64,000 bases of DNA. Origin: Hexactinellida sp. DTS-2022 (lineage: Eukaryota; Porifera; Hexactinellida). Below are positions 1-64,000 of the stretch, piece by piece (the stretch's first letter is position 1; the number at the start of each line of letters is the position of its first letter). The stretch is taken from NCBI GenBank assembly GCA_028753945.1, contig JAPNXP010000006.1, forward strand, positions 2,914,001 through 2,978,000. Reading direction: 5' to 3'. The notes beneath the pieces were generated by a model. The model ran no database searches. It saw only the letters and a program-made list of their open reading frames with translations, and had not been told where the DNA came from. The translations under genes and the position numbers were made by a program.

Positions 1-32
1 ATGAAACACCTTGAGGCGTTCATTTCATGTGG

Positions 33-165
33 AAAAAATCCAAAATTGCAGCTGTGCCTACAGCATGTCCTTTGGAGGCACTATCCATTAACCAGCCATT
101 AGCCACCAAAAGATAGTGCCTGCAGAGGGAAATGCGTCGGTACAGCTGCAATTTTGAAATATTTT
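33..165. repeat. Palindromic MITE, family C, copy 1
   Basis: The left arm (CAGCTGTGCC..GCATG..GGAGGCACTATC) is answered by an inverted right arm (GATAGTGCC..GCTGCAATTTT). Related copies lie at 9018-9141 and 12225-12346, and half a copy lies near 61920. It has no coding capacity. The superfamily is not assigned because I could not find a convincing target duplication. Confidence 0.7.
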
Positions 166-779
166 ACAAGTTGAAATAAGAGAAATAGTTAAATATAATT
201 ATTACAAGTTGAAAGAATAGAATTAGATTTAACAGTTTTATTTTGAATATGAAGTGTCAGGAAATAGAGGAGATCGGGAACTCAATTATGGCTCAGACAG
301 ACCTAGGCCAAATTGAACATTTGTGATTGGCCAAAAGGTATAGAATTTAATTCTTTGTCCAAATTTTTAATTTATCAAGCTCTGAACTCAATATAATTTC
401 GTGTAAGACAATGAATTATTGCATTGTTGATGTAAAAGCAATACATACATAAAAGTAGTGAGCCGTGTTATTTCTTTTAAAAGGGGCTACTGATGTACCT
501 TAATAAACATTAATATTGTTAAACTACTAATGCAAATTCGAAATCAGCATACCTGTTTATACTTATTTTGCAGCAATGACTACTAAGTATGTCATTATAC
601 GTATACCATGAAGACACTTAACTTGAGAATAAACTAATTTGGATATGAACTATTTTATCCCATAAATCCACACATGTTACCTATAACCTAGATATACAGG
701 TGATGATTATTTTAAATTATCAGATAGAAAAAAAATTTGTATCGATTAATCGTATGTTAAAAAATGTGTTTCGATCCAT

Positions 780-3700
780 CTAACACGTATCCCTGAACTC
801 CAGTTTCAACTTATCCATAACCCCAGGCGTTAGTACAGTATCAATAGCAGTACGAGACATAGCAGCAGCAGCTATTAGCGTAGCAGCATGAGCCTCAGCT
901 GTGTTAGCTGCAGCAGTGAATCCATTGGTGTGGTTTGCATACTCAGTGTTAAGAGCATAAGTGGGGTGTATACTGGGGACTTGATAGGATAAGTCCCCCA
1001 TGTCTGTTGAGAAGCTGGGAGTATTCTTATCTGCCTGTTTGTTTCCGTACTTCATTCCTAGCTCTTCCGCGTTACTGCGGTAGAGCTCTGCGAGTATGGA
1101 GTTAGTGTTCATATTAGAATAAGGAATATCACTGCTCTCATCTATATCCAAAGTGCAGCCTGTGGCGATAGCACCACCCTAAAACAGATTAATATTATGA
1201 AAATTAGAGAATAGAAGATTAAATTAGTATAATGTGATTTGTAGGGTTTCTCTACTGTATTGGGCCTGAGTCACTATTCGTTTGGATAATTTAAGGTCGG
1301 AGGTGAATCCCAGAAAATAGAGGAACAGCAGTTGCCTAGCACTAACACTTGTTACAAAAAAGAAATGCGATCCCGATCCTTTTGGATACACGATAAAATA
1401 ATAGGTAATATTAAATGAAGGAACGCGAAAGAAACTTTGTTAATTAATAGGTTTCTATTTAAATTAATTGCATCCCATTAATAAGTTCAAACCATCGAGT
1501 TGGTTATCCTGGCTTTCTCATCCCCGCTGCTAATTTTGCTTCACTCGTTGGTCAAACTCTTTCATTTTTTGTTCCTTTATCCATAAAGCCAATTATTTTT
1601 GAAGAGGCCAAAACTTAGTATACTAGATATTAAATAATTTAACTCGATTGATAGATACAGTATTGGAAGCCAAAATAGGTGTTAAATAATCAAAACACAA
1701 GATAATTGAATATTTTACTAGTGAACATCAGTGATGTGTGTATGTTATACAGTCGACTCCGCTTAATAGAGCCACCTCGGGACCAGGTTGTTTTGATCCG
1801 ATTAAGCGAAGAAACCGATTAACCGAAAATATTGTAAGCCAAACTGTAATTCTGTCCTATAAGTCCTGTGAAATTTTGACCCGATTAAGCGGAGAAACCG
1901 ATTAACCGGAAGCTCTATTAAGCGGAGTTGACTGTAAATGCAAATCATCCTTCGTTTATCAATCAATTATAAGTTGATTCACAATTTAGTTGTAACCATT
2001 GTGGTTGTAAACGGTAATTAACTGTGGCACAACCAGAGAAACAATGAAAATCGAGAACTGCTAGTATGGAAGGATTTTCGTGCAGTCAATACAAACATTT
2101 TCCATAGGTAATCATTCATAATATTTACTAAGAGCTGACAAATTTTCCAGCAGTTTCAAAATGTGTCATTTAGTGGTTAATCACTTAGAAAATCAATAAC
2201 GTATTTACTCGAATAATCGCTTACCAAGAATAATCGTCCCTAAGGGAAGTTTAAAATTAATAATCGCCCCTAAGGGAAGTTAAAATTAATAATAAATGCT
2301 ATATATACCTTAATCTAAGTTGGTAACTAGGAATATTGGGAAACTCATACAAAATCACACAACACTTTAAGGGGAGTTGGTACGAGTGATAATTATCTTA
2401 GCAGCGGATTCAGCAGCGGATTCGCAAACCTCACTTTTAGGCTAATAACTCAAAAAGTATAAGTTGCACATGAAAAGTGATCACATTATCGGGAAGAGAA
2501 AAGTTGGGACATTCCATACACCATCCCCAAATGCACAAATTCCTGAAGATGACTTAGCAATTTTCGCTCAAATTTTGACCTCGATTTTTCCATAAAAACT
2601 CAAAAACTATTCATTTTATCAAATTTTCCTTTTAACCACATATATATCTCACTTGGGACATCGTGTCATCTAAATTTCAAAGCAGAATACTCATTTGTGA
2701 AAAAAATAGGAATAACATAAATTTCACTAAAATAAGCATTCAGTGAGCATTTGCATACTTATTACCACGACTGTACTTTACTTATTCAATACTACTATAC
2801 ATTGTATAGTAAACTCTTTAAAGTTTATGTATTTATTCTCCCATATAATTTGTAATTGGTGATAATAGTACACTTGGACCCGTTTTTCTACCATTTCTTT
2901 GAAAGGAAGAGTATTAAAAAAGTGATGAAAACCGATAGTGACTGCTATAATGTGCATGTAAAATTGTGTAGACTTAAACAAAGTAAGAGAGATATAGTAG
3001 TAGGTAAGAATAATTGTCCCAATCTATATTATAAGGCTCTTTCTATTTGGCAACATAGTTGTTAAGACAAACGGATAAAAATAATTACTTGGAACTTTAG
3101 GCCATGTAAAATAATTACTTGTATATCATCCCCTTCAATCCGAATTTATTTTATTACTGTCTCGTGAATATGTACAGACTAAATGTTAGCTATAGATTCT
3201 TGTAAAGTACATGTATCAATTTTAATAGGTTAACAGGTGTATTCTACAGCATTAATTTAATATATTTGCCATTGCCTTGTGATTTTCTTATCTCATAGAA
3301 TAGAATTCCTTTGTTTGACTAAATTAAGATAATGTTTGATGTATATTAATGAAAAGATATTATATAAAAATAAAATTCCACCCGCCGTATTTTATAAAAA
3401 AATCAGGATGATAAACTGGATTTTAAATGGCCTTAGCGCAAATCTTCAATAGCAACATTATAATTTTCACTATACGAGCCCTTCGGTCTCGGTCGCTTTG
3501 CGACAGATCGGTGCTACGCACCTCAAGTTAACGGCCGCTGTGCGGCCTTACTCCTCACATTTTCTACCATGAAAATTGTAGAAAGGGACTTTATAATTTG
3601 AATTTTTCATTAATTTGTGTAAACAACAACAACAACAAATATTCATATTATAAATTTATAAATGCGAAATTCGTGTTCAGCATACTTGTTAACCTATATA

Positions 3701-6700
3701 TCCGTTGAAAGCTAACTTCTAGGTTGATTTGAATTTTAATTAATTTGTTTACCTTTTTGTGTAAACAACAACAAATATTCATATTAGAAATTTATAAATG
3801 CGAAATTCGTGTTCAGCATACTTGTTTACCTATTATATCATTTGTTTACCAATTATAACATTTGACAGTTAGTTTATATCTCATGATATGTTAATGCGGT
3901 TTCTAGTCGCCCATCACTTTAATACAATCCGGACAAACAAACAAACACACATTTACCATATTCCAACATTCATTAAGATAAGATTCTATATCACACTTGA
4001 GAAAAATACTGCAAGAACTGTGAATCAAAACCCAACTGAAGTCTATTTCAATTTGTGAAATGTTTAGATCTCCCAGTATTTTCTTTGCATCTAGCGACCA
4101 TTTGTGCAAAAAATAACTTATTTCAGCGCTAGTGTGGCCTGAGCTAATCATTTCTGCAAGTGGAACTGGACTAGTGGAGTAGGTAGGATGTCTTACAGTA
4201 AGAGCGTAATAGAATATTTTCTTCAGTGAGGGTCTATTTTCCTTACAATTGAGCCTGTGGCATCCAAGTGAAGAACAATCCTTGTATCTTTAAACAATTT
4301 CAATATTTTGATTTGATCTTCAGTATACAGATGTACAATAAAAGGACTATGACTTAATGACTGAATGTAACCTCTAACATGAAGGCCAATAACACTATTT
4401 CGATAATATTGTTGTAAGCTAATTAACTCAGCCCAGTTATCATTAGAATATCTCTGTAAACTAGACAAATCAAATTTGGCTTTTCGCAGAACTGCAGCAC
4501 TTCTAATCTTACTTAGGTTGCCATAATTAAGAGCTAAATTTGTGTTCTCTACGGAATCAAATTGATCATAGAAATAAGCATTTACAGATTTATCTGCTAC
4601 ATCTTTTGCAACTTCTAACCTATGCAAATGTGATAATTTTCGTGAGTGTACAGTTGTATTATCGGAATGCTGTTCAGATAAGGTTCCACAAGCTACATAC
4701 TCTACAATAATATTTTCATCAATTTTACACTCTGACGGATCTTTCTTTATTACGAATCTAAACTCAAAACAATTTTGAAACTTGCACACTGCTTTAGCTC
4801 TAAAAAAACAGCTGTTTTGTTTTCTACTATTAAGTTTATTAAACTTTTTGTATTTAAAAGAAAGAACGCAAACAAATTTTTCCTCTATCTTTGAAGTAAA
4901 TAAATTTGTCCAATCTTTAGAAAATACTAAAGAGTCTCCGTGAATTTGTGTAATGCATTTCCATTCCATTCCACTTATCAAAAAGTCACCACAAACTTCT
5001 TCCCTAAGCATGGAGTGTTCAACTATAACTTCATTCCCCAAAGTATTGTCATCTACTGATGCCACTAACAAATTGGAATCAGGGAAATGAGACTGTAGAA
5101 CAACAACAAGAAGTATCATGCAATTTTTGGGATAGAGATTCATGAAATTACCTTAGAATATCTAAATTTTCTCGACAAGATAGGATAAAGCCAATGAACG
5201 AATCTAGTTGTTGGGCTGTGAACGCTACATAGGAATTCCCAAATAACTCTAATATCCTACAACTAATAGTTTCAACTACAATCCATGCTTCCACTAAGTT
5301 ACAATTTCTCCTAATTAGTCTAGTCCATTGCATTGACTCCATTAGACAGTAACTAAACTTTTTAGACAGATCGTTGAGTTTGTCATCCACTAACATGAAC
5401 TGACCACTAATAAAGGGACACTGTAAGCTGAAATATTTTACTGCATCTAACCATAGACTATTATCACAGTTTATGAACAACCAAAAATGGCTATCAGTCT
5501 TCCCTGTATGAGGAGGAGAAGAAGCCAACTTAGACATAAGACCGTTAAGTTCGCAGTCATCGCTACCAGATGCCAATAAAGTTAGTAATACATTATTCAT
5601 TATGTCTCGCTGTAAACTAGGCATACTGAAATCAAACTCACTACAACTGATCATCTTACTGAGCTCTACATCAATAGCATAAGAACTTGCGATTTCAAAC
5701 TGAGTAGTGATGTGCTCTACTGCCAATTGGGGTACATCATTAGGACTGATCGACTTGCGCACTGATCATTTGCCTTACGAGATATTGAAAATTTCCTCGA
5801 TTCAATCTCCATTTGGCGCAGAGGGAATCACGCTTAGTAGCCTTGTTCTTTCCGAAAAGGGTAATTGACAGCTTTCCCCAAACAGATTTCGGTTTACGCC
5901 TGTCTCCCTTGTTCAAGGCATCTTGTATAACTTTGAAGTCATCATACCCGAGTTTGTGGAGAGCTTCCACGAATTGCTCAATTGAAGTCATTACTAGATG
6001 AAAACGATAATCATTATAATAAGTAATATTTTAAGAATATTATGCCTTTTATTAATTCAGGGCCTGAGGAAGAAACTTTTTATTGGTCTGGCCAACTTTG
6101 GGATCACCGTACCCAATCCTTGAGGGTCTTGGGTGTTTGATATACTCATTATATATTAGATGTGAGTTACATAATGTATACTGATACTACCAGCCATACA
6201 ATTAACAATTTATTAAGTTACCTTCGGTTTGGTAATAAAATGGATAAACTTACTTGAATTGGAAGTATCGACTTTGAAAAATCAAGGAACTGAGCCGAAA
6301 ATAAATGCGAAATAACAAATCAGGTGAAAAAGATGTGAGTGTGAAAGAAGTGAAGATGTAAAAGAAACGAAAAATGTAAAAGTATTGTTGTGTTTTGAAA
6401 GAAGTGATAAAGTTGCTGAAAAATCTAATAGAAGAATGGGGTGTTCCTTATATTATATTATACTAGCCGAAAAACCGCCCTCCGGGCGGCATTTTTCTGC
6501 TATTTTACTATGCTTTACTACGCTTTGTATTTGGTGTTATGTTTATTTTCACGTTTTAATCGCTTTCTCGCTGTATTGGGCGTTTGTTTACAATCATTAC
6601 CAACACGCGAACGTTTTTTAAGTGGCATACGTATAGTTGATAACAGGTTTGGATTTTGTATGTAAATTATGACTGAAGTTGGCAAAATATGTCAACCCGA

Positions 6701-9700
6701 TCTATATATAGTCAGGTTCTTTTATGATAAACATTCAAGGGACCATAAATTGTGCATAATAGAGAGACTTCATAATAAGCGAACTCAACTTAGTACAAAC
6801 CCTATGTAAGTTGTTAAATTGGGACCATAAGGCTTGTTCATAATAAAGCAGACGAAATCTTGTTCATAATAAGCAGACCTGACCGATAGCAATAGGTATG
6901 ACTATTAAATTGTCCAACAACACAAAGTAAGGTTGAATTTTATTGGTCTATATGTATATTCAATTGTTGTTTATATTATGGGAAATCATATAGGGAAACT
7001 GAACACAAATAACTGATTGGATAAATGAATTTACTCTCGACCAATTAAATTACAGTCTCAGTAGGCATTCTATACTGCACACTTTACAATTGATAGAGAC
7101 ATAAAAATCCTTTTATACGAATTGAATGCTAGATGCTAATCCATACTGGAAAATCCTCGAATTTAATTGGTTAAATATTTTGGCACCTTGGGGATGGAAG
7201 ATGTGAATATTTTTCTTAAAAATTCCTTATCTGGAGTGGTGAGATAATTCCTAGATAATATGCAAAATTTGGTACAGATCGGTTCAAGCATCTCAGAGGA
7301 GATGTGAGGACAGACAGACAGACATACACACAGACAGACATTGTATTTTATATATATAGATATATAGTGAGAACTCTTGAATAATCAACAAAGGACATAG
7401 TATAAAGTAATTATTGACAGAGAGTTTACTATACAATGTATAGTAATATGAATAAGTAAAGTACAGTCGTGGTAATAAGTATGCAAATGCTCACTGAATG
7501 CTTATTTTAGTGAAATTTATGTTATTCCTATTTTTTTCACAAATGAATATTCTGCTTTGAAATTTAGATGACACGATGTCCCAAGTGAGATATATATGTG
7601 GTTAAAAGGAAAATTTGATAAAATGAATAGTTTTTGAGTTTTTATGGAAAAATCGAGGTTCAAAATTTGAGCGAAAATTGCTAAGTCATCTTCAGGAATT
7701 TGTGCATTTGGGGATGGTGTATGGAATGTCCCAACTTTTTTCTTTTCCGATAATGTGATCACTTTTCATGTGCAACTTATACTTTTTGAGTTATTAGCCT
7801 AAAAGTGAGGTTTGCGAATCCGCTGCTAAGATAACACTCGTGTAGTTGGTTAACAGGTAAATAGCCCACCTAGGGCGGCTATTACAGGCTTGGGGCTGAT
7901 TACGATTACAATCGTAATCGATTGTAATCGATTACAACTTTTCCTGTAATCGTAATCGTAATCATAATCAAGCTTTTTTTGAAGGATGTAATCGTAATCG
8001 TAATCGTAATCACCCACTAGTAATCAGCCCCAGGTATGGCACCAGACCCCCCAAATTTTCCACAATAACTTTAAATAAGGTTATAGTTTAAGGGTTCACT
8101 GATCTCATTGCACCCCGAAAGATATATCTGGTCCCTACAAATAATTCTTGGTGGCTACTCCCATGCACACGGGCCTTATTTTTCGTGCGCATGAAACTCC
8201 GGGGCTTAATCGGAACGATCGTATTGCATCGTAAAGAAAATGAAATTGTAATCAATTGTAATTGATTGTAATCGATTACAACATTCCGTGTAATCGTAAT
8301 CGTAATCATAATCAAGCTTTTCTGAAGGATGTAATCGTAATCGTAATCGTAATCACTCACTAGTAATCAGCCCCAGGTCTGGCGGCTAAAGATCAATAAT
8401 CGGCTCTAGAGGGCCATTAATAATCGCCTAGGTTACTATTCGAGTAAATAGGATATACATTTGTTACTAGAACAAATTACAGCTATACAAATTTAAGTTA
8501 CGAGATTGTATGGATTCTACTGTGCCGACTACTACGTAGTGGGCCAGTATAGAAATCGCAGCCTTTATAATCATTATTTAATATTTTTCTCTGTAGACGG
8601 TGCCCTGGTCACACCTTTAAAGTTGATGAGCCGAAAATTGCCAATAAGGTTTTTACAATTTTGTGAATTCGACATTGTTGGAGCCTTGGGTGAACACCAA
8701 GGCCGGACTAAGTCATGCTGAGACCCCTTAGTTATATCAACTTCGGGGCCCCCAATTTAGTAATAATACAATAAAAGTAATCAGGTGAGGATCTAGGCCT
8801 CTAAAACTTGCGAGGCCATAAGTTACAGCTTATTTAGAACATTCCGTAATCCGGCAATAGTGAACACCCAACATGAACAGAAAAATGCTGACTCATCAAC
8901 TATTATATTCATACTTAAACTAGAATATCTCTGAAATGAAGTGGGATAAAAACAAACTCCCAATGAACTAAGGGTCGTTACCTTCCGAAATACCTTTCTA
9001 GTTATGATGAAGGGACGAAAAAATCTAAAATTACACTGTGCCGACATCATGTTCTTTTGGAGGCACTATAAATCTACTAACCATCAAAATATAGTGCCTT
9101 CAAGAAACATGCTGTCGGCACAGCTGTAATCTTAGATTTTTTATATAATTCAGGCGAACATTAATACAAAATAATTATGTAATTATAAATGATAAAAGTA
9201 GCGCTCAATCTCCTGGGTACGGGTAAATTCCTGTAACAATCTACATATCATATCATACCTGAAAACAACCTTTCACTTTATTATTTAGTTCATCTAGCTC
9301 TCTGTTATTAGGTGCTCGTAACATATAGCTTAACTGTGCTGTATCTGGTATAATATTCGCCTTAACTCCACCATTAGTGATAATCCCATGAACTCTCCAT
9401 TCAGGCTTCATATGCTGTCGCATGAGAGATACCGCTGTATAGGCACTTACTGCTGCATCAAGAGCATTGACTCCCTCCCACGGGAAAGCCGCCGCGTGAG
9501 CAGCCTTACCACTGTAGGTTATATCCATCCTTTTTACACTTAACACGTTAGGGTATACTACATTGAACTTGAATGGGTGCACCATCATAGCTAGATCCAC
9601 ATCCTTGAATGCTTCAGCTCTGATCAGGTGTATCTTGCCGCCTCCCCCTTCCTCTGCCGGAGTACCTGATGCATAGTAAGTTCATTAAAAGATATCATAA

Positions 9701-11732
9701 TTTAAGAGTTATACGCTTTGAATAAAAGGTCTAAACGTCAAGGGTGAAAGAGAATTCTTGCATAAAATAACTTTATACATTAAACATCAAAAATATATAA
9801 GTTTTAACCCTCGTCTGGCTAGGAATGTAAAATTGAAACTGAAAGTGAAAGTGAAAGTGGGGTTTTTCTATTTATACCTTTTACCCCAAGCCAGCCGAGG
9901 GTTAAGGGACCAGTCGAACCCTTTGCTACACGCAAGTTTTAGAAATTGTATATAGAGTAGACTCCGCTTGATAGAGTCACCCCGGGTTCAGGTTACTTTG
10001 ACCCACAATTAACGGCCGCTTGGCGGCCTTACCCTCCTCAAATATCCCTCATTATAAATAAGTCAAACCTGTGGCTTGTAAATTACAAGTACTACTTAGT
10101 TCAGTTCAGTTCAGTTCAGAATATTGGTATTTGGGAGAAAAGGTATGTCGACTAATTAATTAATGCTATTGCAGGGGTCAAATTTTGCTTAATAATGGGT
10201 ATATATTTCTGCCTTACTCTTTTCATTAAATTGATGTATTACATAAAGTCCCCTTAGTAAGAATGTTACACAATGTAATTTGTTTGGGAAATCCAAATTC
10301 TCATATTAATAGCTGAATAATTTCAGTTGCACCAAAAGGATAGCTCAATTCTGTATAATCAATAACAGACAGTTTATGATTTGAATGGTATTTTTCTGTG
10401 TTATGAGCAGTTTGATTCTCCGATCCTCTATCTCGTATAGCAAACCGAAGCTCAGCTTCTCTCTGAACCCATTCCTCCCCTCAATGCCTGGTTTCCGTTT
10501 TGCCGGCAGCATCAGCAAATCAAAAAATTCGAATCAAATTCATCAAGGTGGAAAACAGAATACAGAAAAGTATATGTATATCCATATATCCTTTTATTTC
10601 AGTTTTTGAATGGTAGAAGAAAAGATAAAAATGTAAAAATAACCGTATATTAATTGTATATTTGGCCATTGTAAACCACAACTTAAATTCATTTAATCTA
10701 TATGTTTGTAGTAGAGAAACATAATGAATACTGTATAGGAATTGACAGCGCATCCCTATCCTAGTTTTACAGTTAATGAACGTGGTAGACATACACACAG
10801 AATATTGTATTATATTTCTACACAATATTAATTGCAAATTAAATATACAGTATACTCCGCTAAATAGAGCCCCGGGTAATAGATATCTCCGCTTAATGGG
10901 GTGAAAATTTCGAAGGATTTATAGGACGGAATTACAGTTTGACCCAAAAAATTGGTTATTATATTTCTCCGCTTAAATTATAATTCAAACAACCCTGACT
11001 CAAATATCTATCGTATTAACCTTATACCAATAAGGTATAGGTACTACTATAGTTTTAAACAGGTAGTGTCCATTATAAAGCCCTTTAGGGGCATCAGATC
11101 GCGTGAGCAGATGGCCGCTAATAAAGGTTCAAAAAATAATGAGAAATCGGACGGGATTGTTTTTAGGTGACCGCTATGTAGGTGGTCGTTGGGCGAGGTT
11201 CGACTGTTTAATATGGTTAGAGTAAATGGGGGGGGGGGGCTTATTTATGATACAATTCTAAATTGGATGATTCAAACAAAGTGGTGTGTAATAAATTATA
11301 ATATTTGACTTTTAGTATGTAGTTACCCATAACAGTGAGCTTTAGATTAATTTCTGGATATTGTTCCATAACAGCTTTGATCCCAATAGCTGCAGCTAGC
11401 CCAGCTTCTGCTATTAAATTATGTCCGCAAGCGTGTCCAATGCCAGGCAACGCATCATACTCACACACCACACACGCGTTAATAACCTTAGTATCAGTCT
11501 CTTTAGCAGGAGAGTATGTAGCTCTGAATGCTGTATTCAACACGAATGATCTCTCAACCACAAACCCTTCTTTCTCCAGAAAGTCTGTAAGTAGAGCATG
11601 TGCCTTCACTTCTTCCATGAGAAGCTCCGGATTCTCCCATATCTCATTGCTTACTTCCCTCAGTTTCCTCTTTGCTGCCTCTATGGCAGTGCCAATGAGG
11701 GACCTAGCTTCTGTTAGAGTCACTTTACTCAT
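780..11732 (-). CDS. PM20D2: M20-family metallopeptidase, PM20D2-like (three exons)
   Basis: This is probably a dipeptidase or amidohydrolase of the M20 family, like animal PM20D2, which cleaves beta-alanyl and gamma-aminobutyryl dipeptides made by carnosine synthase. The exons on the minus strand are 11732-11327, 9665-9259 and 1178-780. Splice sites are GT-AG (donors GTAACT and GTATGA; acceptors CATCAG and TTTTAG). The phases agree and give about 403 residues, close to the roughly 430 of the family. Visible motifs are GHACGHN in exon 1, the catalytic EE in TPAEEGGG across the first junction, MVHPF and the AAHAA dimerisation-domain motif in exon 2, and SIHPTY followed by FTAAA..AEAHAATL in exon 3. 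The 8.1-kb intron is full of transposons. The ATG at 11732 is the first Met of the open frame. No frame break was seen, so the gene may be functional. The exact substrate is inferred from family only. Confidence 0.88.
1750..1934. mobile_element. Pogo/Tigger-type MITE
   Basis: The 185-bp element starts CAGTCGACTCCGCTTAATAG and ends with the near-inverse TATTAAGCGGAGTTGACTG. It is flanked by TA on both sides, as expected for Tc1/mariner-pogo insertion. It has no ORF. A shorter relative lies at 42075-42176, and diverged pieces lie near 9955 and 10850. Confidence 0.75.
3474..3950. mobile_element. Helitron-like (HINE-type) element, family A, copy
   Basis: It starts ACGAGCCCTTCGGTCTCGG and carries the family's CGACAGATCGGTGCTACGCA block, two tandem units built on TTTGTGTAAACAACAACAA and ATGCGAAATTCGTGTTCAGC, then CAATCCGGACAAACAAAC. 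The far terminus (AATCGAGTTTAATAATATAG) is missing, so it is cut off where it meets the transposase remnant, whose reading frame runs into it. Confidence 0.7.
3951..5991 (-). pseudogene. Decayed DDE-type transposase
   Basis: Three open stretches on the minus strand (5991-5740, 5762-5148, 5143-4223) and a short piece (4151-3951) look like parts of one protein. The sequence has a C-x-C-rich module followed by LHLDATGS, which looks like the first catalytic Asp, and then EIDFSWVL, a likely second acidic site after one frame change near 4225. Similar DATGS / D-x-S-x-A-L proteins are common in invertebrate transposons. I cannot name the superfamily with confidence. Several frame breaks and the Helitron-like truncation at the 3' end show it is dead. 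Confidence 0.6.
6463..7360 (-). mobile_element. Non-autonomous Helitron
   Basis: Read on the minus strand, it begins TCTATATATATAAAATACAA and ends with a GC hairpin (CCGCCC GGA GGGCGG) about 10 bases before a terminal CTAG. The flanking host bases are A on the 5' side and T on the 3' side, so it sits between A and T without duplication. These are the textbook Helitron end signals. No Rep/helicase gene is present, so it must have been moved by another copy. Confidence 0.8.
7889..8376. repeat. GATTAC-rich element with GGGGCTGATTAC ends
   Basis: It opens with TTGGGGCTGATTACGATTAC and closes with GTAATCAGCCCCAGG, and a second internal copy of the closing end lies at about 8017-8032. The body is dominated by near-tandem GTAATC/GATTAC hexamers on both sides of AATCAAGCTTTT. 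This gives a spurious Tyr-Asp-repeat ORF on the minus strand. It resembles hAT-type non-autonomous elements, but boundaries and superfamily are uncertain. Confidence 0.55.
9018..9141. repeat. Palindromic MITE, family C, copy 2
   Basis: The arms AAAATCTAAAATTAC..TGTGCCGACA..GGAGGCACTATA and their inverse (TATAGTGCC..TGTCGGCACAGCTGTAAT) form a hairpin of about 50 bp per arm. The adjoining 8825-9015 is related in inverse orientation to 12336-12515 beside copy 3, so the mobile unit may be larger than the palindrome. Confidence 0.7.
9808..9901. mobile_element. TTAA-flanked MITE (piggyBac-type), copy 1
   Basis: The 94-bp element starts CCCTCGTCTGGC and ends GCCAGCCGAGGG, with TTAA on both sides (9804-9807 and 9902-9905). 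The interior has a GAAAGTGAAAGTG run and TTTCTATTTATACC. Relatives lie at 13194-13300, 13314-13428 and 40680-40789. TTAA duplication is the hallmark of piggyBac transposition. Confidence 0.75.
10850..10978. repeat. Diverged pogo-type MITE fragment
   Basis: The end TACAGTATACTCCGCTAAAT and repeated CTCCGCTTAAT words mark a decayed relative of the element at 1750-1934, lying in the first intron of the PM20D2-like gene. A one-ended scrap of the same family lies near 9955-10010. The rest of 10011-10849 shows no recognisable feature. Confidence 0.45.
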
Positions 11733-11865
11733 ATCTAAAATTCTAGTTGACTAGTTCTATTAATTAATGGAGCAGGGATAACAACTACCATACTTATAAT
11801 ACGACTCAATAAGACAGCCAATTTTATCAAACGCATTTAATTTTCTACAAGGGATTGCTTTATTT

Positions 11866-12207
11866 TAGGGCTGAAACAAAAATTCGAAATGGAACGAACG
11901 AAGTTTTTCTAAAGGAACAAATATTCGAATATTCGTTCGTTTTGATGACTAAGTACTAAATCAAATTCAAGACTCAAAATACAGTGGAAATAGTTTTTTG
12001 TTGATGTTACAATAGTTCAATAATAGCATCAAAGTGCATTAACACAATTTATTTATTACTCAGCTAGTTTAGATAGGAATATATATTGACGATCTCAATG
12101 TAAACAACTTAAAACAAGTCACGTTGTTGTCCAAAAGTAGTCAACGAATATTCGTTCAATCACTTCGAACGAATACTCGAATATTCGCTATATTCGTTAC
12201 AGCCCTA
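11866..12207. mobile_element. hAT-like non-autonomous element
   Basis: The ends TAGGGCTGAAAC and GTTACAGCCCTA are inverted. The interior next to each end is rich in GAATATTCG words. The flanks CTTTATTT and CTTTACAT look like an eroded 8-bp duplication. It has no ORF. Confidence 0.6.
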
Positions 12208-12224
12208 CTTTACATAATCGTTTG

Positions 12225-12346
12225 AAAATCTAAAATTACCCCTGTGCCGACAGCATGTTCCTTGGAGGACTATCTTCTGTGGTTGGTGGATTGATAGCGC
12301 CTCTAAAAGAACATGTTGTCGACACAGGAATAATTTTAGATTTTTG
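12225..12346. repeat. Palindromic MITE, family C, copy 3
   Basis: The arms AAAATCTAAAATTACCCCTG and TGTCGACACAGGAATAATTT are near-inverses around GCATGTTCCTTGGAGG and its partner. It belongs to the same family as 33-165 and 9018-9141. Confidence 0.7.
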
Positions 12347-12515
12347 TCACGTCATCGTACCTATGGTGTTAAACAATTTAGTAAGGTGTTTCGGAAGGCA
12401 ACGGCCCTTATTGAGTTAGAAGTTTCGTTTAGCTCAGTTAATTTCAGAGATATTCAAGTTTCAGTAGAAATAATAGGTGATGAGTTAGATTTTTTATGTG
12501 CGTGTTGGTGTTCAC

Positions 12516-12772
12516 CAGGGGCGTAAACTTGGGGTGTGCGGCGGGTGCCTGGCACCCTGACGGCTGTGATACCATGGTGCCAAAGGTGTCTGGCACCCTG
12601 GCATTTCAAACCGAAATTAACCCCACAAACTTAATTTAGCAGATGGCGAGCTTAATATTTTTTTATTAAGACACAAAAACACAAAATGAACAGTTATCCA
12701 GAAAAATATATAACTAGGGGATGAACAAAGTGTCGTGGCACCATGGGTATTTTGATGAAGTTTACGCCCATG
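12516..12772. mobile_element. hAT MITE with 8-bp duplication
   Basis: The 257-bp element has ends CAGGGGCGTAAACTT and AAGTTTACGCCCATG. It is flanked on both sides by GTGTTCAC (12508-12515 and 12773-12780), an exact 8-bp target duplication. CAGGGGCGT-type ends with 8-bp duplication are typical of hAT. The interior carries GGTGCC / GGCACC repeats and no ORF. Confidence 0.85.
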
Positions 12773-12780
12773 GTGTTCAC

Positions 12781-13189
12781 CCAACAACAGAAATGTATAT
12801 TCGAAAAATATAATTCATCACCTCAAGGTGTCAAGACCCATTTGTACAGGTGTTAAGTGGAATATCGATCAATTGATAAATTGGAAGTTTGTTTCTATCT
12901 TGTATCATCTCTGAATTAATGTTATTTATCAAATTAGTATAAATAATTATTTAAAAAATTAATAATAATTTAACACCAATTTCAATGTCAACTTAAATTT
13001 AGTAAGTTTAATTATTTGTTCAACTTGTGATAATTATATTGAGTTAACTTGTTAAATCTTACTCTATTGTTTCAACTTGTAATAAATATATTTATTTATT
13101 GTCAGCTGTATATTACATAAAGACAGAATTCACCTCTATATGTTACCTAAAGACTGAATTAATTAGTAATAAATACGTAAGTATATTAA
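12781..13189. other. Intergenic stretch without recognised feature
   Basis: AT-rich sequence with scattered TTGTTCAACTTGT-like words. I saw no ORF of note, hairpin or element end. Confidence 0.5.
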
Positions 13190-13193
13190 TTAA

Positions 13194-13300
13194 AACCCGA
13201 AGCTGGCTGTGGGGTAAAAGTATAAATATAAAAAACTCCCTTTAATTTTCAATTTCAATTGAAATTCAATTAACTTTCACTTTCGCCTTCCAGCTTAGGG
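13194..13300. mobile_element. TTAA-flanked MITE, copy 2
   Basis: It is bounded by TTAA on both sides, with ends ACCCGAAGCTGGC and CCAGCTTAGGG. It lies opposite in orientation to copy 1 (the CACTTTC and GGGGTAAAAGTATAAATA words are inverted). Confidence 0.65.
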
Positions 13301-13313
13301 TTAATTAAGTTAA

Positions 13314-13428
13314 CTCGCGGATTCCCTGGAATGTGAAATTGAAACTGAAAGTTAGTTGAATTTCAATTGAAAGTGAAAATGAAAATGGGGTTTTCTATTT
13401 ATACCTTTGACCCCAAGTAATCCGGATG
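13314..13428. mobile_element. TTAA-flanked MITE, copy 3
   Basis: It lies 13 bp beyond copy 2, between TTAA at 13310-13313 and 13429-13432. The ends are CTCGCGGATTCC and GTAATCCGGATG, and the interior GAAACTGAAAG and TTCTATTTATACC is shared with copies 1 and 4. Confidence 0.65.
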
Positions 13429-13495
13429 TTAATTAATAAGTTCAAGAGATTTAACACTTTTAATAACTTATGACATAGATACCCTGGGATCCAAG

Positions 13496-13682
13496 TGTCA
13501 CGGATATATAATCCATAGTTTAGTTTGGGTAGATTACACAATAGTTATTCTTAGCATCTAGTATAAATTAGATATACCACACAAGTTGTTATTGTGGTTA
13601 GTGTATTGCTTCTCTTAATTTAGTATTCTATTATCTACTGTATACTCTTATTATACTACTTCGTATCTACAGTTCCGTCACA
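13496..13682 (+). repeat. 5' LTR
   Basis: It begins TGTCACGG, ends TTCCGTCACA, and is nearly identical to 19101-19285. Differences are mostly single substitutions plus a small deletion (TACTACTTCG against TACTTCG). Confidence 0.88.
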
Positions 13683-13709
13683 TAATACCAAATTAGTGAC
13701 ACATGCTAA

Positions 13710-14546
13710 ATGGCAACACCACTCAATATATCTATTCCCCCACTGACTGAAGGACAGAGAATTGAAGACTGGAAACCCCTCTTCATTGCGGCGACGAGTT
13801 CTCTCGTAGCGAATTCAAGCGAAAACGTAGCGATTCAAATATTACCCTCCCTTGTGCACCGGAGTGAATATGAACAATACATCGTGTTACAAGCTATCAA
13901 AGTAACTACCCTAGAAGACGCCTTCGAGTTGCTATGTGCTAGTCTCGATCAACCAATCGACGAATTCGAAGCAGCGACGCAATTTCATAAGATGCAATGG
14001 GCCAGAGGCATCCGGGTGGAAGTATTTTTTGACCAGCTAAAGAAGCAAGCAAAGCGGACAGGCTATAGCAATCGCTCGGCATGCGTCGCATTAGTGGGAG
14101 AACTTCCTCAAGAAGTTCAACCCCCAATCAAGAGTTGGGTGAAAGGTAAAGAAGAATGCTCAGAAAAGGATCTAAGGGGATTTGTGACTCTTATTCAGGC
14201 TGGGTTACTTCAAAAGAATCTGAGCATAGATCACGGTGCGCGTTTATCTGGTACGATAGGAATTCGCGTTGCTGAGGCGGCGCCTATCAAGCCTCAGAAT
14301 ACTAGTTCCGACGAAGGGGAATTAACAAAAGGCGAAGACGTATGCAGGGTACGCTCTTCACTAGAATCACGTAGAGCTACGGTACACCCTGGTACTAGGT
14401 ACGGGAAACCAAAGTTCAAATGCTTTACTTGTGGGAAAGTTGGACATGGGTGGAGAACCTGTGTGGCAAGGAAATATGACAGTGAGCGGCGCGACAGAGA
14501 ACACAATGAAAGACAGTACGGAACGTACAACTCTATAAGAACACCC
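13710..14546 (+). pseudogene. gag: Gag of the Ty3-type element (interrupted)
   Basis: An open frame of about 279 residues starts at the ATG at 13710, shortly after the LTR. The N-terminal part resembles a retroelement capsid (retrotrans_gag-like, with W-x-x-x-F and a Gln/Trp-rich helix region). It ends in one CCHC zinc knuckle, CFTCGKVGHGWRTC, around residue 240, followed by a basic tail. The frame is cut by the 787-bp insertion at 14547; residues read beyond that point belong to the insertion. Confidence 0.8.
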
Positions 14547-15333
14547 ATGGCCTACTATATATACGGCTACACATGCTGCCGAATCATAAGAAAAAATAAG
14601 AGTCCAGTTTTGTAATTTTATTCTAAGCTAAACTATGCTTCCTATTGGCATAATTTGCATTGTATATGGGGTAATCAACCATTGCGAGTCCAATGGAACC
14701 ACTTTTTAGAATCTGAGATTTGTGGTTAAGGTGTTTAGGCGCCATTTAATGATGACACCACAAATATACTATATATACAATTCGAGTCCTAAATAACTAC
14801 GAGAAAATGAAAATATTTACTAATATACTTTGTATATATTTTTCGAATATATAATGAGAATTAATATAGATAAACCAGTAATTATATACGTTTTATAAAG
14901 AAAATAGTAAGTTTTAACTCGGATACTACTTGTATTTTAGCATGTGGTTGGTTTACAAAATTTTAGAATTTTTAGAATGTCGCCATTTTGTGATTTAGTA
15001 GCCTTTGGGGTATGAAATAAATCCCTATTTTAGAATTCCTGTTATTTAAATTATTAAAAAGTAGGAAGAAAATGAAATTTATGATATTTGAATTTTTTTG
15101 CATTTTAGCATAAATTGCTACCGTCACCATTAAATGGCGCCTAAACACCTTAACCACAAATCTCAGATTCTAAAAAGTGGTTCCATTGGACTCGCAATGG
15201 TTGATTACCCCACACACAATGCAAATTATGCCAATAGGAAGCATAGTTTTGCTTAGAATAAAATTACAAAACTGGACTCTTATTTTTTCTTATGATTCGG
15301 CAGCATGTGTAGCCGTATATATAGTAGGCCATG
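14547..15333. mobile_element. Foldback element with ~210-bp inverted repeats
   Basis: This 787-bp insertion splits gag from pol. The left arm 14547-14756 and right arm 15123-15333 are near-perfect inverses, starting ATGGCCTACTATATATACGG. It is flanked by exact 8-bp duplications GAACACCC (14539-14546 and 15334-15341). The centre is AT-rich and non-coding. The 8-bp duplication fits hAT-like or other 8-bp families, but such long arms are unusual for hAT. Confidence 0.85.
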
Positions 15334-15890
15334 GAACACCCTATAAAGGAGATATAAATGTATATAGCATGGACTATGAACAGAGATGGGATGAAGGTTC
15401 TGCTACTATTTCCGTGGTTAACTCGTGCTCTTTTGGATACCGGAGCAAAAGTCAGTGTCATGGACGAGCACACTATGGAAGGATTGGGGCTTGAAAGAAG
15501 GATGGTACGAACCAACGGGCATGTATTTGGCGTCTGTAGTATCCCAGTACAGGTCTTAGGATATGTAGAAGTCTCTGTTAAAATTGCTAACGAAAGTGCG
15601 AGGACTACACGAATACAGGTACTCAGCGGACAAGATCAGGGTCTCTTACTAGGACGCCAATTCATGTTCCAATACGGCCGTGTAGCATTCGACTGGGGGC
15701 GAGGAACAGTTCGTTTAGGGAAGGCGAAAGTACCGATTTCCAGCAAAGTATTTGGAGGCGATCCGTTGGAAAGGGCTAAAACAGTGAAGCAAGTCTCTGA
15801 GGAAAATGTGTACAGTGAAGGTAAAGGGGTTGTCAATCCCAAACTCACCGGGAACCAAATGAGGAGGAGAATGACGGGACTACTCAACGA
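15334..15890 (+). pseudogene. Retropepsin domain of the Ty3-type element
   Basis: The aspartic protease active site is visible as LLDTGAKVSVMD, followed by a flap-like stretch and LLLGRQF as the C-terminal hydrophobic-Gly motif. Relative to the gag frame the reading frame changes near 15420, which may be a small deletion. The 3' end is cut by the insertion at 15891. Confidence 0.75.
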
Positions 15891-16203
15891 CAGGGGCGTC
15901 AGAAGGGGGGGGACAGGGGGCACGTGCCCCCCTCAAAAATCTCGGTGCCCCCCCCACGGTGCCCCCCTCATCTGTGCATCCCCTCGCCTGTGCCCCCTTC
16001 CCCTGTCCTAATAGATGAAATAACAACACCAATGATATACATGAGTTCAAATGTCATGATACTACTGCTCTTATTCGATGTGAAACTATCAAAAAAGACA
16101 TAAAATCACGTGGGGTTTTATACTACTAAGAATTAGTTTTGGTCTGTGCCCCCCCCTAAATTCTGATTGCCCCCTCCCCGATTACACGCTTCCGACGCCC
16201 CTG
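15891..16203. mobile_element. hAT MITE within pol
   Basis: The 313-bp element has ends CAGGGGCGTCAGAAG and CTTCCGACGCCCCTG. It is flanked by exact 8-bp duplications CTCAACGA (15883-15890 and 16204-16211). C-rich runs (TGCCCCCC) lie just inside both ends. It shares the CAGGGGCGT terminus with 12516-12772. Confidence 0.88.
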
Positions 16204-17540
16204 CTCAACGAATATGAATCTACTTTTGATGATAAACCTGGAAGAACAGAATTGTGTGAACATGGAATTGATACCGGTAGCGCAACCTATGAAAAGCCGC
16301 CCACGAAGACTGCCCCCTAAATGGGAAGAGGAAATAAACCAGCAGTTGGATGAATTACTGTCTCAAAAATTATGCAGGCCCTCAAACTCTCCTTGGGCCA
16401 GTAATGTAGTATTGGTCCCCAAGAAGGATGGAAGGCAACGCTTTGCAATAGACTATCGCAACTAAATGAGATGACAAAAAAGGATGCATACAGTATCCGG
16501 CAAATTCAAACGATTTTGGACAAGGTAGATGGTTATAGATTCTTCTCCGTGATAGATATATCCTCGGCTTACTGGTGTGTCCCGGTGCGAGAGTGCGATA
16601 TTGAAAAGACGGCATTCAATACACCTCGAGGATTGTATGAAATGACCGTTATGCCCTTCGGCCTGGTGAACTCTCAAGCGACATTTCAGAGAATGATGGA
16701 CAACACGCTAAAGGGGTTGAATCATACGGAATCCTATATAGACGATTGTATCATCTGTTCGCGTACCTTTGAGGAACATTTAACAGATCTGCAGGAAGTA
16801 CTGGAACGTTTGAAGCAAGCGAATATACACGTGAAATTCAGAAAATGCCAGCTCTGCTATTCGGAGGTAGAATTCCTCGGACACCTGATCGATGAAAACG
16901 GTAGAATGCCCTTACCTACGGCAATTTCGAAATTGGCAAAGTTCCCAATACCAAGGAGCGTGAAGGAGCTACAGAGATTCCTGGGTTGCCTGAATTTTTA
17001 CAGGAGTTATATTCCAAATCTAGCCGCTATGGCAGAACCCCTATACCAGTTGACGAAGAAAGGAGTCACATGAGAATGGTCTCAGGAAAGACAAGAAGCT
17101 TTCAATTGCCTTAGAGAGAAGTTGACAAAGGAGCCGGTTCTACTCAGTTTTCCAAATTGGGATATAAATTTTGTTGTGGAGGCCGATGCCAGTGTTAGCG
17201 GAGTCGCTGCCGTGCTGTCTCAGATGGACAAATCCAACGGGCAGCTCCGCACGATAGACTACTTCTCCTCTTCCCTAAGTCAAACCCAGAGAAATTACTC
17301 AGCTGGCCAACTCGAGGCTTGGGCGTTAGTTGCAGCCTGTAGAAAGTGGAGTGTTTACTTGAGAGGTTCCGATAAAGTAGAGCTCATCACAGATCACAAC
17401 CCTCTGCGCTGGCTACGTAGCCAACGTGATGGAACTTGAAGAAATATAATTATGAAGTGTCTTATAGACCGGGTACACAGAACATCATGCCGGATTATCT
17501 TAGTCGCATACCTGAACAACCTATTGATTTGCAGGTGCAG
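16204..17540 (+). pseudogene. Reverse transcriptase and RNase H of the Ty3-type element
   Basis: The finger motif SPWASNVVLVPKKDG, the palm motif IDISSAYW, MPFGLVNSQATFQR and the catalytic YIDD are all present, then FLGCLNFYR at the connection. RNase H follows with VEADAS, LEAWAL and TDHNPLRWL. Breaks are a frameshift at about 16462 after the DYR motif, a TGA codon at about 17071 where the family has Trp, and a frameshift or deletion at about 17437. It is not functional. Confidence 0.85.
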
Positions 17541-17564
17541 GATGAAGATTAATTCGAGGAAAAA

Positions 17565-19062
17565 GTGTTCGCTATTTCATCCGACAACGAGCGCATGTCT
17601 GACATGCGAAAGGAACAGGTGGAAGACGAGGTGATAATCCGAGCGGTAAAACAGCTGAGGGATGAAGGTGAAGTAACGACTGGACAACTCAGGGGTAACC
17701 ACAGACCTATCCATACGGGATGGCATGCTATATTTCCACGAACGTCTAGTTATCCCAAAGAAATGCCAGGAGCAGGTGTTAAATGAAGCTCATGCGGCAG
17801 GACATTTCGGACGAGCCCGTACATTGCAATTGTTGAGACGAAGCTTTTTCTGGCGCGGGATGACGCGCGATGTCAAGGCACTCTGCAGGGCCTGTGTAAC
17901 TTGTCAAACAGCTAAACCGTATAACTTACCCAGGCAGCCATTGGAGCCATTTGATATGACTGGCATCGGTCCGGGCGATCTTGTGGCCATGGATATTGCG
18001 ACGCTTCCGTGGTCAGACGAAAGTTACAGATACTTTCTATGTATAGTAGATGTATTTACAAGATATATAGAAGTATTTCCTCTGAAGGATCAGAAGGCGG
18101 GATCCCTCGTGCGAGAATTCGAGAATGGATGGATTTACAGAGGTCACGGGGTACCGAAGGGAATCCTTACAGACCAAGCGCATAATGTGGATGGGACGGA
18201 AATAAGAGCTATATGTGATAAGTTCGGTATCGACAAACGGCACACGTCACCCTATCACCCGCAGGCCGACTTGTTAGCTGAGAGGAGTATTGGCTTGGTT
18301 AAGCAAGTTGCTAGGTGCTTGACCATTGATAGATATTTAGAGAAAGATGCTTGGCCTAGAATAATAACGGAAGTCACCTTTTATTGCAACAATATGGAAA
18401 ATTCTTCGACGAAATACTCTGCTCAGCTTCTGAACACAGGTAGGCAACCTACTTCCCCGATAGATGCTTGGCTCACCGTGTGTAAGAGTCGTAGCCCCGA
18501 GACACACAGTCAGTATATCGAAGGGCTGCTATCGCTGAAGAAAGAGCTTCAGGAGAGAGCAGCTGAGAATGATCAACTGAGTAATCGCCGGATGCAAGAG
18601 CGTTACGACACAGGAACGAGGCGAATGATCATTAGGCCAGGAGATTACATACTTGAAAGGAACGAAAGGTGCGCTGACTCATTGGATCCAAAATTTAATG
18701 GGCCTTTTCCAGTAGTTAATTGCAGGGGTGCAAATGTCAAAATTAACAGAGAGAGGGGGCCTAAGTGGATTCACATAGGGAGGTGCAAGTTGTACAAGAA
18801 GGGAAGTGGTGTAGGTGGAATAGTAGTACCCAGCGGTCAGCAAGGTGCAAACAACAGAAACAACGAGGGAGACATTGTGCAGAACATATCCCAAGGCATT
18901 GAAGGCAGTGAAACTAATACGGACGAATGTACCAATGAGATCGAACCCAATACTGAAGAAATGTACGAAGAATTGGGGAGCTCTACTAATCCAGAACCTT
19001 CACGGAGATATCCCCTACGTGGCAGGAAGCCTAAAAGTTTTAGTGATTATGTCACCTCTTAG
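17565..19062 (+). pseudogene. Integrase of the Ty3-type element (mostly open)
   Basis: After one frame change near 17715, an open frame of about 445 residues runs to 19062. It has the HHCC zinc finger (HAAGH..CRACVTC), the DDE core with Asp in VAMDIATLP, Asp in ILTDQAHN and Glu in LLAERSIG, and a GPF-type C-terminal module (KFNGPFPVVN). A long acidic/Asn-rich tail precedes the stop. This is the best preserved part of the element. Confidence 0.82.
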
Positions 19063-19100
19063 CAGATCCTAATACAACCGTCAAATGCAAGAGGGAGTGA

Positions 19101-19285
19101 TGTCACGGATATATAATCCATAGTTTAGTTTGGGTAGATTACACAATAGTTAATCTTAGTATCTAGTATAAATTAGATATAACACACAAGTTGTTATTGT
19201 GGTTAATGTATTGCTTTTCTTAATTTGGTATTCTATTATCTACTGTATACTCTTATTATACTTCGTATCTACAGTTCCGTACACA
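19101..19285 (+). repeat. 3' LTR
   Basis: It is nearly identical to the 5' LTR, directly preceded by a purine tract at 19088-19100 and followed by CAAG. Confidence 0.88.
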
Positions 19286-20692
19286 CAAGGTATAAATAGA
19301 AAAAACGAAAATTTAAATTAGAAAATCATGGTAAAAGTTAATTAATTAACTGAACTGAAGTGTAAGTAAACAAAGGAAATTAGCACTTAAATTGTGGCAG
19401 GTTGTGAGCCCAAATATATAAATTGTAACACCTATCCGACGCAAATTTATGGTGAATCCAATCTTATAAAAAAAAGGTCTTTAGTATATCACTTTTTTGA
19501 GTTATGGCCCAGACAAATTTTCAAAGGTGTCAAAGTGGTATTAAAAATTGTTTATCAAAAATTTGGCCCGAGATGCACAACTGTAACATATGGGCAGAGG
19601 CGTAGCAATAGGCGGTTCAGGCGGTTCATTGAACCAGGGCCCCCGATGTCTGGGGCCCCCCAAAATAACCAGGCAACCTATTTGATTCATATTCCCGTAA
19701 CATTGGCCAAAATCCCTGTACACGTCCCAAAAAATTTTGAGAATTCCAATAACACTGTTCATTGCGCAATCACAAATTTTTCAATTACTATTTTGCTACA
19801 ATTTACTGCTTAACTCTGCAAACTTGCTCTTTTCCACATATATACCGTATATTATAACAATAAATGACCGTTTGGGGGTAATAATTATATAAAAAGTATG
19901 TTGATAATAATGAAATATTCATTTTATAGACATTAATATTAGGCGGACACTAATGTATCTACAAACAGTTAAGCAACTACTCCTGCAGTTGCTTCAATCG
20001 GTCAACAAATCTAGATGGTTTATCCTATAATTTAATATTATTTAAGGATTTTGTTATTCTAAGAATAAAGATCCTATCTAAATAGCTTGAAATTCTAATA
20101 CAAGGACGAGACGATAGATGAGGTAATGATGATGACAGGCGTCGCTCCCAGTATAATACTATTTATTGTCCTAGTATCCAAGTCCAAATTCTACCAGAGT
20201 ATAAATTGAACATATTTATTTGAGTGATATTCTATAATTATTTATTATACTATGTATTTAATCCTCTCCACAGCTAATATCTTTCATGTAACTGTATAAT
20301 TTGGTAAAGCTACACTCCACCCATATGATAAATTATGCAACGATTCTTTGCAGGAGTAGAATAATCTATTACAGTTACTTGGAAACGTCTCATTAATTTA
20401 TATAATAATCACCAAATTATACTAAGAGCAATCACTTAAATGAGCAATAACACAATTCTGAAACCGCCTGCTCAGTGTAATAATTTAAAAAATCGTAGAG
20501 CACTATTTCTATTAAAATATTATATCAATTTCAGTTGCACGATAAGGATAACTCGAATCCAATTAATAATAAAACAAAAACATGCAATGTAATACAGTCA
20601 CAAATGATTGGTTAGATGAATTTATTTTCAATCAATCAGATTGCAGCCTCAGAAAATATTTCTATTATGTACAGTCTATTTATAGTCTAGCT
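19286..20692. other. Intergenic, with a hAT-end fragment near 19600
   Basis: At 19596-19670 the words CAGAGGCGTAGCAATAGGCGG and GGGGCCCCCC look like one end of a hAT-type element whose other end is not found. The remainder is AT-rich without convincing genes. Confidence 0.45.
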
Positions 20693-21524
20693 TAGGGCTC
20701 TTCAATTAGTTTTATCAACGGGCCACTTTTGAAAAATCAGGCACTTCCCCCGGGCCACTTCGTAAATGGAGTAGCCATAATTGATTACTTATACGCTAAT
20801 AACAAATAGGTAAGAATAAAACACATTATGTGATATACTACATAATATGGATACAAGACTACAAGTACAAGCAAGAAAGGCAATTGGGCATATTAATGCA
20901 TGTGACAATTTAATGAAGAATATCGGGAAAAGTAACGTGCTGTAAAAACACTATGCCAATGGTTGTATAATAGCTAAACATAAGGCCAGGTAAAATTAAT
21001 TAATTGTTTATCATCCGGATTTTTTCAGAAAATACGGACGGCGGACGGGATTTTATTTTTATTTTTATTTTCATTGATATTCAAATAACATTAACCTATG
21101 CCAAACAACAATTATTATTATTTTATTTTATTATAAAATCACATAACAATGTTAAATTATTAAATTATGCTCCAAAATGCAAAACTTATTAATAATTGAT
21201 ACATTAGGGGTCTTTACACAAGTTTATAGCTAATATTTTGTACTATTATGTTCGTGAGATATTAATAAAATATACGGACGGGGGGTAAAATTTGGGACGG
21301 GCTGGGATGATAAACAACTTATTTATTTTATATGGCCTAAATTTGAATATTGGAATGATCAAGTAACTACTATATCCTAGGACCTAGGGCCTATAAGGAT
21401 AGATTACAGTTTAAGTTGCAGAGCATGTAGCTATGAGCGAAAGAATATCGAATAAATATATAAACTAAAAAGATTGGGCGGGCCACCAAAATATAGGCAG
21501 CGGGCCACTAATTGAAGGGCCCTG
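20693..21524. mobile_element. hAT-type non-autonomous element
   Basis: The ends are TAGGGCTCTTCAATTAG and CTAATTGAAGGGCCCTG, flanked by exact 8-bp duplications GTCTAGCT (20685-20692 and 21525-21532). Just inside both ends lie CGGGCCACTT and its partner GCGGGCCAC. An inner unit at about 21006-21318 is bounded by GTTTATCATCC and GGATGATAAAC and is probably another insertion. No transposase is present. Confidence 0.83.
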
Positions 21525-21695
21525 GTCTAGCTAATCCATACTAACAAACCCTCGAAATTAATTGGCTAACATATTTTGTCATCTTTAAAAATGAATACAG
21601 TAGAGTCTTCCAAAACGGACACTCTGAGAAGCGGACAACCCCTCTACAACGAACAAACATCCTGGAACGGAATGAATTTACCATACATGTAATCA

Positions 21696-21859
21696 GGGCC
21701 GGAGGAAGCTCGTGAGAAATGGGGCGGCCTTGTATTATGATGATAATTGTGAGGATTGCAGAGTAAAAACACGCCCGGGAAATTTCAGAGTACCAAAAAA
21801 CTCACAGAAAAAGTGGGGCGGGCCAGGCCGCCCCAACCGCCCCTCTTCCGCCGGCCCTG
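21696..21859. mobile_element. hAT-like MITE
   Basis: The ends CAGGGCCGGAGGAAG and CTTCCGCCGGCCCTG are inverted, with GGGGCGG and its inverse inside. The flanking bases do not match as a target duplication, so one side may have been rearranged. A scrap with pogo-type wording (AGTAGAGTCTTCC..CGGAC) lies just to the left. Confidence 0.6.
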
Positions 21860-22116
21860 TCAGCAACATTGTACCACAAAATGTTGTAGTCTTGTTTAGG
21901 GAAAGAAGCCTTCACTACATCATCGCAACCTAAATCAATCAGAGATTCCTGAAGTTCAATCTGTACCTGTTGCAGATCGCACGAATACGGACGGATAATC
22001 CAGCCCGGTATCTCCATATTGATAACATCGTCGAAACGTTCGGCCATATCTTGCTTGAGCTTCTCAAGATGACCTGAGTATCTGACAAGTTCTTCGGTTG
22101 ATACCTGATTTTGCAT
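21860..22116 (-). pseudogene. hAT transposase fragment (ZBED5/SCAND3-like)
   Basis: An open stretch of about 85 residues contains the pattern ERFDDVINMEIPGWIIRPY followed by LQESLIDLGCDD. This matches the part of hAT-type transposases and their domesticated relatives (ZBED5, SCAND3, FAM200) just before the dimerisation domain. No zinc finger, catalytic core or C-terminus is present. It is a fossil scrap. Confidence 0.65.
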
Positions 22117-22158
22117 CAGGTTCGAAAACTATCGGAGTTCGCCGCGACTTACATTTTA

Positions 22159-22222
22159 TCTACATTCTAAGTAATCTAATACTGTATTAAATACAGTATT
22201 CGATTACTTAGTTAGAATGTAG
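22159..22222. repeat. Near-perfect palindrome upstream of the 22.3-kb gene
   Basis: CTACATTCTAAGTAATC..AATACTGTATT is followed at once by its inverse, giving a hairpin with about 30-bp arms around AAATAC. It lies about 100 bp before the start codon of the secreted-protein gene. It could be a tiny MITE or a promoter-region structure. Confidence 0.6.
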
Positions 22223-22327
22223 AAAGTTATATGTGCAAGTATATATACCCAATTGAGTATTTGAACATTATTGTGTAATATAGTCTAGTAGAAGTAGTTT
22301 GAGTTGCAACAAGATAACACTGTCATT

Positions 22328-22993
22328 ATGGTGAGGATAAATCTTATAGTATTCCTTTTATTCAACATTTACATAATCAATTCCATTTCACCTCCAAAAT
22401 TTCCTGAAGATTTCTCAACGAACTTTGATTACATTTTCAAAAATTCCACACTAACGAATATTTTTTTCGGCCACATCGCTGAAGACAATGTGAATAAGAT
22501 TTACACACAAATCTTAATGTTCCTTGATTATAGTATGAGACAAACTTTGTACAATAAAGCTTTGTATTATATAACGCGAGACGTTAATGGGAAAATAACT
22601 GAATGCGTATGTTTTAATACTTCATATGAGAATATTGGCTTACCATATTTCAGTTTGTTCAAACACTTCGATATTTATGAACAAAATGAGACAGACATTA
22701 TTTGGAAGGTTACAGATATCCCTCTGCCAGTTGGGATGACCATTCTATTCCGTGTGAAAAAAGTATCGCCAAATATTCCAGCAGAAAATATTATATTAGT
22801 TAGATTGCCAAACTATTCTCCATCTGATGCCAACACCACTTATATTGAATTTGAACCATCCCAACCTAATAAAGACCAATTCGCTATACCTGAAGAATGT
22901 GCTAAAGTTGTATGTAAATCTCCTCATCTCCCCAACACAGTTTCATCGTTCGTTTTTGACATATGGGGTAAAGCTGATGGGTGGTTCAGTTAA
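22328..22993 (+). CDS. Putative secreted protein, single exon
   Basis: The protein has 221 residues. I chose the ATG at 22328 (context CATTATGG) because the upstream part of the frame has no ATG. The first about 20 residues (VRINLIVFLLFNIYIINS) form a clear signal peptide. The mature part has four cysteines (two close together at C-V-C, and two near the C-terminus) and several N-x-S/T sites, for example NTSYENI and NETD. The pattern of beta-rich, aromatic segments with G-x-I-x-x-D near the start recalls ependymin/LolA-fold secreted proteins, but this is a weak impression. Base composition matches the surroundings. No introns or frame breaks are seen. The function is unknown. Confidence 0.6.
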   Translation: MVRINLIVFLLFNIYIINSISPPKFPEDFSTNFDYIFKNSTLTNIFFGHIAEDNVNKIYTQILMFLDYSMRQTLYNKALYYITRDVNGKITECVCFNTSYENIGLPYFSLFKHFDIYEQNETDIIWKVTDIPLPVGMTILFRVKKVSPNIPAENIILVRLPNYSPSDANTTYIEFEPSQPNKDQFAIPEECAKVVCKSPHLPNTVSSFVFDIWGKADGWFS

Positions 22994-22999
22994 CAGCTG

Positions 23000-25600
23000 T
23001 TTCTACTATGTTTCTCGAATCGTATTATTTCATAAAAAAAGTTATATAAAATTATTAGTAGTTAATTTCATATTAGGTCTATACTATAATATTTTTAGAC
23101 AATATTTTTTAGACTAAATCATAATTATGTTTGTGACGTGATATATGATTGTATTAAAACAAAGTTAAGAATTGGAATTAATGGAGGCAAATGCTTCGGT
23201 ACTAGAAATCAGAGGAGTGCATATGTAAGATAATTTAATCGAACAATCTCAGTACAAAAATGAACTAATCAACTAACTATAGCATCATGTAATATATATT
23301 ATCTCAATACAGCTATTTTACATTTAACAAACCAACCTATTTATAATTTCCTGAATTTATAATTTTCTGAGAGTACATTTTGGTCCTGAATAATTTATTC
23401 AACGTCAACAAAATACATACAACGTGTACGACAGTGATCATATAGCGAGAATTCTCTATCAAACCTAAAGTAAGCTAAATCTACTATACGTATAAGCTAA
23501 TCTACATTATTAAAACTTGTTTGTTATGTGTTTGTGTGTTTGTGGGTTTGTTTGTCCTGATAGTATTAAAGTGATAGAGGAATAAAACCCGCATTGTATT
23601 GGATATACTAGAGACGGCTTCCAACGGCAATTATAGGTAAACAATCATACTGTTTTCAAATGAGGCATCTATATAATTTTAATATAAAAATTAGTTGTTG
23701 TCTACAAAAAACAGGTAAATAATATTTACAAATTTCATTGTAAACTAGCGCGCTTCGCGTGCTAGGTCGCTTCGCAGCAGAACACAACAATTTACCAACC
23801 GCAAAGCGGTTGGTGAATTGTTGTATTAAAATTTCTAATTTTTATTATAATATTCGATTGCTTCAACCGAATACGAATATTGATAATATTCTGTTACTTG
23901 AACCGAAAACGAATTCTGATAATATTCGTTCGGGAGGCCGAATACCGAATAGTGATATCCGGTTGGCAACCAAATATGAAATATCAACTATGTTTCGGCA
24001 AATAATATTCGGTTCAACCAAATATATCAATATTCGGTTTCAAACTTGGCTATATCTAATTCTATTGTTTCAACTTGCAATAATACTATTGATTGGAATC
24101 AAGGAATTATCCAGGAGCGAGAGACGCTCCTTTTGGAGCATGATTTTTGGTAAATTTGTATTTAGGAGCGTGAAAATTAGGAATCCTCTCCTATACCGTA
24201 ACATTAATTTGTGATTTAGACGTATGAAAAGTGGATCAGACCAAGCATTAGGAGCGCATTTACAAATGGCTGTATAATACACTGATTGGAATCAACGTGT
24301 GAGATCGAGTAGGCTCCTATCTACTAATTGAAAACTAAGATTATATATCCCATTTGAGTATATTTCCTTTTGCCAGAATACTTTTGCACTATAATTAAAC
24401 TGACGTAATTAATTATAATTAATTATGTCTGTATTTAACAATATAGAAATACTTCCAATTTGTTTATAGGGGTTATCGAGTGTGCGGAACTGATTTATGG
24501 TAGCCAAATTCATTTTAAATTACTTTATAACCATAGATGACTCAATATATGGATTAAACATTAAAAGACCATGGGTGAGAGCTAGGGGGCATTCAATCTG
24601 TTTCATCTATACCAGTGGTTCCCACACTTTTTTTTATCTAATTCCCCCTTTTTCAACACATTTTTTTGCATTCCCCCTTCCCAAGTTTGTACAAATAATT
24701 TTAAAGCTTGGATACTAAGGATACTATAATGTCAAGGATTAGAATAGTGTATAATGAACTAATACTCATAGCATTTCACTGTTCCAATACATATACTAAC
24801 AAAACCAAATTGAAGATAATCATCATGAAATTTTCTTTTTTTCGCAGCAATAACTTATCTAATTTCTGATTGGGTTTACAAACTTTTATATAAAGAAATG
24901 AATTGAGAAAAGTAGTGAATAGTTATTGGGAAACCAAATTTTGTTTTCCAAAAACATATATACTCAACTTAGCCAAAGAATAGCTAGTTAATATGAGAAG
25001 ACTCACTGATAGTAGTGTATTGTCAAAAACATAAAATCAAACAAAACTTTCAACAGCATTTACTTAATATAGTGCAGCGGCACAGCCATACAATTGTTCA
25101 TTTTTTTGATAAAAGCACCAAAATTTGTACACCTGTACTTTGATGTAGTTCGAACATTTTTGGATATTGAGGCAATTGAAAGAGTGTCTATATCGGCCAT
25201 GACAGCTCGTCAAAGTTAACACGTCCGATAGTGTTCGCCGGACTTGTTTCCCAAAAAAACTTGTTCAAATTAAGTTATATCGTCTTTTTATTGTTGAATT
25301 CGGTTTCCAAGTAAAATTTCCGATAATTTGATATATTATCACATGACCATATTTGGAAGAATTTTCCATAGCAACGCTGGAATGTACCAGGAATGTATGA
25401 AAAATTCCATTCTCCAATTGTGTCCTTACCCGATCAAGTGACCCCTATTTCGACTCCAATCAAATTCCTGAGTATAATTATACACATACCGACCCTGTAA
25501 AACGTGATTTGATAAAATTATTCGATATTTATGGTAAATCACGGTGAATCTTGAAAATTCACTTAATCGCACATAATTCGCGCCCTTTAAGAAAATAAAA
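23000..25600. other. Gene-free, repeat-derived region
   Basis: It contains a family A Helitron-like end at about 23505-23640, a Helitron family B end at 23745, a block at 24090-24290 that recurs in inverse orientation at 50700-50855, a one-ended hAT-like terminus near 24613 (CCAGTGGTTCCCACAC), and 25085-25260, whose inverse lies at 63520-63700. No credible gene was seen. Confidence 0.5.
23745..24300 (-). mobile_element. Helitron family B copy (3' end defined)
   Basis: Read on the minus strand it ends in a GC hairpin and CTAG followed by T (CACGCGAAGCGCGCTAG). It shares the GGTCGCTTCGC..AGAACACAAC block and the CCGCAAAGCGGTTGG hairpin with 29974-30472 and 25848. The 5' limit is not clear; the right coordinate is approximate. 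Confidence 0.5.
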
Positions 25601-25848
25601 TCTGAAAATTTAATAGAACATGGACATTAATGATACGGACACGTTGGTCACACCAGATCACCGATATGCTTACTCATTGTCGCATGATGACGTAATCACT
25701 AAATTTCACATTGTTGAATTATACTATTTTAGGCCTATTTAGACTTTACAATCAATATTAGGAATATATAAATCACGCACCAACCGCGAAGCGGTTGGTG
25801 TGTGGTTGTGTTCTGCTGCGAATCGACCTAGCAAGCGAAGCGCGCTAG
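25600..25848 (+). mobile_element. Helitron family B copy (3' end)
   Basis: It ends GCGAAGCGCGCTAG followed by T. The block AAATTTCACATTGTTGAATTATAC..AGGCCTA is shared in inverse orientation with 30085-30125. The start is uncertain, probably further left than given. Confidence 0.55.
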
Positions 25849-25922
25849 TAATATAATAAAGTAAAAGTAAATATAGATTGTTTTTGCTTCTCTAAATCAT
25901 TTCTAAGAGATGGTTACCAATA

Positions 25923-27676
25923 TAAGTGTATATATGATGTCGATTTTGTCAAATAGTCGATTTTACAAAATCAACATCCAAAATGTCGATTTTGTAAAAT
26001 CAACATACAAACTTAAGTTTAACGAGCCCTTCGGTCTCGGTCGCATTGCGACAGATCGGTGCTACGCACCTCAAGTTAACGGCCGCTGTGCGGCCTTACT
26101 CCTCACACTTTCTACCATGGGAAATGGTAGCAAGGGACGTTATGATTTTGAATTTTCATTAATGTGTTTACCTATTTGTGTAAACAACAACAACAACAAA
26201 TACTCATATTATAATTTTATAAATGCGAAATTCGTGTTCAGCATCCTTGTTTACCTATAATACCCGTTGAAAGCGAACTTCTGGTTTGATTTTGAATTTT
26301 CATTAATTTGTTTACCTTTTTGTGTAAACAACAACAACAAATATTCACATTATAAATTTATAAACGCGAAATTCGAAATCAGCATACTTGTTTACCAATA
26401 ATACCCGTTGAAAGCTAACTTTTGGTTTGATTAGAATTTCACTAATTTGTTTACCTTTTTGTGTAAATAACAACAACAAATATTCATATTAGAAATTTAT
26501 AAACGCGAAATTCGAAATCAGCATACTTGTTTACCTATTATACCCGTTGAAAGCAAACTTCTAGGTTGATTTTGAATTTTCATTAATTTGTTTACCTTTT
26601 TGTGTAAACAACAACAAATATTCATATTATAAATTTATAAACGCGAAATTCGAAATCAGCATACTTGTTTACCTATAATACCCGTTGAAAGCTAACTTCT
26701 GGTTTGATTTTGAATTTTCACTAATTTGTTTACCTTTTTGTGTAAACAACAACAAATATTCATATTATAAATTTATAAACGCGAAATTCGAAATCAGCAT
26801 ACTTGTTTACCTATAATACCCGTTGAAAGCTAACTTCTGGTTTGATTTTGAATTTTCACTAATTTGTTTACCTTTTTGTGTAAACAACAACAACAAATAT
26901 TCATATTATAAATTTATAAATGCGAAATTCGTTTTCAGCATACTTGTTTACCTATTATAGTATTTGTTACCAATTATAACATTTGAAAGTTAATTTATAT
27001 CTCATATATTAATGCGGTTTCTATCCCCCCGTCACTTTAATACAATCCGGACAAACAAACACACACACAACAATCGAGATTTAATAATATAGATTTGCAA
27101 AATAGTTGATTTTATAAAATCGACATTTTTAATTAGTTGATTTTACAAAATCTTCATTTTTTATTAGTTGATTTTGTAAAATCGACGTTCTGAAATGTTG
27201 ATCTTGTAAAATCGTCATTCTGAAATGTTGATTTTGTAAAATCGACATTTCAGAATGTCGATTTTACAAAATCAACTAATTAGAAATGTCGATTTAACAA
27301 TATCAACTAATAAAAAATGTTGATTTTATAAAATCAACTATTTTAATAATTAAACTTAAGTTTGTATGTTGATTTTACAAAATCGACATTTTGGATGTTG
27401 ATTTTGTAAAATCGACTATTTGACAAAATCGACATATTTTATTCGTTGATTTTGCAAAATCACCCTGGAATATTTTTCATTCTAGTAAAAGAAATTCATT
27501 TTGGTAAAAAAATATCTTCATACAAGTCAGTATATACTTGGATGAAGCGAATTCTGAACAAAATGCAATAAAACCTAGGCTTATCCGAGTAATATAGCCA
27601 AAGTCGAAAATTTGTTTTAGTTCCGTTGATTCATGTTGATTTTGTAAAATCAACATTTGACAAAATCGACATAACA
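25923..27676. repeat. Array of GATTTTGTAAAATC palindromes, copy 1
   Basis: Dozens of short words of the form GTCGATTTTGTAAAATCAAC alternate with their inverses. A unique core (27480-27640) includes TTCATACAAGTCAGTATATAC and GGATGAAGCGAATTCTGA. The same core and arms occur at 61300-61870. This copy was split by the Helitron-like element at 26022-27092. It looks like a foldback element built of short palindromes. Confidence 0.75.
26022..27092 (-). mobile_element. Helitron-like (HINE/DINE-type) element, family A, most complete copy
   Basis: On the minus strand it starts CTATATTATTAAATCTCGAT and ends GACCGAAGGGCTCGT. It contains about six tandem units of roughly 135-170 bp, each with TTTGTGTAAACAACAACAA, GCGAAATTCG..CAGCATACTTG and CCCGTTGAAAGC. 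The uninterrupted relative of its host repeat at 61383 shows the empty site. The element sits between two T's (minus strand) with no duplication, as reported for Helentron-mobilised elements. It is non-coding. Confidence 0.75.
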
Positions 27677-28080
27677 TACCGTATATATACCTGCGTAAAA
27701 CATAAATAGAATAACATATAACATTTTAATTGTGTGTAAATTTCTTTGCCTTTCGCGAATTATCTCCACGAGCAGCTATTGTTTGATTTCAAACAGTTCG
27801 CCATGACGGAATATAAGTGCTTCAGAATTCCCACTAAGGAGTGCTACAAGAACAACATGTATTTCCCCATGTTTCAAACGCCAAAATTATTTTCTATATA
27901 GGTAATACCTAGAGAATCCAAAATCTCTCGAGAAGCTCCTTAGACCAATACGGTAATTAGTGAGTTACTTCCATCATTAGTAACAAAAGTTATCCATAAA
28001 AACTATTGCATTACAATACTATCTGAAGGCCACATGAGTGATCCTCTGTCAACGATTTCCAGATACATATACTTTGAACA
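27677..28080. other. No recognised feature
   Basis: AT-rich unique-looking sequence. I saw no supported gene, hairpin or element end. Confidence 0.4.
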
Positions 28081-28286
28081 GGCGAGTACATAGGCTTCGT
28101 AAACCTCCCGGGCACCCGAAAATGTCCGGGCGGCCCAGAGGACTTACCCGGAGTCCGGGCGAACTCTGGGTAAAAGTCATACCTGCCAACCTATTTTAGT
28201 TGGCAAAATCTATGGGCAACCCAAAAGTTTTTCTCGCTCGCTACGCTCGCTCGCTGGGAAAACCCTATACGCTTATACTAAGAGCA

Positions 28287-28432
28287 CAGGCGTAGCACGC
28301 GGCCCGGCAGGTCCGGCTTTGGCCGGACCACTTTTCTTTTCTTGTACTATATTATATAGGAGGGATCCGGCTTTGGCCGGCCCACTTTAACTGTTGGGCC
28401 GGAGACTTTTCAGAGCCGTGCGACGCCCCTGA
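28287..28432. mobile_element. Small hAT-like MITE
   Basis: The ends CAGGCGTAGCACGCGGC and GAGCCGTGCGACGCCCCTG are inverted. Two CCGGCTTTGGCCGG palindromes lie inside. The flanks AAGAGCA and AAGAGGA resemble an eroded duplication. Confidence 0.6.
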
Positions 28433-29118
28433 AGAGGAATTACACTAAACATCGCATTCTTGTTGTCAATGCAGAAAGCATGGCAAAAAATACAATAATG
28501 TTATTTATAATTATTAACTTATATATTAAGGTCAACCCATAGCATTCTATACATAAGGCAATGTCACTCACTCAAATTTCTGGACCAGGGATTGGTTAGT
28601 ATAGTCAACTAAATATATGCAATGCAATTATTCTTCGAAATAAGTATTCCAGGAGGCTTCTACTTATGTAATTGTTTTTTATAAAGGTAGTCATGTACAA
28701 GACGCGTATTTTTGAGGTAGCACTGTTGCATGGGAAATGGACCCCCCTAATTAAGTGACCATGGATATGTTCAGGGGGTCCATTTCCCACGGGGGTCCAT
28801 TTCCCAAACGTATGCGTGGGATTGGACCCCCCTTGATATGAAAATACATTAGTCATATCCTGTTATGGATATGTATTACTAGTCATATCCTGTTATGAAA
28901 TACAATTATCACCTGTTATTTAAGAACGGAATTTGTTGAGTTTCAATAAATACGTTCTAATTGAGCACAAAATTTGGTGCGTCTTCCTTTAGTTGAGGTG
29001 GATTGTGAATTTTCTGCCTAATTGTTCCTGCATATTTACCAATTTGGATTGTCGTTTTTTGAGTATACTTATTAGCTCATTCACGGTTCCTGATTTGATG
29101 GAATCAACTTCATTCAAG

Positions 29119-29498
29119 AACTACCTTATTATAGGAAATTAACGCTCCATGAAATTAACGCGAATTGGAGCTGAAGATTTTCAAATACATGAAATTAACG
29201 CGAATATATTTTATAAAAAGATTTCATGATTATTAATCTCCTGATTGAATACTATTATTGTGCCCAAATAGGCTTCCAATCTACTTGATAGACATGGTAT
29301 ATCCTTTCAAACTAGTTGCACATCTGAAAATATGTAGCTCGGAAGTTTGTCATCCATTATACTTTTGCTAAATACGTAGCAGGAAATTAAGGTCATGGAA
29401 ATTAACGCTCCATGAAATTAACGCGAAGGAAATTCACGCAATTTGGAGAAATTCGCGTTAATTTCATGGCGCGTTAATTTCCTATAATAAGGTAGTTG
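29119..29498. mobile_element. MITE with AACTACCTTATTATAGG ends
   Basis: The left arm (ACTACCTTATTATAGGAAAT, then TAACGCTCCATGAAATTAAC) is the inverse of the right arm ending CCTATAATAAGGTAGT. The GAAATTAACGC word recurs many times inside. It lies inside the nested block of 28089-29899. Confidence 0.65.
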
Positions 29499-29586
29499 TT
29501 TGAGAACTAGTCTACATTAATATGTACAAAGTATTTCATAACAGGATGACTAGTAATACATTTTCATAACAGGATATGACTAATGT

Positions 29587-29688
29587 ATTTTCATATTAAG
29601 GGGGGTCTAATAGTGAAAATCCCAATAGTGAAAATCCCTTTTTTCACTATTGGGATTTTCACTATTAGACCCCCCTTAATATGAAAAT
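29587..29688. repeat. Long perfect palindrome
   Basis: Arms of about 45 bp (ATTTTCATATTAAGGGGGGT..CCAATAGTGAAAA) are separated by only a few bases. A looser inverse partner of the outer arm (GATATGAAAATACATTAGTC) lies at 28838-28860. Confidence 0.75.
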
Positions 29689-29973
29689 CAATAGTGAAAA
29701 TCCCAAAATAGTGAAAATCCCTGTACAGTCGGCAATTATTAATGATAATACACTTACATAGAAGTAGTTCGAACTACGGCCCTGGATTTCATTGACCGCA
29801 GACCCTAAGAGCCTTCTTTTATGTCGCCAATGGGGACGGTCCTATATTTCAAAGTCCGGGCGGGCCGAAGGTCCATCCCTCGCATTTACGACGCCTATGG
29901 GCGAGTAGGAATGATATTTTTACTGGTGGGGCTAACACGTTGACATATCAAACTAAACAGAATTTAATCAAAA

Positions 29974-30472
29974 CTAGCGGGCTTCGCTTGCTAGGTCGCT
30001 TCGCGGCAGAACACAACCACACACCAACCGCTTCGCGATTGGTGTGTGGTTTATATACTCTAATATTGATTATAAAGCATGAATAGGCCTAAATAGTCAA
30101 ATTTAACAATGTGAAATTTTAATGATTACGTCATCATGTGATAATAGTTAGCATAGTGGCAATCTAGTGTGACCACCATGTCTGCATCATTAATGTGCAG
30201 TTCTATTAAATTATCAGATTATTATCTCTTAGAAGGCGCGAATTATGTGCGATTAAGTGAATTTTCAGGGTTCTCAAAATGTGACAATGACGTCATAACT
30301 TGTCGAGGTGTGAGAAATTTTGAGTGGAAACCTCAACTTGTTGGCGAGTGCCAAAAGTTACCCCTATATGCCAAAAATCTCATTTGGAAACCGTCCACTT
30401 TCTTCAATCAACTCGTAACATTCAAACCAATATATACGCCCAAATTGGTTTGTGTTTTAATAGTATACTAGA
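29974..30472 (-). mobile_element. Non-autonomous Helitron, family B
   Basis: On the minus strand it begins TCTAGTATACTATTAAAACA and ends with a hairpin and CTAG (CAAGCGAAGCCCGCTAG). The host bases are A before and T after. The interior carries hairpin CCAACCGCTTCGCGATTGG. The 100-residue plus-strand ORF inside has no sign of being a gene. Confidence 0.75.
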
Positions 30473-31439
30473 TATACCCTTTTTACTGTGCCGACTATAC
30501 TATAGTATAGTGGCCCAGTTCTAATCTTACTGCTTTGGTATCTGTATATTAAAAGCGGAATTGTTGTGTGTGTGTGTGTTTGTCCAGAATTAATAGGAAA
30601 GACTACGAGTCCTAGAAAGCTGAAAATTAGCATGCAGGGGTAACTTTGTACTGCGACAACGATCTATTGGTTTTCTAAGCGAAATAACGGGACTATGACG
30701 TCATAATAGCACATATTTGGTAATAACTCTTTCAGTTTTTATCCGATTCGGCCACAATTTTAAATGATAACACAACATACAATGAGACACACGTGTTCCG
30801 ATTTATGGGAATGTGACGTCACGTGGGAACTAATTTGGATTCAGCTCTTACACTTTTGGTTCAATCGACAAATAATTTTGTCACATTATAAAACAGAATG
30901 TATTGCATGTCCCTAGAAATTTTTATAATTTTCGCATTTAATCTGAGCCAGGCAATAACAAAAATGTAACCTCCAATTGCTGCATCATTGCACATATTGA
31001 GGTTTGATGATTTAATCTTCACCTACAATATTTCCGAAATTGCATACTTGATTAATCCAGTTTGGCTTCCATCAGTTTATTCTATTCGTGATGTATTTAA
31101 GTCAATCACATAAGTTATATTTCTAGCAATCTGATTTGTTTGGTCAACAAGAATGCGCTTAGAGTCTAAAATGCATTGTTTATTTATTACACCTATATTG
31201 GCTTCTATAATAAGACTATCAATAGAACATAGGATTTCTACTAGAAATGAATTAAGTTAATTAAGTAATCTAAGATTTTGGTTCTGCTTAAGCTTAACGA
31301 TGAGATTTATTATGTTAATTATTCCTATCAATTAAATTAAATAATTTACTAACCCAGCTCCTGCAAAATAAATAGTTTATGGAGGGATGTATAAATCTTT
31401 ATTACTATTAAATCAAATATTTTGCAACCCTGAATGTAC

Positions 31440-31520
31440 CTCTGCATAATAATGGTTTAATGGTGAGAATAAGACCGCGTAGCGGTCTTATTCTCATCTT
31501 TAAACCATTATTATGCAGAG
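31440..31520. repeat. Near-perfect hairpin with 38-bp arms
   Basis: CTCTGCATAATAATGGTTTA..GAATAAGACCGC is followed by its inverse after a TAG-like centre. It is compact and uneroded. Confidence 0.75.
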
Positions 31521-31814
31521 ATTAAATCCAGAGTTGGTAAATTACTTTGCAATTTACTGAAATTAATTAATTGCGTATAATTTACCAACACAGGTCTCAA
31601 TTTATTTGAGCTAACAAGCTAACGTTTTAATATAGCTGAACGAGCTACCCTTAAGAATTATTGAGCTATTAGTTAACTAATAATTATTAACGAATGAGCA
31701 ATGAGAATAACTTACAAACATAATTTCCCAAAACAAATTACAGTAACTAATCAAAACCAAAAATGAATTTTAGGCACGGACACAGGTGAACTCATTATTA
31801 ATATTATTGCTTTT

Positions 31815-31945
31815 GGGGAGGGAAAGGCCGCGAAGCGGCCGTTAATTGCATTGCGTAGTGCCTAACACGAACGAACAAAAGTCGCGAAGCGACTTTTGTG
31901 AGAGAGTGATCCGTCGCGAAGCGACCGAGACCGAAGGGCTCGTAT
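31815..31945 (-). repeat. Helitron-like family A end fragment
   Basis: It contains AAGGCCGCGAAGCGGCCGTTA, CGCGAAGCGAC and CGAGACCGAAGGGCTCGTA, the 3'-terminal block of family A. A similar end fragment lies at 60800-60928. Confidence 0.65.
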
Positions 31946-33104
31946 TATTAGTCCGTAGATCCTCCACAGAACAGAGTTTTATTAACTAAGAACTGAAATT
32001 TCAGGATAGGTGTCTCATGGGTTACAGGTGTGCACCTGGGGTAAACGATTTATTAATTTCGACTTGGGAAAATTTTTAACGGGACTTTTAGCTTTTTTTG
32101 TCCCATAAGAAAATAAATGCAATAACAAGAATATTTTTAGAATCATTAGTATCAAAAAAGTATTTTGCAACTGAAAGCTCTTCACGATTTTTAAAAATCT
32201 GTCCTCATTTTCCTGATAATTAGGCTCAAAGTTCCCACAATTCACCCTTAACTTTCCAAAATCGTAAATTCATTAATTAATATTCAATTATTCAATTATT
32301 TCGTGGTTTCGATGAAAATCTACTATTTATGAATAATTCAATTGATTCAGTGTTATTTCGATTCAAGTTAATTGTTGATATTATAATCACAATAATGAAT
32401 TCTAGTATATATGAATTATAGTATATATGAATAATGAATTTACATTCAATAGCTATTACTATACAAATCAATTTCTGATATCATAGTTACAAGTAAAGTA
32501 TTCTATTTATATGAATAATTCAATTTGATTCAATAGCTGCTACTATATAAATCTATTTCTAATACATAGTGGTATTAAGTTATAACTGTGATGACACATA
32601 CTGTGTTCAGCGACATAAAATTTCCTAAAGTAATATTACTGAATTTGAAAGAATGTAGAAAAAGCCTAAATCTACAGTATAACCCAAAAAATTGATTATG
32701 GTATTGTCTCAATTTATGCTAATGTGCAGATATTAGCATTAGCATTTTAGATCAATAACAAAAATAATTATAATTAATTTAATTGCGGTATTCTTGTAAT
32801 CCGGCACAAATGCATTCAGAGGGGAAATAACTCATAAATCGTTGCTTTCAAATACAATTGCTAGAAGGTCAATAATTTGAAAGTTCAACTGTGTCATTTT
32901 ATGATAGTTCATATGTACTATTAAACAATAGCATTTGACAAATAGCGTTGTATTATATAAAATAATGTAATAACAAATGCAAATTTCTAGAATAATAGTG
33001 TTTGACAGAATATTAGAAAGAGCTTTTGAGAAATTTCATTCGAAAATCACTCACGAGACATAATGTGAAATTATGTGATATGAATAATTACAGCTAAAAG
33101 TACA

Positions 33105-33375
33105 TACCGTAGTTTATTCGAATAGTAGCCTAGGCGATTATTGTTTTTTAGGCCATTTTATGACCAATAATTTTTGTGACTTTTCGAGAATATCACATGT
33201 TGATAAAATTTATTTAGTAGAGTCGGTTGATACTCGTATTGCGACTAATATTAGATAAAGAAATTTACTCAGGCTACCGGTAGTAAATGTGTATTTGCTA
33301 ATTTGGGGGGGGCGATTATTGGACGTAGGCGATTATTCGAATAGGGGCTACTATTATATTAGAGTATTTACGGTA
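33105..33375. mobile_element. MITE with TACCGTA ends
   Basis: TACCGTAGTTTATTCGAATA and its partner ending TATTTACGGTA are inverted. Inner words GGCGATTATT and CGAATAG recur. The TTTACTCGAATAATCGCC wording links it to the outer ends of the 2.2-8.4 kb transposon. Confidence 0.6.
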
Positions 33376-33617
33376 GTCGGGTTTGATACAGAAAAAATAT
33401 AATAAATTAGTGAGTATATAGTGAAAAGTTTAAAAAAAAAAACTTTTAATCTGTAACATCGCCTATCCCTCCCGGGAGGATAGAAAATACAGCTTCGCCT
33501 TCGGGGAGACAAGGAGAAGCGTAAATTTTTCCGATTCTAGATTTGGCCCTGCCCTTTCTGAGGTACAGCCTTGTGTTTGTCGCGTGTGCGATTATATTCC
33601 CACCGATCGGAATATTC

Positions 33618-33905
33618 GGATGAGGCGAGTAAGCTAATCCCGATGGGTTTCACAACAGGAACTGAGCTTCACCTAAAGCGGGCTGACAATGTGCGGATCA
33701 CGACTGGCAGCTCGGAGCTTGACAAAATTCTGGGCGGCGGAATCGAGACCAGGTTCATTACGGAATTGGCTGGAGAATTCCGAACCGGCAAGACTCAGCT
33801 GTGCCACACGCTGGCTGTCAGCTCCCGATTCACATGGGCGGGGGCGATGGGAAGTGTCTGTACATCGACACAGAGGGCACCTTCATGCGCTTCCATACTT
33901 GCCAT
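33618..33905 (+). pseudogene. RAD51: RAD51 fragment (processed pseudogene)
   Basis: About 70 residues read like RAD51 from the PMGFTT motif through [18 protein letters not shown] and the Walker A region [17 protein letters not shown] frame change near 33822 then leads to YIDTEGTF in another frame. There is no intron and the segment is richer in GC than its surroundings. Both ends stop abruptly in unrelated AT-rich DNA. RAD51 is the eukaryotic recombinase that coats single-stranded DNA. This piece lacks the rest of the ATPase core and cannot act. A partial retrocopy is the simplest reading. Confidence 0.8.
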
Positions 33906-34540
33906 GGAATATTCCTATGAAGTGAAGGGGTGAAATAACTGAAAGATTCAATGCAATAATGATATTCGTGAAGCAGTTTGGTACATAATAATACATTTAA
34001 TTAAATTGAAAAAAATGACACTCAAGCGAAACAGTTCAAAACAGGAATATATAGAAAATATAGTAGGGACGCGTAATAGCAAATTGAATTTTGTACGAAA
34101 CTTGGTTGCAAATAGGAGAACTTACAACCAGAGGAACATACAAATAATCACAAATGAATACATGCTCGATTGGGATGAAAGTAGCTATATAATGGCAAAT
34201 TGATAATACGCAAACTCAACTATATGTGACTACATTAAGCTAGAATGTAAGAATATATATACCCCTATCAAATATTTTGATCATGGGTGGTCGAAGAGGA
34301 AGCTAGAATGTAAGAATAAATACCCATATAAAATATTTTGATCATGTGTGGTCGTAGAATGAAGAATGTTAAACATATATTTCTTGCATCAATGCAATAT
34401 TTCACATAGCGCGTAGTAATTGAGTTTTATAATACAAATATTTATTCTTGTTATTGTTCTTGTTGTTGTTATTGACAATATAGGTAACAAGTTTGTAGAA
34501 TATTATAATTAAACTAGAGACTAGCTTAAGTCCGTTATTT
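33906..34540. other. No gene; short tandem duplication inside
   Basis: At 34234-34345 an approximately 75-bp unit (AAGCTAGAATGTAAGAATA..TTTTGATCATG) occurs twice in tandem. Small ORFs here have no recognisable content. Confidence 0.5.
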
Positions 34541-34958
34541 TAAGTAATTGCATATGCTAAATACGAATTTAGAATTAACTACTTGCAAATAAGGGCTGTT
34601 TGTTGTTAAAGTTGGGGAATTAATTACTAAGAATAAGATTTTAGATTTTAAAATATAACTAAGTAAGCAAACTATATAGTTACGTATATAGATTAATATT
34701 GAAGACTTGACAAAATGAATACGAATCCTTTTGTAAGTTAATTATATTGCGTTGTAAAGTGTAAATTATACATGATAATGAATTAAGTGGAATAGTTAAG
34801 TATTCCCTAGCAAAATGCAAAAGCGAACGAGATTATAGGCTCGTAATAAATATTTTTCCTAATCTACTCGCGAATTCAAACAATTTGACTCAAGCCACCA
34901 GTTTAATCTTTAATACATATAATTTTCAATACATTCACCATAAACAGAACATAATTCA

Positions 34959-35084
34959 TCGCGACACATTCTCAAATTAATGTTGAGTTTATTGATAAGC
35001 TGGTTGTGTTGATAGTTGGTTTAATAGCTGGTTTTTGCCGTTAAATCAGTTTATCAATAGCACTAAGTTGAGAATGTGTAGCGA
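34959..35084. repeat. Palindromic MITE
   Basis: TCGCGACACATTCTCAA..GTTTATTGATAAGCTGG and its inverse ending TTGAGAATGTGTAGCGA form arms of about 50 bp. Confidence 0.65.
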
Positions 35085-36879
35085 CTAAATGAGTAATTAC
35101 GTTCTAATTATGTAGTAAATGTGTTTAAATGTGCATCTATAAATTAACAATACAAAGGCGTAGGCTCTGGTATGGTTGGTATGGCCATGGCCATACAAAA
35201 GTTTGCCAATTGAAATACCAATGTGCAATGGCTCCCCAATGTCACCGTAATGAACTAACCTATGGGTCCTACTAATCCCATTCCGAGACTACGTCAAACT
35301 CCGTATGTGGGAATTCTCCGAATCTAAGATGTTGACATTTTTCAGACTACTTTCTCAATATTGGAAAAGTAGTCTAAAAATAACAATTGTTATAATATGC
35401 AACCAGAGATGGGGCCAAATCCCTATGGAATTATAGTTTTAAAGATTTTAAGATTAATCCCAGTCCATTCAGAATGGGATTGGGAATTAATCAGAAAATC
35501 TCAAACTCAAGGTCAGTGTGTGGGAATTAAGGAACTTCTAAATGATATTATTTCAAACTGCTCTGAATTGGTGAATGACTAATAGGACATGTTAATCCAA
35601 GTTATTTAATTAAATGCTGCAATCTACACCAATTTACATGTCTACAGGTTCTGAAAGTCATTTCGTTTCTCGTACCTTCAAACAAACAACAAATGTACAT
35701 TGTAATTATATATAATATAAATTATATAATTGATATTAATTAATTATTTAGAAGCTTCATTACACTTTCACTAAGTAATATAATATTTGGACAGGTGCGA
35801 AGTCAGCCCTAACTATAGTGGGTGTCAAGTGCGTAGGAGTAAGTATAGCCAGCGACCCCAATGGGGGCTCAGCAGAAAACCTCTTCACATTAAGAGGCCT
35901 TGTTAAATGTTAATTCAGGAGCACTTTCTATAAAAAAGGTTCTATGTAACGACTGAAAAAGAAATAGCACAGTAACACATATTGACTGTGAAAACTAACT
36001 AATATGATTACATTGTTGACTGAGCTTAGCTATGGACGCAATTGCAATTGCATCTCTTATGAAAAAGAGCACAAGCTTTAGTTATATTGATTATCTTTAT
36101 TTTGGATACAAACAACTTGTGACCCTCAAATTTTCTATATTTTGAACAGCGATTTTATTTATATTGAGTCAAAGTAAATCCATGTTAATTTCAATATCAA
36201 TTACTAAATAGCATTAATAATATTTCTTATACGTATTCTATTATTAGCCAATATATCATATGTTTAAATAAAACACAAGATCTGAAAAGTACATATATCA
36301 ACAAATATTGTGTTGAGTGAAAACATAAATAAATTACAACTGTTATTGAATACTCACATTACGATAATTAATAAACAGTCGGTGAAATGCCAGCATAAAA
36401 CATAGAGACAAAGTAGTAGAAAAATTATAAACATTTTATATTTGGAATTTTTGGACAAATGCCGACATACGGAGTCGGACAAATGCAGGCCCCTAGTTAG
36501 TTTTTATCTCAAATAGAGATGCGTTTTTTATCTCCGAATTACTTTAATGTAATCCGGACAAACACACACACACTCACAAAGAACTATTGTGCTTTTAATA
36601 TCTAGATTATTGTGGTCTGCTTAAGCACTGCCGGATTTGGTAGCCCGCGAGACCATAGACGGGCTAACAATAGTGCAATATTAAGGATTAAGATTATCCA
36701 CCAGTTGTAATTCTGGTAGTTCAATAATTATTTTGCTATCGCATAACCTACCTTATTCAAGACTCAAGAGGTTTTGATCCGGAGTCCCGGCTGTCTATTA
36801 ACGGCCACCCCAAATATTATTTTGAGGGGCGAAATTATACCTATTTTAATTTGGACATACAGACTAGACTCAATTCACA

Positions 36880-38330
36880 GGTCTAGACTAAATTCGGTTC
36901 GCCGGGTGACCGCTTAATCGCTGCTAATATTGGTTAACTGTTACAGATTTAATTGAGCAGTTAACCGGTCTGTTAATCTAGTTAAATAATATCAATGTAA
37001 TTGCGTATATAAAACACTAATTTAAATATATTAATTTTGTTAGAATATGGTAATCTAAAATCTATGCATTTCCTACGTAGTAAATTCCTATAAACCAAGG
37101 GTGGGGTTGTTGTTGTTAACCGTTCTGAGGCTACAGTTATGATTCCTTTTGTTTATACTACAGTGTAGGACTCAGTATTATAAAGTATTACTCCATAAGT
37201 AGTCATTAACTAATACATTTCGCAATTTGGGCAAGTTAGAAACAGTGAGGTTACAGAAAATATATAATGTGGTCATTGTGGCGATGAGAATGGATTTATG
37301 ATCATCTTTTCCAACAAAATTCAGATATTTTTAATTATTTATGCGTACTTCCTCGCTAATCCCAACAGAAGTGTTCCGATTCAAAAAATTTGTTCCGATT
37401 AGTGAATTCGTTCGGATTAGTGAAGTAATACATTTTCTATTGACCTCTATAACATGAGATTCTGATAATTTGGATCAAACTTGTCTAAACCTTTTTAATC
37501 CCAACTAAACATGTAGTATACTACCTAAATAATTGTCTGAGACTTAACAATTTATAATTCCATTGTAATATACGTTGGATCTCCTGTTCGGACTAGCGAG
37601 GATGTACTGTAAGATAATTTCCAAATAATACTGCTGATTATCAACAGACCGGCTAACTGGTTAACGAAATCTGTAACCGCTAACCGATATTTAATAGCAA
37701 CAGTTAAGCGGTTAGCCAGCCGGTTAACAAATCCAGCTTTGTATAAACAATAGTTAAGGATGGGATTGGTTAATCGTTTGGGGCCACGGTTACGATTGTC
37801 ATCACACTACGGTTAACCGGTTAACCGCCACTGAAAGTTATAACAAAATATCTAGATATTTCTGAGAAAATATCTAAATTGTAGTAACGAAAAAGACATT
37901 CTTTTAGCCAAGTACTCCATAAGTACAATTAACATACGTACAAGTTTATCACTTCAGGTTACTTCTACACTGTGTTGTCAACAAAATATATCATATGTCA
38001 TAATGACTATGGGTAATAAGATAAACAATTATTATATTCTGAACAAAATACCACGTGCAAATTCACACTTTTATCCAAAGTTTGTACTTCTAATTTTAAT
38101 ATTAACACTGATCACTAAAATCCGTAACAGTTAACCGGTATTAGCAGCGGTTAACCGAATCCAGCCTTGATTTAATATTTTCTGAAGGACGAAATGTAGC
38201 AGTATTAAGGAATAAAAGCAAAGCTGAACCTTACTAATTATGTAGTATAAATAAATGTTCTACTGTGCTGATCAGCATGGGCGGTTAATCGTGGCGAGAA
38301 ATTGAATCGTAACCGTAGCCCCAGAATTTA
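36880..38330. repeat. Cluster of GGTTAACCG-type palindromic words
   Basis: Variants of CGGTTAACCG, GTTAACTGTTAC and GCCGGTTAAC occur near 36960, 37660-37740, 37810, 38130 and 38285, often in inverse pairs. They look like ends and interiors of several copies of one hAT-like element. Individual boundaries could not be set. Confidence 0.5.
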
Positions 38331-38970
38331 CCATTGAATAAAATATTGGGGACAAGAAGATACTCTCTCTCTCCCCTCCCCCTGACTTGAGGGTGGGGTC
38401 GACTCCTCCCTCCTGACGCTATACAGTAAGTCTGTAAGTGGCTTAGAAATTACTACGTATCTCAAATACAAGTGTCACTAAGTGACTCTTTAACAACAAA
38501 CAGCACTTATTTGCAAGTAGATATTCTAAATTCGTATTTAGTATACTATGCAATTACTTAAACGAAGGGGAATTTCATGTGGACAACGAATCTGGTCTTT
38601 AAAAGTAGACCAGAATTGATTTTGGAAAGTTGCCATTCGGGGTAATACCGGCGATTTAATAGAGATCCGCAATTTTAAAAGTCCAAGATAACAACGAAAA
38701 TGTATCCGTTCGTCGTGGCGTGGGGCCGTGGAAATTTTGATGCCGGGGTCATAAAGATTACGTATGAAAAATTTGGTGCTTTTGTCCAGCGTTTCGCGAA
38801 ATCGATGTTAATTGACATCGATTTCAGGTCGCTTAACGTTAAGCTACCTGACTAGTACGAATTCCTAACTACTCCGCACCCAGACAACTCGAATCTCAGT
38901 CGGGAAGGGAGCAAAAGGTCCGGGAGAACTTAACTGCTCTAATGGAATAGCTTTTGATGAGAGAAGTCAG

Positions 38971-39861
38971 CAGGGTTGGGGTCAATTACATTTGTTCAAT
39001 TACAATTACGAATCAATTACAAGACTTGTAAAAATTTCAATTACAATAACAGTTGAAACCGGATATTTTTAACACCGGATATTTTTAACAATTGGATATA
39101 TTTAACACATTTTCTTGTAAATAATTAATTATTGTTGTTGTTGTAAAATCGGGTATTTTTAACAATCGGATATTTTTAACAAATTTTCGTTAAAAGAATG
39201 TGTTAAAAATATCTGGTTTCAACTGTAATTACAATTATGGATGTACGAAAATGTTCCAATTACAATTACATTTCAATTTTTCCCCCCCAATTACAATTAA
39301 TTACAATTACATTGCATGGTTATTAACTTTTACTATCAAAAGAAATGACAATCTACTATTTATGAAATATAGTGATCAAATATAGGAGGAGACATTGTAA
39401 ATGAATATTGAATATAGAGATATCTTATATGTAGACCGTCTAGAAATAGACCAGGTTTTATTCCCTATGCATTAGTATTACCCATAAAAAGCAGAGCAAG
39501 TGGTCTACAGAATTTATAGACGGTCTACAAATTTTTGGCTTATTTGTATGGGCTTTTATAGACCGTCTATTTCTAGACTGTCTACATATAAGGATGCTCT
39601 TGAATATACTACTTTATTATAAGTTATAACAATCGAAAGTTCTAATTTATATAATTATTTTGACTAGTATACTAGTATGTTTGGCTTCCTTGTTAACGAG
39701 GAATTAATTGTTTCATTTGTTATTTCACAGTTACATGTATTTTTTTGTATTCACACCATGAAAAACTAAAACGTAATTGAAACGTAATTGAACAATTACA
39801 CAAAATGGAAAACTCAATTACGATTATCAGACAATTATAATTGTAATTGGCCCCAACCCTG
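38971..39861. mobile_element. hAT-type non-autonomous element in the NHL pseudogene
   Basis: The 891-bp element has ends CAGGGTTGGGGTCAATTAC and GTAATTGGCCCCAACCCTG. Exact 8-bp duplications GAAGTCAG flank it (38963-38970 and 39862-39869). The subterminal regions are full of CAATTACAATTA words. A separate palindrome lies inside at 39425-39590. Confidence 0.9.
39425..39590. repeat. Palindromic MITE nested in the hAT element
   Basis: TCTTATATGTAGACCGTCTA and its inverse ending GTCTACATATAAGGA enclose two more GTCTA/TAGAC pairs. Confidence 0.65.
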
Positions 39862-40679
39862 GAAGTCAGCTCATCTATGTAGTGAAAGGATTTCCATTTT
39901 CAACAAATGATAGTATAATTGTACTCTCTGTTATAGGAGAATACATTAATACATTCTGTAATGGAAAAAATAACTTTCCATTAGGCATAGCTATCTATGG
40001 GGATGAAGTATATGAAAGCGACTCATCCTTTCCTTCCACTCTCCACTTTAAGTTTCCAGGTTTCCAGTTGATAACTAAAGTAGGCAAGGAAGGAACTTGT
40101 AAAGGAGAGTTTAATTATCCTGAACAACTCACAGTAGCTCCTAACAGGTCTGTGTTCTAGCTGATAGAAATATTAACAGAATAATAGTGTTGACCCATAA
40201 ACTCAAATTCCAACTGTCAATCTAGCATTCCATCGTGACAAGACCAAATTACATCAAACTATTGAACAGTAAGTTGTTTGTTCTCAGCTGTAGAGACAAC
40301 CCGTGTCTCAATGTATTCTCAGAATCTGATGAGAAACTCCGCTCCCTCATAACATGGCACACAAAGGATCGAACAAATTAAAAGAGGATACTTCTTTTGT
40401 TTCGACAAACAACAGAATATCCTCATTAGCGACTATGCAAATAATACCATCAAAGTATCCTCTCAAGAAGAAGCTCTGAAACGCACACTGGGATATACAC
40501 AGGAAGAAGAAAAGAGAATAATCCCCAGAGGAATAGAAGTTACAGACAACAACAAGATTATTTGTGTTTCTTCTGATACTATATTTGGAGTGCATATTTT
40601 CTATTAAATATTAAATATTCTTAGAATTAAATTGTTACCTCAATAATTTAATTAATTTTAATTTTTAATTAATATTTTC

Positions 40680-40789
40680 CCACGGATGGCTAGGAATGTA
40701 AAATTGAAACTGAAAGTTAATTGAATTTCAATTGAAAGTGAAAGTGGGGTTTTTCTATTTATACCTTTTACCCCAAGACATCCGAGGGA
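40680..40789. mobile_element. TTAA-type MITE, copy 4 (diverged)
   Basis: CACGGATGGCTAGGAATG at the left and GACATCCGAGGGAT at the right match copies 1-3, as do GAAACTGAAAG and TTCTATTTATACC inside. The flanking TTAA is no longer clear. Confidence 0.6.
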
Positions 40790-40994
40790 TTATATATATA
40801 TCGTATGATATATCATATAACTTACGTATATAATTATATAATTATTAATTCGTAAAAATTTCGTACAATTAGTAAAAGCAAAGAAAAAATCTCTCAATTC
40901 CTAACAGACACGTGTATATTTGCATACCCTAGATTAAAACCTTGTTAGTATGAACACTACGTGACAAAATGCGTCGCATTATCCGGAAATATTA

Positions 40995-41255
40995 ACCAAT
41001 ATTGTTTGTTTGTATGTATGTTCGGATTCTATTAAAGAGATAGGGGAATTGAATCCGCAATTATATTTGAGATAGAAATTAACTTCCAAATGTTATTATA
41101 CGTAAACAAGTACAAGTATACTGATTACGAATTTCGAATTTATAGATTTATAAAATGAATATTTATTGTTGTTGTTTACAAAAATAGGCAAACAAAGTAT
41201 TACAATTCAAAATGAACTTAGAAGCTTGCTTTCAACGGGTATTGTAGGTGAGCCA
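40995..41255 (-). repeat. Helitron-like family A fragment
   Basis: It contains TTTGTTTGTATG..GGATTCTATTAAAG, GGGGAATTGAATCCGCAATT, TTGTTGTTGTTTACA and GCTTTCAACGGGTATT in the order and inverse orientation of family A. Confidence 0.6.
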
Positions 41256-41997
41256 AGTACTTGTCTGCTGTATTCGAATTTCACTTTAATAAATACTAAT
41301 ATGAAAATTAAACAAATTTATGAATGAACTAATTGTATTTTAAATTTATGAACAATTAAAGAACTAATATTATATTGGTAGTATAGTATACTAAAGCACT
41401 TTAGATACTATATGTATAAGAAATTGAGTTTCAGAAACTATGACATTAAATTCAGCAAATTTATATTATTTAATACGTACTCATTTTCATAATTGAGGAG
41501 CTAACTTTGACAAACTTGGGGGGCTTAGCCCCCAAAGGCCTCCTGGTTTCGCCCTGATTATTGGTGTAAAAAAAATCTTACTAAATATGTATTTATTTAA
41601 GCAATAATGGAGTTTAATGACAAAATTAAATAACAAATGCATATTATAAATTATCCACAACCAGTTAAAACATCAGTTTTCTTTCTTGTAATAATCTAGA
41701 AAATATGGAATAGGCACTTTGGATTTGGACATATACTAACCATTGTATTTCTGAGATCCGGGAAAATTCCCAGTTATGGGAACCCTCAGGACGACAGTGC
41801 CCGGATAAGGGAGGTTTGAGTGTACTTATTAAACACCAAAATTGGAATTTTGCTAAATAGAAGGTGAAATATTTCAGTACATAACAGGAAGCAATAAATT
41901 ATTACTATATATCTGTAAAATATGCTAGCTGTCACAATAATCGATTATTTTACAATATTTCAACATAAATATTTATAGTCCATATTTATTCTGTACG

Positions 41998-42475
41998 AGC
42001 CCTTCGGTCTCTTTCTCTTCGCGATTTATAACTCAACCGCTGCGCGGTCTCGATTTTTACCAAATACGTATATACAGTCGACTCCACTTAGTAGAGTCAC
42101 CTCGGAACCAGGTTGTTTTGATCCGATTAAGCGAAGAAATCTATTAATCGGTGGCTCTATTAAGCGGAGTCGACTGTATTAATATTGAAAATTTGAAAAA
42201 TTTTAATTCAAAATCAGCATACTTGTTTAGTTAAAATATCCGTTGGAAGCCAACCTCTAGGTTCTTTTGAAATTTCATTTATTTGTTAATCTATTTTCAT
42301 AAACATCAGCAATAAATATTAAAATTAGGAAGCTTAAATGCGAAATCAACAAACTCTTTACCAATTATAACATTTGGAAGTTAGTTTCTGATCAATTATA
42401 AATGCAGTTTCTATTCCCCATCACTTTAATATAATCCAGACAAACAAACAAACAACAATATAGTTTAATAATATA
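41998..42475 (-). mobile_element. Helitron-like family A copy with nested MITE
   Basis: It begins ACGAGCCCTTCGGTCTC at the left and ends near GTTTAATAATATAGAT at the right, both family termini. Inside are one or two of the roughly 150-bp units. It was split by the pogo-type MITE at 42075-42176. Confidence 0.7.
42075..42176. mobile_element. Pogo/Tigger-type MITE, short copy
   Basis: The ends CAGTCGACTCCACTTAGTAG and CTATTAAGCGGAGTCGACTG are flanked by TA. At 102 bp it is a shortened relative of 1750-1934. Confidence 0.75.
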
Positions 42476-43892
42476 GATATAATAACTTAATTTTTGTAAT
42501 ACGTGAAGCAACTTCACCCGGCTCGGACCGGGTCTCCGGGTCAAATGGATCATTAAATCACTAAATTACCGGGTCTCGGGGTCACTTAATTTAACCAGAC
42601 CAGAACTAAACATTATTTGACTTCGTTTTGCATAAGTAAAAACATAGAAACCACGCTTTCATCCAGACAAAAATTTATCGCGCTCCTAGATTTATTTTGA
42701 GCTCGTTCACACGCGGCTAAGTTGCTCAATTTGTATTAAGTCTATGGGAGCATCTCTCGATTTTTGTATGCCTAGATTAAATCCTTCCAAAAAATACGCG
42801 CCGTGCCTCATACGCATGGATGAAATCCTTGTAGAAACCCAAACTAATTAATTTAACAAAGGCCATAAAGTATATTGAAAGAATATTTTCATTAAATAAA
42901 TGAAGAATATGGAATACTATATTTTGGGTTTTTGGGGAGGACCTATTCCTATTTTTGTATTTTATTGTCTAGATTAAGATGGCAGATCGAAGTCTATGAT
43001 TACAAATTAGTTTCTTATTATTGTGTAATTGCAAGGTATAAATATTTAATTGTTTGGGACAAGTATAAATACAATAGAAAATTAGTAGAACCTGTCTTTG
43101 ACGTTTCTAATGTATTTTCATTTATTATATTTATATTTATAGTACATTAATAATAAATACGTACTTAAACAATGAGAGAGTGTGACTGTTATATATCTAT
43201 TGCATGTCAAACCCATTTGTCCTTCAACATATTAGCACATATTTTTCGTTAAAACGATAATGACTGATAATTGATAAACAGTCGGATTCTGTATATTGAT
43301 CTATTTATAATAAGTTAATTATATAATATGAATACCTAATGGACATTTTTAATTTAAATTTAGTAGGTCCTAAAATTTGGCGAATTGTGCTAAGCATTGC
43401 AATATATTGTTTCTTTAAAATAAAGTGAAATAAAAAAGTGAAAATCCTACATGTTATTATTTTAGGTAATTAATGTTATACTATGAGTTGTATTGTTGCA
43501 ATTAGTTGAAAATATATATAATATTATTTTATAATCAATGGATCGCTTTATGAAATACTCACTGTTTCAGAACTTTATATTGATCCAATCCCCATATTAT
43601 TATAAATTTGACTTTTCTTGTATTTGGCATAACTTAATTTGGCACACACACATTTTATGTTAATTATGGTACGTAGTACTTTCACAGATTTTGTTGAGAG
43701 GTGCAGTACAAATTAAATCAGCTTTTGATTCAGTTAGAAATTTAATTTTTTAACTGGAGCCTATTTAATGAATGTAATTTCTTTATTTAATAAAGTTAGT
43801 CTTCAATTGAATTTATATTCATTTGTAATTTCTAAATTTATTTCCTGTGTATTTGCTTGCTATACTGTGTTTGAATATTGTATCTATTGTAA

Positions 43893-46334
43893 ATGGTTGA
43901 AATTTCCATAGAGTTTGATTCAAACAATGAAGATATCAGTATTTTGGAAAAGATGGAATTGGATCGAAAGGATTTCCTCTTTAGGCATTATCTGCACAAA
44001 TCTCTAAACCTACCAACAGATAAAAACAGCACCAGTGATTCAAAGCACAAACCTTCTACTCGTGTATTTGTAGACTATCTGAGACAAGGCACGAGTCCGG
44101 ACGAATATTTCAAATCCATATTCCTTTGTGAGCTGCGCAGATACTATCCACAGATAGGTTTAAATAATATGTTTGTCGATGGTCTGTTCCTGATGACATA
44201 TAACCACGTGTGTACAGAGGTAGGAGAGGAGTCCTGCTTTGAGATTGAATCAATACAAGAGCTGCTGTCAAGGGAAGGATCAATTGAACTATCAGAATAC
44301 CTCTTTCCTCCTGATAACAAGCAAGATTTACCCCTGTATAACACTATTGTGTTTACATTTATGAGTTATATTCACAAGAATCTCGGAGCCCATGGTGTTA
44401 ACAGCGCTCTCTCCCAGTACTATGATACTGAGTCTAATAAGATGCGTATTTCAGGACACAATATGTCTTATCATACAGATCAGTGGAGGAAATATCTTAA
44501 AACAAGACAATGCGACTCTACCGTATCCTACGGTACATTAAGATTCTTATTGAAACTCGTTTGGGTGGATTTATTCCTCAATCATTACTTTATAGTATTT
44601 ATAACAATCCTGTTCATGTTGATTGATGTGTCCTTATACGTATATAGTGGACAAGTAGAAGCAGCTATTATATACTTGATTGCAACGCCTATCATTAACA
44701 ATCCTAATAACTTTACAACAAGTTTCTATACATTTGAGAACCAAAAGCCCCTATTGATAACTTGTACTATTCTTGTTGGTATTAATGTTGCGCTAGTCAT
44801 TACTGATCTGTTGATTAACGCACTGCTAAGCTATCTAGCTACAGTGTATGGTACCAAGCATCGCAAGATTATATTCTCGAAACTACACGGAATGAATGTA
44901 AATCAATGCAGGACATTTTCAAGTGTCAATTTGATAAATCTCTTCGGGGAAGATATAGATTCTCTACAGCAGGTTATTAGCACTGTCCTCGTATTCCTGG
45001 GAAGGTTTATCTTCCTAGTTGCAGGCGGTATCGTAGTCAGTTTAATAATTCACTACTTCTACATCGTGTTTTTCTCATTAACGTATGTTGTTCTATACCT
45101 GCTGGGATCTACTCTCAATTATTTTGTGCGAAATAGAAAAGTTAAGAAGAACAATCTCTTGACAGGATTGACTCACCGTATTAGTGATATTTATGAAGGA
45201 TTTTATGAGAACCTACATTACAATCTCAATCCCTACTGGGAGGAGTCTACGAGGGATAAAATGAAATTCTACTCTTATGGTGTTGTTGTATGGAAGACCT
45301 ATTCAATCACTCGCGTATTTACTTACTTGATGTATGCAGTTAATACTCTATTCACCTCAATTTCCTATCTAATACCAGTGTTCCTTCTGTTATTAACTGA
45401 AGTGAGGTTTGAGCAGGCTCTCGGCGCTTTATTCATATTCTTCAGACTGATACGCACCCCTATAGAACTGCTTAACATGTACGACCTCATTAGCAAGGGA
45501 GCCGGAGCTTATTCTAGACTGGAAGCATTCGAGATGTTAGTTCAAAAAGGAAACTTTAAAAACACTGATACAAGTAATGAACTTTTAAAATGTTTGAGAC
45601 CGAGTATACAGTTAGATAATGTGTACATGTCTCACTTCCCTGAATATGGCATTTGGTCTCTGTTTGATGTAAATCTCAGCATTCCATTTGGACAACGCGT
45701 TGCTATCGTGGGTTCGAGTGGATCTGGGAAATCTAGCATTCTTAATATCATTCTTGGTTTCCTAGAACCTTCTCGTGGTAATGTTATAGTACGAGATAAT
45801 GGTAGCGACGTCTCTCTCAGACAGAAGGGTTTATTTGGGGTAATACTTCAGTTCCCTCATACATTTAACATGTCCGTTAGCGACAATCTTAAAGTGGTTA
45901 ATGTGTCTCTTAGCGAGGAGGATGTATTTGCTACTTGTGATTCGGTGTCGCTACACCAGTGGATAATGTCTCTCCCGCTAGAATACGAGAGTCTCCTACA
46001 AAAACACGGTAAGAACATGAGCGGGGGGCAGAGACAGAGACTCGCTATAGCGCAAGCTATCTTATCTGATGCTAGTGTTATTGTAGCTGATGAGTGCACG
46101 AGTTCTCTAGACCACGAGACTACGCTACAAATACTAGATACTCTGTTCAGTGTTACCGAAGGAAAGACGTTGATATTCGCCACAAATAGGTTTGATAGAC
46201 TAGAGATGTTTGATGTTATTCATGTGGTAGCAGGCGGGAGGGTAGTGGAGTCTGGGTCCTTTTTAGACCTTATGGAAGAGAGGGGCGTGTTTCAATCTAT
46301 GTACTCTCGGGACTGCACAGAGAGTCAAATTTGA
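43893..46334 (+). CDS. ABC half-transporter, single exon, unusual N-terminus
   Basis: This is an open frame of 813 codons from the ATG at 43893. Residues 1 to about 215 are soluble, with no motif I recognise. About 220-500 is a type-IV exporter membrane domain with five or six hydrophobic spans. About 560-810 is the nucleotide-binding domain: Walker A GSSGSGKSS (about 606), Q-loop ILQFP (about 652), signature MSGGQRQR (about 708), Walker B VIVADE (about 728) with the catalytic Glu, and D-loop SSLD. The H-loop position reads FATNR, so the usual His is Asn. The domain order fits an ABCB-like half transporter working as a dimer in a membrane; the substrate is unknown. A long intronless gene is odd beside intron-bearing neighbours. 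Retroposition or old horizontal transfer are possible and untested. Confidence 0.85.
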   Translation: MVEISIEFDSNNEDISILEKMELDRKDFLFRHYLHKSLNLPTDKNSTSDSKHKPSTRVFVDYLRQGTSPDEYFKSIFLCELRRYYPQIGLNNMFVDGLFLMTYNHVCTEVGEESCFEIESIQELLSREGSIELSEYLFPPDNKQDLPLYNTIVFTFMSYIHKNLGAHGVNSALSQYYDTESNKMRISGHNMSYHTDQWRKYLKTRQCDSTVSYGTLRFLLKLVWVDLFLNHYFIVFITILFMLIDVSLYVYSGQVEAAIIYLIATPIINNPNNFTTSFYTFENQKPLLITCTILVGINVALVITDLLINALLSYLATVYGTKHRKIIFSKLHGMNVNQCRTFSSVNLINLFGEDIDSLQQVISTVLVFLGRFIFLVAGGIVVSLIIHYFYIVFFSLTYVVLYLLGSTLNYFVRNRKVKKNNLLTGLTHRISDIYEGFYENLHYNLNPYWEESTRDKMKFYSYGVVVWKTYSITRVFTYLMYAVNTLFTSISYLIPVFLLLLTEVRFEQALGALFIFFRLIRTPIELLNMYDLISKGAGAYSRLEAFEMLVQKGNFKNTDTSNELLKCLRPSIQLDNVYMSHFPEYGIWSLFDVNLSIPFGQRVAIVGSSGSGKSSILNIILGFLEPSRGNVIVRDNGSDVSLRQKGLFGVILQFPHTFNMSVSDNLKVVNVSLSEEDVFATCDSVSLHQWIMSLPLEYESLLQKHGKNMSGGQRQRLAIAQAILSDASVIVADECTSSLDHETTLQILDTLFSVTEGKTLIFATNRFDRLEMFDVIHVVAGGRVVESGSFLDLMEERGVFQSMYSRDCTESQI

Positions 46335-46980
46335 TTATATCTTAAGTATGTGTTGGAAATTGAACGGATTTATTATTTAGAGAATTTATTGTGTAAATCG
46401 ATAAAATAATTGTTTAGTATATTCTTATTTCCATGCTCTCCATAAACAAATAAGATTCGAAAATTTTATATTTGGACAATTGAATGCTATTCATTAGTAT
46501 TTTATCACAAGGCGGGACCCAACAAATTCTATTACACAGACAGATATTTCGTTGTAGTCTTTTGTAAGTTTCGGGCTGCCGAGCCCGCACAACTCACACG
46601 ACATGTCACGATAAAGACAGAGTTGACCATCGTATTGATACATAGACAGAGCTTATCATCTTGCTGATGCTTCGTCAGCCCACAAGCAGGCTCGATTACA
46701 ACTAAATGGTTGTAGGCTGGGGAAATTGTGTTGGCTTAATTTGGGCCGAAAATATGGTCGTGGGGTGCAGTCCTAGATGGGCAGGGTCTGCTTAAATTTC
46801 GGGCTGCGGTTACTAAATCCGGATCACGTGCAACTCTGCCATAATTACCAATTCAAATTTAATATACCGTATTACGTATTTCAATATATACAGTTAACTG
46901 CTCTTAATTCAGACTCGTTGATTTTATTTCTAAATATTGGTGTAAAAATAAATATTATTCAAAGTCTAAACAACGTAGTG
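46335..46980. other. Downstream of the ABC gene, no gene seen
   Basis: A GC-rich patch at 46570-46820 repeats the phrase TTTCGGGCTGC twice (46568 and 46797), suggesting the edges of a small element. No ORF of interest. Confidence 0.4.
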
Positions 46981-49313
46981 ATATTTATCTATATTATTAA
47001 ACTCGATTGTTGTGTGTGTGTTTGTCAGGATTGTATACAGAGAGAGATAGGAGATTAGAACCGAATGTATATTTGAGATAGAAACTGGCTTAACATGTTC
47101 TAATAGGCTGATAGAGGTCGCAAGCCCGGCCAGAGCCCGAAGCCCGTTCGGGCCTGAGTGCGTCGGGCCGGGCAGGGCATCGGGCCTGGGTTGAGGACTT
47201 CGGGCCGGTGTAGCAGCCCAGATTAACCCCCACCCAGTTTAATCCCTGGGATAAATTAGGCTAGCCCAGATTAACCCCCGGGGTTAAACTGGGCTAGCCT
47301 AATTTATACCCCAGAGGTTAAACGAAAGCTAGCCAAGATTATACCCCCAGAGCCTATTTTAACCCCCGGGGGTTAAAATAAGCTAGCCTATTTTAACGGC
47401 CCTAGTTTATCCCCTGTGTAAATAATTACCAATGAAATTATAGTGATTAATATTTCTTCTAAATCAGCTGCTAATACAATAATGAATCTAAGGTACTAAT
47501 GAACAGATAGGAAAAATTGTCTATGCTTCTAGAATAATTGTATATTGATGACTACGTTGAAGTGTTCAGCTAAATTTTCCAGATACAATGCAGTTTCTGT
47601 ATTTTTTGTCAATGTAAAAGATGCGGGATATGTAAGCCATTCCATAGAATCCCCACTCTTTGCATAAACAACGATATCATGTTGAATAAGATTAGCTGTG
47701 GCCAGTATTTCTGCTTCGGTTGCCCAAACACCACTGGAGTCAATGGCACTTTCGCTGACATAATTGGAAACCGTTTGAGAAAGATACTTTCTTAGTGTTT
47801 CACTCAAACTACCACTCATGTGATGGACGACTTTATTACGAGTTATAATATGGCTATCTTCTGAACCTGTTAGGATGTAGCTTATTGATCGGAAATAGCA
47901 ATTACCATCACCTTTAGTTCTGTATATCCGTGCGGGTTTAGATAGGTAGCCAGATTTTCCAAAGTATTGGGTCTTGCATATATTCAAGTTGAAAACTTTG
48001 GCAACTTTTTTTCTAGATTCAGCGGAAATTGGAGAAAACAGTCTGTTTGGGTTGAATTGTTTAACTTCAATTAAAACTAGCTCATCCGTACACTCAAGTT
48101 TCTTAATCTTAGAATGTGATATTGAAGTTCTTCTCTTTTTCTTTGATTTACCATCTTCAGCTATATTATTTGAATCATAAACCTTCAAATTTGCAATATT
48201 ATATATATTTTTTAGTTTCTTTCCTGTGTTGATATTCTCTAGGATTGCACGACCTTTATCTAGCAACTCAATGATTTTATAAGGACCTATCCAGCGTGGT
48301 TCCATTTTCGATCCAATTCGATGTATTCGCTTCCTGTTTTTTATGTACACAGTCGCGCCAGGTGATAACACTTTACTATTAGAATGACGGTTATCAAAGT
48401 TGCGTTTTTGGTGTTTCTGTGCGTTTGTAATATTAAGATCAATTTTGGCGTTGATAGATTCACGCATCACGTCAAGCACCTGTAAAACTTTTGAATTCAC
48501 CTGCTCAATTGATTTTGGAGGTTTAATGGACAAATCAATTGGTAGCTTCGCACTACGACAATACATCGCTTGAAATGGAGTACATTTCGTAGAAGCATGA
48601 ATGCTTGTGTGATAAGCAAATAGTTTTCCTGGGATATAAATATCCCAATCATCACCTCTTTCATTTACCAATTTCGCCAATGCAGATTTCAGGGTACGGT
48701 TATCTCTTTCCCGTTGTCCATTTGTTTCAGGATGATAAGCAGAAGAAATTCGATGCTCAGTCTGCAGAATGTCAAGAAGATAATCAATAACTCCGTTCAC
48801 AAATTCTCTTCCTTGATCACTTATCAGTGTGTCCATACATCCCAATCTGCAAACTATTATGTTAGAAAATCAGCTACAGATTTAGAAGTTTTGTCAGGAA
48901 TGGCAGTAGCTTCTGACCACTTGGAAAAGTGGTCTGAAATAGCTACAATATATTTGTTGCCACGTATAGTCTCCTGTAAGGGCCCAATGAGATCAATTCC
49001 TACAAGACTCCATACTTGAGATGGTACGCGTATCGAAGACAGCGGAGGTCGGTCCATTTTAAGTTTTGGGTTGACTTCAAAACACTTGATGCATTGTTTA
49101 CAATATATTTCAATTTCTTGCTTCATACCTAAAAAATACATTTGGGAATCACATGAAACTTTGTCTGTTACAAATTACAATTCCGAATCTTGAGAAATTT
49201 GACAACACCTATTGCAAAATAAACCCAGCTGTATTAACAACGGTCTAACAATTGATTGTAGGTAAGTTAGCATCGCCTAATAAACGAATTTACGTAAGCT
49301 TTAATATGCCAAC

Positions 49314-49469
49314 CATAGGCGTCGTAAATTCAAAGGTCAATCCATCGGGCCGCCCGGAAATTCCGGGTAATGTCCGGGTAAACTCGGAGTATAGTGTTAG
49401 TAGCATGGGGACAATCCCTTCGGCCCGCCCGGACATTTCCGGGCACCCGGGCGGTTTACGACGCCTATG
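49314..49469. mobile_element. Intact hAT-type MITE in the Ginger intron
   Basis: The 156-bp element has ends CATAGGCGTCGTAAA and TTTACGACGCCTATG and exact 8-bp duplications ATGCCAAC (49306-49313 and 49470-49477). Inner CCGGGCGG palindromes match the split copy at 28089-29899. Confidence 0.88.
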
Positions 49470-49814
49470 ATGCCAACAGTTGTATTGCGCTACCCATTAG
49501 GTGCGAAAGTTTGCTCCCGGATTGAATGTTAAATTAAGTATTAGTAAATATTTACCTGTCCAGTAGAATCTTGATGCGATCTTCTGGTAGGTTTTGTCAC
49601 GACCAAAATGACCACCGGTTACAGGGTTATCATGACACATTTTGAGTACTGCATCCACTCCACTTTTTCGTAACACTTGCTTTTCAGCATGCATCAGAAT
49701 CCCATCCTTCAAAGTATATGGCTTAACAGTTTGTCGGAATGATTTTTTCGCATTGACTCGTTTTTCAGGTGGAAGTTTATAGATCTCTTCTGGATATTTG
49801 TTTTCGTTAGATAT

Positions 49815-50050
49815 GTGATGACGGGCTGACAGGAGTGCACTAGAGGGATCCTAGTGTAGGTGGGTTATGCTTAGTACCTGTGGTAGGAGAACGGCATGGC
49901 TCACTGGTAACTAGAACTGGTGTAGACCAGTTGTAGTGTGGTCGAGGGTTACCCTCCTGATGAGTCCTTGTGATAGGACGAAACCACTACCCATCACACG
50001 TTGCTCTCGGTGAGTGTGGGATACATATTACGGTGTCTCATGCTCATCAC
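49815..50050. mobile_element. 236-bp insertion carrying a hammerhead ribozyme
   Basis: The unit starts GTGATGACGGGCTGAC and ends GTCTCATGCTCATCAC, with AGATAT on both sides (49809-49814 and 50051-50056). Removing it together with one AGATAT leaves an open frame at the start of the Ginger transposase, which supports a discrete later insertion. It is GC-richer than its surroundings and non-coding. It may be a small ribozyme-bearing retroelement (retrozyme- or SINE-like). No A-tail or tRNA promoter is certain. Confidence 0.6.
49933..49990 (+). ncRNA. Hammerhead self-cleaving ribozyme
   Basis: The conserved core is complete. CTGATGA is at 49957-49963. Stem II is GTCC/GGAC (49964-49967 with 49976-49979, 8-nt loop). 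GAAA is at 49980-49983. The cleavage triplet GTC is at 49941-49943. Stem I is GAGGG/CCCTC (49944-49948 with 49952-49956, loop TTA). Stem III pairs GTGG with CCAC and, past a 2-nt bulge, GTA with TAC. Cleavage is expected after 49943. The open helix is III (type III topology). The three-base loop on stem I leaves little room for the usual loop-loop contact, so activity may be modest. Confidence 0.85.
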
Positions 50051-50535
50051 AGATATAAAAAAAATGCAATATTTGATTGTAGAGTTGATCATCCATCAAA
50101 ACAATGTAGTAAATATATTTGGTAGATCAAACAAGTAATTATGCTCTTCTATATTTATAGTAGTTGAAACAGCAATATAGACATCGTAAGAGTCGCCGCC
50201 ACACGCATTGCTTGTATTCTATAAACAAATAACATCATAATTTGCTGACCATTAACTCCGGGGTATAATCTGGGCTAGCCCAGACTATACCTGGGGTTAA
50301 TTTAGGCTAGTCCAGATTAACCCCCAAAAGGGGGTTAATCTGGGCTAAAGGGTATAATCTGGGCTAGCCTAAATTAACCCCAGGGCTTAATATGGGCTAG
50401 CCCAGTTTATATGTGGGGGTTAATCTAGGCTAGCCCAGATTATCCCTGGGGTTGAACTGGGTGGGGAGGTTAATCTAGGCTGTTACACCGGGCTCGGGCC
50501 TAGAATTCAGGCCCGCTGCGACCTCTATAGGCTGA

Positions 50536-51216
50536 ACACGAATTTCGCATTAATAAATGTTTAATAGGATTATTTACTGTGTTGTTTACAAAAATATGTA
50601 AACAAATTACGTAATAAAATTCAATATAAACCTTTATGGAAGCTTTCAAAGGGGGAATTCGACAACTCGCAACACTACCAGTGGCGGTACCAGTAGTGTA
50701 TTATACAGCCATTTATAAATACGCTCCTAATCCTGGTCTGATCCAATTTCATACGCCTAAATCACAAATTAATATTACGGCATTGGAGAAGATTTAAATT
50801 TTCACAAATATCATACTCCAAAAGGAGCGCTCCTGGATAATTCCTTGGATCCCAGGGGGGGGGGGGTAAATGCCCCGGATTTATACTAAAAGCCCCTCTC
50901 CAGCCCCGGGCTGGCAAGATCCTGCGACCGCCCCAGATCACTACAACTCGCATCTAATTTGATTGGTAAAATATTTTCACATTCACACTAACTACTTAAA
51001 TTATTTATAATCTGGTGTAACCATGTCCGAATCATTAATATACATGTTCTATTAAATTTTCAAATTTATATCTCTTAGAGGGTACGAATTATTAGGGATT
51101 AAGTTAATTTTGATTCTTCGCAAAATGCGAGAATGACATCATAACTTGGCGAGGTGTGAAAAATTTGACTATAAACTTAAACTTGCTGTCGGGGCCAAAG
51201 TTAAGTTAACCCTACA
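50536..51216. other. Repeat debris, no gene
   Basis: It contains the rest of the family A element, a block at 50700-50855 shared inversely with 24090-24290, and a GC-rich patch at 50855-50940 with a run of Gs. No supported gene. Confidence 0.5.
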
Positions 51217-51870
51217 TAATAATAATAATAATAATTAGTGCATGGTAGTTAAAAGTACAAGACAGTAATGTGTTCTGCCTAATAAAAGGCTTAAAGCACT
51301 TCAGGAATCAGTTCAAGCTAGTTTAAAAAGTTAATTAAATGTACAGGTATATAAAATCCGTTGGGAGTGTCACATGAGCAACTGGGAAGATTTCGTTCAT
51401 CAGTCCAGTACTGGTCGAGTCTTCCTTTGAAGGTAGATATTGAAGGAGCTAAAACATATTATTTGTCAATTTGTTCTGTAAAAAATTCGATCAAATTCTA
51501 GACTTGGGAGGTTTCTCAGTTGGAGGCAGCAAGACTAAGGAGTTGTCTCTAGACCGTCTAAGATCTTAGTGTGGGCGGTAAAATAGAATTACACGAAGTC
51601 ATCCCATTTAGTAACTTCCATATGAAAATTAAGTCACCTCTTCCACTTCTATTTTTCTAAACAAATCAAACACAGCTTGAGCATTCTCTCTCTGTATGGA
51701 AGATGGGACAACGTTTTCACACATCTAGTAGCCCTTCTTTGAATGTTCTAAAGTTTCAGGATATCCGATTTCAAAAAGAGGGACCAAATATTAATCATAC
51801 TTGCGTATTCAAGCTTTGGCCATATGAAGGTCTTGTAAAAAGTTAAAAAAATTCCCGGTGTTATAAGAAT
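51217..51870 (-). pseudogene. Non-LTR retrotransposon 3' end (RT C-terminus)
   Basis: On the minus strand a decayed frame reads FIWPKLEYAS then QRRATRCVK and HLPYRERMLKL, the conserved C-terminal part of jockey/CR1-type reverse transcriptases. It is followed by a 3' end of repeated ATT units (51217-51236) instead of poly-A. It is 5' truncated and frame-broken. The RT fragment at 59340-59820 may belong to the same family. Confidence 0.7.
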
Positions 51871-51879
51871 CAGGAACTT

Positions 51880-51985
51880 CTTTAAATCTATATTATTAAA
51901 TCTCGATTGTTGTTTGTTTGTTTGTTTGTTTGTTTGTTTGTGTGTGTGTGTGTTTGTTTGTCCGGATTGTATTAAGGCTCGAGTC
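51880..51985 (-). repeat. Helitron-like family A terminus
   Basis: TCTATATTATTAAATCTCGATTG is followed by (TTTG)n and TTTGTCCGGATTGTATTAAG, the family 5' end. The rest of the element resumes at 58545 (GGGTCGAGCCTTAAAGTGAT), or has been lost. Confidence 0.6.
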
Positions 51986-52610
51986 GCACAGCCAGAAAAA
52001 TCTTTTCAAAGCAGTCAAATTTCATGTTAGTGCATATTTAGCAAGCTTTATATGTCTAGAGTATTCACTTAAAATTTCAGTCAGAAATTCCGAATACTTT
52101 GGGAAATATCAACACTTGAAGTACATTCTTCTCCATATTATTGTTAAAGATTTTATAAATGAATTTTCAATCAAAGTGATGAACATGCGCCGGTCTAGAA
52201 AAAAATCCCATCAAGTATAACATGTTTTCTGGATTTAGCATTATTCAGTGTATACTTGTACATAAGAGAAAGCTCCAAATAACGTTTCAAAACCTTAAAA
52301 GAATTGTTATAAGAATTTGAATCAAGAAAATGCAAAATAACCATGAGTCATTGACTAGGTTTCACTTTGAAGACTAATAATTCATTGAATATGCATAAAC
52401 TTGAGAGTATTAGAGGTATGTCTTATACACTAGTATATCTATTGGATAAATAATGCTGGATCAGCGCTTAATCTTCTGTTGTTTAATTGTTACAAGGGCG
52501 CACATATTTCAGTCTGGCATAGGAATTTAATATTACGCAATATGGAACTATAATCAATCACTCGAGTGAATATTATTCGAAATCAATTCTGATGGTGGAT
52601 TTGTTATCAG
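51986..52610. other. No recognised feature
   Basis: A roughly 100-residue ORF starts in the Helitron-like terminus and has no recognisable content. Nothing else supported. Confidence 0.4.
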
Positions 52611-52632
52611 TATAATGTCATATATTTAAAAA

Positions 52633-52692
52633 TGAGTAGCGCATGCGCTGCATTTGAGTAGCGCATGCGCTGCATTTCAAGTGACGCATGCG
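52633..52692 (+). repeat. Left terminal array of the KDZ element
   Basis: Two full units and one partial unit of GTAGCGCATGCGCTGCATTT with 22-bp spacing. Each core AGCGCATGCGCT is itself palindromic. This is probably the transposase binding region. Confidence 0.85.
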
Positions 52693-52895
52693 TATCTCGC
52701 GATTGTCAGCTGATTGATCATTTGTATAGTAAAAACAAGATAGGCTTGCAATTTTCACCCTATATTAATAGCACATTCCTGATCTCTAGGACTGGAAAAA
52801 GTAAGACGTTTAAATTGAACTTAATTAACATATATTCCAGAATGTTTCGTTTGTTCTTTTCCTTTCTATACCCTTGATTAGAATAGTTATATCAT

Positions 52896-54883
52896 ATGCC
52901 TAAGATACCTAAGATGACAAAGGCCAATGCTCTAATTGTATTGACGAATACTTTGAAACAGTTTCGTTCTGTTACTGGAGAATATGCAGGAGCTGTATTT
53001 TCATGGCATGGCAGGCTTGGTTCTTTGGGTCCCGAAAATTTTCAAAAGTTCATTAAGGAGAACAACGATGAGGTTTCGCGAACTTTGCTGACAAGCAGGA
53101 TAGTTGAATTAGCTAGTTCAAAACCTGCCCGTGACCATGAACTTCTCAAGCTCTTAGATGGAAATATCTATAGCTACAATGTCCAGACACTGAGAAAGCT
53201 TGTTTCAGCAATCACGAAAGAGTCAACTGGTAAGTCAAAGGTTGATTACAGATTTTAAGGGTATTTGATTTGACAGAATCTTGCATTTAGGGAAAGATAT
53301 GTTTTTTTGGAATGATCCCGCTCTTAAACCGCTTTTTTGGCCCAAACGTGTCCCCTTCGAAAAAAGGGCAACTAAGGTTAATTTGCTTAAGATATTGCAG
53401 TCCTATAAGGAATTTACTATGAAAGAGCAAGTATCAATTAGCCCCCGATTTCGATCTCCTAAATCTCCAAGCTCTTCTGAAGTATCGCGAAATACCGACT
53501 ACCGAGACCGTTCTCCTCTTGCTACCACTACTAAAACAACAGAATTATTACACCAAGAATCTGATGTTGATACGAGTAGTGATTCCTTCTTACAAATTTT
53601 TCGGCAACCCGAATTCACTTCAGATAAACTTATTCCAGTTCCTCAATCACCTACTCCTAAATCCAGTCTGGTCTCACTACTCAACATCAAGCCATTGGAT
53701 CCTATTCATATATTTACACCTTCTATTTCTTCAAATGTAAGACGCTTATCTATCTCAGAATTGTCAAATCGGAATACTTTTCTAACAGACACAACCATTA
53801 ACGCATTTTGTGTGAGTTGAATAAATACTAGCCCTTCGCCTCGGTTAAAAAACCAGCATACATTTTGAAATTTCATTAATTTGTTCACCTATTTTTGTAA
53901 ACAACAACAATAAATATTCATAATAGAATTTATTAATGCAAAATTCGAAATCAGCATACTTGTTTACATAGTACATATTCTAACATTTGCAAGCTAGTCC
54001 TATCTCAATTATAAGTGTTGTTTCTAGTCCCCTATCAGTTTAATACTACCCGGGTAAACATATCGACATACCTACCTTGGCTACCCACAACAATCAAGTT
54101 TAATAATACTATAGATTTAGATACATTCGGTATTTACGGTTATCTTAATAATTATTATTCACAACCATACTCTTGTAGACCTTACTGAAGAAAAACTTGC
54201 CGCATATACAGGGACTTCAAGACACTATTCTTTCTCAAGTGAGTTCTTGTTTTTGGGTATTAGAGAAATAATTAAATTTAGAATTAATTAATGTTTAGAA
54301 TCGGCAATTCGTCAAAGGACCTCGTCCTAGTATTCAGATACATCATGATGGTGCACTTCACTGGGTCTGTTCCAGTATTGATGCAGATGGGCACGTAACC
54401 CTTTATGATTCGCTAAATATGGGAAGAACCACTGAAGAATTATCTGTTCAGTTAGCCCTTTTGTATGGGAATGATGCTGAGCTGAAGTTAACTATTGCTT
54501 CTATTCAGCAGCAAAGAGGCGGAGCGGATTGCGGTTTATTTGCAGCTGCAGTCTGCCTAACAATAGCAACTGGAGGCGACCCTACCCAAGTTTGCTGGAA
54601 GCAAGCAAGAATGAGATCTCACCTCTCCGATTGTCTCGACAGCGAAATTTTAACACCCTTTCCTAAGATAGAAAGCATAGTATTGCGATCTAGAATCACA
54701 ACTAATGTAAGGACAGTTTTAAAGATAAAGTTATGGTGTTTATGTCATCTACCCGTCTACGCGTTTCGAAACATGGTTGAATGCCCCAAATGTTTAAAAT
54801 GGTTCCACAAACCCTGTGTAGGGCTTGAAGATACTGACAAAGACATCCCTCACTTCTTTTGTAGTCTATGTAGTGTCGTATAA
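52896..54883 (+). CDS. KDZ-element accessory protein: Ulp1-type protease with PHD finger
   Basis: The exons are 52896-53229, 53291-53811, 54179-54238 and 54299-54883. All introns are GT-AG, and the phases agree to give about 499 residues. Residues 1-111 are helical with no motif I know. About 112-285 starts with a WPKRVPF motif followed by a Ser/Pro-rich linker. About 290-400 is a C48 (Ulp1-like) protease: LPHIQGLQD, His in GALHWV (about 326), Asp in LYDS (about 342) and Cys in RGGADCG (about 383). About 450-495 is a C4HC3 PHD finger (CLCHLP, CPKC, WFHKPC, CSLC). Ulp1 proteases remove SUMO and PHD fingers read histone tails, so it may help the element deal with SUMO-marked chromatin (inference). 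The third intron was invaded by a family A element. Confidence 0.82.
53829..54116 (-). mobile_element. Helitron-like family A copy in an intron of the KDZ element
   Basis: It runs from CTAGCCCTTCGCCTCGG at the left to CAATCAAGTTTAATAATACT at the right, with one TTTTTGTAAACAACAACAA unit inside. It lies wholly within the 53812-54178 intron, so the host gene can still be spliced. Confidence 0.7.
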
Positions 54884-55005
54884 TACAATTTCGCATAATC
54901 AGTTATTGCGAATTTATTACGATATATATACACGTATAGTTAGAAATTACTGATACAATATGGCTACTAATAAAGCTACAATGTTCTAACATGAAGTTCA
55001 AATTA

Positions 55006-58000
55006 TTATTTATTCTCGTTAATCTTAGATATATTTTCTTGATTCAAACAAGCTAGAAAGTATCTTGCAGTAAAGAATACATTATCGATACGCATGTATG
55101 CGATCTGTGTTGATATCCTTCTTAGTGAAGAAAATAATTGTTCGCAAATTTGGGAGTTTATTCTTCTCATCTCGTCCGTATGAATGGACCTCATAGAATA
55201 GGAGGGATTGCACTTGTGGTTTGTAGAATGGAACCGATCGATGAGAAAAGTTGTCTTGCGAAATAATTTGGGATCTCTAAAATATTAAAATACTAATTAC
55301 TATCTAATATTTCCGACGACTTTATTTTAAATAATATCAAATGAGTTACATGTACTTACCTTTTCATACATGTTCTATGTAAGTTGCAAGCATTATCGTA
55401 GATTATCACTTTAGGCTGTACTTTGAATATTGTCAATAACAAATTATAAATTCCAATTGTAGATTCGTGTTGTCTGAGAATTTGGAAACCATAGCAAATC
55501 CTGTGTTTACAAGCGATTGCTATTAGTCCGGGGGAAAACCTTTTGTGCGTAGGAAATTGTTTGAGACACTTTTCAGCTGAATCTTCTTCCCGATTTTCGT
55601 ATACTGGAATCCTGTAGAAGATAGATGTCAAAAATAGAATGTGTAAAATTTGGCTATATTTGGGGATAATCCAGTTTAATTTAAAACAAACTCAAGCTAA
55701 CTCTCAGAATCTACAACTCAATATTTTTAAAACGAATCTACTCACCTATGCTATCTCAGGGTGAATAGTTCCCAAAATACTTGTGTATTTTGTAATTTTC
55801 AATACGTATATAAAACTCTAAATATTACCACTACGAAATTAACAAATTTGAACTTACTTATAGCTTGTTGTAAAAGTTGGGAAATAGTTGAAATAGTTGT
55901 TGCTTTCTGGAAAAAATTCAACTAATTTTCTTGATGTTTTGCTAAATAGACTTTCAATTTGTGCCAAGATGCTTTGCAATAGCGTGGACACTGTCGGGTG
56001 TAAAGTGATGAGACCTGTTTTATCTTTTGTAGGTTGGATAGAATTGAATAATATATCCAACGTATACATTTTTTGGTAAATTGAAATTAAGGAATCTTCA
56101 CTAACTGATTTTCCATGGGCAATGAGAGCTATGTCTTTTCGCTCATTCGGTCCCAGTATAGAGAATTGGAATACTCCGGAAATAGGATCTGTATGACAGA
56201 GGAGTTCTATCGCTTTCTTAACATTTCTATGATCTCCACTTATAGTCACTAAATTTTCAGTCCTACTGGAACTAAATAAAATATAGTTGGCCATTTGTTG
56301 GTTAAGAGAATTCAATAGGTCATTGAAAATATCTTTTGCCAAGCCTTCAGAACAATATTTAAGGAGCTGTTTTCTAATAGAAATGTCCGGGATAAATACA
56401 CGATCGGAAAAAGGGATCATGGGGTAGAGCTGATCCTGGTCGAAATTTGCAGCCACTTCTGGAACCGCTTTCATTGTTCCCATCGCTATGCCATCTAAAA
56501 TTATCACTTCTGGTTGATCTTTACACTTGGGACATGTGTAGTGCTCGGTATAATCTATGTCAACCATTCTCAGATATGCATTCCATGCTTGATAGAATAT
56601 GTGATAATGGAATGTATTAGTTCTACCCATTCTGATGAGCTTCCTGTTCTTTGCACTAAATAATAAAAATCAAATAGATCGTGTTTAACTCAAGTACATA
56701 AGTGAATTCACTAAACATACCTCAAGTAGCCATACAGAGTATTTCGTGACCTAGTCATCAACTCACTGTAGTCGTATAGTAAGCTGTAATGAACGAAGTA
56801 TCTGTTGTTGATGTTTAATAGTAAACTGCTATGTCCTTCGAATACTGCCAGGCAATTGCAAGGGCCATTGCATATTGAACTGTAAACTAGATAAATAATC
56901 ACATTATTCACTAATAAATCATTGAGTTACGAAGTACAAAGTTGTTTATTCTAAAGTACATTTTCTGATGCGAAATTAGCTCTGAAAAAATCCCTCCTAA
57001 ATAGATGTAGCACACGAAACTTTCCTATATAAACGGGTATAACTAATTACCTTATTATTATAAATATATGTACCTTTGTGTTCTTTTAATTCATTGACAT
57101 CATTTTCCATATAGATAATTATTCCGACCTTTTCCAATTTTAGTTGCTCTTCTTCATTGAATTTGTAACCATAGTCACAATAATTCTTTTCAGGATAGAT
57201 ATTTACAGGCAAGTTGATGCCATGTCGAAGTTGGTTGTTGTAAATTGATATTTGGTTCTCATCTAGATTGAATGGTATTGGAATGGTTGATGTAGTTTTG
57301 TATTCAATTTTATTCTGGTTTTTGATTGATGTATCAGATCCAATTTTATCGAGAATAATATGGAGTCTGAAGTGCTGCTTACATTTTGAAGGACAAGAGC
57401 TACAAAACCAACGGTCATTATTCAATTGGAAATTGTGAAAAGTACCATCTGCCAACAAGAATATATCCTTAGCATTAGGAAGATAATAAATTATGTTTTC
57501 CAGGTTGTTTCCTTCACAAACTTGCAAGGAATCATTTCTTGAACACAGTTCAAATGCTTGATAGTGAAGACAAGTTCCACTAGAACAATGGGTGCATATA
57601 TGGGCGTTTTTTTCAATTAAGATTCTCCTCTTGTTTAGTACAACGGTTCCTATAAATGAAGAATTGTTGTTATTATTATTAAGGTCTAATGACTTGAGAG
57701 AGAAATTTTGCATCAAAAATTGAAATGCCATTTTATTTACCTTGTTGTGAGTGACCAAAATCAGCAATTACCACATATTTACTATCCTCTAACTGATATA
57801 CACGAGACTTTAATATCAACAGTCTGACATATTGATCAATTGTAGGTATTTCATTAATTTCTAATTCTGAGAAGCACTGACCTATGGGAAAACGTCATAT
57901 AAAAATAACAAATATCCTTGAATTGGTAAATTATTACCTGAGCCTGACCAAGTTGATATATCTGATTCTAACAGTGTAAATTGTTCACCTTCTGATAGAC

Positions 58001-58112
58001 ATACTTTGTCGATGTCAAATGTCAGGAAGCTGATATCTTCTTTATCAGATATTTTTCGTTTTTTTGGGAACATATTAACCGACTCAGTTGAAGAAGTTAG
58101 TTTTTCTGCCAT
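55006..58112 (-). CDS. KDZ/Zisupton transposase (seven exons, intact frame)
   Basis: The exons are 58112-57938, 57881-57741, 57649-57074, 56886-56721, 56655-55858, 55611-55360 and 55276-55006. Every junction is GT-AG, and phases add up to 2,379 bp (792 residues) with no stop. The N-terminal part holds Cys/His clusters (CTHCSSGTCLHY about 124, FCSSCPSKCKQH about 187) like the SWIM-type zinc-binding region of the family. CPKCKDQPEVIILDGIAMG (Asp about 406) is the typical KDZ signature with the likely first catalytic Asp. CKHRICYGF and IIYDNACNL give the second Asp (about 690). FLIDRFHSTNHKC and ICEQLFSSLR give the likely Glu (about 747). It should cut and paste the element in the nucleus. An intact frame suggests recent activity. 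Confidence 0.9.
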
Positions 58113-58382
58113 TTCCTCAGATAATGATATAACTAATGGTATATCTCTTTAATTTAGAGCATATATGCGTAAATTAACTAACTACTTGCATTCCAAAGGT
58201 AACTTATCAAAATGTGGTGAGCAAGCTTCACTAAATTACATTCCAATCAACGTATTGGTTAACTATGTTTAATTATTAGGAAATACACTTAGATATAATA
58301 TGGCTTATCTCATAGCATTACTATGTAATAATAGTATTACTATGTAGCTACTATGTAGTTATAGCAGCGCATGGGATATTAT

Positions 58383-58478
58383 TGAAATGCAGCGCATGCG
58401 CCACTTTAAATGCAGCGCATGCGCCACTTTAAATGCAGCGCATGCGCTACTCAAATGCAGCGCATGCGCTACTCATTT
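58383..58478 (-). repeat. Right terminal array of the KDZ element
   Basis: Four full units and one partial unit of the inverted 22-bp motif (AAATGCAGCGCATGCGCTAC). Two carry a GCCACTTT variant, which recurs as AAGTGACGC in the left array. Confidence 0.85.
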
Positions 58479-58544
58479 TTAAATAGCTCTATAATGTAGG
58501 CTTTTACTGATATAACTATAGATTTATCAGGAGTAAAAATTTCC

Positions 58545-58898
58545 GCTGTGCGGGTCGAGCCTTAAAGTGATGGGGGAATAGAAACCGCATTTATATATGA
58601 GATATAAACTAACTTCCAAATGTTATAATGGGTAAACAAATGTTATAATAGGTAAATGTTGAACCCGAATTTCGCGTTTATAAATTTGTAATATGAATAT
58701 TTGTTGTTGTTGTTTACACAAATAGGTAAACAAATTAATAAAAATTCAAAATCAACCTAGAAGCTAGCTTTCAACGCTTATTATAAGTATATAACTATGT
58801 AATCAATTGTTTAGTGAGGAGTAAGGCCGCGTAGTGGTCGTTAACTTTAGGTGCGTAGCACCGATCTGTCGCAAAGCGACCGAGACCGAAGGGCTCGT
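58545..58898 (-). mobile_element. Helitron-like family A copy
   Basis: The tandem unit (TTGTTGTTGTTTACACAAAT, AGCTTTCAACGC) is followed by GGTGCGTAGCACCGATCTGTC and CGAGACCGAAGGGCTCGT, the family end. The other end lies next to the KDZ element. Its missing 5' part may be 51880-51985, meaning the KDZ element (and more) inserted near or within this copy. Confidence 0.65.
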
Positions 58899-59339
58899 AA
58901 TTATTAAAACTTAAAATATAGGGACTGTAAACTTCGTTTTACGGTAAAATTAGCGTAGGCCTAAAACAGTATTGTTACTTATTGATATCCCGTAATCCGC
59001 TAATGCTAGACACAGGAGATGTATTATTGTCGTATACATAGGAAATCATATTTTGGGAGTCCAACGGTCATATTGGTTTATCGGAAATATTTGTGGAGTA
59101 TAAGTTATGCGATTTTCACACCTTTCCATATATGGTAATATTGTTAAAATCTCAACATCAGTTAACTTTATGCATATGAAATTTATTATTGGCGAATGGG
59201 AAATGTGAATTCATATTTAGGGACTCAGTAGATCACATTGGTTTACCTAAGGCTGTTCCCTTAACCTATATTATTATTTGGCACTCATCACAAAAAGGTT
59301 GTCAACCCCTGTTTTTGTAGTTTAGCATCTTTACAGTCC
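58899..59339. other. No recognised gene
   Basis: The phrase AGGGACTGTAAA at 58920 and its inverse TTTACAGTCCCTATA at 59330 bracket this stretch and suggest a roughly 425-bp non-autonomous element. No ORF. Confidence 0.45.
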
Positions 59340-59820
59340 CTATATTAAAGAAGTCCCTGTAAGAATATATGTTCATTTGAACAAGCCAATTAGTCTGTTT
59401 ACGCTGAACGAAACTTTTGCTACGAGATCAGAGAAAGAAAATCTGTTGTCTATCCACACGCCCAAATCTTTGACTAAATTACTCCCTTCAATTTCATTTG
59501 AGTTGATTAAGTAAGGCAACTTGGGATTTGATTTTCCAATATACAAGGCTTGACATTTATCAAGGTCTACAGACATAAAATTTAACTCAGACCAAGTAAC
59601 GATATCAACTAAGCTATTTGATAACGATGCATGGCCTTGAGAAAAAAGTGAGTTGCAGTATAACTTGGTATCGTCGGCAAATGAAATATGTGGTGATATC
59701 ATCCAATTTAAACAAACTGTAATCTGAACTAGAAGGAAAATCATACATATACACCAGAAATAATAAAGGGGCCCAGTACCGATCCTTTCGGAACGTCACT
59801 CGAGACCCTGGACCAGCTTG
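59340..59820 (-). pseudogene. Non-LTR retrotransposon reverse transcriptase fragment
   Basis: The decayed minus-strand frame contains GPLLFLVYMYDFPSSS in one frame and ISFADDTKLYC (the catalytic FADD), DIVTWSELNF, DLDKCQALYIGK and DLGVWIDNRFSF in another. This is the jockey/CR1-type palm and thumb order. Both ends are missing and there are frame breaks. Confidence 0.78.
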
Positions 59821-59867
59821 AAAAAGAACGAGTTGACTGAATTGGTCCGACTACTGTTTTTCCCTAC

Positions 59868-60085
59868 AGGAATAAGTCCGACTAGAATAAGTGCGACCAA
59901 ATTCCATAGCTGGATTAAGTCCTACTCGAATAAGTCCTACTGTTTCCAAAGCTGGATTAAGTCCGACTGGAATAAGTCCGACTATTTCCACAGCTGGGTT
60001 AAGTCCGACCAAAATCCATAACTGGATTAAATTTAAGTCCGACTGGAATAAGTCCGACTATTTCCATAGCTGGATTTAGTCCGAC
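59868..60085 (+). repeat. Minisatellite of AATAAGTCCGACT units
   Basis: Units built from GGATTAAGTCCGACTGGAAT and AAGTCCGACTATTTCCATAG repeat about four to five times with a period near 45 bp. Two overlapping spurious ORFs arise from it. Confidence 0.75.
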
Positions 60086-60296
60086 TAAACAATGCACTTA
60101 ATAAATAACTGAGACTTATATTTCTTGATATTCCAACAAAAGTTATTGATAAAACAGTTTGATCGATGTTCTTGATTTCAATATCCATTCATTTTGTTCA
60201 AAGAATTCCACTGTTAACATTTGGCTTCCTGTTGGACAATCGGTTTTACGTATATATAGTCATTATTACGATGCATTTAGTATATTATGGGATATA
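60086..60296. other. No recognised feature
   Basis: AT-rich, short. Nothing supported. Confidence 0.4.
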
Positions 60297-60415
60297 TACA
60301 ATTCGTGACCGACAATTCGTAACACTTACAATTCATGACAAGACCTTTCGTGACATTTACAATTCGTAACACTTACAATTCGTGACACTTACAATTCGTG
60401 ACCAGGCAATTCGGG
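60297..60415 (+). repeat. Tandem repeat of ACTTACAATTCGTGAC
   Basis: About seven imperfect copies of a 16-17-bp unit (TTACAATTCGTGACA / TTACAATTCGTAACAC). Confidence 0.75.
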
Positions 60416-60479
60416 GCCTAAAGGTATGTGGTCTCTACCATAGGCGCCATGTTTTCGGTTAGTATACGAATCTACGTAT

Positions 60480-61299
60480 ATATTAACAACACAATTGTTC
60501 TGATTTTGTTTGTTTGGATGTTTGCTCGTAATTAATTGAAAAGAGCGTACTATTTAGAGAGCTGAAATTTTGTATAGGTGTAGTTTGTTATAGCGACATG
60601 GGTATATTGGTTTTCTAAGCGAAATTTTGTGTGTATGGCGTCACACGGTAACTTCTTTCTTAATAACTTTCAAAATTTGACTCGATTAGCGTAAAAATTA
60701 TATAATATCTTCTTCCAAATAACAACATACTGAAATGAATTAAGAAGTAGTGTGTAGTTTACAAGCCACAGGTTAACTTATTTATTATTAAAATTACTGT
60801 TGGAAGAAAAGACAGCGAAGCGGCCGTTAATTGTGTCGCGTAGTGTCTAACACGAACGAACAAGTGTGGCGAAGCGATCTTTGTGAGAGTGATCCATCGC
60901 GTAGCGACCGAAACCGAAGGGCTCGTATTAAATAAAACATAGCCTCGCATGCAAAATATTTTAATTTAATACACAAAATTTGCCAAAATTATTCCATCGC
61001 GGTCGGAAATAAATGTCATCCATAAGAAACTGATGTCACCAATGTCAAGTTAAGTAAAATGTTCAATAACTTTAAAATCTTGAGTTCCTAGATTTGGCCC
61101 CATCTCTGGATTGTCTGGAAGCCTTGTTAATTTGTCAACACTATGTTTTGTTAATTTGTCAACTCGATATATTGTTAATTTGTCAATTCGATAAATTGTT
61201 AACGAAGCCAAATTAATATAGCAAATCATACCCAAATTGTTATTTAGATATTTTTTTCATTTTTCATTATTTTGTCTAGGAGTGAAATAAACTACGTAT
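60480..61299. other. Helitron-like fragments and a small tandem repeat
   Basis: The end-like piece at 60480-60560 resembles 30553-30600. A family A end lies at 60800-60928 (GCGAAGCGGCCGTTAATTG to GAAGGGCTCGTA). A roughly 24-bp tandem repeat (GTTAATTTGTCAA) lies at 61125-61205. No gene was seen. Confidence 0.55.
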
Positions 61300-61870
61300 A
61301 TGTTATGTCGATTTTGTCAAATAATCGATTTTACAAAATCAACACCCAAAATGTCGATTTTGTAAAATCAACATACAAACTTAAGTTTAATTTGTAAAAT
61401 AGTTGATTTTATAAAATCGACATTTTTAATTAGTTGATTTTGTAAATCGACATTTCAGAATGTCGATTTTACAAAATCAACATATTTTATTTATTGATTT
61501 TGTAATATATCAACATTTCAGAATGTCGATTTTACAAAATCAACTAATTGGAAATGTCGATTTTACAAAATCAACTAATAAAAAATGTTGATTTTATAAA
61601 ATCGACATATTTTATTCGTTGATTTTGCAAAAGCACCCTGGAATATTTTTTCTTTCTGGTTGAAAAATTTCATTTTGGTAAAGAAATTTCTTCATACAAG
61701 TCGGTATAAACTTGGATGAAGCGAATTCTGAGCAAAATGGAATAAAACCGAGGCATATCCGAGTAGTATAGCCAAAGTTGAACACTTGTTTTAGTTCCGT
61801 TGATTCATCTTGATTTTGTAAAATCGACATGGTGATTTTGTAAAATCAACATTTTACAAAATCGACATAA
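61300..61870. repeat. Array of GATTTTGTAAAATC palindromes, copy 2
   Basis: Same arms and core as 25923-27676 but without the Helitron-like insertion. The core includes TTCATACAAGTCGGTATAAAC and GGATGAAGCGAATTCTGAG. ACTTAAGTTTAATTTG at 61378-61393 is the empty target site of the element at 26022. Confidence 0.78.
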
Positions 61871-61919
61871 CATATATATTCTTTCAGTTTGAGTCAAATT
61901 GGAACTAATTAGTTTCCAA

Positions 61920-61985
61920 AATACCACCAAAATATACTGCCACCAAAGGAACATGTGTCGGCACAGCTGCAATTTTTGGATTTTC
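61920..61985. repeat. Palindromic MITE, family C, half copy
   Basis: AATATACTGCC, GGAACATG and GTCGGCACAGCTGCAATTTT match the right arm of copies 1-3. The left arm is missing. Confidence 0.6.
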
Positions 61986-62239
61986 TTTTTCTACGTAGAC
62001 GGTGGCCTGGTCACGCCTTTAAACATTGAATGCTTAAACTTGGCATGTAGTTGCGGAGTGACCGTATAACTTGCACCTGGGGTTACGATTTTTGATTTTT
62101 GATTTCAAAATTGTCTGGTCCCTAACTCATAAATGTTTTACTAAACCCCCAATTTCTATTTCACCATTGGAATCGCCACAACCTATGGCCGGTATACGAA
62201 AGTTTTGTCCATTTTCTTCGAACCAAATTTCCTTACCTA

Positions 62240-63304
62240 CCTCCCCAGGAATCTATGCAACCAATTGAATCAATGCTGACATCCCTTAAAGAAGCCCTCG
62301 GAAAGGATCGTCATGTTCGAAGTAGAGCTACAATGACAGCTAGTCGACAGCGTATGCTACACTCTCTGGACGTGCTGAGAGAGAGGCGCTCTCGGAGAGA
62401 ATTGGTAGAGGTGAAGAAGCTTTTCCCTTCGTCCACTCCTGGTGAGCGTTCAGGCTTGATGAGGGTTTATTTGTCAAGCTTCGAAATTACTTAATCGTCG
62501 AAATTATCCTGGCGAATGCTCAGCGTTCTGGCATTGTCTAGGGAATGCTTATAGGAGAAGTTCTGAAAGCGAAGAGCAATGTCAACAAAGACAATCTCCA
62601 CTACATCTATGTTGAACAGCATAAAACTGGCTACATTCACCCGGCTATAATCTACCTCACCACAGAAGTCTACAACTATTTGTTGCTCTTTGTGACGGTG
62701 ATCCTTCCTGAACTCCCAGCCATCGGAAACGTGAGATCTGGACAGGACTGCCATGTTTTTCAGACCTAGCTATCCGACTGTCTCCATACCAGTAATGTCA
62801 GTAGTTGCTTGCGAAAAAGTTCAAAGCTATATGGAATTGATGATCCGGACAGATGCGCCACGCATTACCGTAAAGCTGCTTCAGCATGCCCAAGCCTGAA
62901 CTCCAATAATCATTGTTTCAGTTCATGTGTCACTAAAGATCAACTACTGAGTGGCAATAATCCTGATAAGGACACAAACAATACTGCTGTACCTGTCGAT
63001 GTTTGTACCTCTACGAAGCGCACCGAGTCAGATTCTCCTAGTTTCGATCCTCTCGTGACGGACATCAATTTCCAAGAAGAAACTGCTCTCCCCAAGTCTC
63101 TTCCAAATGGAATGCGAAGAGTATTTTCACGATCAAATGGAGGAGGACCTTTTCTTTCGAGTCTTGGAAAATCTGCTTGACAACACCCTCTCAATTCTAC
63201 ACCCGGTGACCAGCAGAGAGGTATCCAAAATCAGTGTGGAATCACCCCAGTTCAGGCCCATTTGGGAGCGGCTCGTGGAACATTTTGGACAAGAACAGCT
63301 TTAA
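62240..63304 (+). pseudogene. Tyrosine-recombinase-like (Crypton-type) remnant
   Basis: Frame pieces read in order: an Arg-rich stretch (SRQRMLHSLDVL), RNYLIVEIILANAQRSGIV, then YVEQHKTGYIHPAIIYLTTE and RKSSKLYGIDD. The HKT-x-x-x-HPA core and the ANAQRSG helix resemble the tyrosine-recombinase domain of Cryptons and related animal proteins. The C-terminal catalytic H-x-x-R and Tyr cannot be identified. At least two frame breaks and a stop (near 62490 and 62540) make it a pseudogene. 62810-63304 continues with open stretches that I do not recognise. Confidence 0.5.
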
Positions 63305-63519
63305 GAAAGTTACCGACAAGATTAGAACATTTGGACGGAATAACCGAAACAAAGTCTCTTCCTCCTAAGCCATCACACTCTCAGCTTATCGGACCAGCTC
63401 AGTCCTTACAGGCGGAACCGAGCATTCGCATTGTTCAGGTGTTAGTACATTTTATATCCTTGATTATCTGCACTCAATATCCTTAGCCTTCAATTTGTAC
63501 TCTTAGTCCAGCAATATGG
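63305..63519. other. No recognised feature
   Basis: Sequence continuous with the recombinase remnant. No motif was recognised. Confidence 0.35.
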
Positions 63520-63700
63520 TGCAAGATTGTGCATTAAAGTTTTATGGGAAACAAGTCCGGCGAACACTATCGGACGTGTTAAATATGACGAGCTGTAATG
63601 GCCGATATAGACACTCTTTCAATTGCCTCAATATCCAAAAATTTTCGCACTACATCAAAGTACATGTGTACAAATTTTGGTGCTTTTATCAAAAAAATGA
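63520..63700. repeat. Dispersed repeat, inverse copy of 25085-25260
   Basis: AACAAGTCCGGCGAACACTA, ACACTCTTTCAATTGCCTCA and the stretch ending in CAAATTTTGGTGCTTTTATC match the earlier block in inverse orientation. An internal half-repeat (AGCAATATGGTGCA) recurs at 63511 and 63742. Confidence 0.7.
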
Positions 63701-64000
63701 ACAATCTGTTGAAACTTTATGTCTATGCCGTGGACTAGTAGTCCAGCAATATGGTGCAGGAAATGGTCGAATTGTGCATTTTCGAGATAAAAGTGCCAAA
63801 TTTTGCACAATTGTAGTATTATAGGTTCTGATCAACTTCAGCTATGGCACATAGCAGAATTTTTGGAAGAACAAATTTTTCAGGGGGCCAAAAATTGGTG
63901 CCCAATCGAAATCGCCGACAGTATAAATACAGGATAGCTCATTCAAATGAATTCTTAACGACTTTATTTGTCAGATTCGTGCTCAGCACTTAATTTCCAG

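Follow-up and report, generated by a model that had tools for sequence, protein, structure and literature searches.

Organization of the element

The 64-kb stretch of DNA analysed here, hereafter the window, harbours a transposon of the KDZ superfamily in which a transposase gene on the minus strand and an accessory gene on the plus strand are convergently oriented between terminal inverted repeats:

52611..52618: target-site duplication, left copy, TATAATGT; present once in the joined-flank query, where empty-site matches span it
52619..58489: whole KDZ-superfamily transposon, 5,871 bp, strand not assigned
52619..52692, plus strand: left terminal inverted repeat, CATATATTTAAAAATG followed by 22-bp units, located by repeat search
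58392..58489, minus strand: right terminal inverted repeat, reading on the minus strand GAGCTATTTAAAAATG followed by 22-23-bp units, with four exact NRF1 words
58490..58497: target-site duplication, right copy, TATAATGT, exact 8 bp

The exact 8-bp duplications and shared inverted ends described in the initial annotation were both recovered, the ends being 97% complementary over 70 nt (52623-52692 versus 58416-58485). At the outermost 4 nt the two ends are unlike, with CATA on the accessory side and GAGC on the transposase side. A left end CATATATT and a right end GAG[C/A/G]TATT are common to L035, L036, L037 and L038, the four other subfamilies in which both ends could be placed. The duplication is exact over 8 bp in the window element, L009, L035 and L038, agrees at 7 of 8 positions in L010, measures 7 bp in L037 and is imperfect in L036; no recognisable duplication was found in the older copies L011 and L012/L013, nor was an end pair found for L039. 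The window has a GC content of 35%. Elsewhere in the genome, two exact KIWFQNRR-type DNA matches were found, which read as an Msx-like and an NK-like homeobox; the genome is accordingly taken as that of an animal.

A KDZ transposase on the minus strand

The transposase gene comprises seven exons:

57938..58112, minus strand: exon 1
57741..57881, minus strand: exon 2
57074..57649, minus strand: exon 3, frameshifted in the C16 copy
56721..56886, minus strand: exon 4, part of a CxC4-like cysteine cluster
55858..56655, minus strand: exon 5, C-P-x-C..I-L-D-G, first catalytic Asp by motif
55360..55611, minus strand: exon 6, Y-D-N-A-C, second catalytic Asp by motif
55006..55276, minus strand: exon 7, D-R-F-H and C-E-Q, catalytic Glu by motif; stop

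As originally predicted, these exons join with GT..AG at every internal border into an open frame of 792 aa. The KDZ domain PF18758 was detected above the Pfam cut-off in the spliced product (E 2.3e-9, 37.7 bits versus 26.6), which bears out the assignment to KDZ; single exons alone fell below the cut-off, and all four aligned transposases carry the domain at E<=0.1. The signatures noted previously also hold, since D407, D691 and E748, located in the motifs D-G, Y-D-N-A-C and C-E-Q, are invariant in 4/4 and are taken here, by motif, to be the catalytic residues. Residues 253-380 match CxC4-like PF18717 below cut-off (1.2e-4). The CxC7 cysteine cluster of fish Zisupton was not found in a Pfam scan at E<=0.1 that returned KDZ and the sub-cut-off CxC4 alone, and we therefore file the window element as KDZ rather than as a fish-type Zisupton.

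Six predicted introns interrupt the transposase, at residues 59, 106, 298, 353, 619 and 703. L036 has six in the same places, L035 has five plus one at 55, L037 has the five that fall within its aligned stretch plus an extra one (200), L038 has both of those within its stretch, and L039 has five, one of them shifted by a residue.

A multidomain accessory protein on the plus strand

Four exons make up the accessory gene:

52896..53229, plus strand: exon 1, NRF1-like, with the dimerisation part and the first of the helices that read DNA; R100 corresponds to NRF1 R206 in the alignment
53291..53811, plus strand: exon 2, completing the NRF1-like DNA-binding part (to ~53406) and adding a fast-evolving linker
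54179..54238, plus strand: exon 3, start of the Ulp1 protease
54299..54883, plus strand: exon 4, Ulp1/C48 protease (H326, D342, Q377, C383) and C-terminal PHD finger (~54725-54874)

This exon structure was likewise upheld, with GT..AG at every internal border and an open joined frame of 499 aa. The predicted introns, at residues 112, 285 and 305 (phases 1, 0 and 0), are kept in all four of L035-L038; additional introns are predicted in L035 (165) and L038 (63, 185), and the L039 accessory agrees less well. Most intron positions of both genes are shared with subfamilies that are just 37-61% identical.

The proposal of a Ulp1-PHD protein is supported. Foldseek placed Ulp1 first for the exon 4 model (6.6e-4), and the catalytic set is invariant in the five accessory proteins compared; Pfam C48 was below cut-off both on exon 4 alone and on the whole window protein, and it was detected at E<=0.1 in 4/5 family members, at best 3.6e-5. 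The PHD domain PF00628 scored 25 bits on exon 4 alone versus a cut-off of 24, and 22.6 bits, just below it, on the whole accessory. In a profile search, the best PDB matches of this finger were of the PHF2/PHF8 type (1.1e-10). Compared with C4HC3 fingers of the H3K4me3-reading type and their aromatic cage, the Trp before F/Y-H and the Met are kept and one cage position is shifted in the alignment.

What the initial annotation overlooked is the N-terminal region, whose homologue, by profile comparison, is the part of NRF1 responsible for dimerisation and DNA binding. A PDB profile search returned NRF1 structures 8k4l (3.1e-9) and 8k3d (1.9e-8, query 84-140), profile-profile comparison with NRF1 gave 97.5% over 148 collinear columns, and Pfam Nrf1_DNA-bind PF10491 was found at E<=0.1 in 5/5 accessory proteins (best 1.9e-7), the window protein alone falling below the cut-off (0.0078, 16.4 versus 23.5 bits). 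Taken alone, the dimerisation part gave no NRF1 match in Pfam or in the PDB search, and 7.7% with hhalign. The predicted structure of exon 1 is of low confidence (pLDDT 61, H-E-E-H..H order). A structure search with this model returned no significant NRF1 match and ranked SRF/MEF2 MADS domains first (E 0.56 and up); we count this ranking of a model as mild support for the NRF1-like reading because the NRF1 dimer is described as SRF-like (PMC10810270).

Genome-wide association of the two genes

Searching the genome with PF10491 (E<=1) yielded 61 matches, namely one host NRF1 (3.0e-50; C1:12370499-12371152, in a single 510-aa open frame) and 60 others; of these 60, 18 exceed the curated cut-off and 50 lie less than 4 kb upstream of a Ulp1-PHD match on the same strand. 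Likewise, a KDZ exon-5 match lies within 6 kb of 56 of the best 78 Ulp1-exon matches (151 in all, paired with 99 of 143 KDZ exon-5 matches), the other 22 having none. The convergent arrangement claimed for the window element was seen in every one of these 56 pairs. Both proteins are under constraint by comparison of their coding sequences: pS is near saturation (0.73-0.86) and pN is 0.23-0.45 for both genes, dS being not computable in 7 of 10 comparisons. An alignment-based scan of viral contigs (51 pattern matches) returned no relatives of the accessory.

The ends of the element carry the NRF1 word

The terminal repeats consist of tandem 21-23-bp units that bear the exact word GCGCATGCGC, which NRF1 is reported to bind as a homodimer via R206, N242 and R244 (PMC10810270):

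52639..52648, plus strand: NRF1 word, left end
52661..52670, plus strand: NRF1 word, left end
58392..58401, plus strand: NRF1 word, right end
58415..58424, plus strand: NRF1 word, right end
58438..58447, plus strand: NRF1 word, right end
58460..58469, plus strand: NRF1 word, right end

All six occurrences of the word in the window fall within the terminal repeats, 0.02 being expected from shuffles. Five other subfamilies carry the palindromes GCACATGTGC, CCGCATGCGG, TTCGCATGCGAA, GGCGCTAGCGCC and TTCGACAGTCGAA, and in several sister subfamilies the palindrome is one base per half-site away from the NRF1 word. For the seven other even palindromes compared, half-sites lie 0 or 1 position from GCGCA, which is true of 16/1024 5-mers, a count that left out L054 (CCGGCCGG and CGGATCCG), L060 (TGCATGCA), L071 (GGTTAACC) and the AT-rich L052; the L038 palindrome, TTCGACAGTCGAA, breaks this half-site rule. 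By eye, end-type units were seen upstream in 15 of 29 fetched NRF1-like loci, the remaining 14 having no units, units beyond the reach of the locus or other recurring palindromes. Wherever both ends could be placed, the arrays are found at both of them, within the inverted repeats. In the window element, L035 and L036, both genes have their aligned starts ~160-280 bp inward of the arrays.

On the protein side, Arg occupies the position of NRF1 R206 in all 10 sequences picked for the exon-1 alignment and in 27/32 element rows of a wider one; the five rows in which it is replaced or missing (L043, L053, L054, L055 and L057) are all damaged or truncated there. At position 242 most element rows have N, C or S, and at position 244 the residue found is K, Y, S or A; host NRF1 has R, N and K at its three base-reading positions. 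The pairs at 242/244 (N..K, N..Y, C..S and others) vary among subfamilies and do not correspond one-to-one with the palindrome. A strict protein-to-palindrome code at these two positions is ruled out, as the C..S type occurs with four palindromes.

A proposed two-protein mechanism and its alternatives

We consider it probable that the element is a two-protein cut-and-paste KDZ transposon whose accessory dimer binds the palindromes of its own ends. The minus-strand gene would supply a DDE-type KDZ transposase, and the convergent gene a three-part accessory in which a region for dimerisation and DNA binding of the NRF1 type is combined with a cysteine protease of the Ulp1 type and with a PHD finger. 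A dimer of this protein would most likely sit on the palindromes that recur at 21-23-bp intervals at either end of the element (GCGCATGCGC in the window), marking the ends or pairing them for the transposase and probably also regulating both genes. The end-bound accessory would thereby carry a protease and a PHD reader to the transposase; the protease, if active, would strip SUMO from nearby chromatin or from the transposase, and the finger would read histone H3 tails.

Alternatively, the arrays could be promoters for host NRF1, hijacked for expression, with the NRF1-like region of the accessory serving otherwise. The host does possess a clear NRF1 gene with R, N and K at the base-reading positions, its product could recognise the same word, and both genes begin downstream of the arrays. 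We nevertheless regard this explanation as unlikely, because one would not expect subfamily-specific palindromes to be tracked by a host factor, and the five other subfamilies have differing palindromes, each with its own NRF1-like protein; moreover, the arrays occupy both ends, inside the inverted repeats. It is also improbable that this is an ordinary KDZ transposon whose ends are read by the cysteine cluster of the transposase, the accessory N-terminus being a generic dimerisation module and the NRF1 word a coincidence. The transposase does bear a sub-cut-off CxC4-like cluster, and CxC-type clusters have been suggested to recognise DNA or chromatin proteins (PMC12062965). Against this, the significant homology falls in the DNA-reading part of the accessory (the 8k3d match), the dimerisation part on which a generic module would rest is the weaker match, the Arg at the R206 position is largely kept and the ends contain repeats of the exact 10-bp NRF1 word.

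Recent mobility

A second copy with the same ends was found on another contig, C16; it is 99.76% identical over 5,892 aligned bases and has its own exact 8-bp duplication, ATAATATT, which differs from that of the window. Only these two near-identical copies of the window subfamily were found in the genome. The joined flanks matched clean empty sites, 25 of the 57 listed matches spanning the insertion junction (best 99%), in a search that scored 40 of 2,651 candidates. The differing duplications and the clean empty sites support the claim of mobility, and the element has inserted recently and precisely. Absence of a second copy or of an empty site had been named in the initial annotation as grounds for refutation, and on both counts the outcome favours its reading.

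The description "apparently intact" is too strong and doubtful in a functional sense, as each copy has a lesion. The transposase of C16 is frameshifted, and the accessory of the window element is two residues short in the loop that reads DNA, at the position of the DNA-reading Asn of NRF1, leaving no residue aligned with N242. These two residues are present in C16 and in the older copies L010 and L011, and the 6-nt difference between exon 2 of the window and that of C16 adjoins 53360. A stronger sign of recent mobility than the window element is given by two other subfamilies, for which 8 and 7 copies were counted, the query among them, at 99-100% identity over ~1.5 kb. That the two copies are a fossil pair spread by segmental duplication or assembly error, without transposition, would fit their being just two with a lesion in each, and it is highly improbable, being already contradicted by their different flanks and 8-bp duplications, the clean empty sites and the 7-8 near-identical copies of other subfamilies.

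Relationship to known systems and to NRF1

The element resembles the Zisupton/Dileera/Kyakuja KDZ superfamily in its above-cut-off KDZ domain, many exons and terminal inverted repeats. Duplications of 8 bp are given for Zisupton and a Dileera family, and Kyakuja families are described with 7-bp duplications and without inverted repeats (PMC12730594); unlike those Kyakuja families, the window element has the Zisupton traits of 8-bp duplications and inverted repeats. Nematode Zisupton proteins are 1166 and 1367 aa long, with no duplications detected (PMC9297572), whereas here a transposase of 792 aa is accompanied by a separate convergent gene that houses the protease, the PHD finger and the NRF1-like part.

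The suggestion that complete copies with Ulp1 and PHD supplied by a separate gene may be little described in animals calls for a correction. The two domains occur fused to the transposase in Ginger1-9_HM of Hydra, which rules out the novelty of the pair as such in an animal DNA transposon (PMC2836005). A separate gene differs from that fusion, the Ginger1 transposase is Gypsy-integrase-like, and the relevant part of that source describes no NRF1-like region. In its layout, the element is reminiscent of RAG1L/RAG2L (ProtoRAG), in which a transposase-type gene is convergent with an accessory gene (PMC7204232). This analogy concerns how such a pair may work and implies no sequence relationship: neither a RAG1-type transposase nor a kelch RAG2 was found by Pfam at E<=0.1, which returned KDZ/CxC4, PHD, NRF1-like and C48. 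RAG2 itself is a kelch protein whose PHD finger reads H3K4me3.

NRF1 is a master regulator of those nuclear genes that serve mitochondria. The element shares with animal NRF1/erect wing/P3A2 the N-terminal homology of its accessory over the dimerisation and DNA-binding parts, the same DNA word and a key Arg that is mostly kept. A recently mobile transposon family is thereby tied to a transcription factor that has been well studied in animals, and to the exact word that this factor reads. Among the matches listed from open-licence papers, in searches where the pair was not queried alone, none linked NRF1 with KDZ/Zisupton. We tentatively raise the possibility, which we think more doubtful than the mechanism itself, that NRF1 descends from a KDZ end-binding accessory, or that transposons captured an early NRF1. 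On that view, the palindrome that NRF1 reads would be a fossilised terminal repeat of a transposon, and a system like RAG1/RAG2, with a transposase and a convergent PHD accessory, would have been invented a second time, independently, in KDZ elements.

Should the accessory bind its own ends, whether NRF1 arose by domestication or by capture becomes directly testable, and the several subfamilies of this one genome, each with its own palindrome and NRF1-like domain, constitute a natural experiment in the joint change of protein and DNA word. Such binding would also provide a second example of a transposase paired convergently with a PHD accessory, and a means for a transposon to counteract SUMO-dependent silencing where its ends lie. 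The accessory differs from animal NRF1 in that it runs on into Ulp1 and PHD and, unlike the host NRF1 gene with its one open frame, the domain in the element is split by a predicted intron at the residue that, by our count, aligns with G218.

Insertion and gene content of the KDZ element

The KDZ element occupies 5,871 bp of the window (52619-58489) and has an exact 8-bp duplication, TATAATGT, on both sides. Its termini are inverted repeats (70 nt, 97% in a repeat search) with unlike outermost tetranucleotides, CATA on the accessory side and GAGC on the transposase side, followed by a common TATTTAAAAATG. The left start CATATATT and the right start GAG[C/A/G]TATT were seen again in four other subfamilies with both ends placed. 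The host site lies within an interspersed repeat. We searched the genome with a 500-base query in which the left flank and one copy of the duplication were joined to the right flank, and obtained at least 57 matches (40 of 2,651 candidates scored), two of which are the window's own flanks. Among the 57 matches listed, at least 25 cross the junction (query start ≤56 and end ≥275) with 80-99% identity, the best of those scored being C8:1739982-1740299 (query 1-318). These empty sites show that the insertion was precise, with 8 bp duplicated. A second full copy, L009 on contig C16, shows 99.76% identity across 5,892 aligned bases and has an exact duplication of its own, ATAATATT; one of the 16 differing columns is an edge artefact of how the window copy was cut. 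Both the empty site and the second copy named as checks in the initial annotation are therefore present. A separate repeat is found in opposite orientations at window 58678-58752 (right flank) and 53862-53936 (second accessory intron), and right-flank positions 58561-58799 also match stretches in several loci.

The KDZ transposase gene (minus strand, 792 aa, seven exons) and the accessory gene (plus strand, 499 aa, four exons) have GT-AG at their internal exon borders. In a splice-aware alignment to sister elements with 37-61% protein identity, the three accessory introns keep their residue positions and phases in 4/4 of the related elements L035-L038, of which L035 and L038 have additional predicted introns; most transposase introns recur as well wherever alignable. 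The L039 accessory gene agrees more poorly with this pattern. Across both genes, pN is 0.23-0.45 and synonymous sites are close to saturation.

The gene-pair census used the best 78 of 151 Ulp1-exon matches and 99 of 143 KDZ exon-5 matches, at a distance of up to 6 kb. A KDZ exon-5 match accompanies 56 of the 78, and all 56 pairs are convergent, as had been claimed for the window element; this order looks fixed. The other 22 have no such partner within 6 kb among the matches used, three of them (C15:1276640, C9:962192, C14:943288) having a KDZ-family match nearby in another search. Equal-scoring Ulp1-PHD copies at C1:1385177, C11:13619447, C11:14135548 and C17:3344085, without KDZ exon 5 within 6 kb among the matches used, are possibly accessory-only elements. 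Ulp1-like matches within long uninterrupted frames at C13:3115938 (787 aa), C3:829302 (487 aa) and C4:1188936 (406 aa) represent other Ulp1-bearing genes or transposons. Locus L014 (C2:1092400-1095900) is an inverted pair of two damaged element pieces.

Near-identical copies of the window subfamily comprise only the window element and L009; the L035 and L037 subfamilies number 8 and 7 copies, query counted, at 99-100% identity across 1.5 kb. The description of the element as apparently intact holds for its open frames and not as proven function, because accessory exon 2 of the window copy lacks 6 nt present in L009 and two older copies, and transposase exon 3 of L009 carries a frameshift.

An NRF1-like domain in the accessory protein

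A Pfam scan of five spliced accessory proteins (E≤0.1) identified PHD in 5/5 and Peptidase_C48 in 4/5, in agreement with the Ulp1-PHD assignment, and, unexpectedly, Nrf1_DNA-bind in 5/5 (best 1.9e-7); the window protein scored 0.0078 against the latter, below the cut-off. The five-protein profile matched PHF2/PHF8-type PHDs in the PDB at 1.1e-10 and NRF1 structures 8k4l (residues 12-140, 3.1e-9) and 8k3d (1.9e-8). Profile-profile comparison with host and human NRF1 reached 97.5% across 148 collinear columns; taken by itself, the dimerisation part was weak (7.7%), and exon 1 by itself gave no Nrf1 match in Pfam and no NRF1 match in the PDB. A genome search with the NRF1 family (E≤1) gave 61 matches, namely host NRF1 (3.0e-50) and 60 others, 18 of which exceed the cut-off. 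Of these 60, 37 precede one of the best 78 Ulp1-PHD matches by 4 kb at most, 13 more lie upstream of one of 72 weaker matches, and 10 have neither kind of partner.

The exon-1 model (pLDDT 61) is helix-strand-strand-helix followed by one last helix that bears R100, the order of helices and strands given for the NRF1 dimerisation part (PMC10810270). Its top structural matches, not significant, are the MADS domains of SRF and MEF2, and the NRF1 dimer is reported to be SRF-like (PMC10810270). The exon-4 model (pLDDT 69.5) has Ulp1 as top Foldseek match (6.6e-4), with H3K4me3-bound PHD fingers ranking lower, not significantly.

NRF1 words in the terminal arrays

The NRF1 homodimer binds GCGCATGCGC, each DNA-binding domain reading TGCGC via R206, N242 and R244 (PMC10810270). 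This 10-mer occurs six times in the 64-kb window, always within the element's terminal repeats (0.02 expected), and 13 times in L035. Units of other subfamilies contain the palindromes GCACATGTGC (L036), CCGCATGCGG (L037; 40 counted in L064), TTCGCATGCGAA (L061, L050), GGCGCTAGCGCC (L059, L062, L048) and GAGCATGCTC (L058); that of L038, TTCGACAGTCGAA, is odd and departs from the GCGCA half-site pattern. Such units were read in 15 of 29 NRF1-like loci. Spacing is 21-23 bp in the six clear-array elements (window, L009, L035-L038). The eight half-sites compared (window, L035, L036, L037, L061, L059, L053, L058) are 0 or 1 substitutions from GCGCA, as are 16 of 1024 5-mers; these half-sites are kin by descent, so the comparison is no independent test. 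This count leaves out other-type recurring palindromes upstream of L052, L054, L060 and L071.

The R206 equivalent is Arg in 10/10 sequences of the exon-1 alignment and in 27/32 element rows of a wider alignment, the remaining five being damaged or truncated there. Positions 242/244 are N..K in L009, the older copies L010 and L011, L035 and host NRF1, N..Y in L036, and C..S in L037, L038, L048-L051, L059 and L061, a pattern across subfamilies that appears suggestive, not a code.

Most likely, an accessory dimer would coat the terminal arrays, mark or pair the bound ends for the transposase, and control both genes, whose starts lie just inside the arrays; its Ulp1 part would most likely deSUMOylate local chromatin or the transposase, and the PHD would engage H3 tails. 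We infer these steps beyond the NRF1 homology and the adjacency to NRF1 words. The likeness to RAG1L/RAG2L transposons concerns layout alone. Earlier work has described KDZ transposons, 8-bp duplications and transposon-borne Ulp1 or Ulp1-PHD (PMC12730594, PMC2836005, PMC9297572); none of the literature matches listed describes a transposon with an NRF1-type domain. Its presence in a KDZ element raises a testable question on the origin of NRF1.

Other features of the window

13710-19062, plus strand: Gypsy-like polyprotein pieces, read by eye
43893-46334, plus strand: 813-aa uninterrupted ORF with an ABC transporter ATPase domain (4.8e-25)
47529-48869, minus strand: ORF resembling an integrase (by eye), whose C terminus holds an OTU cysteine protease domain (PF02338, 7.5e-11)
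49936-49989, plus strand: type III hammerhead ribozyme, scoring 57.1 bits against a gathering threshold of 48.5

The OTU domain is of deubiquitinase type and apparently carried by another transposon.
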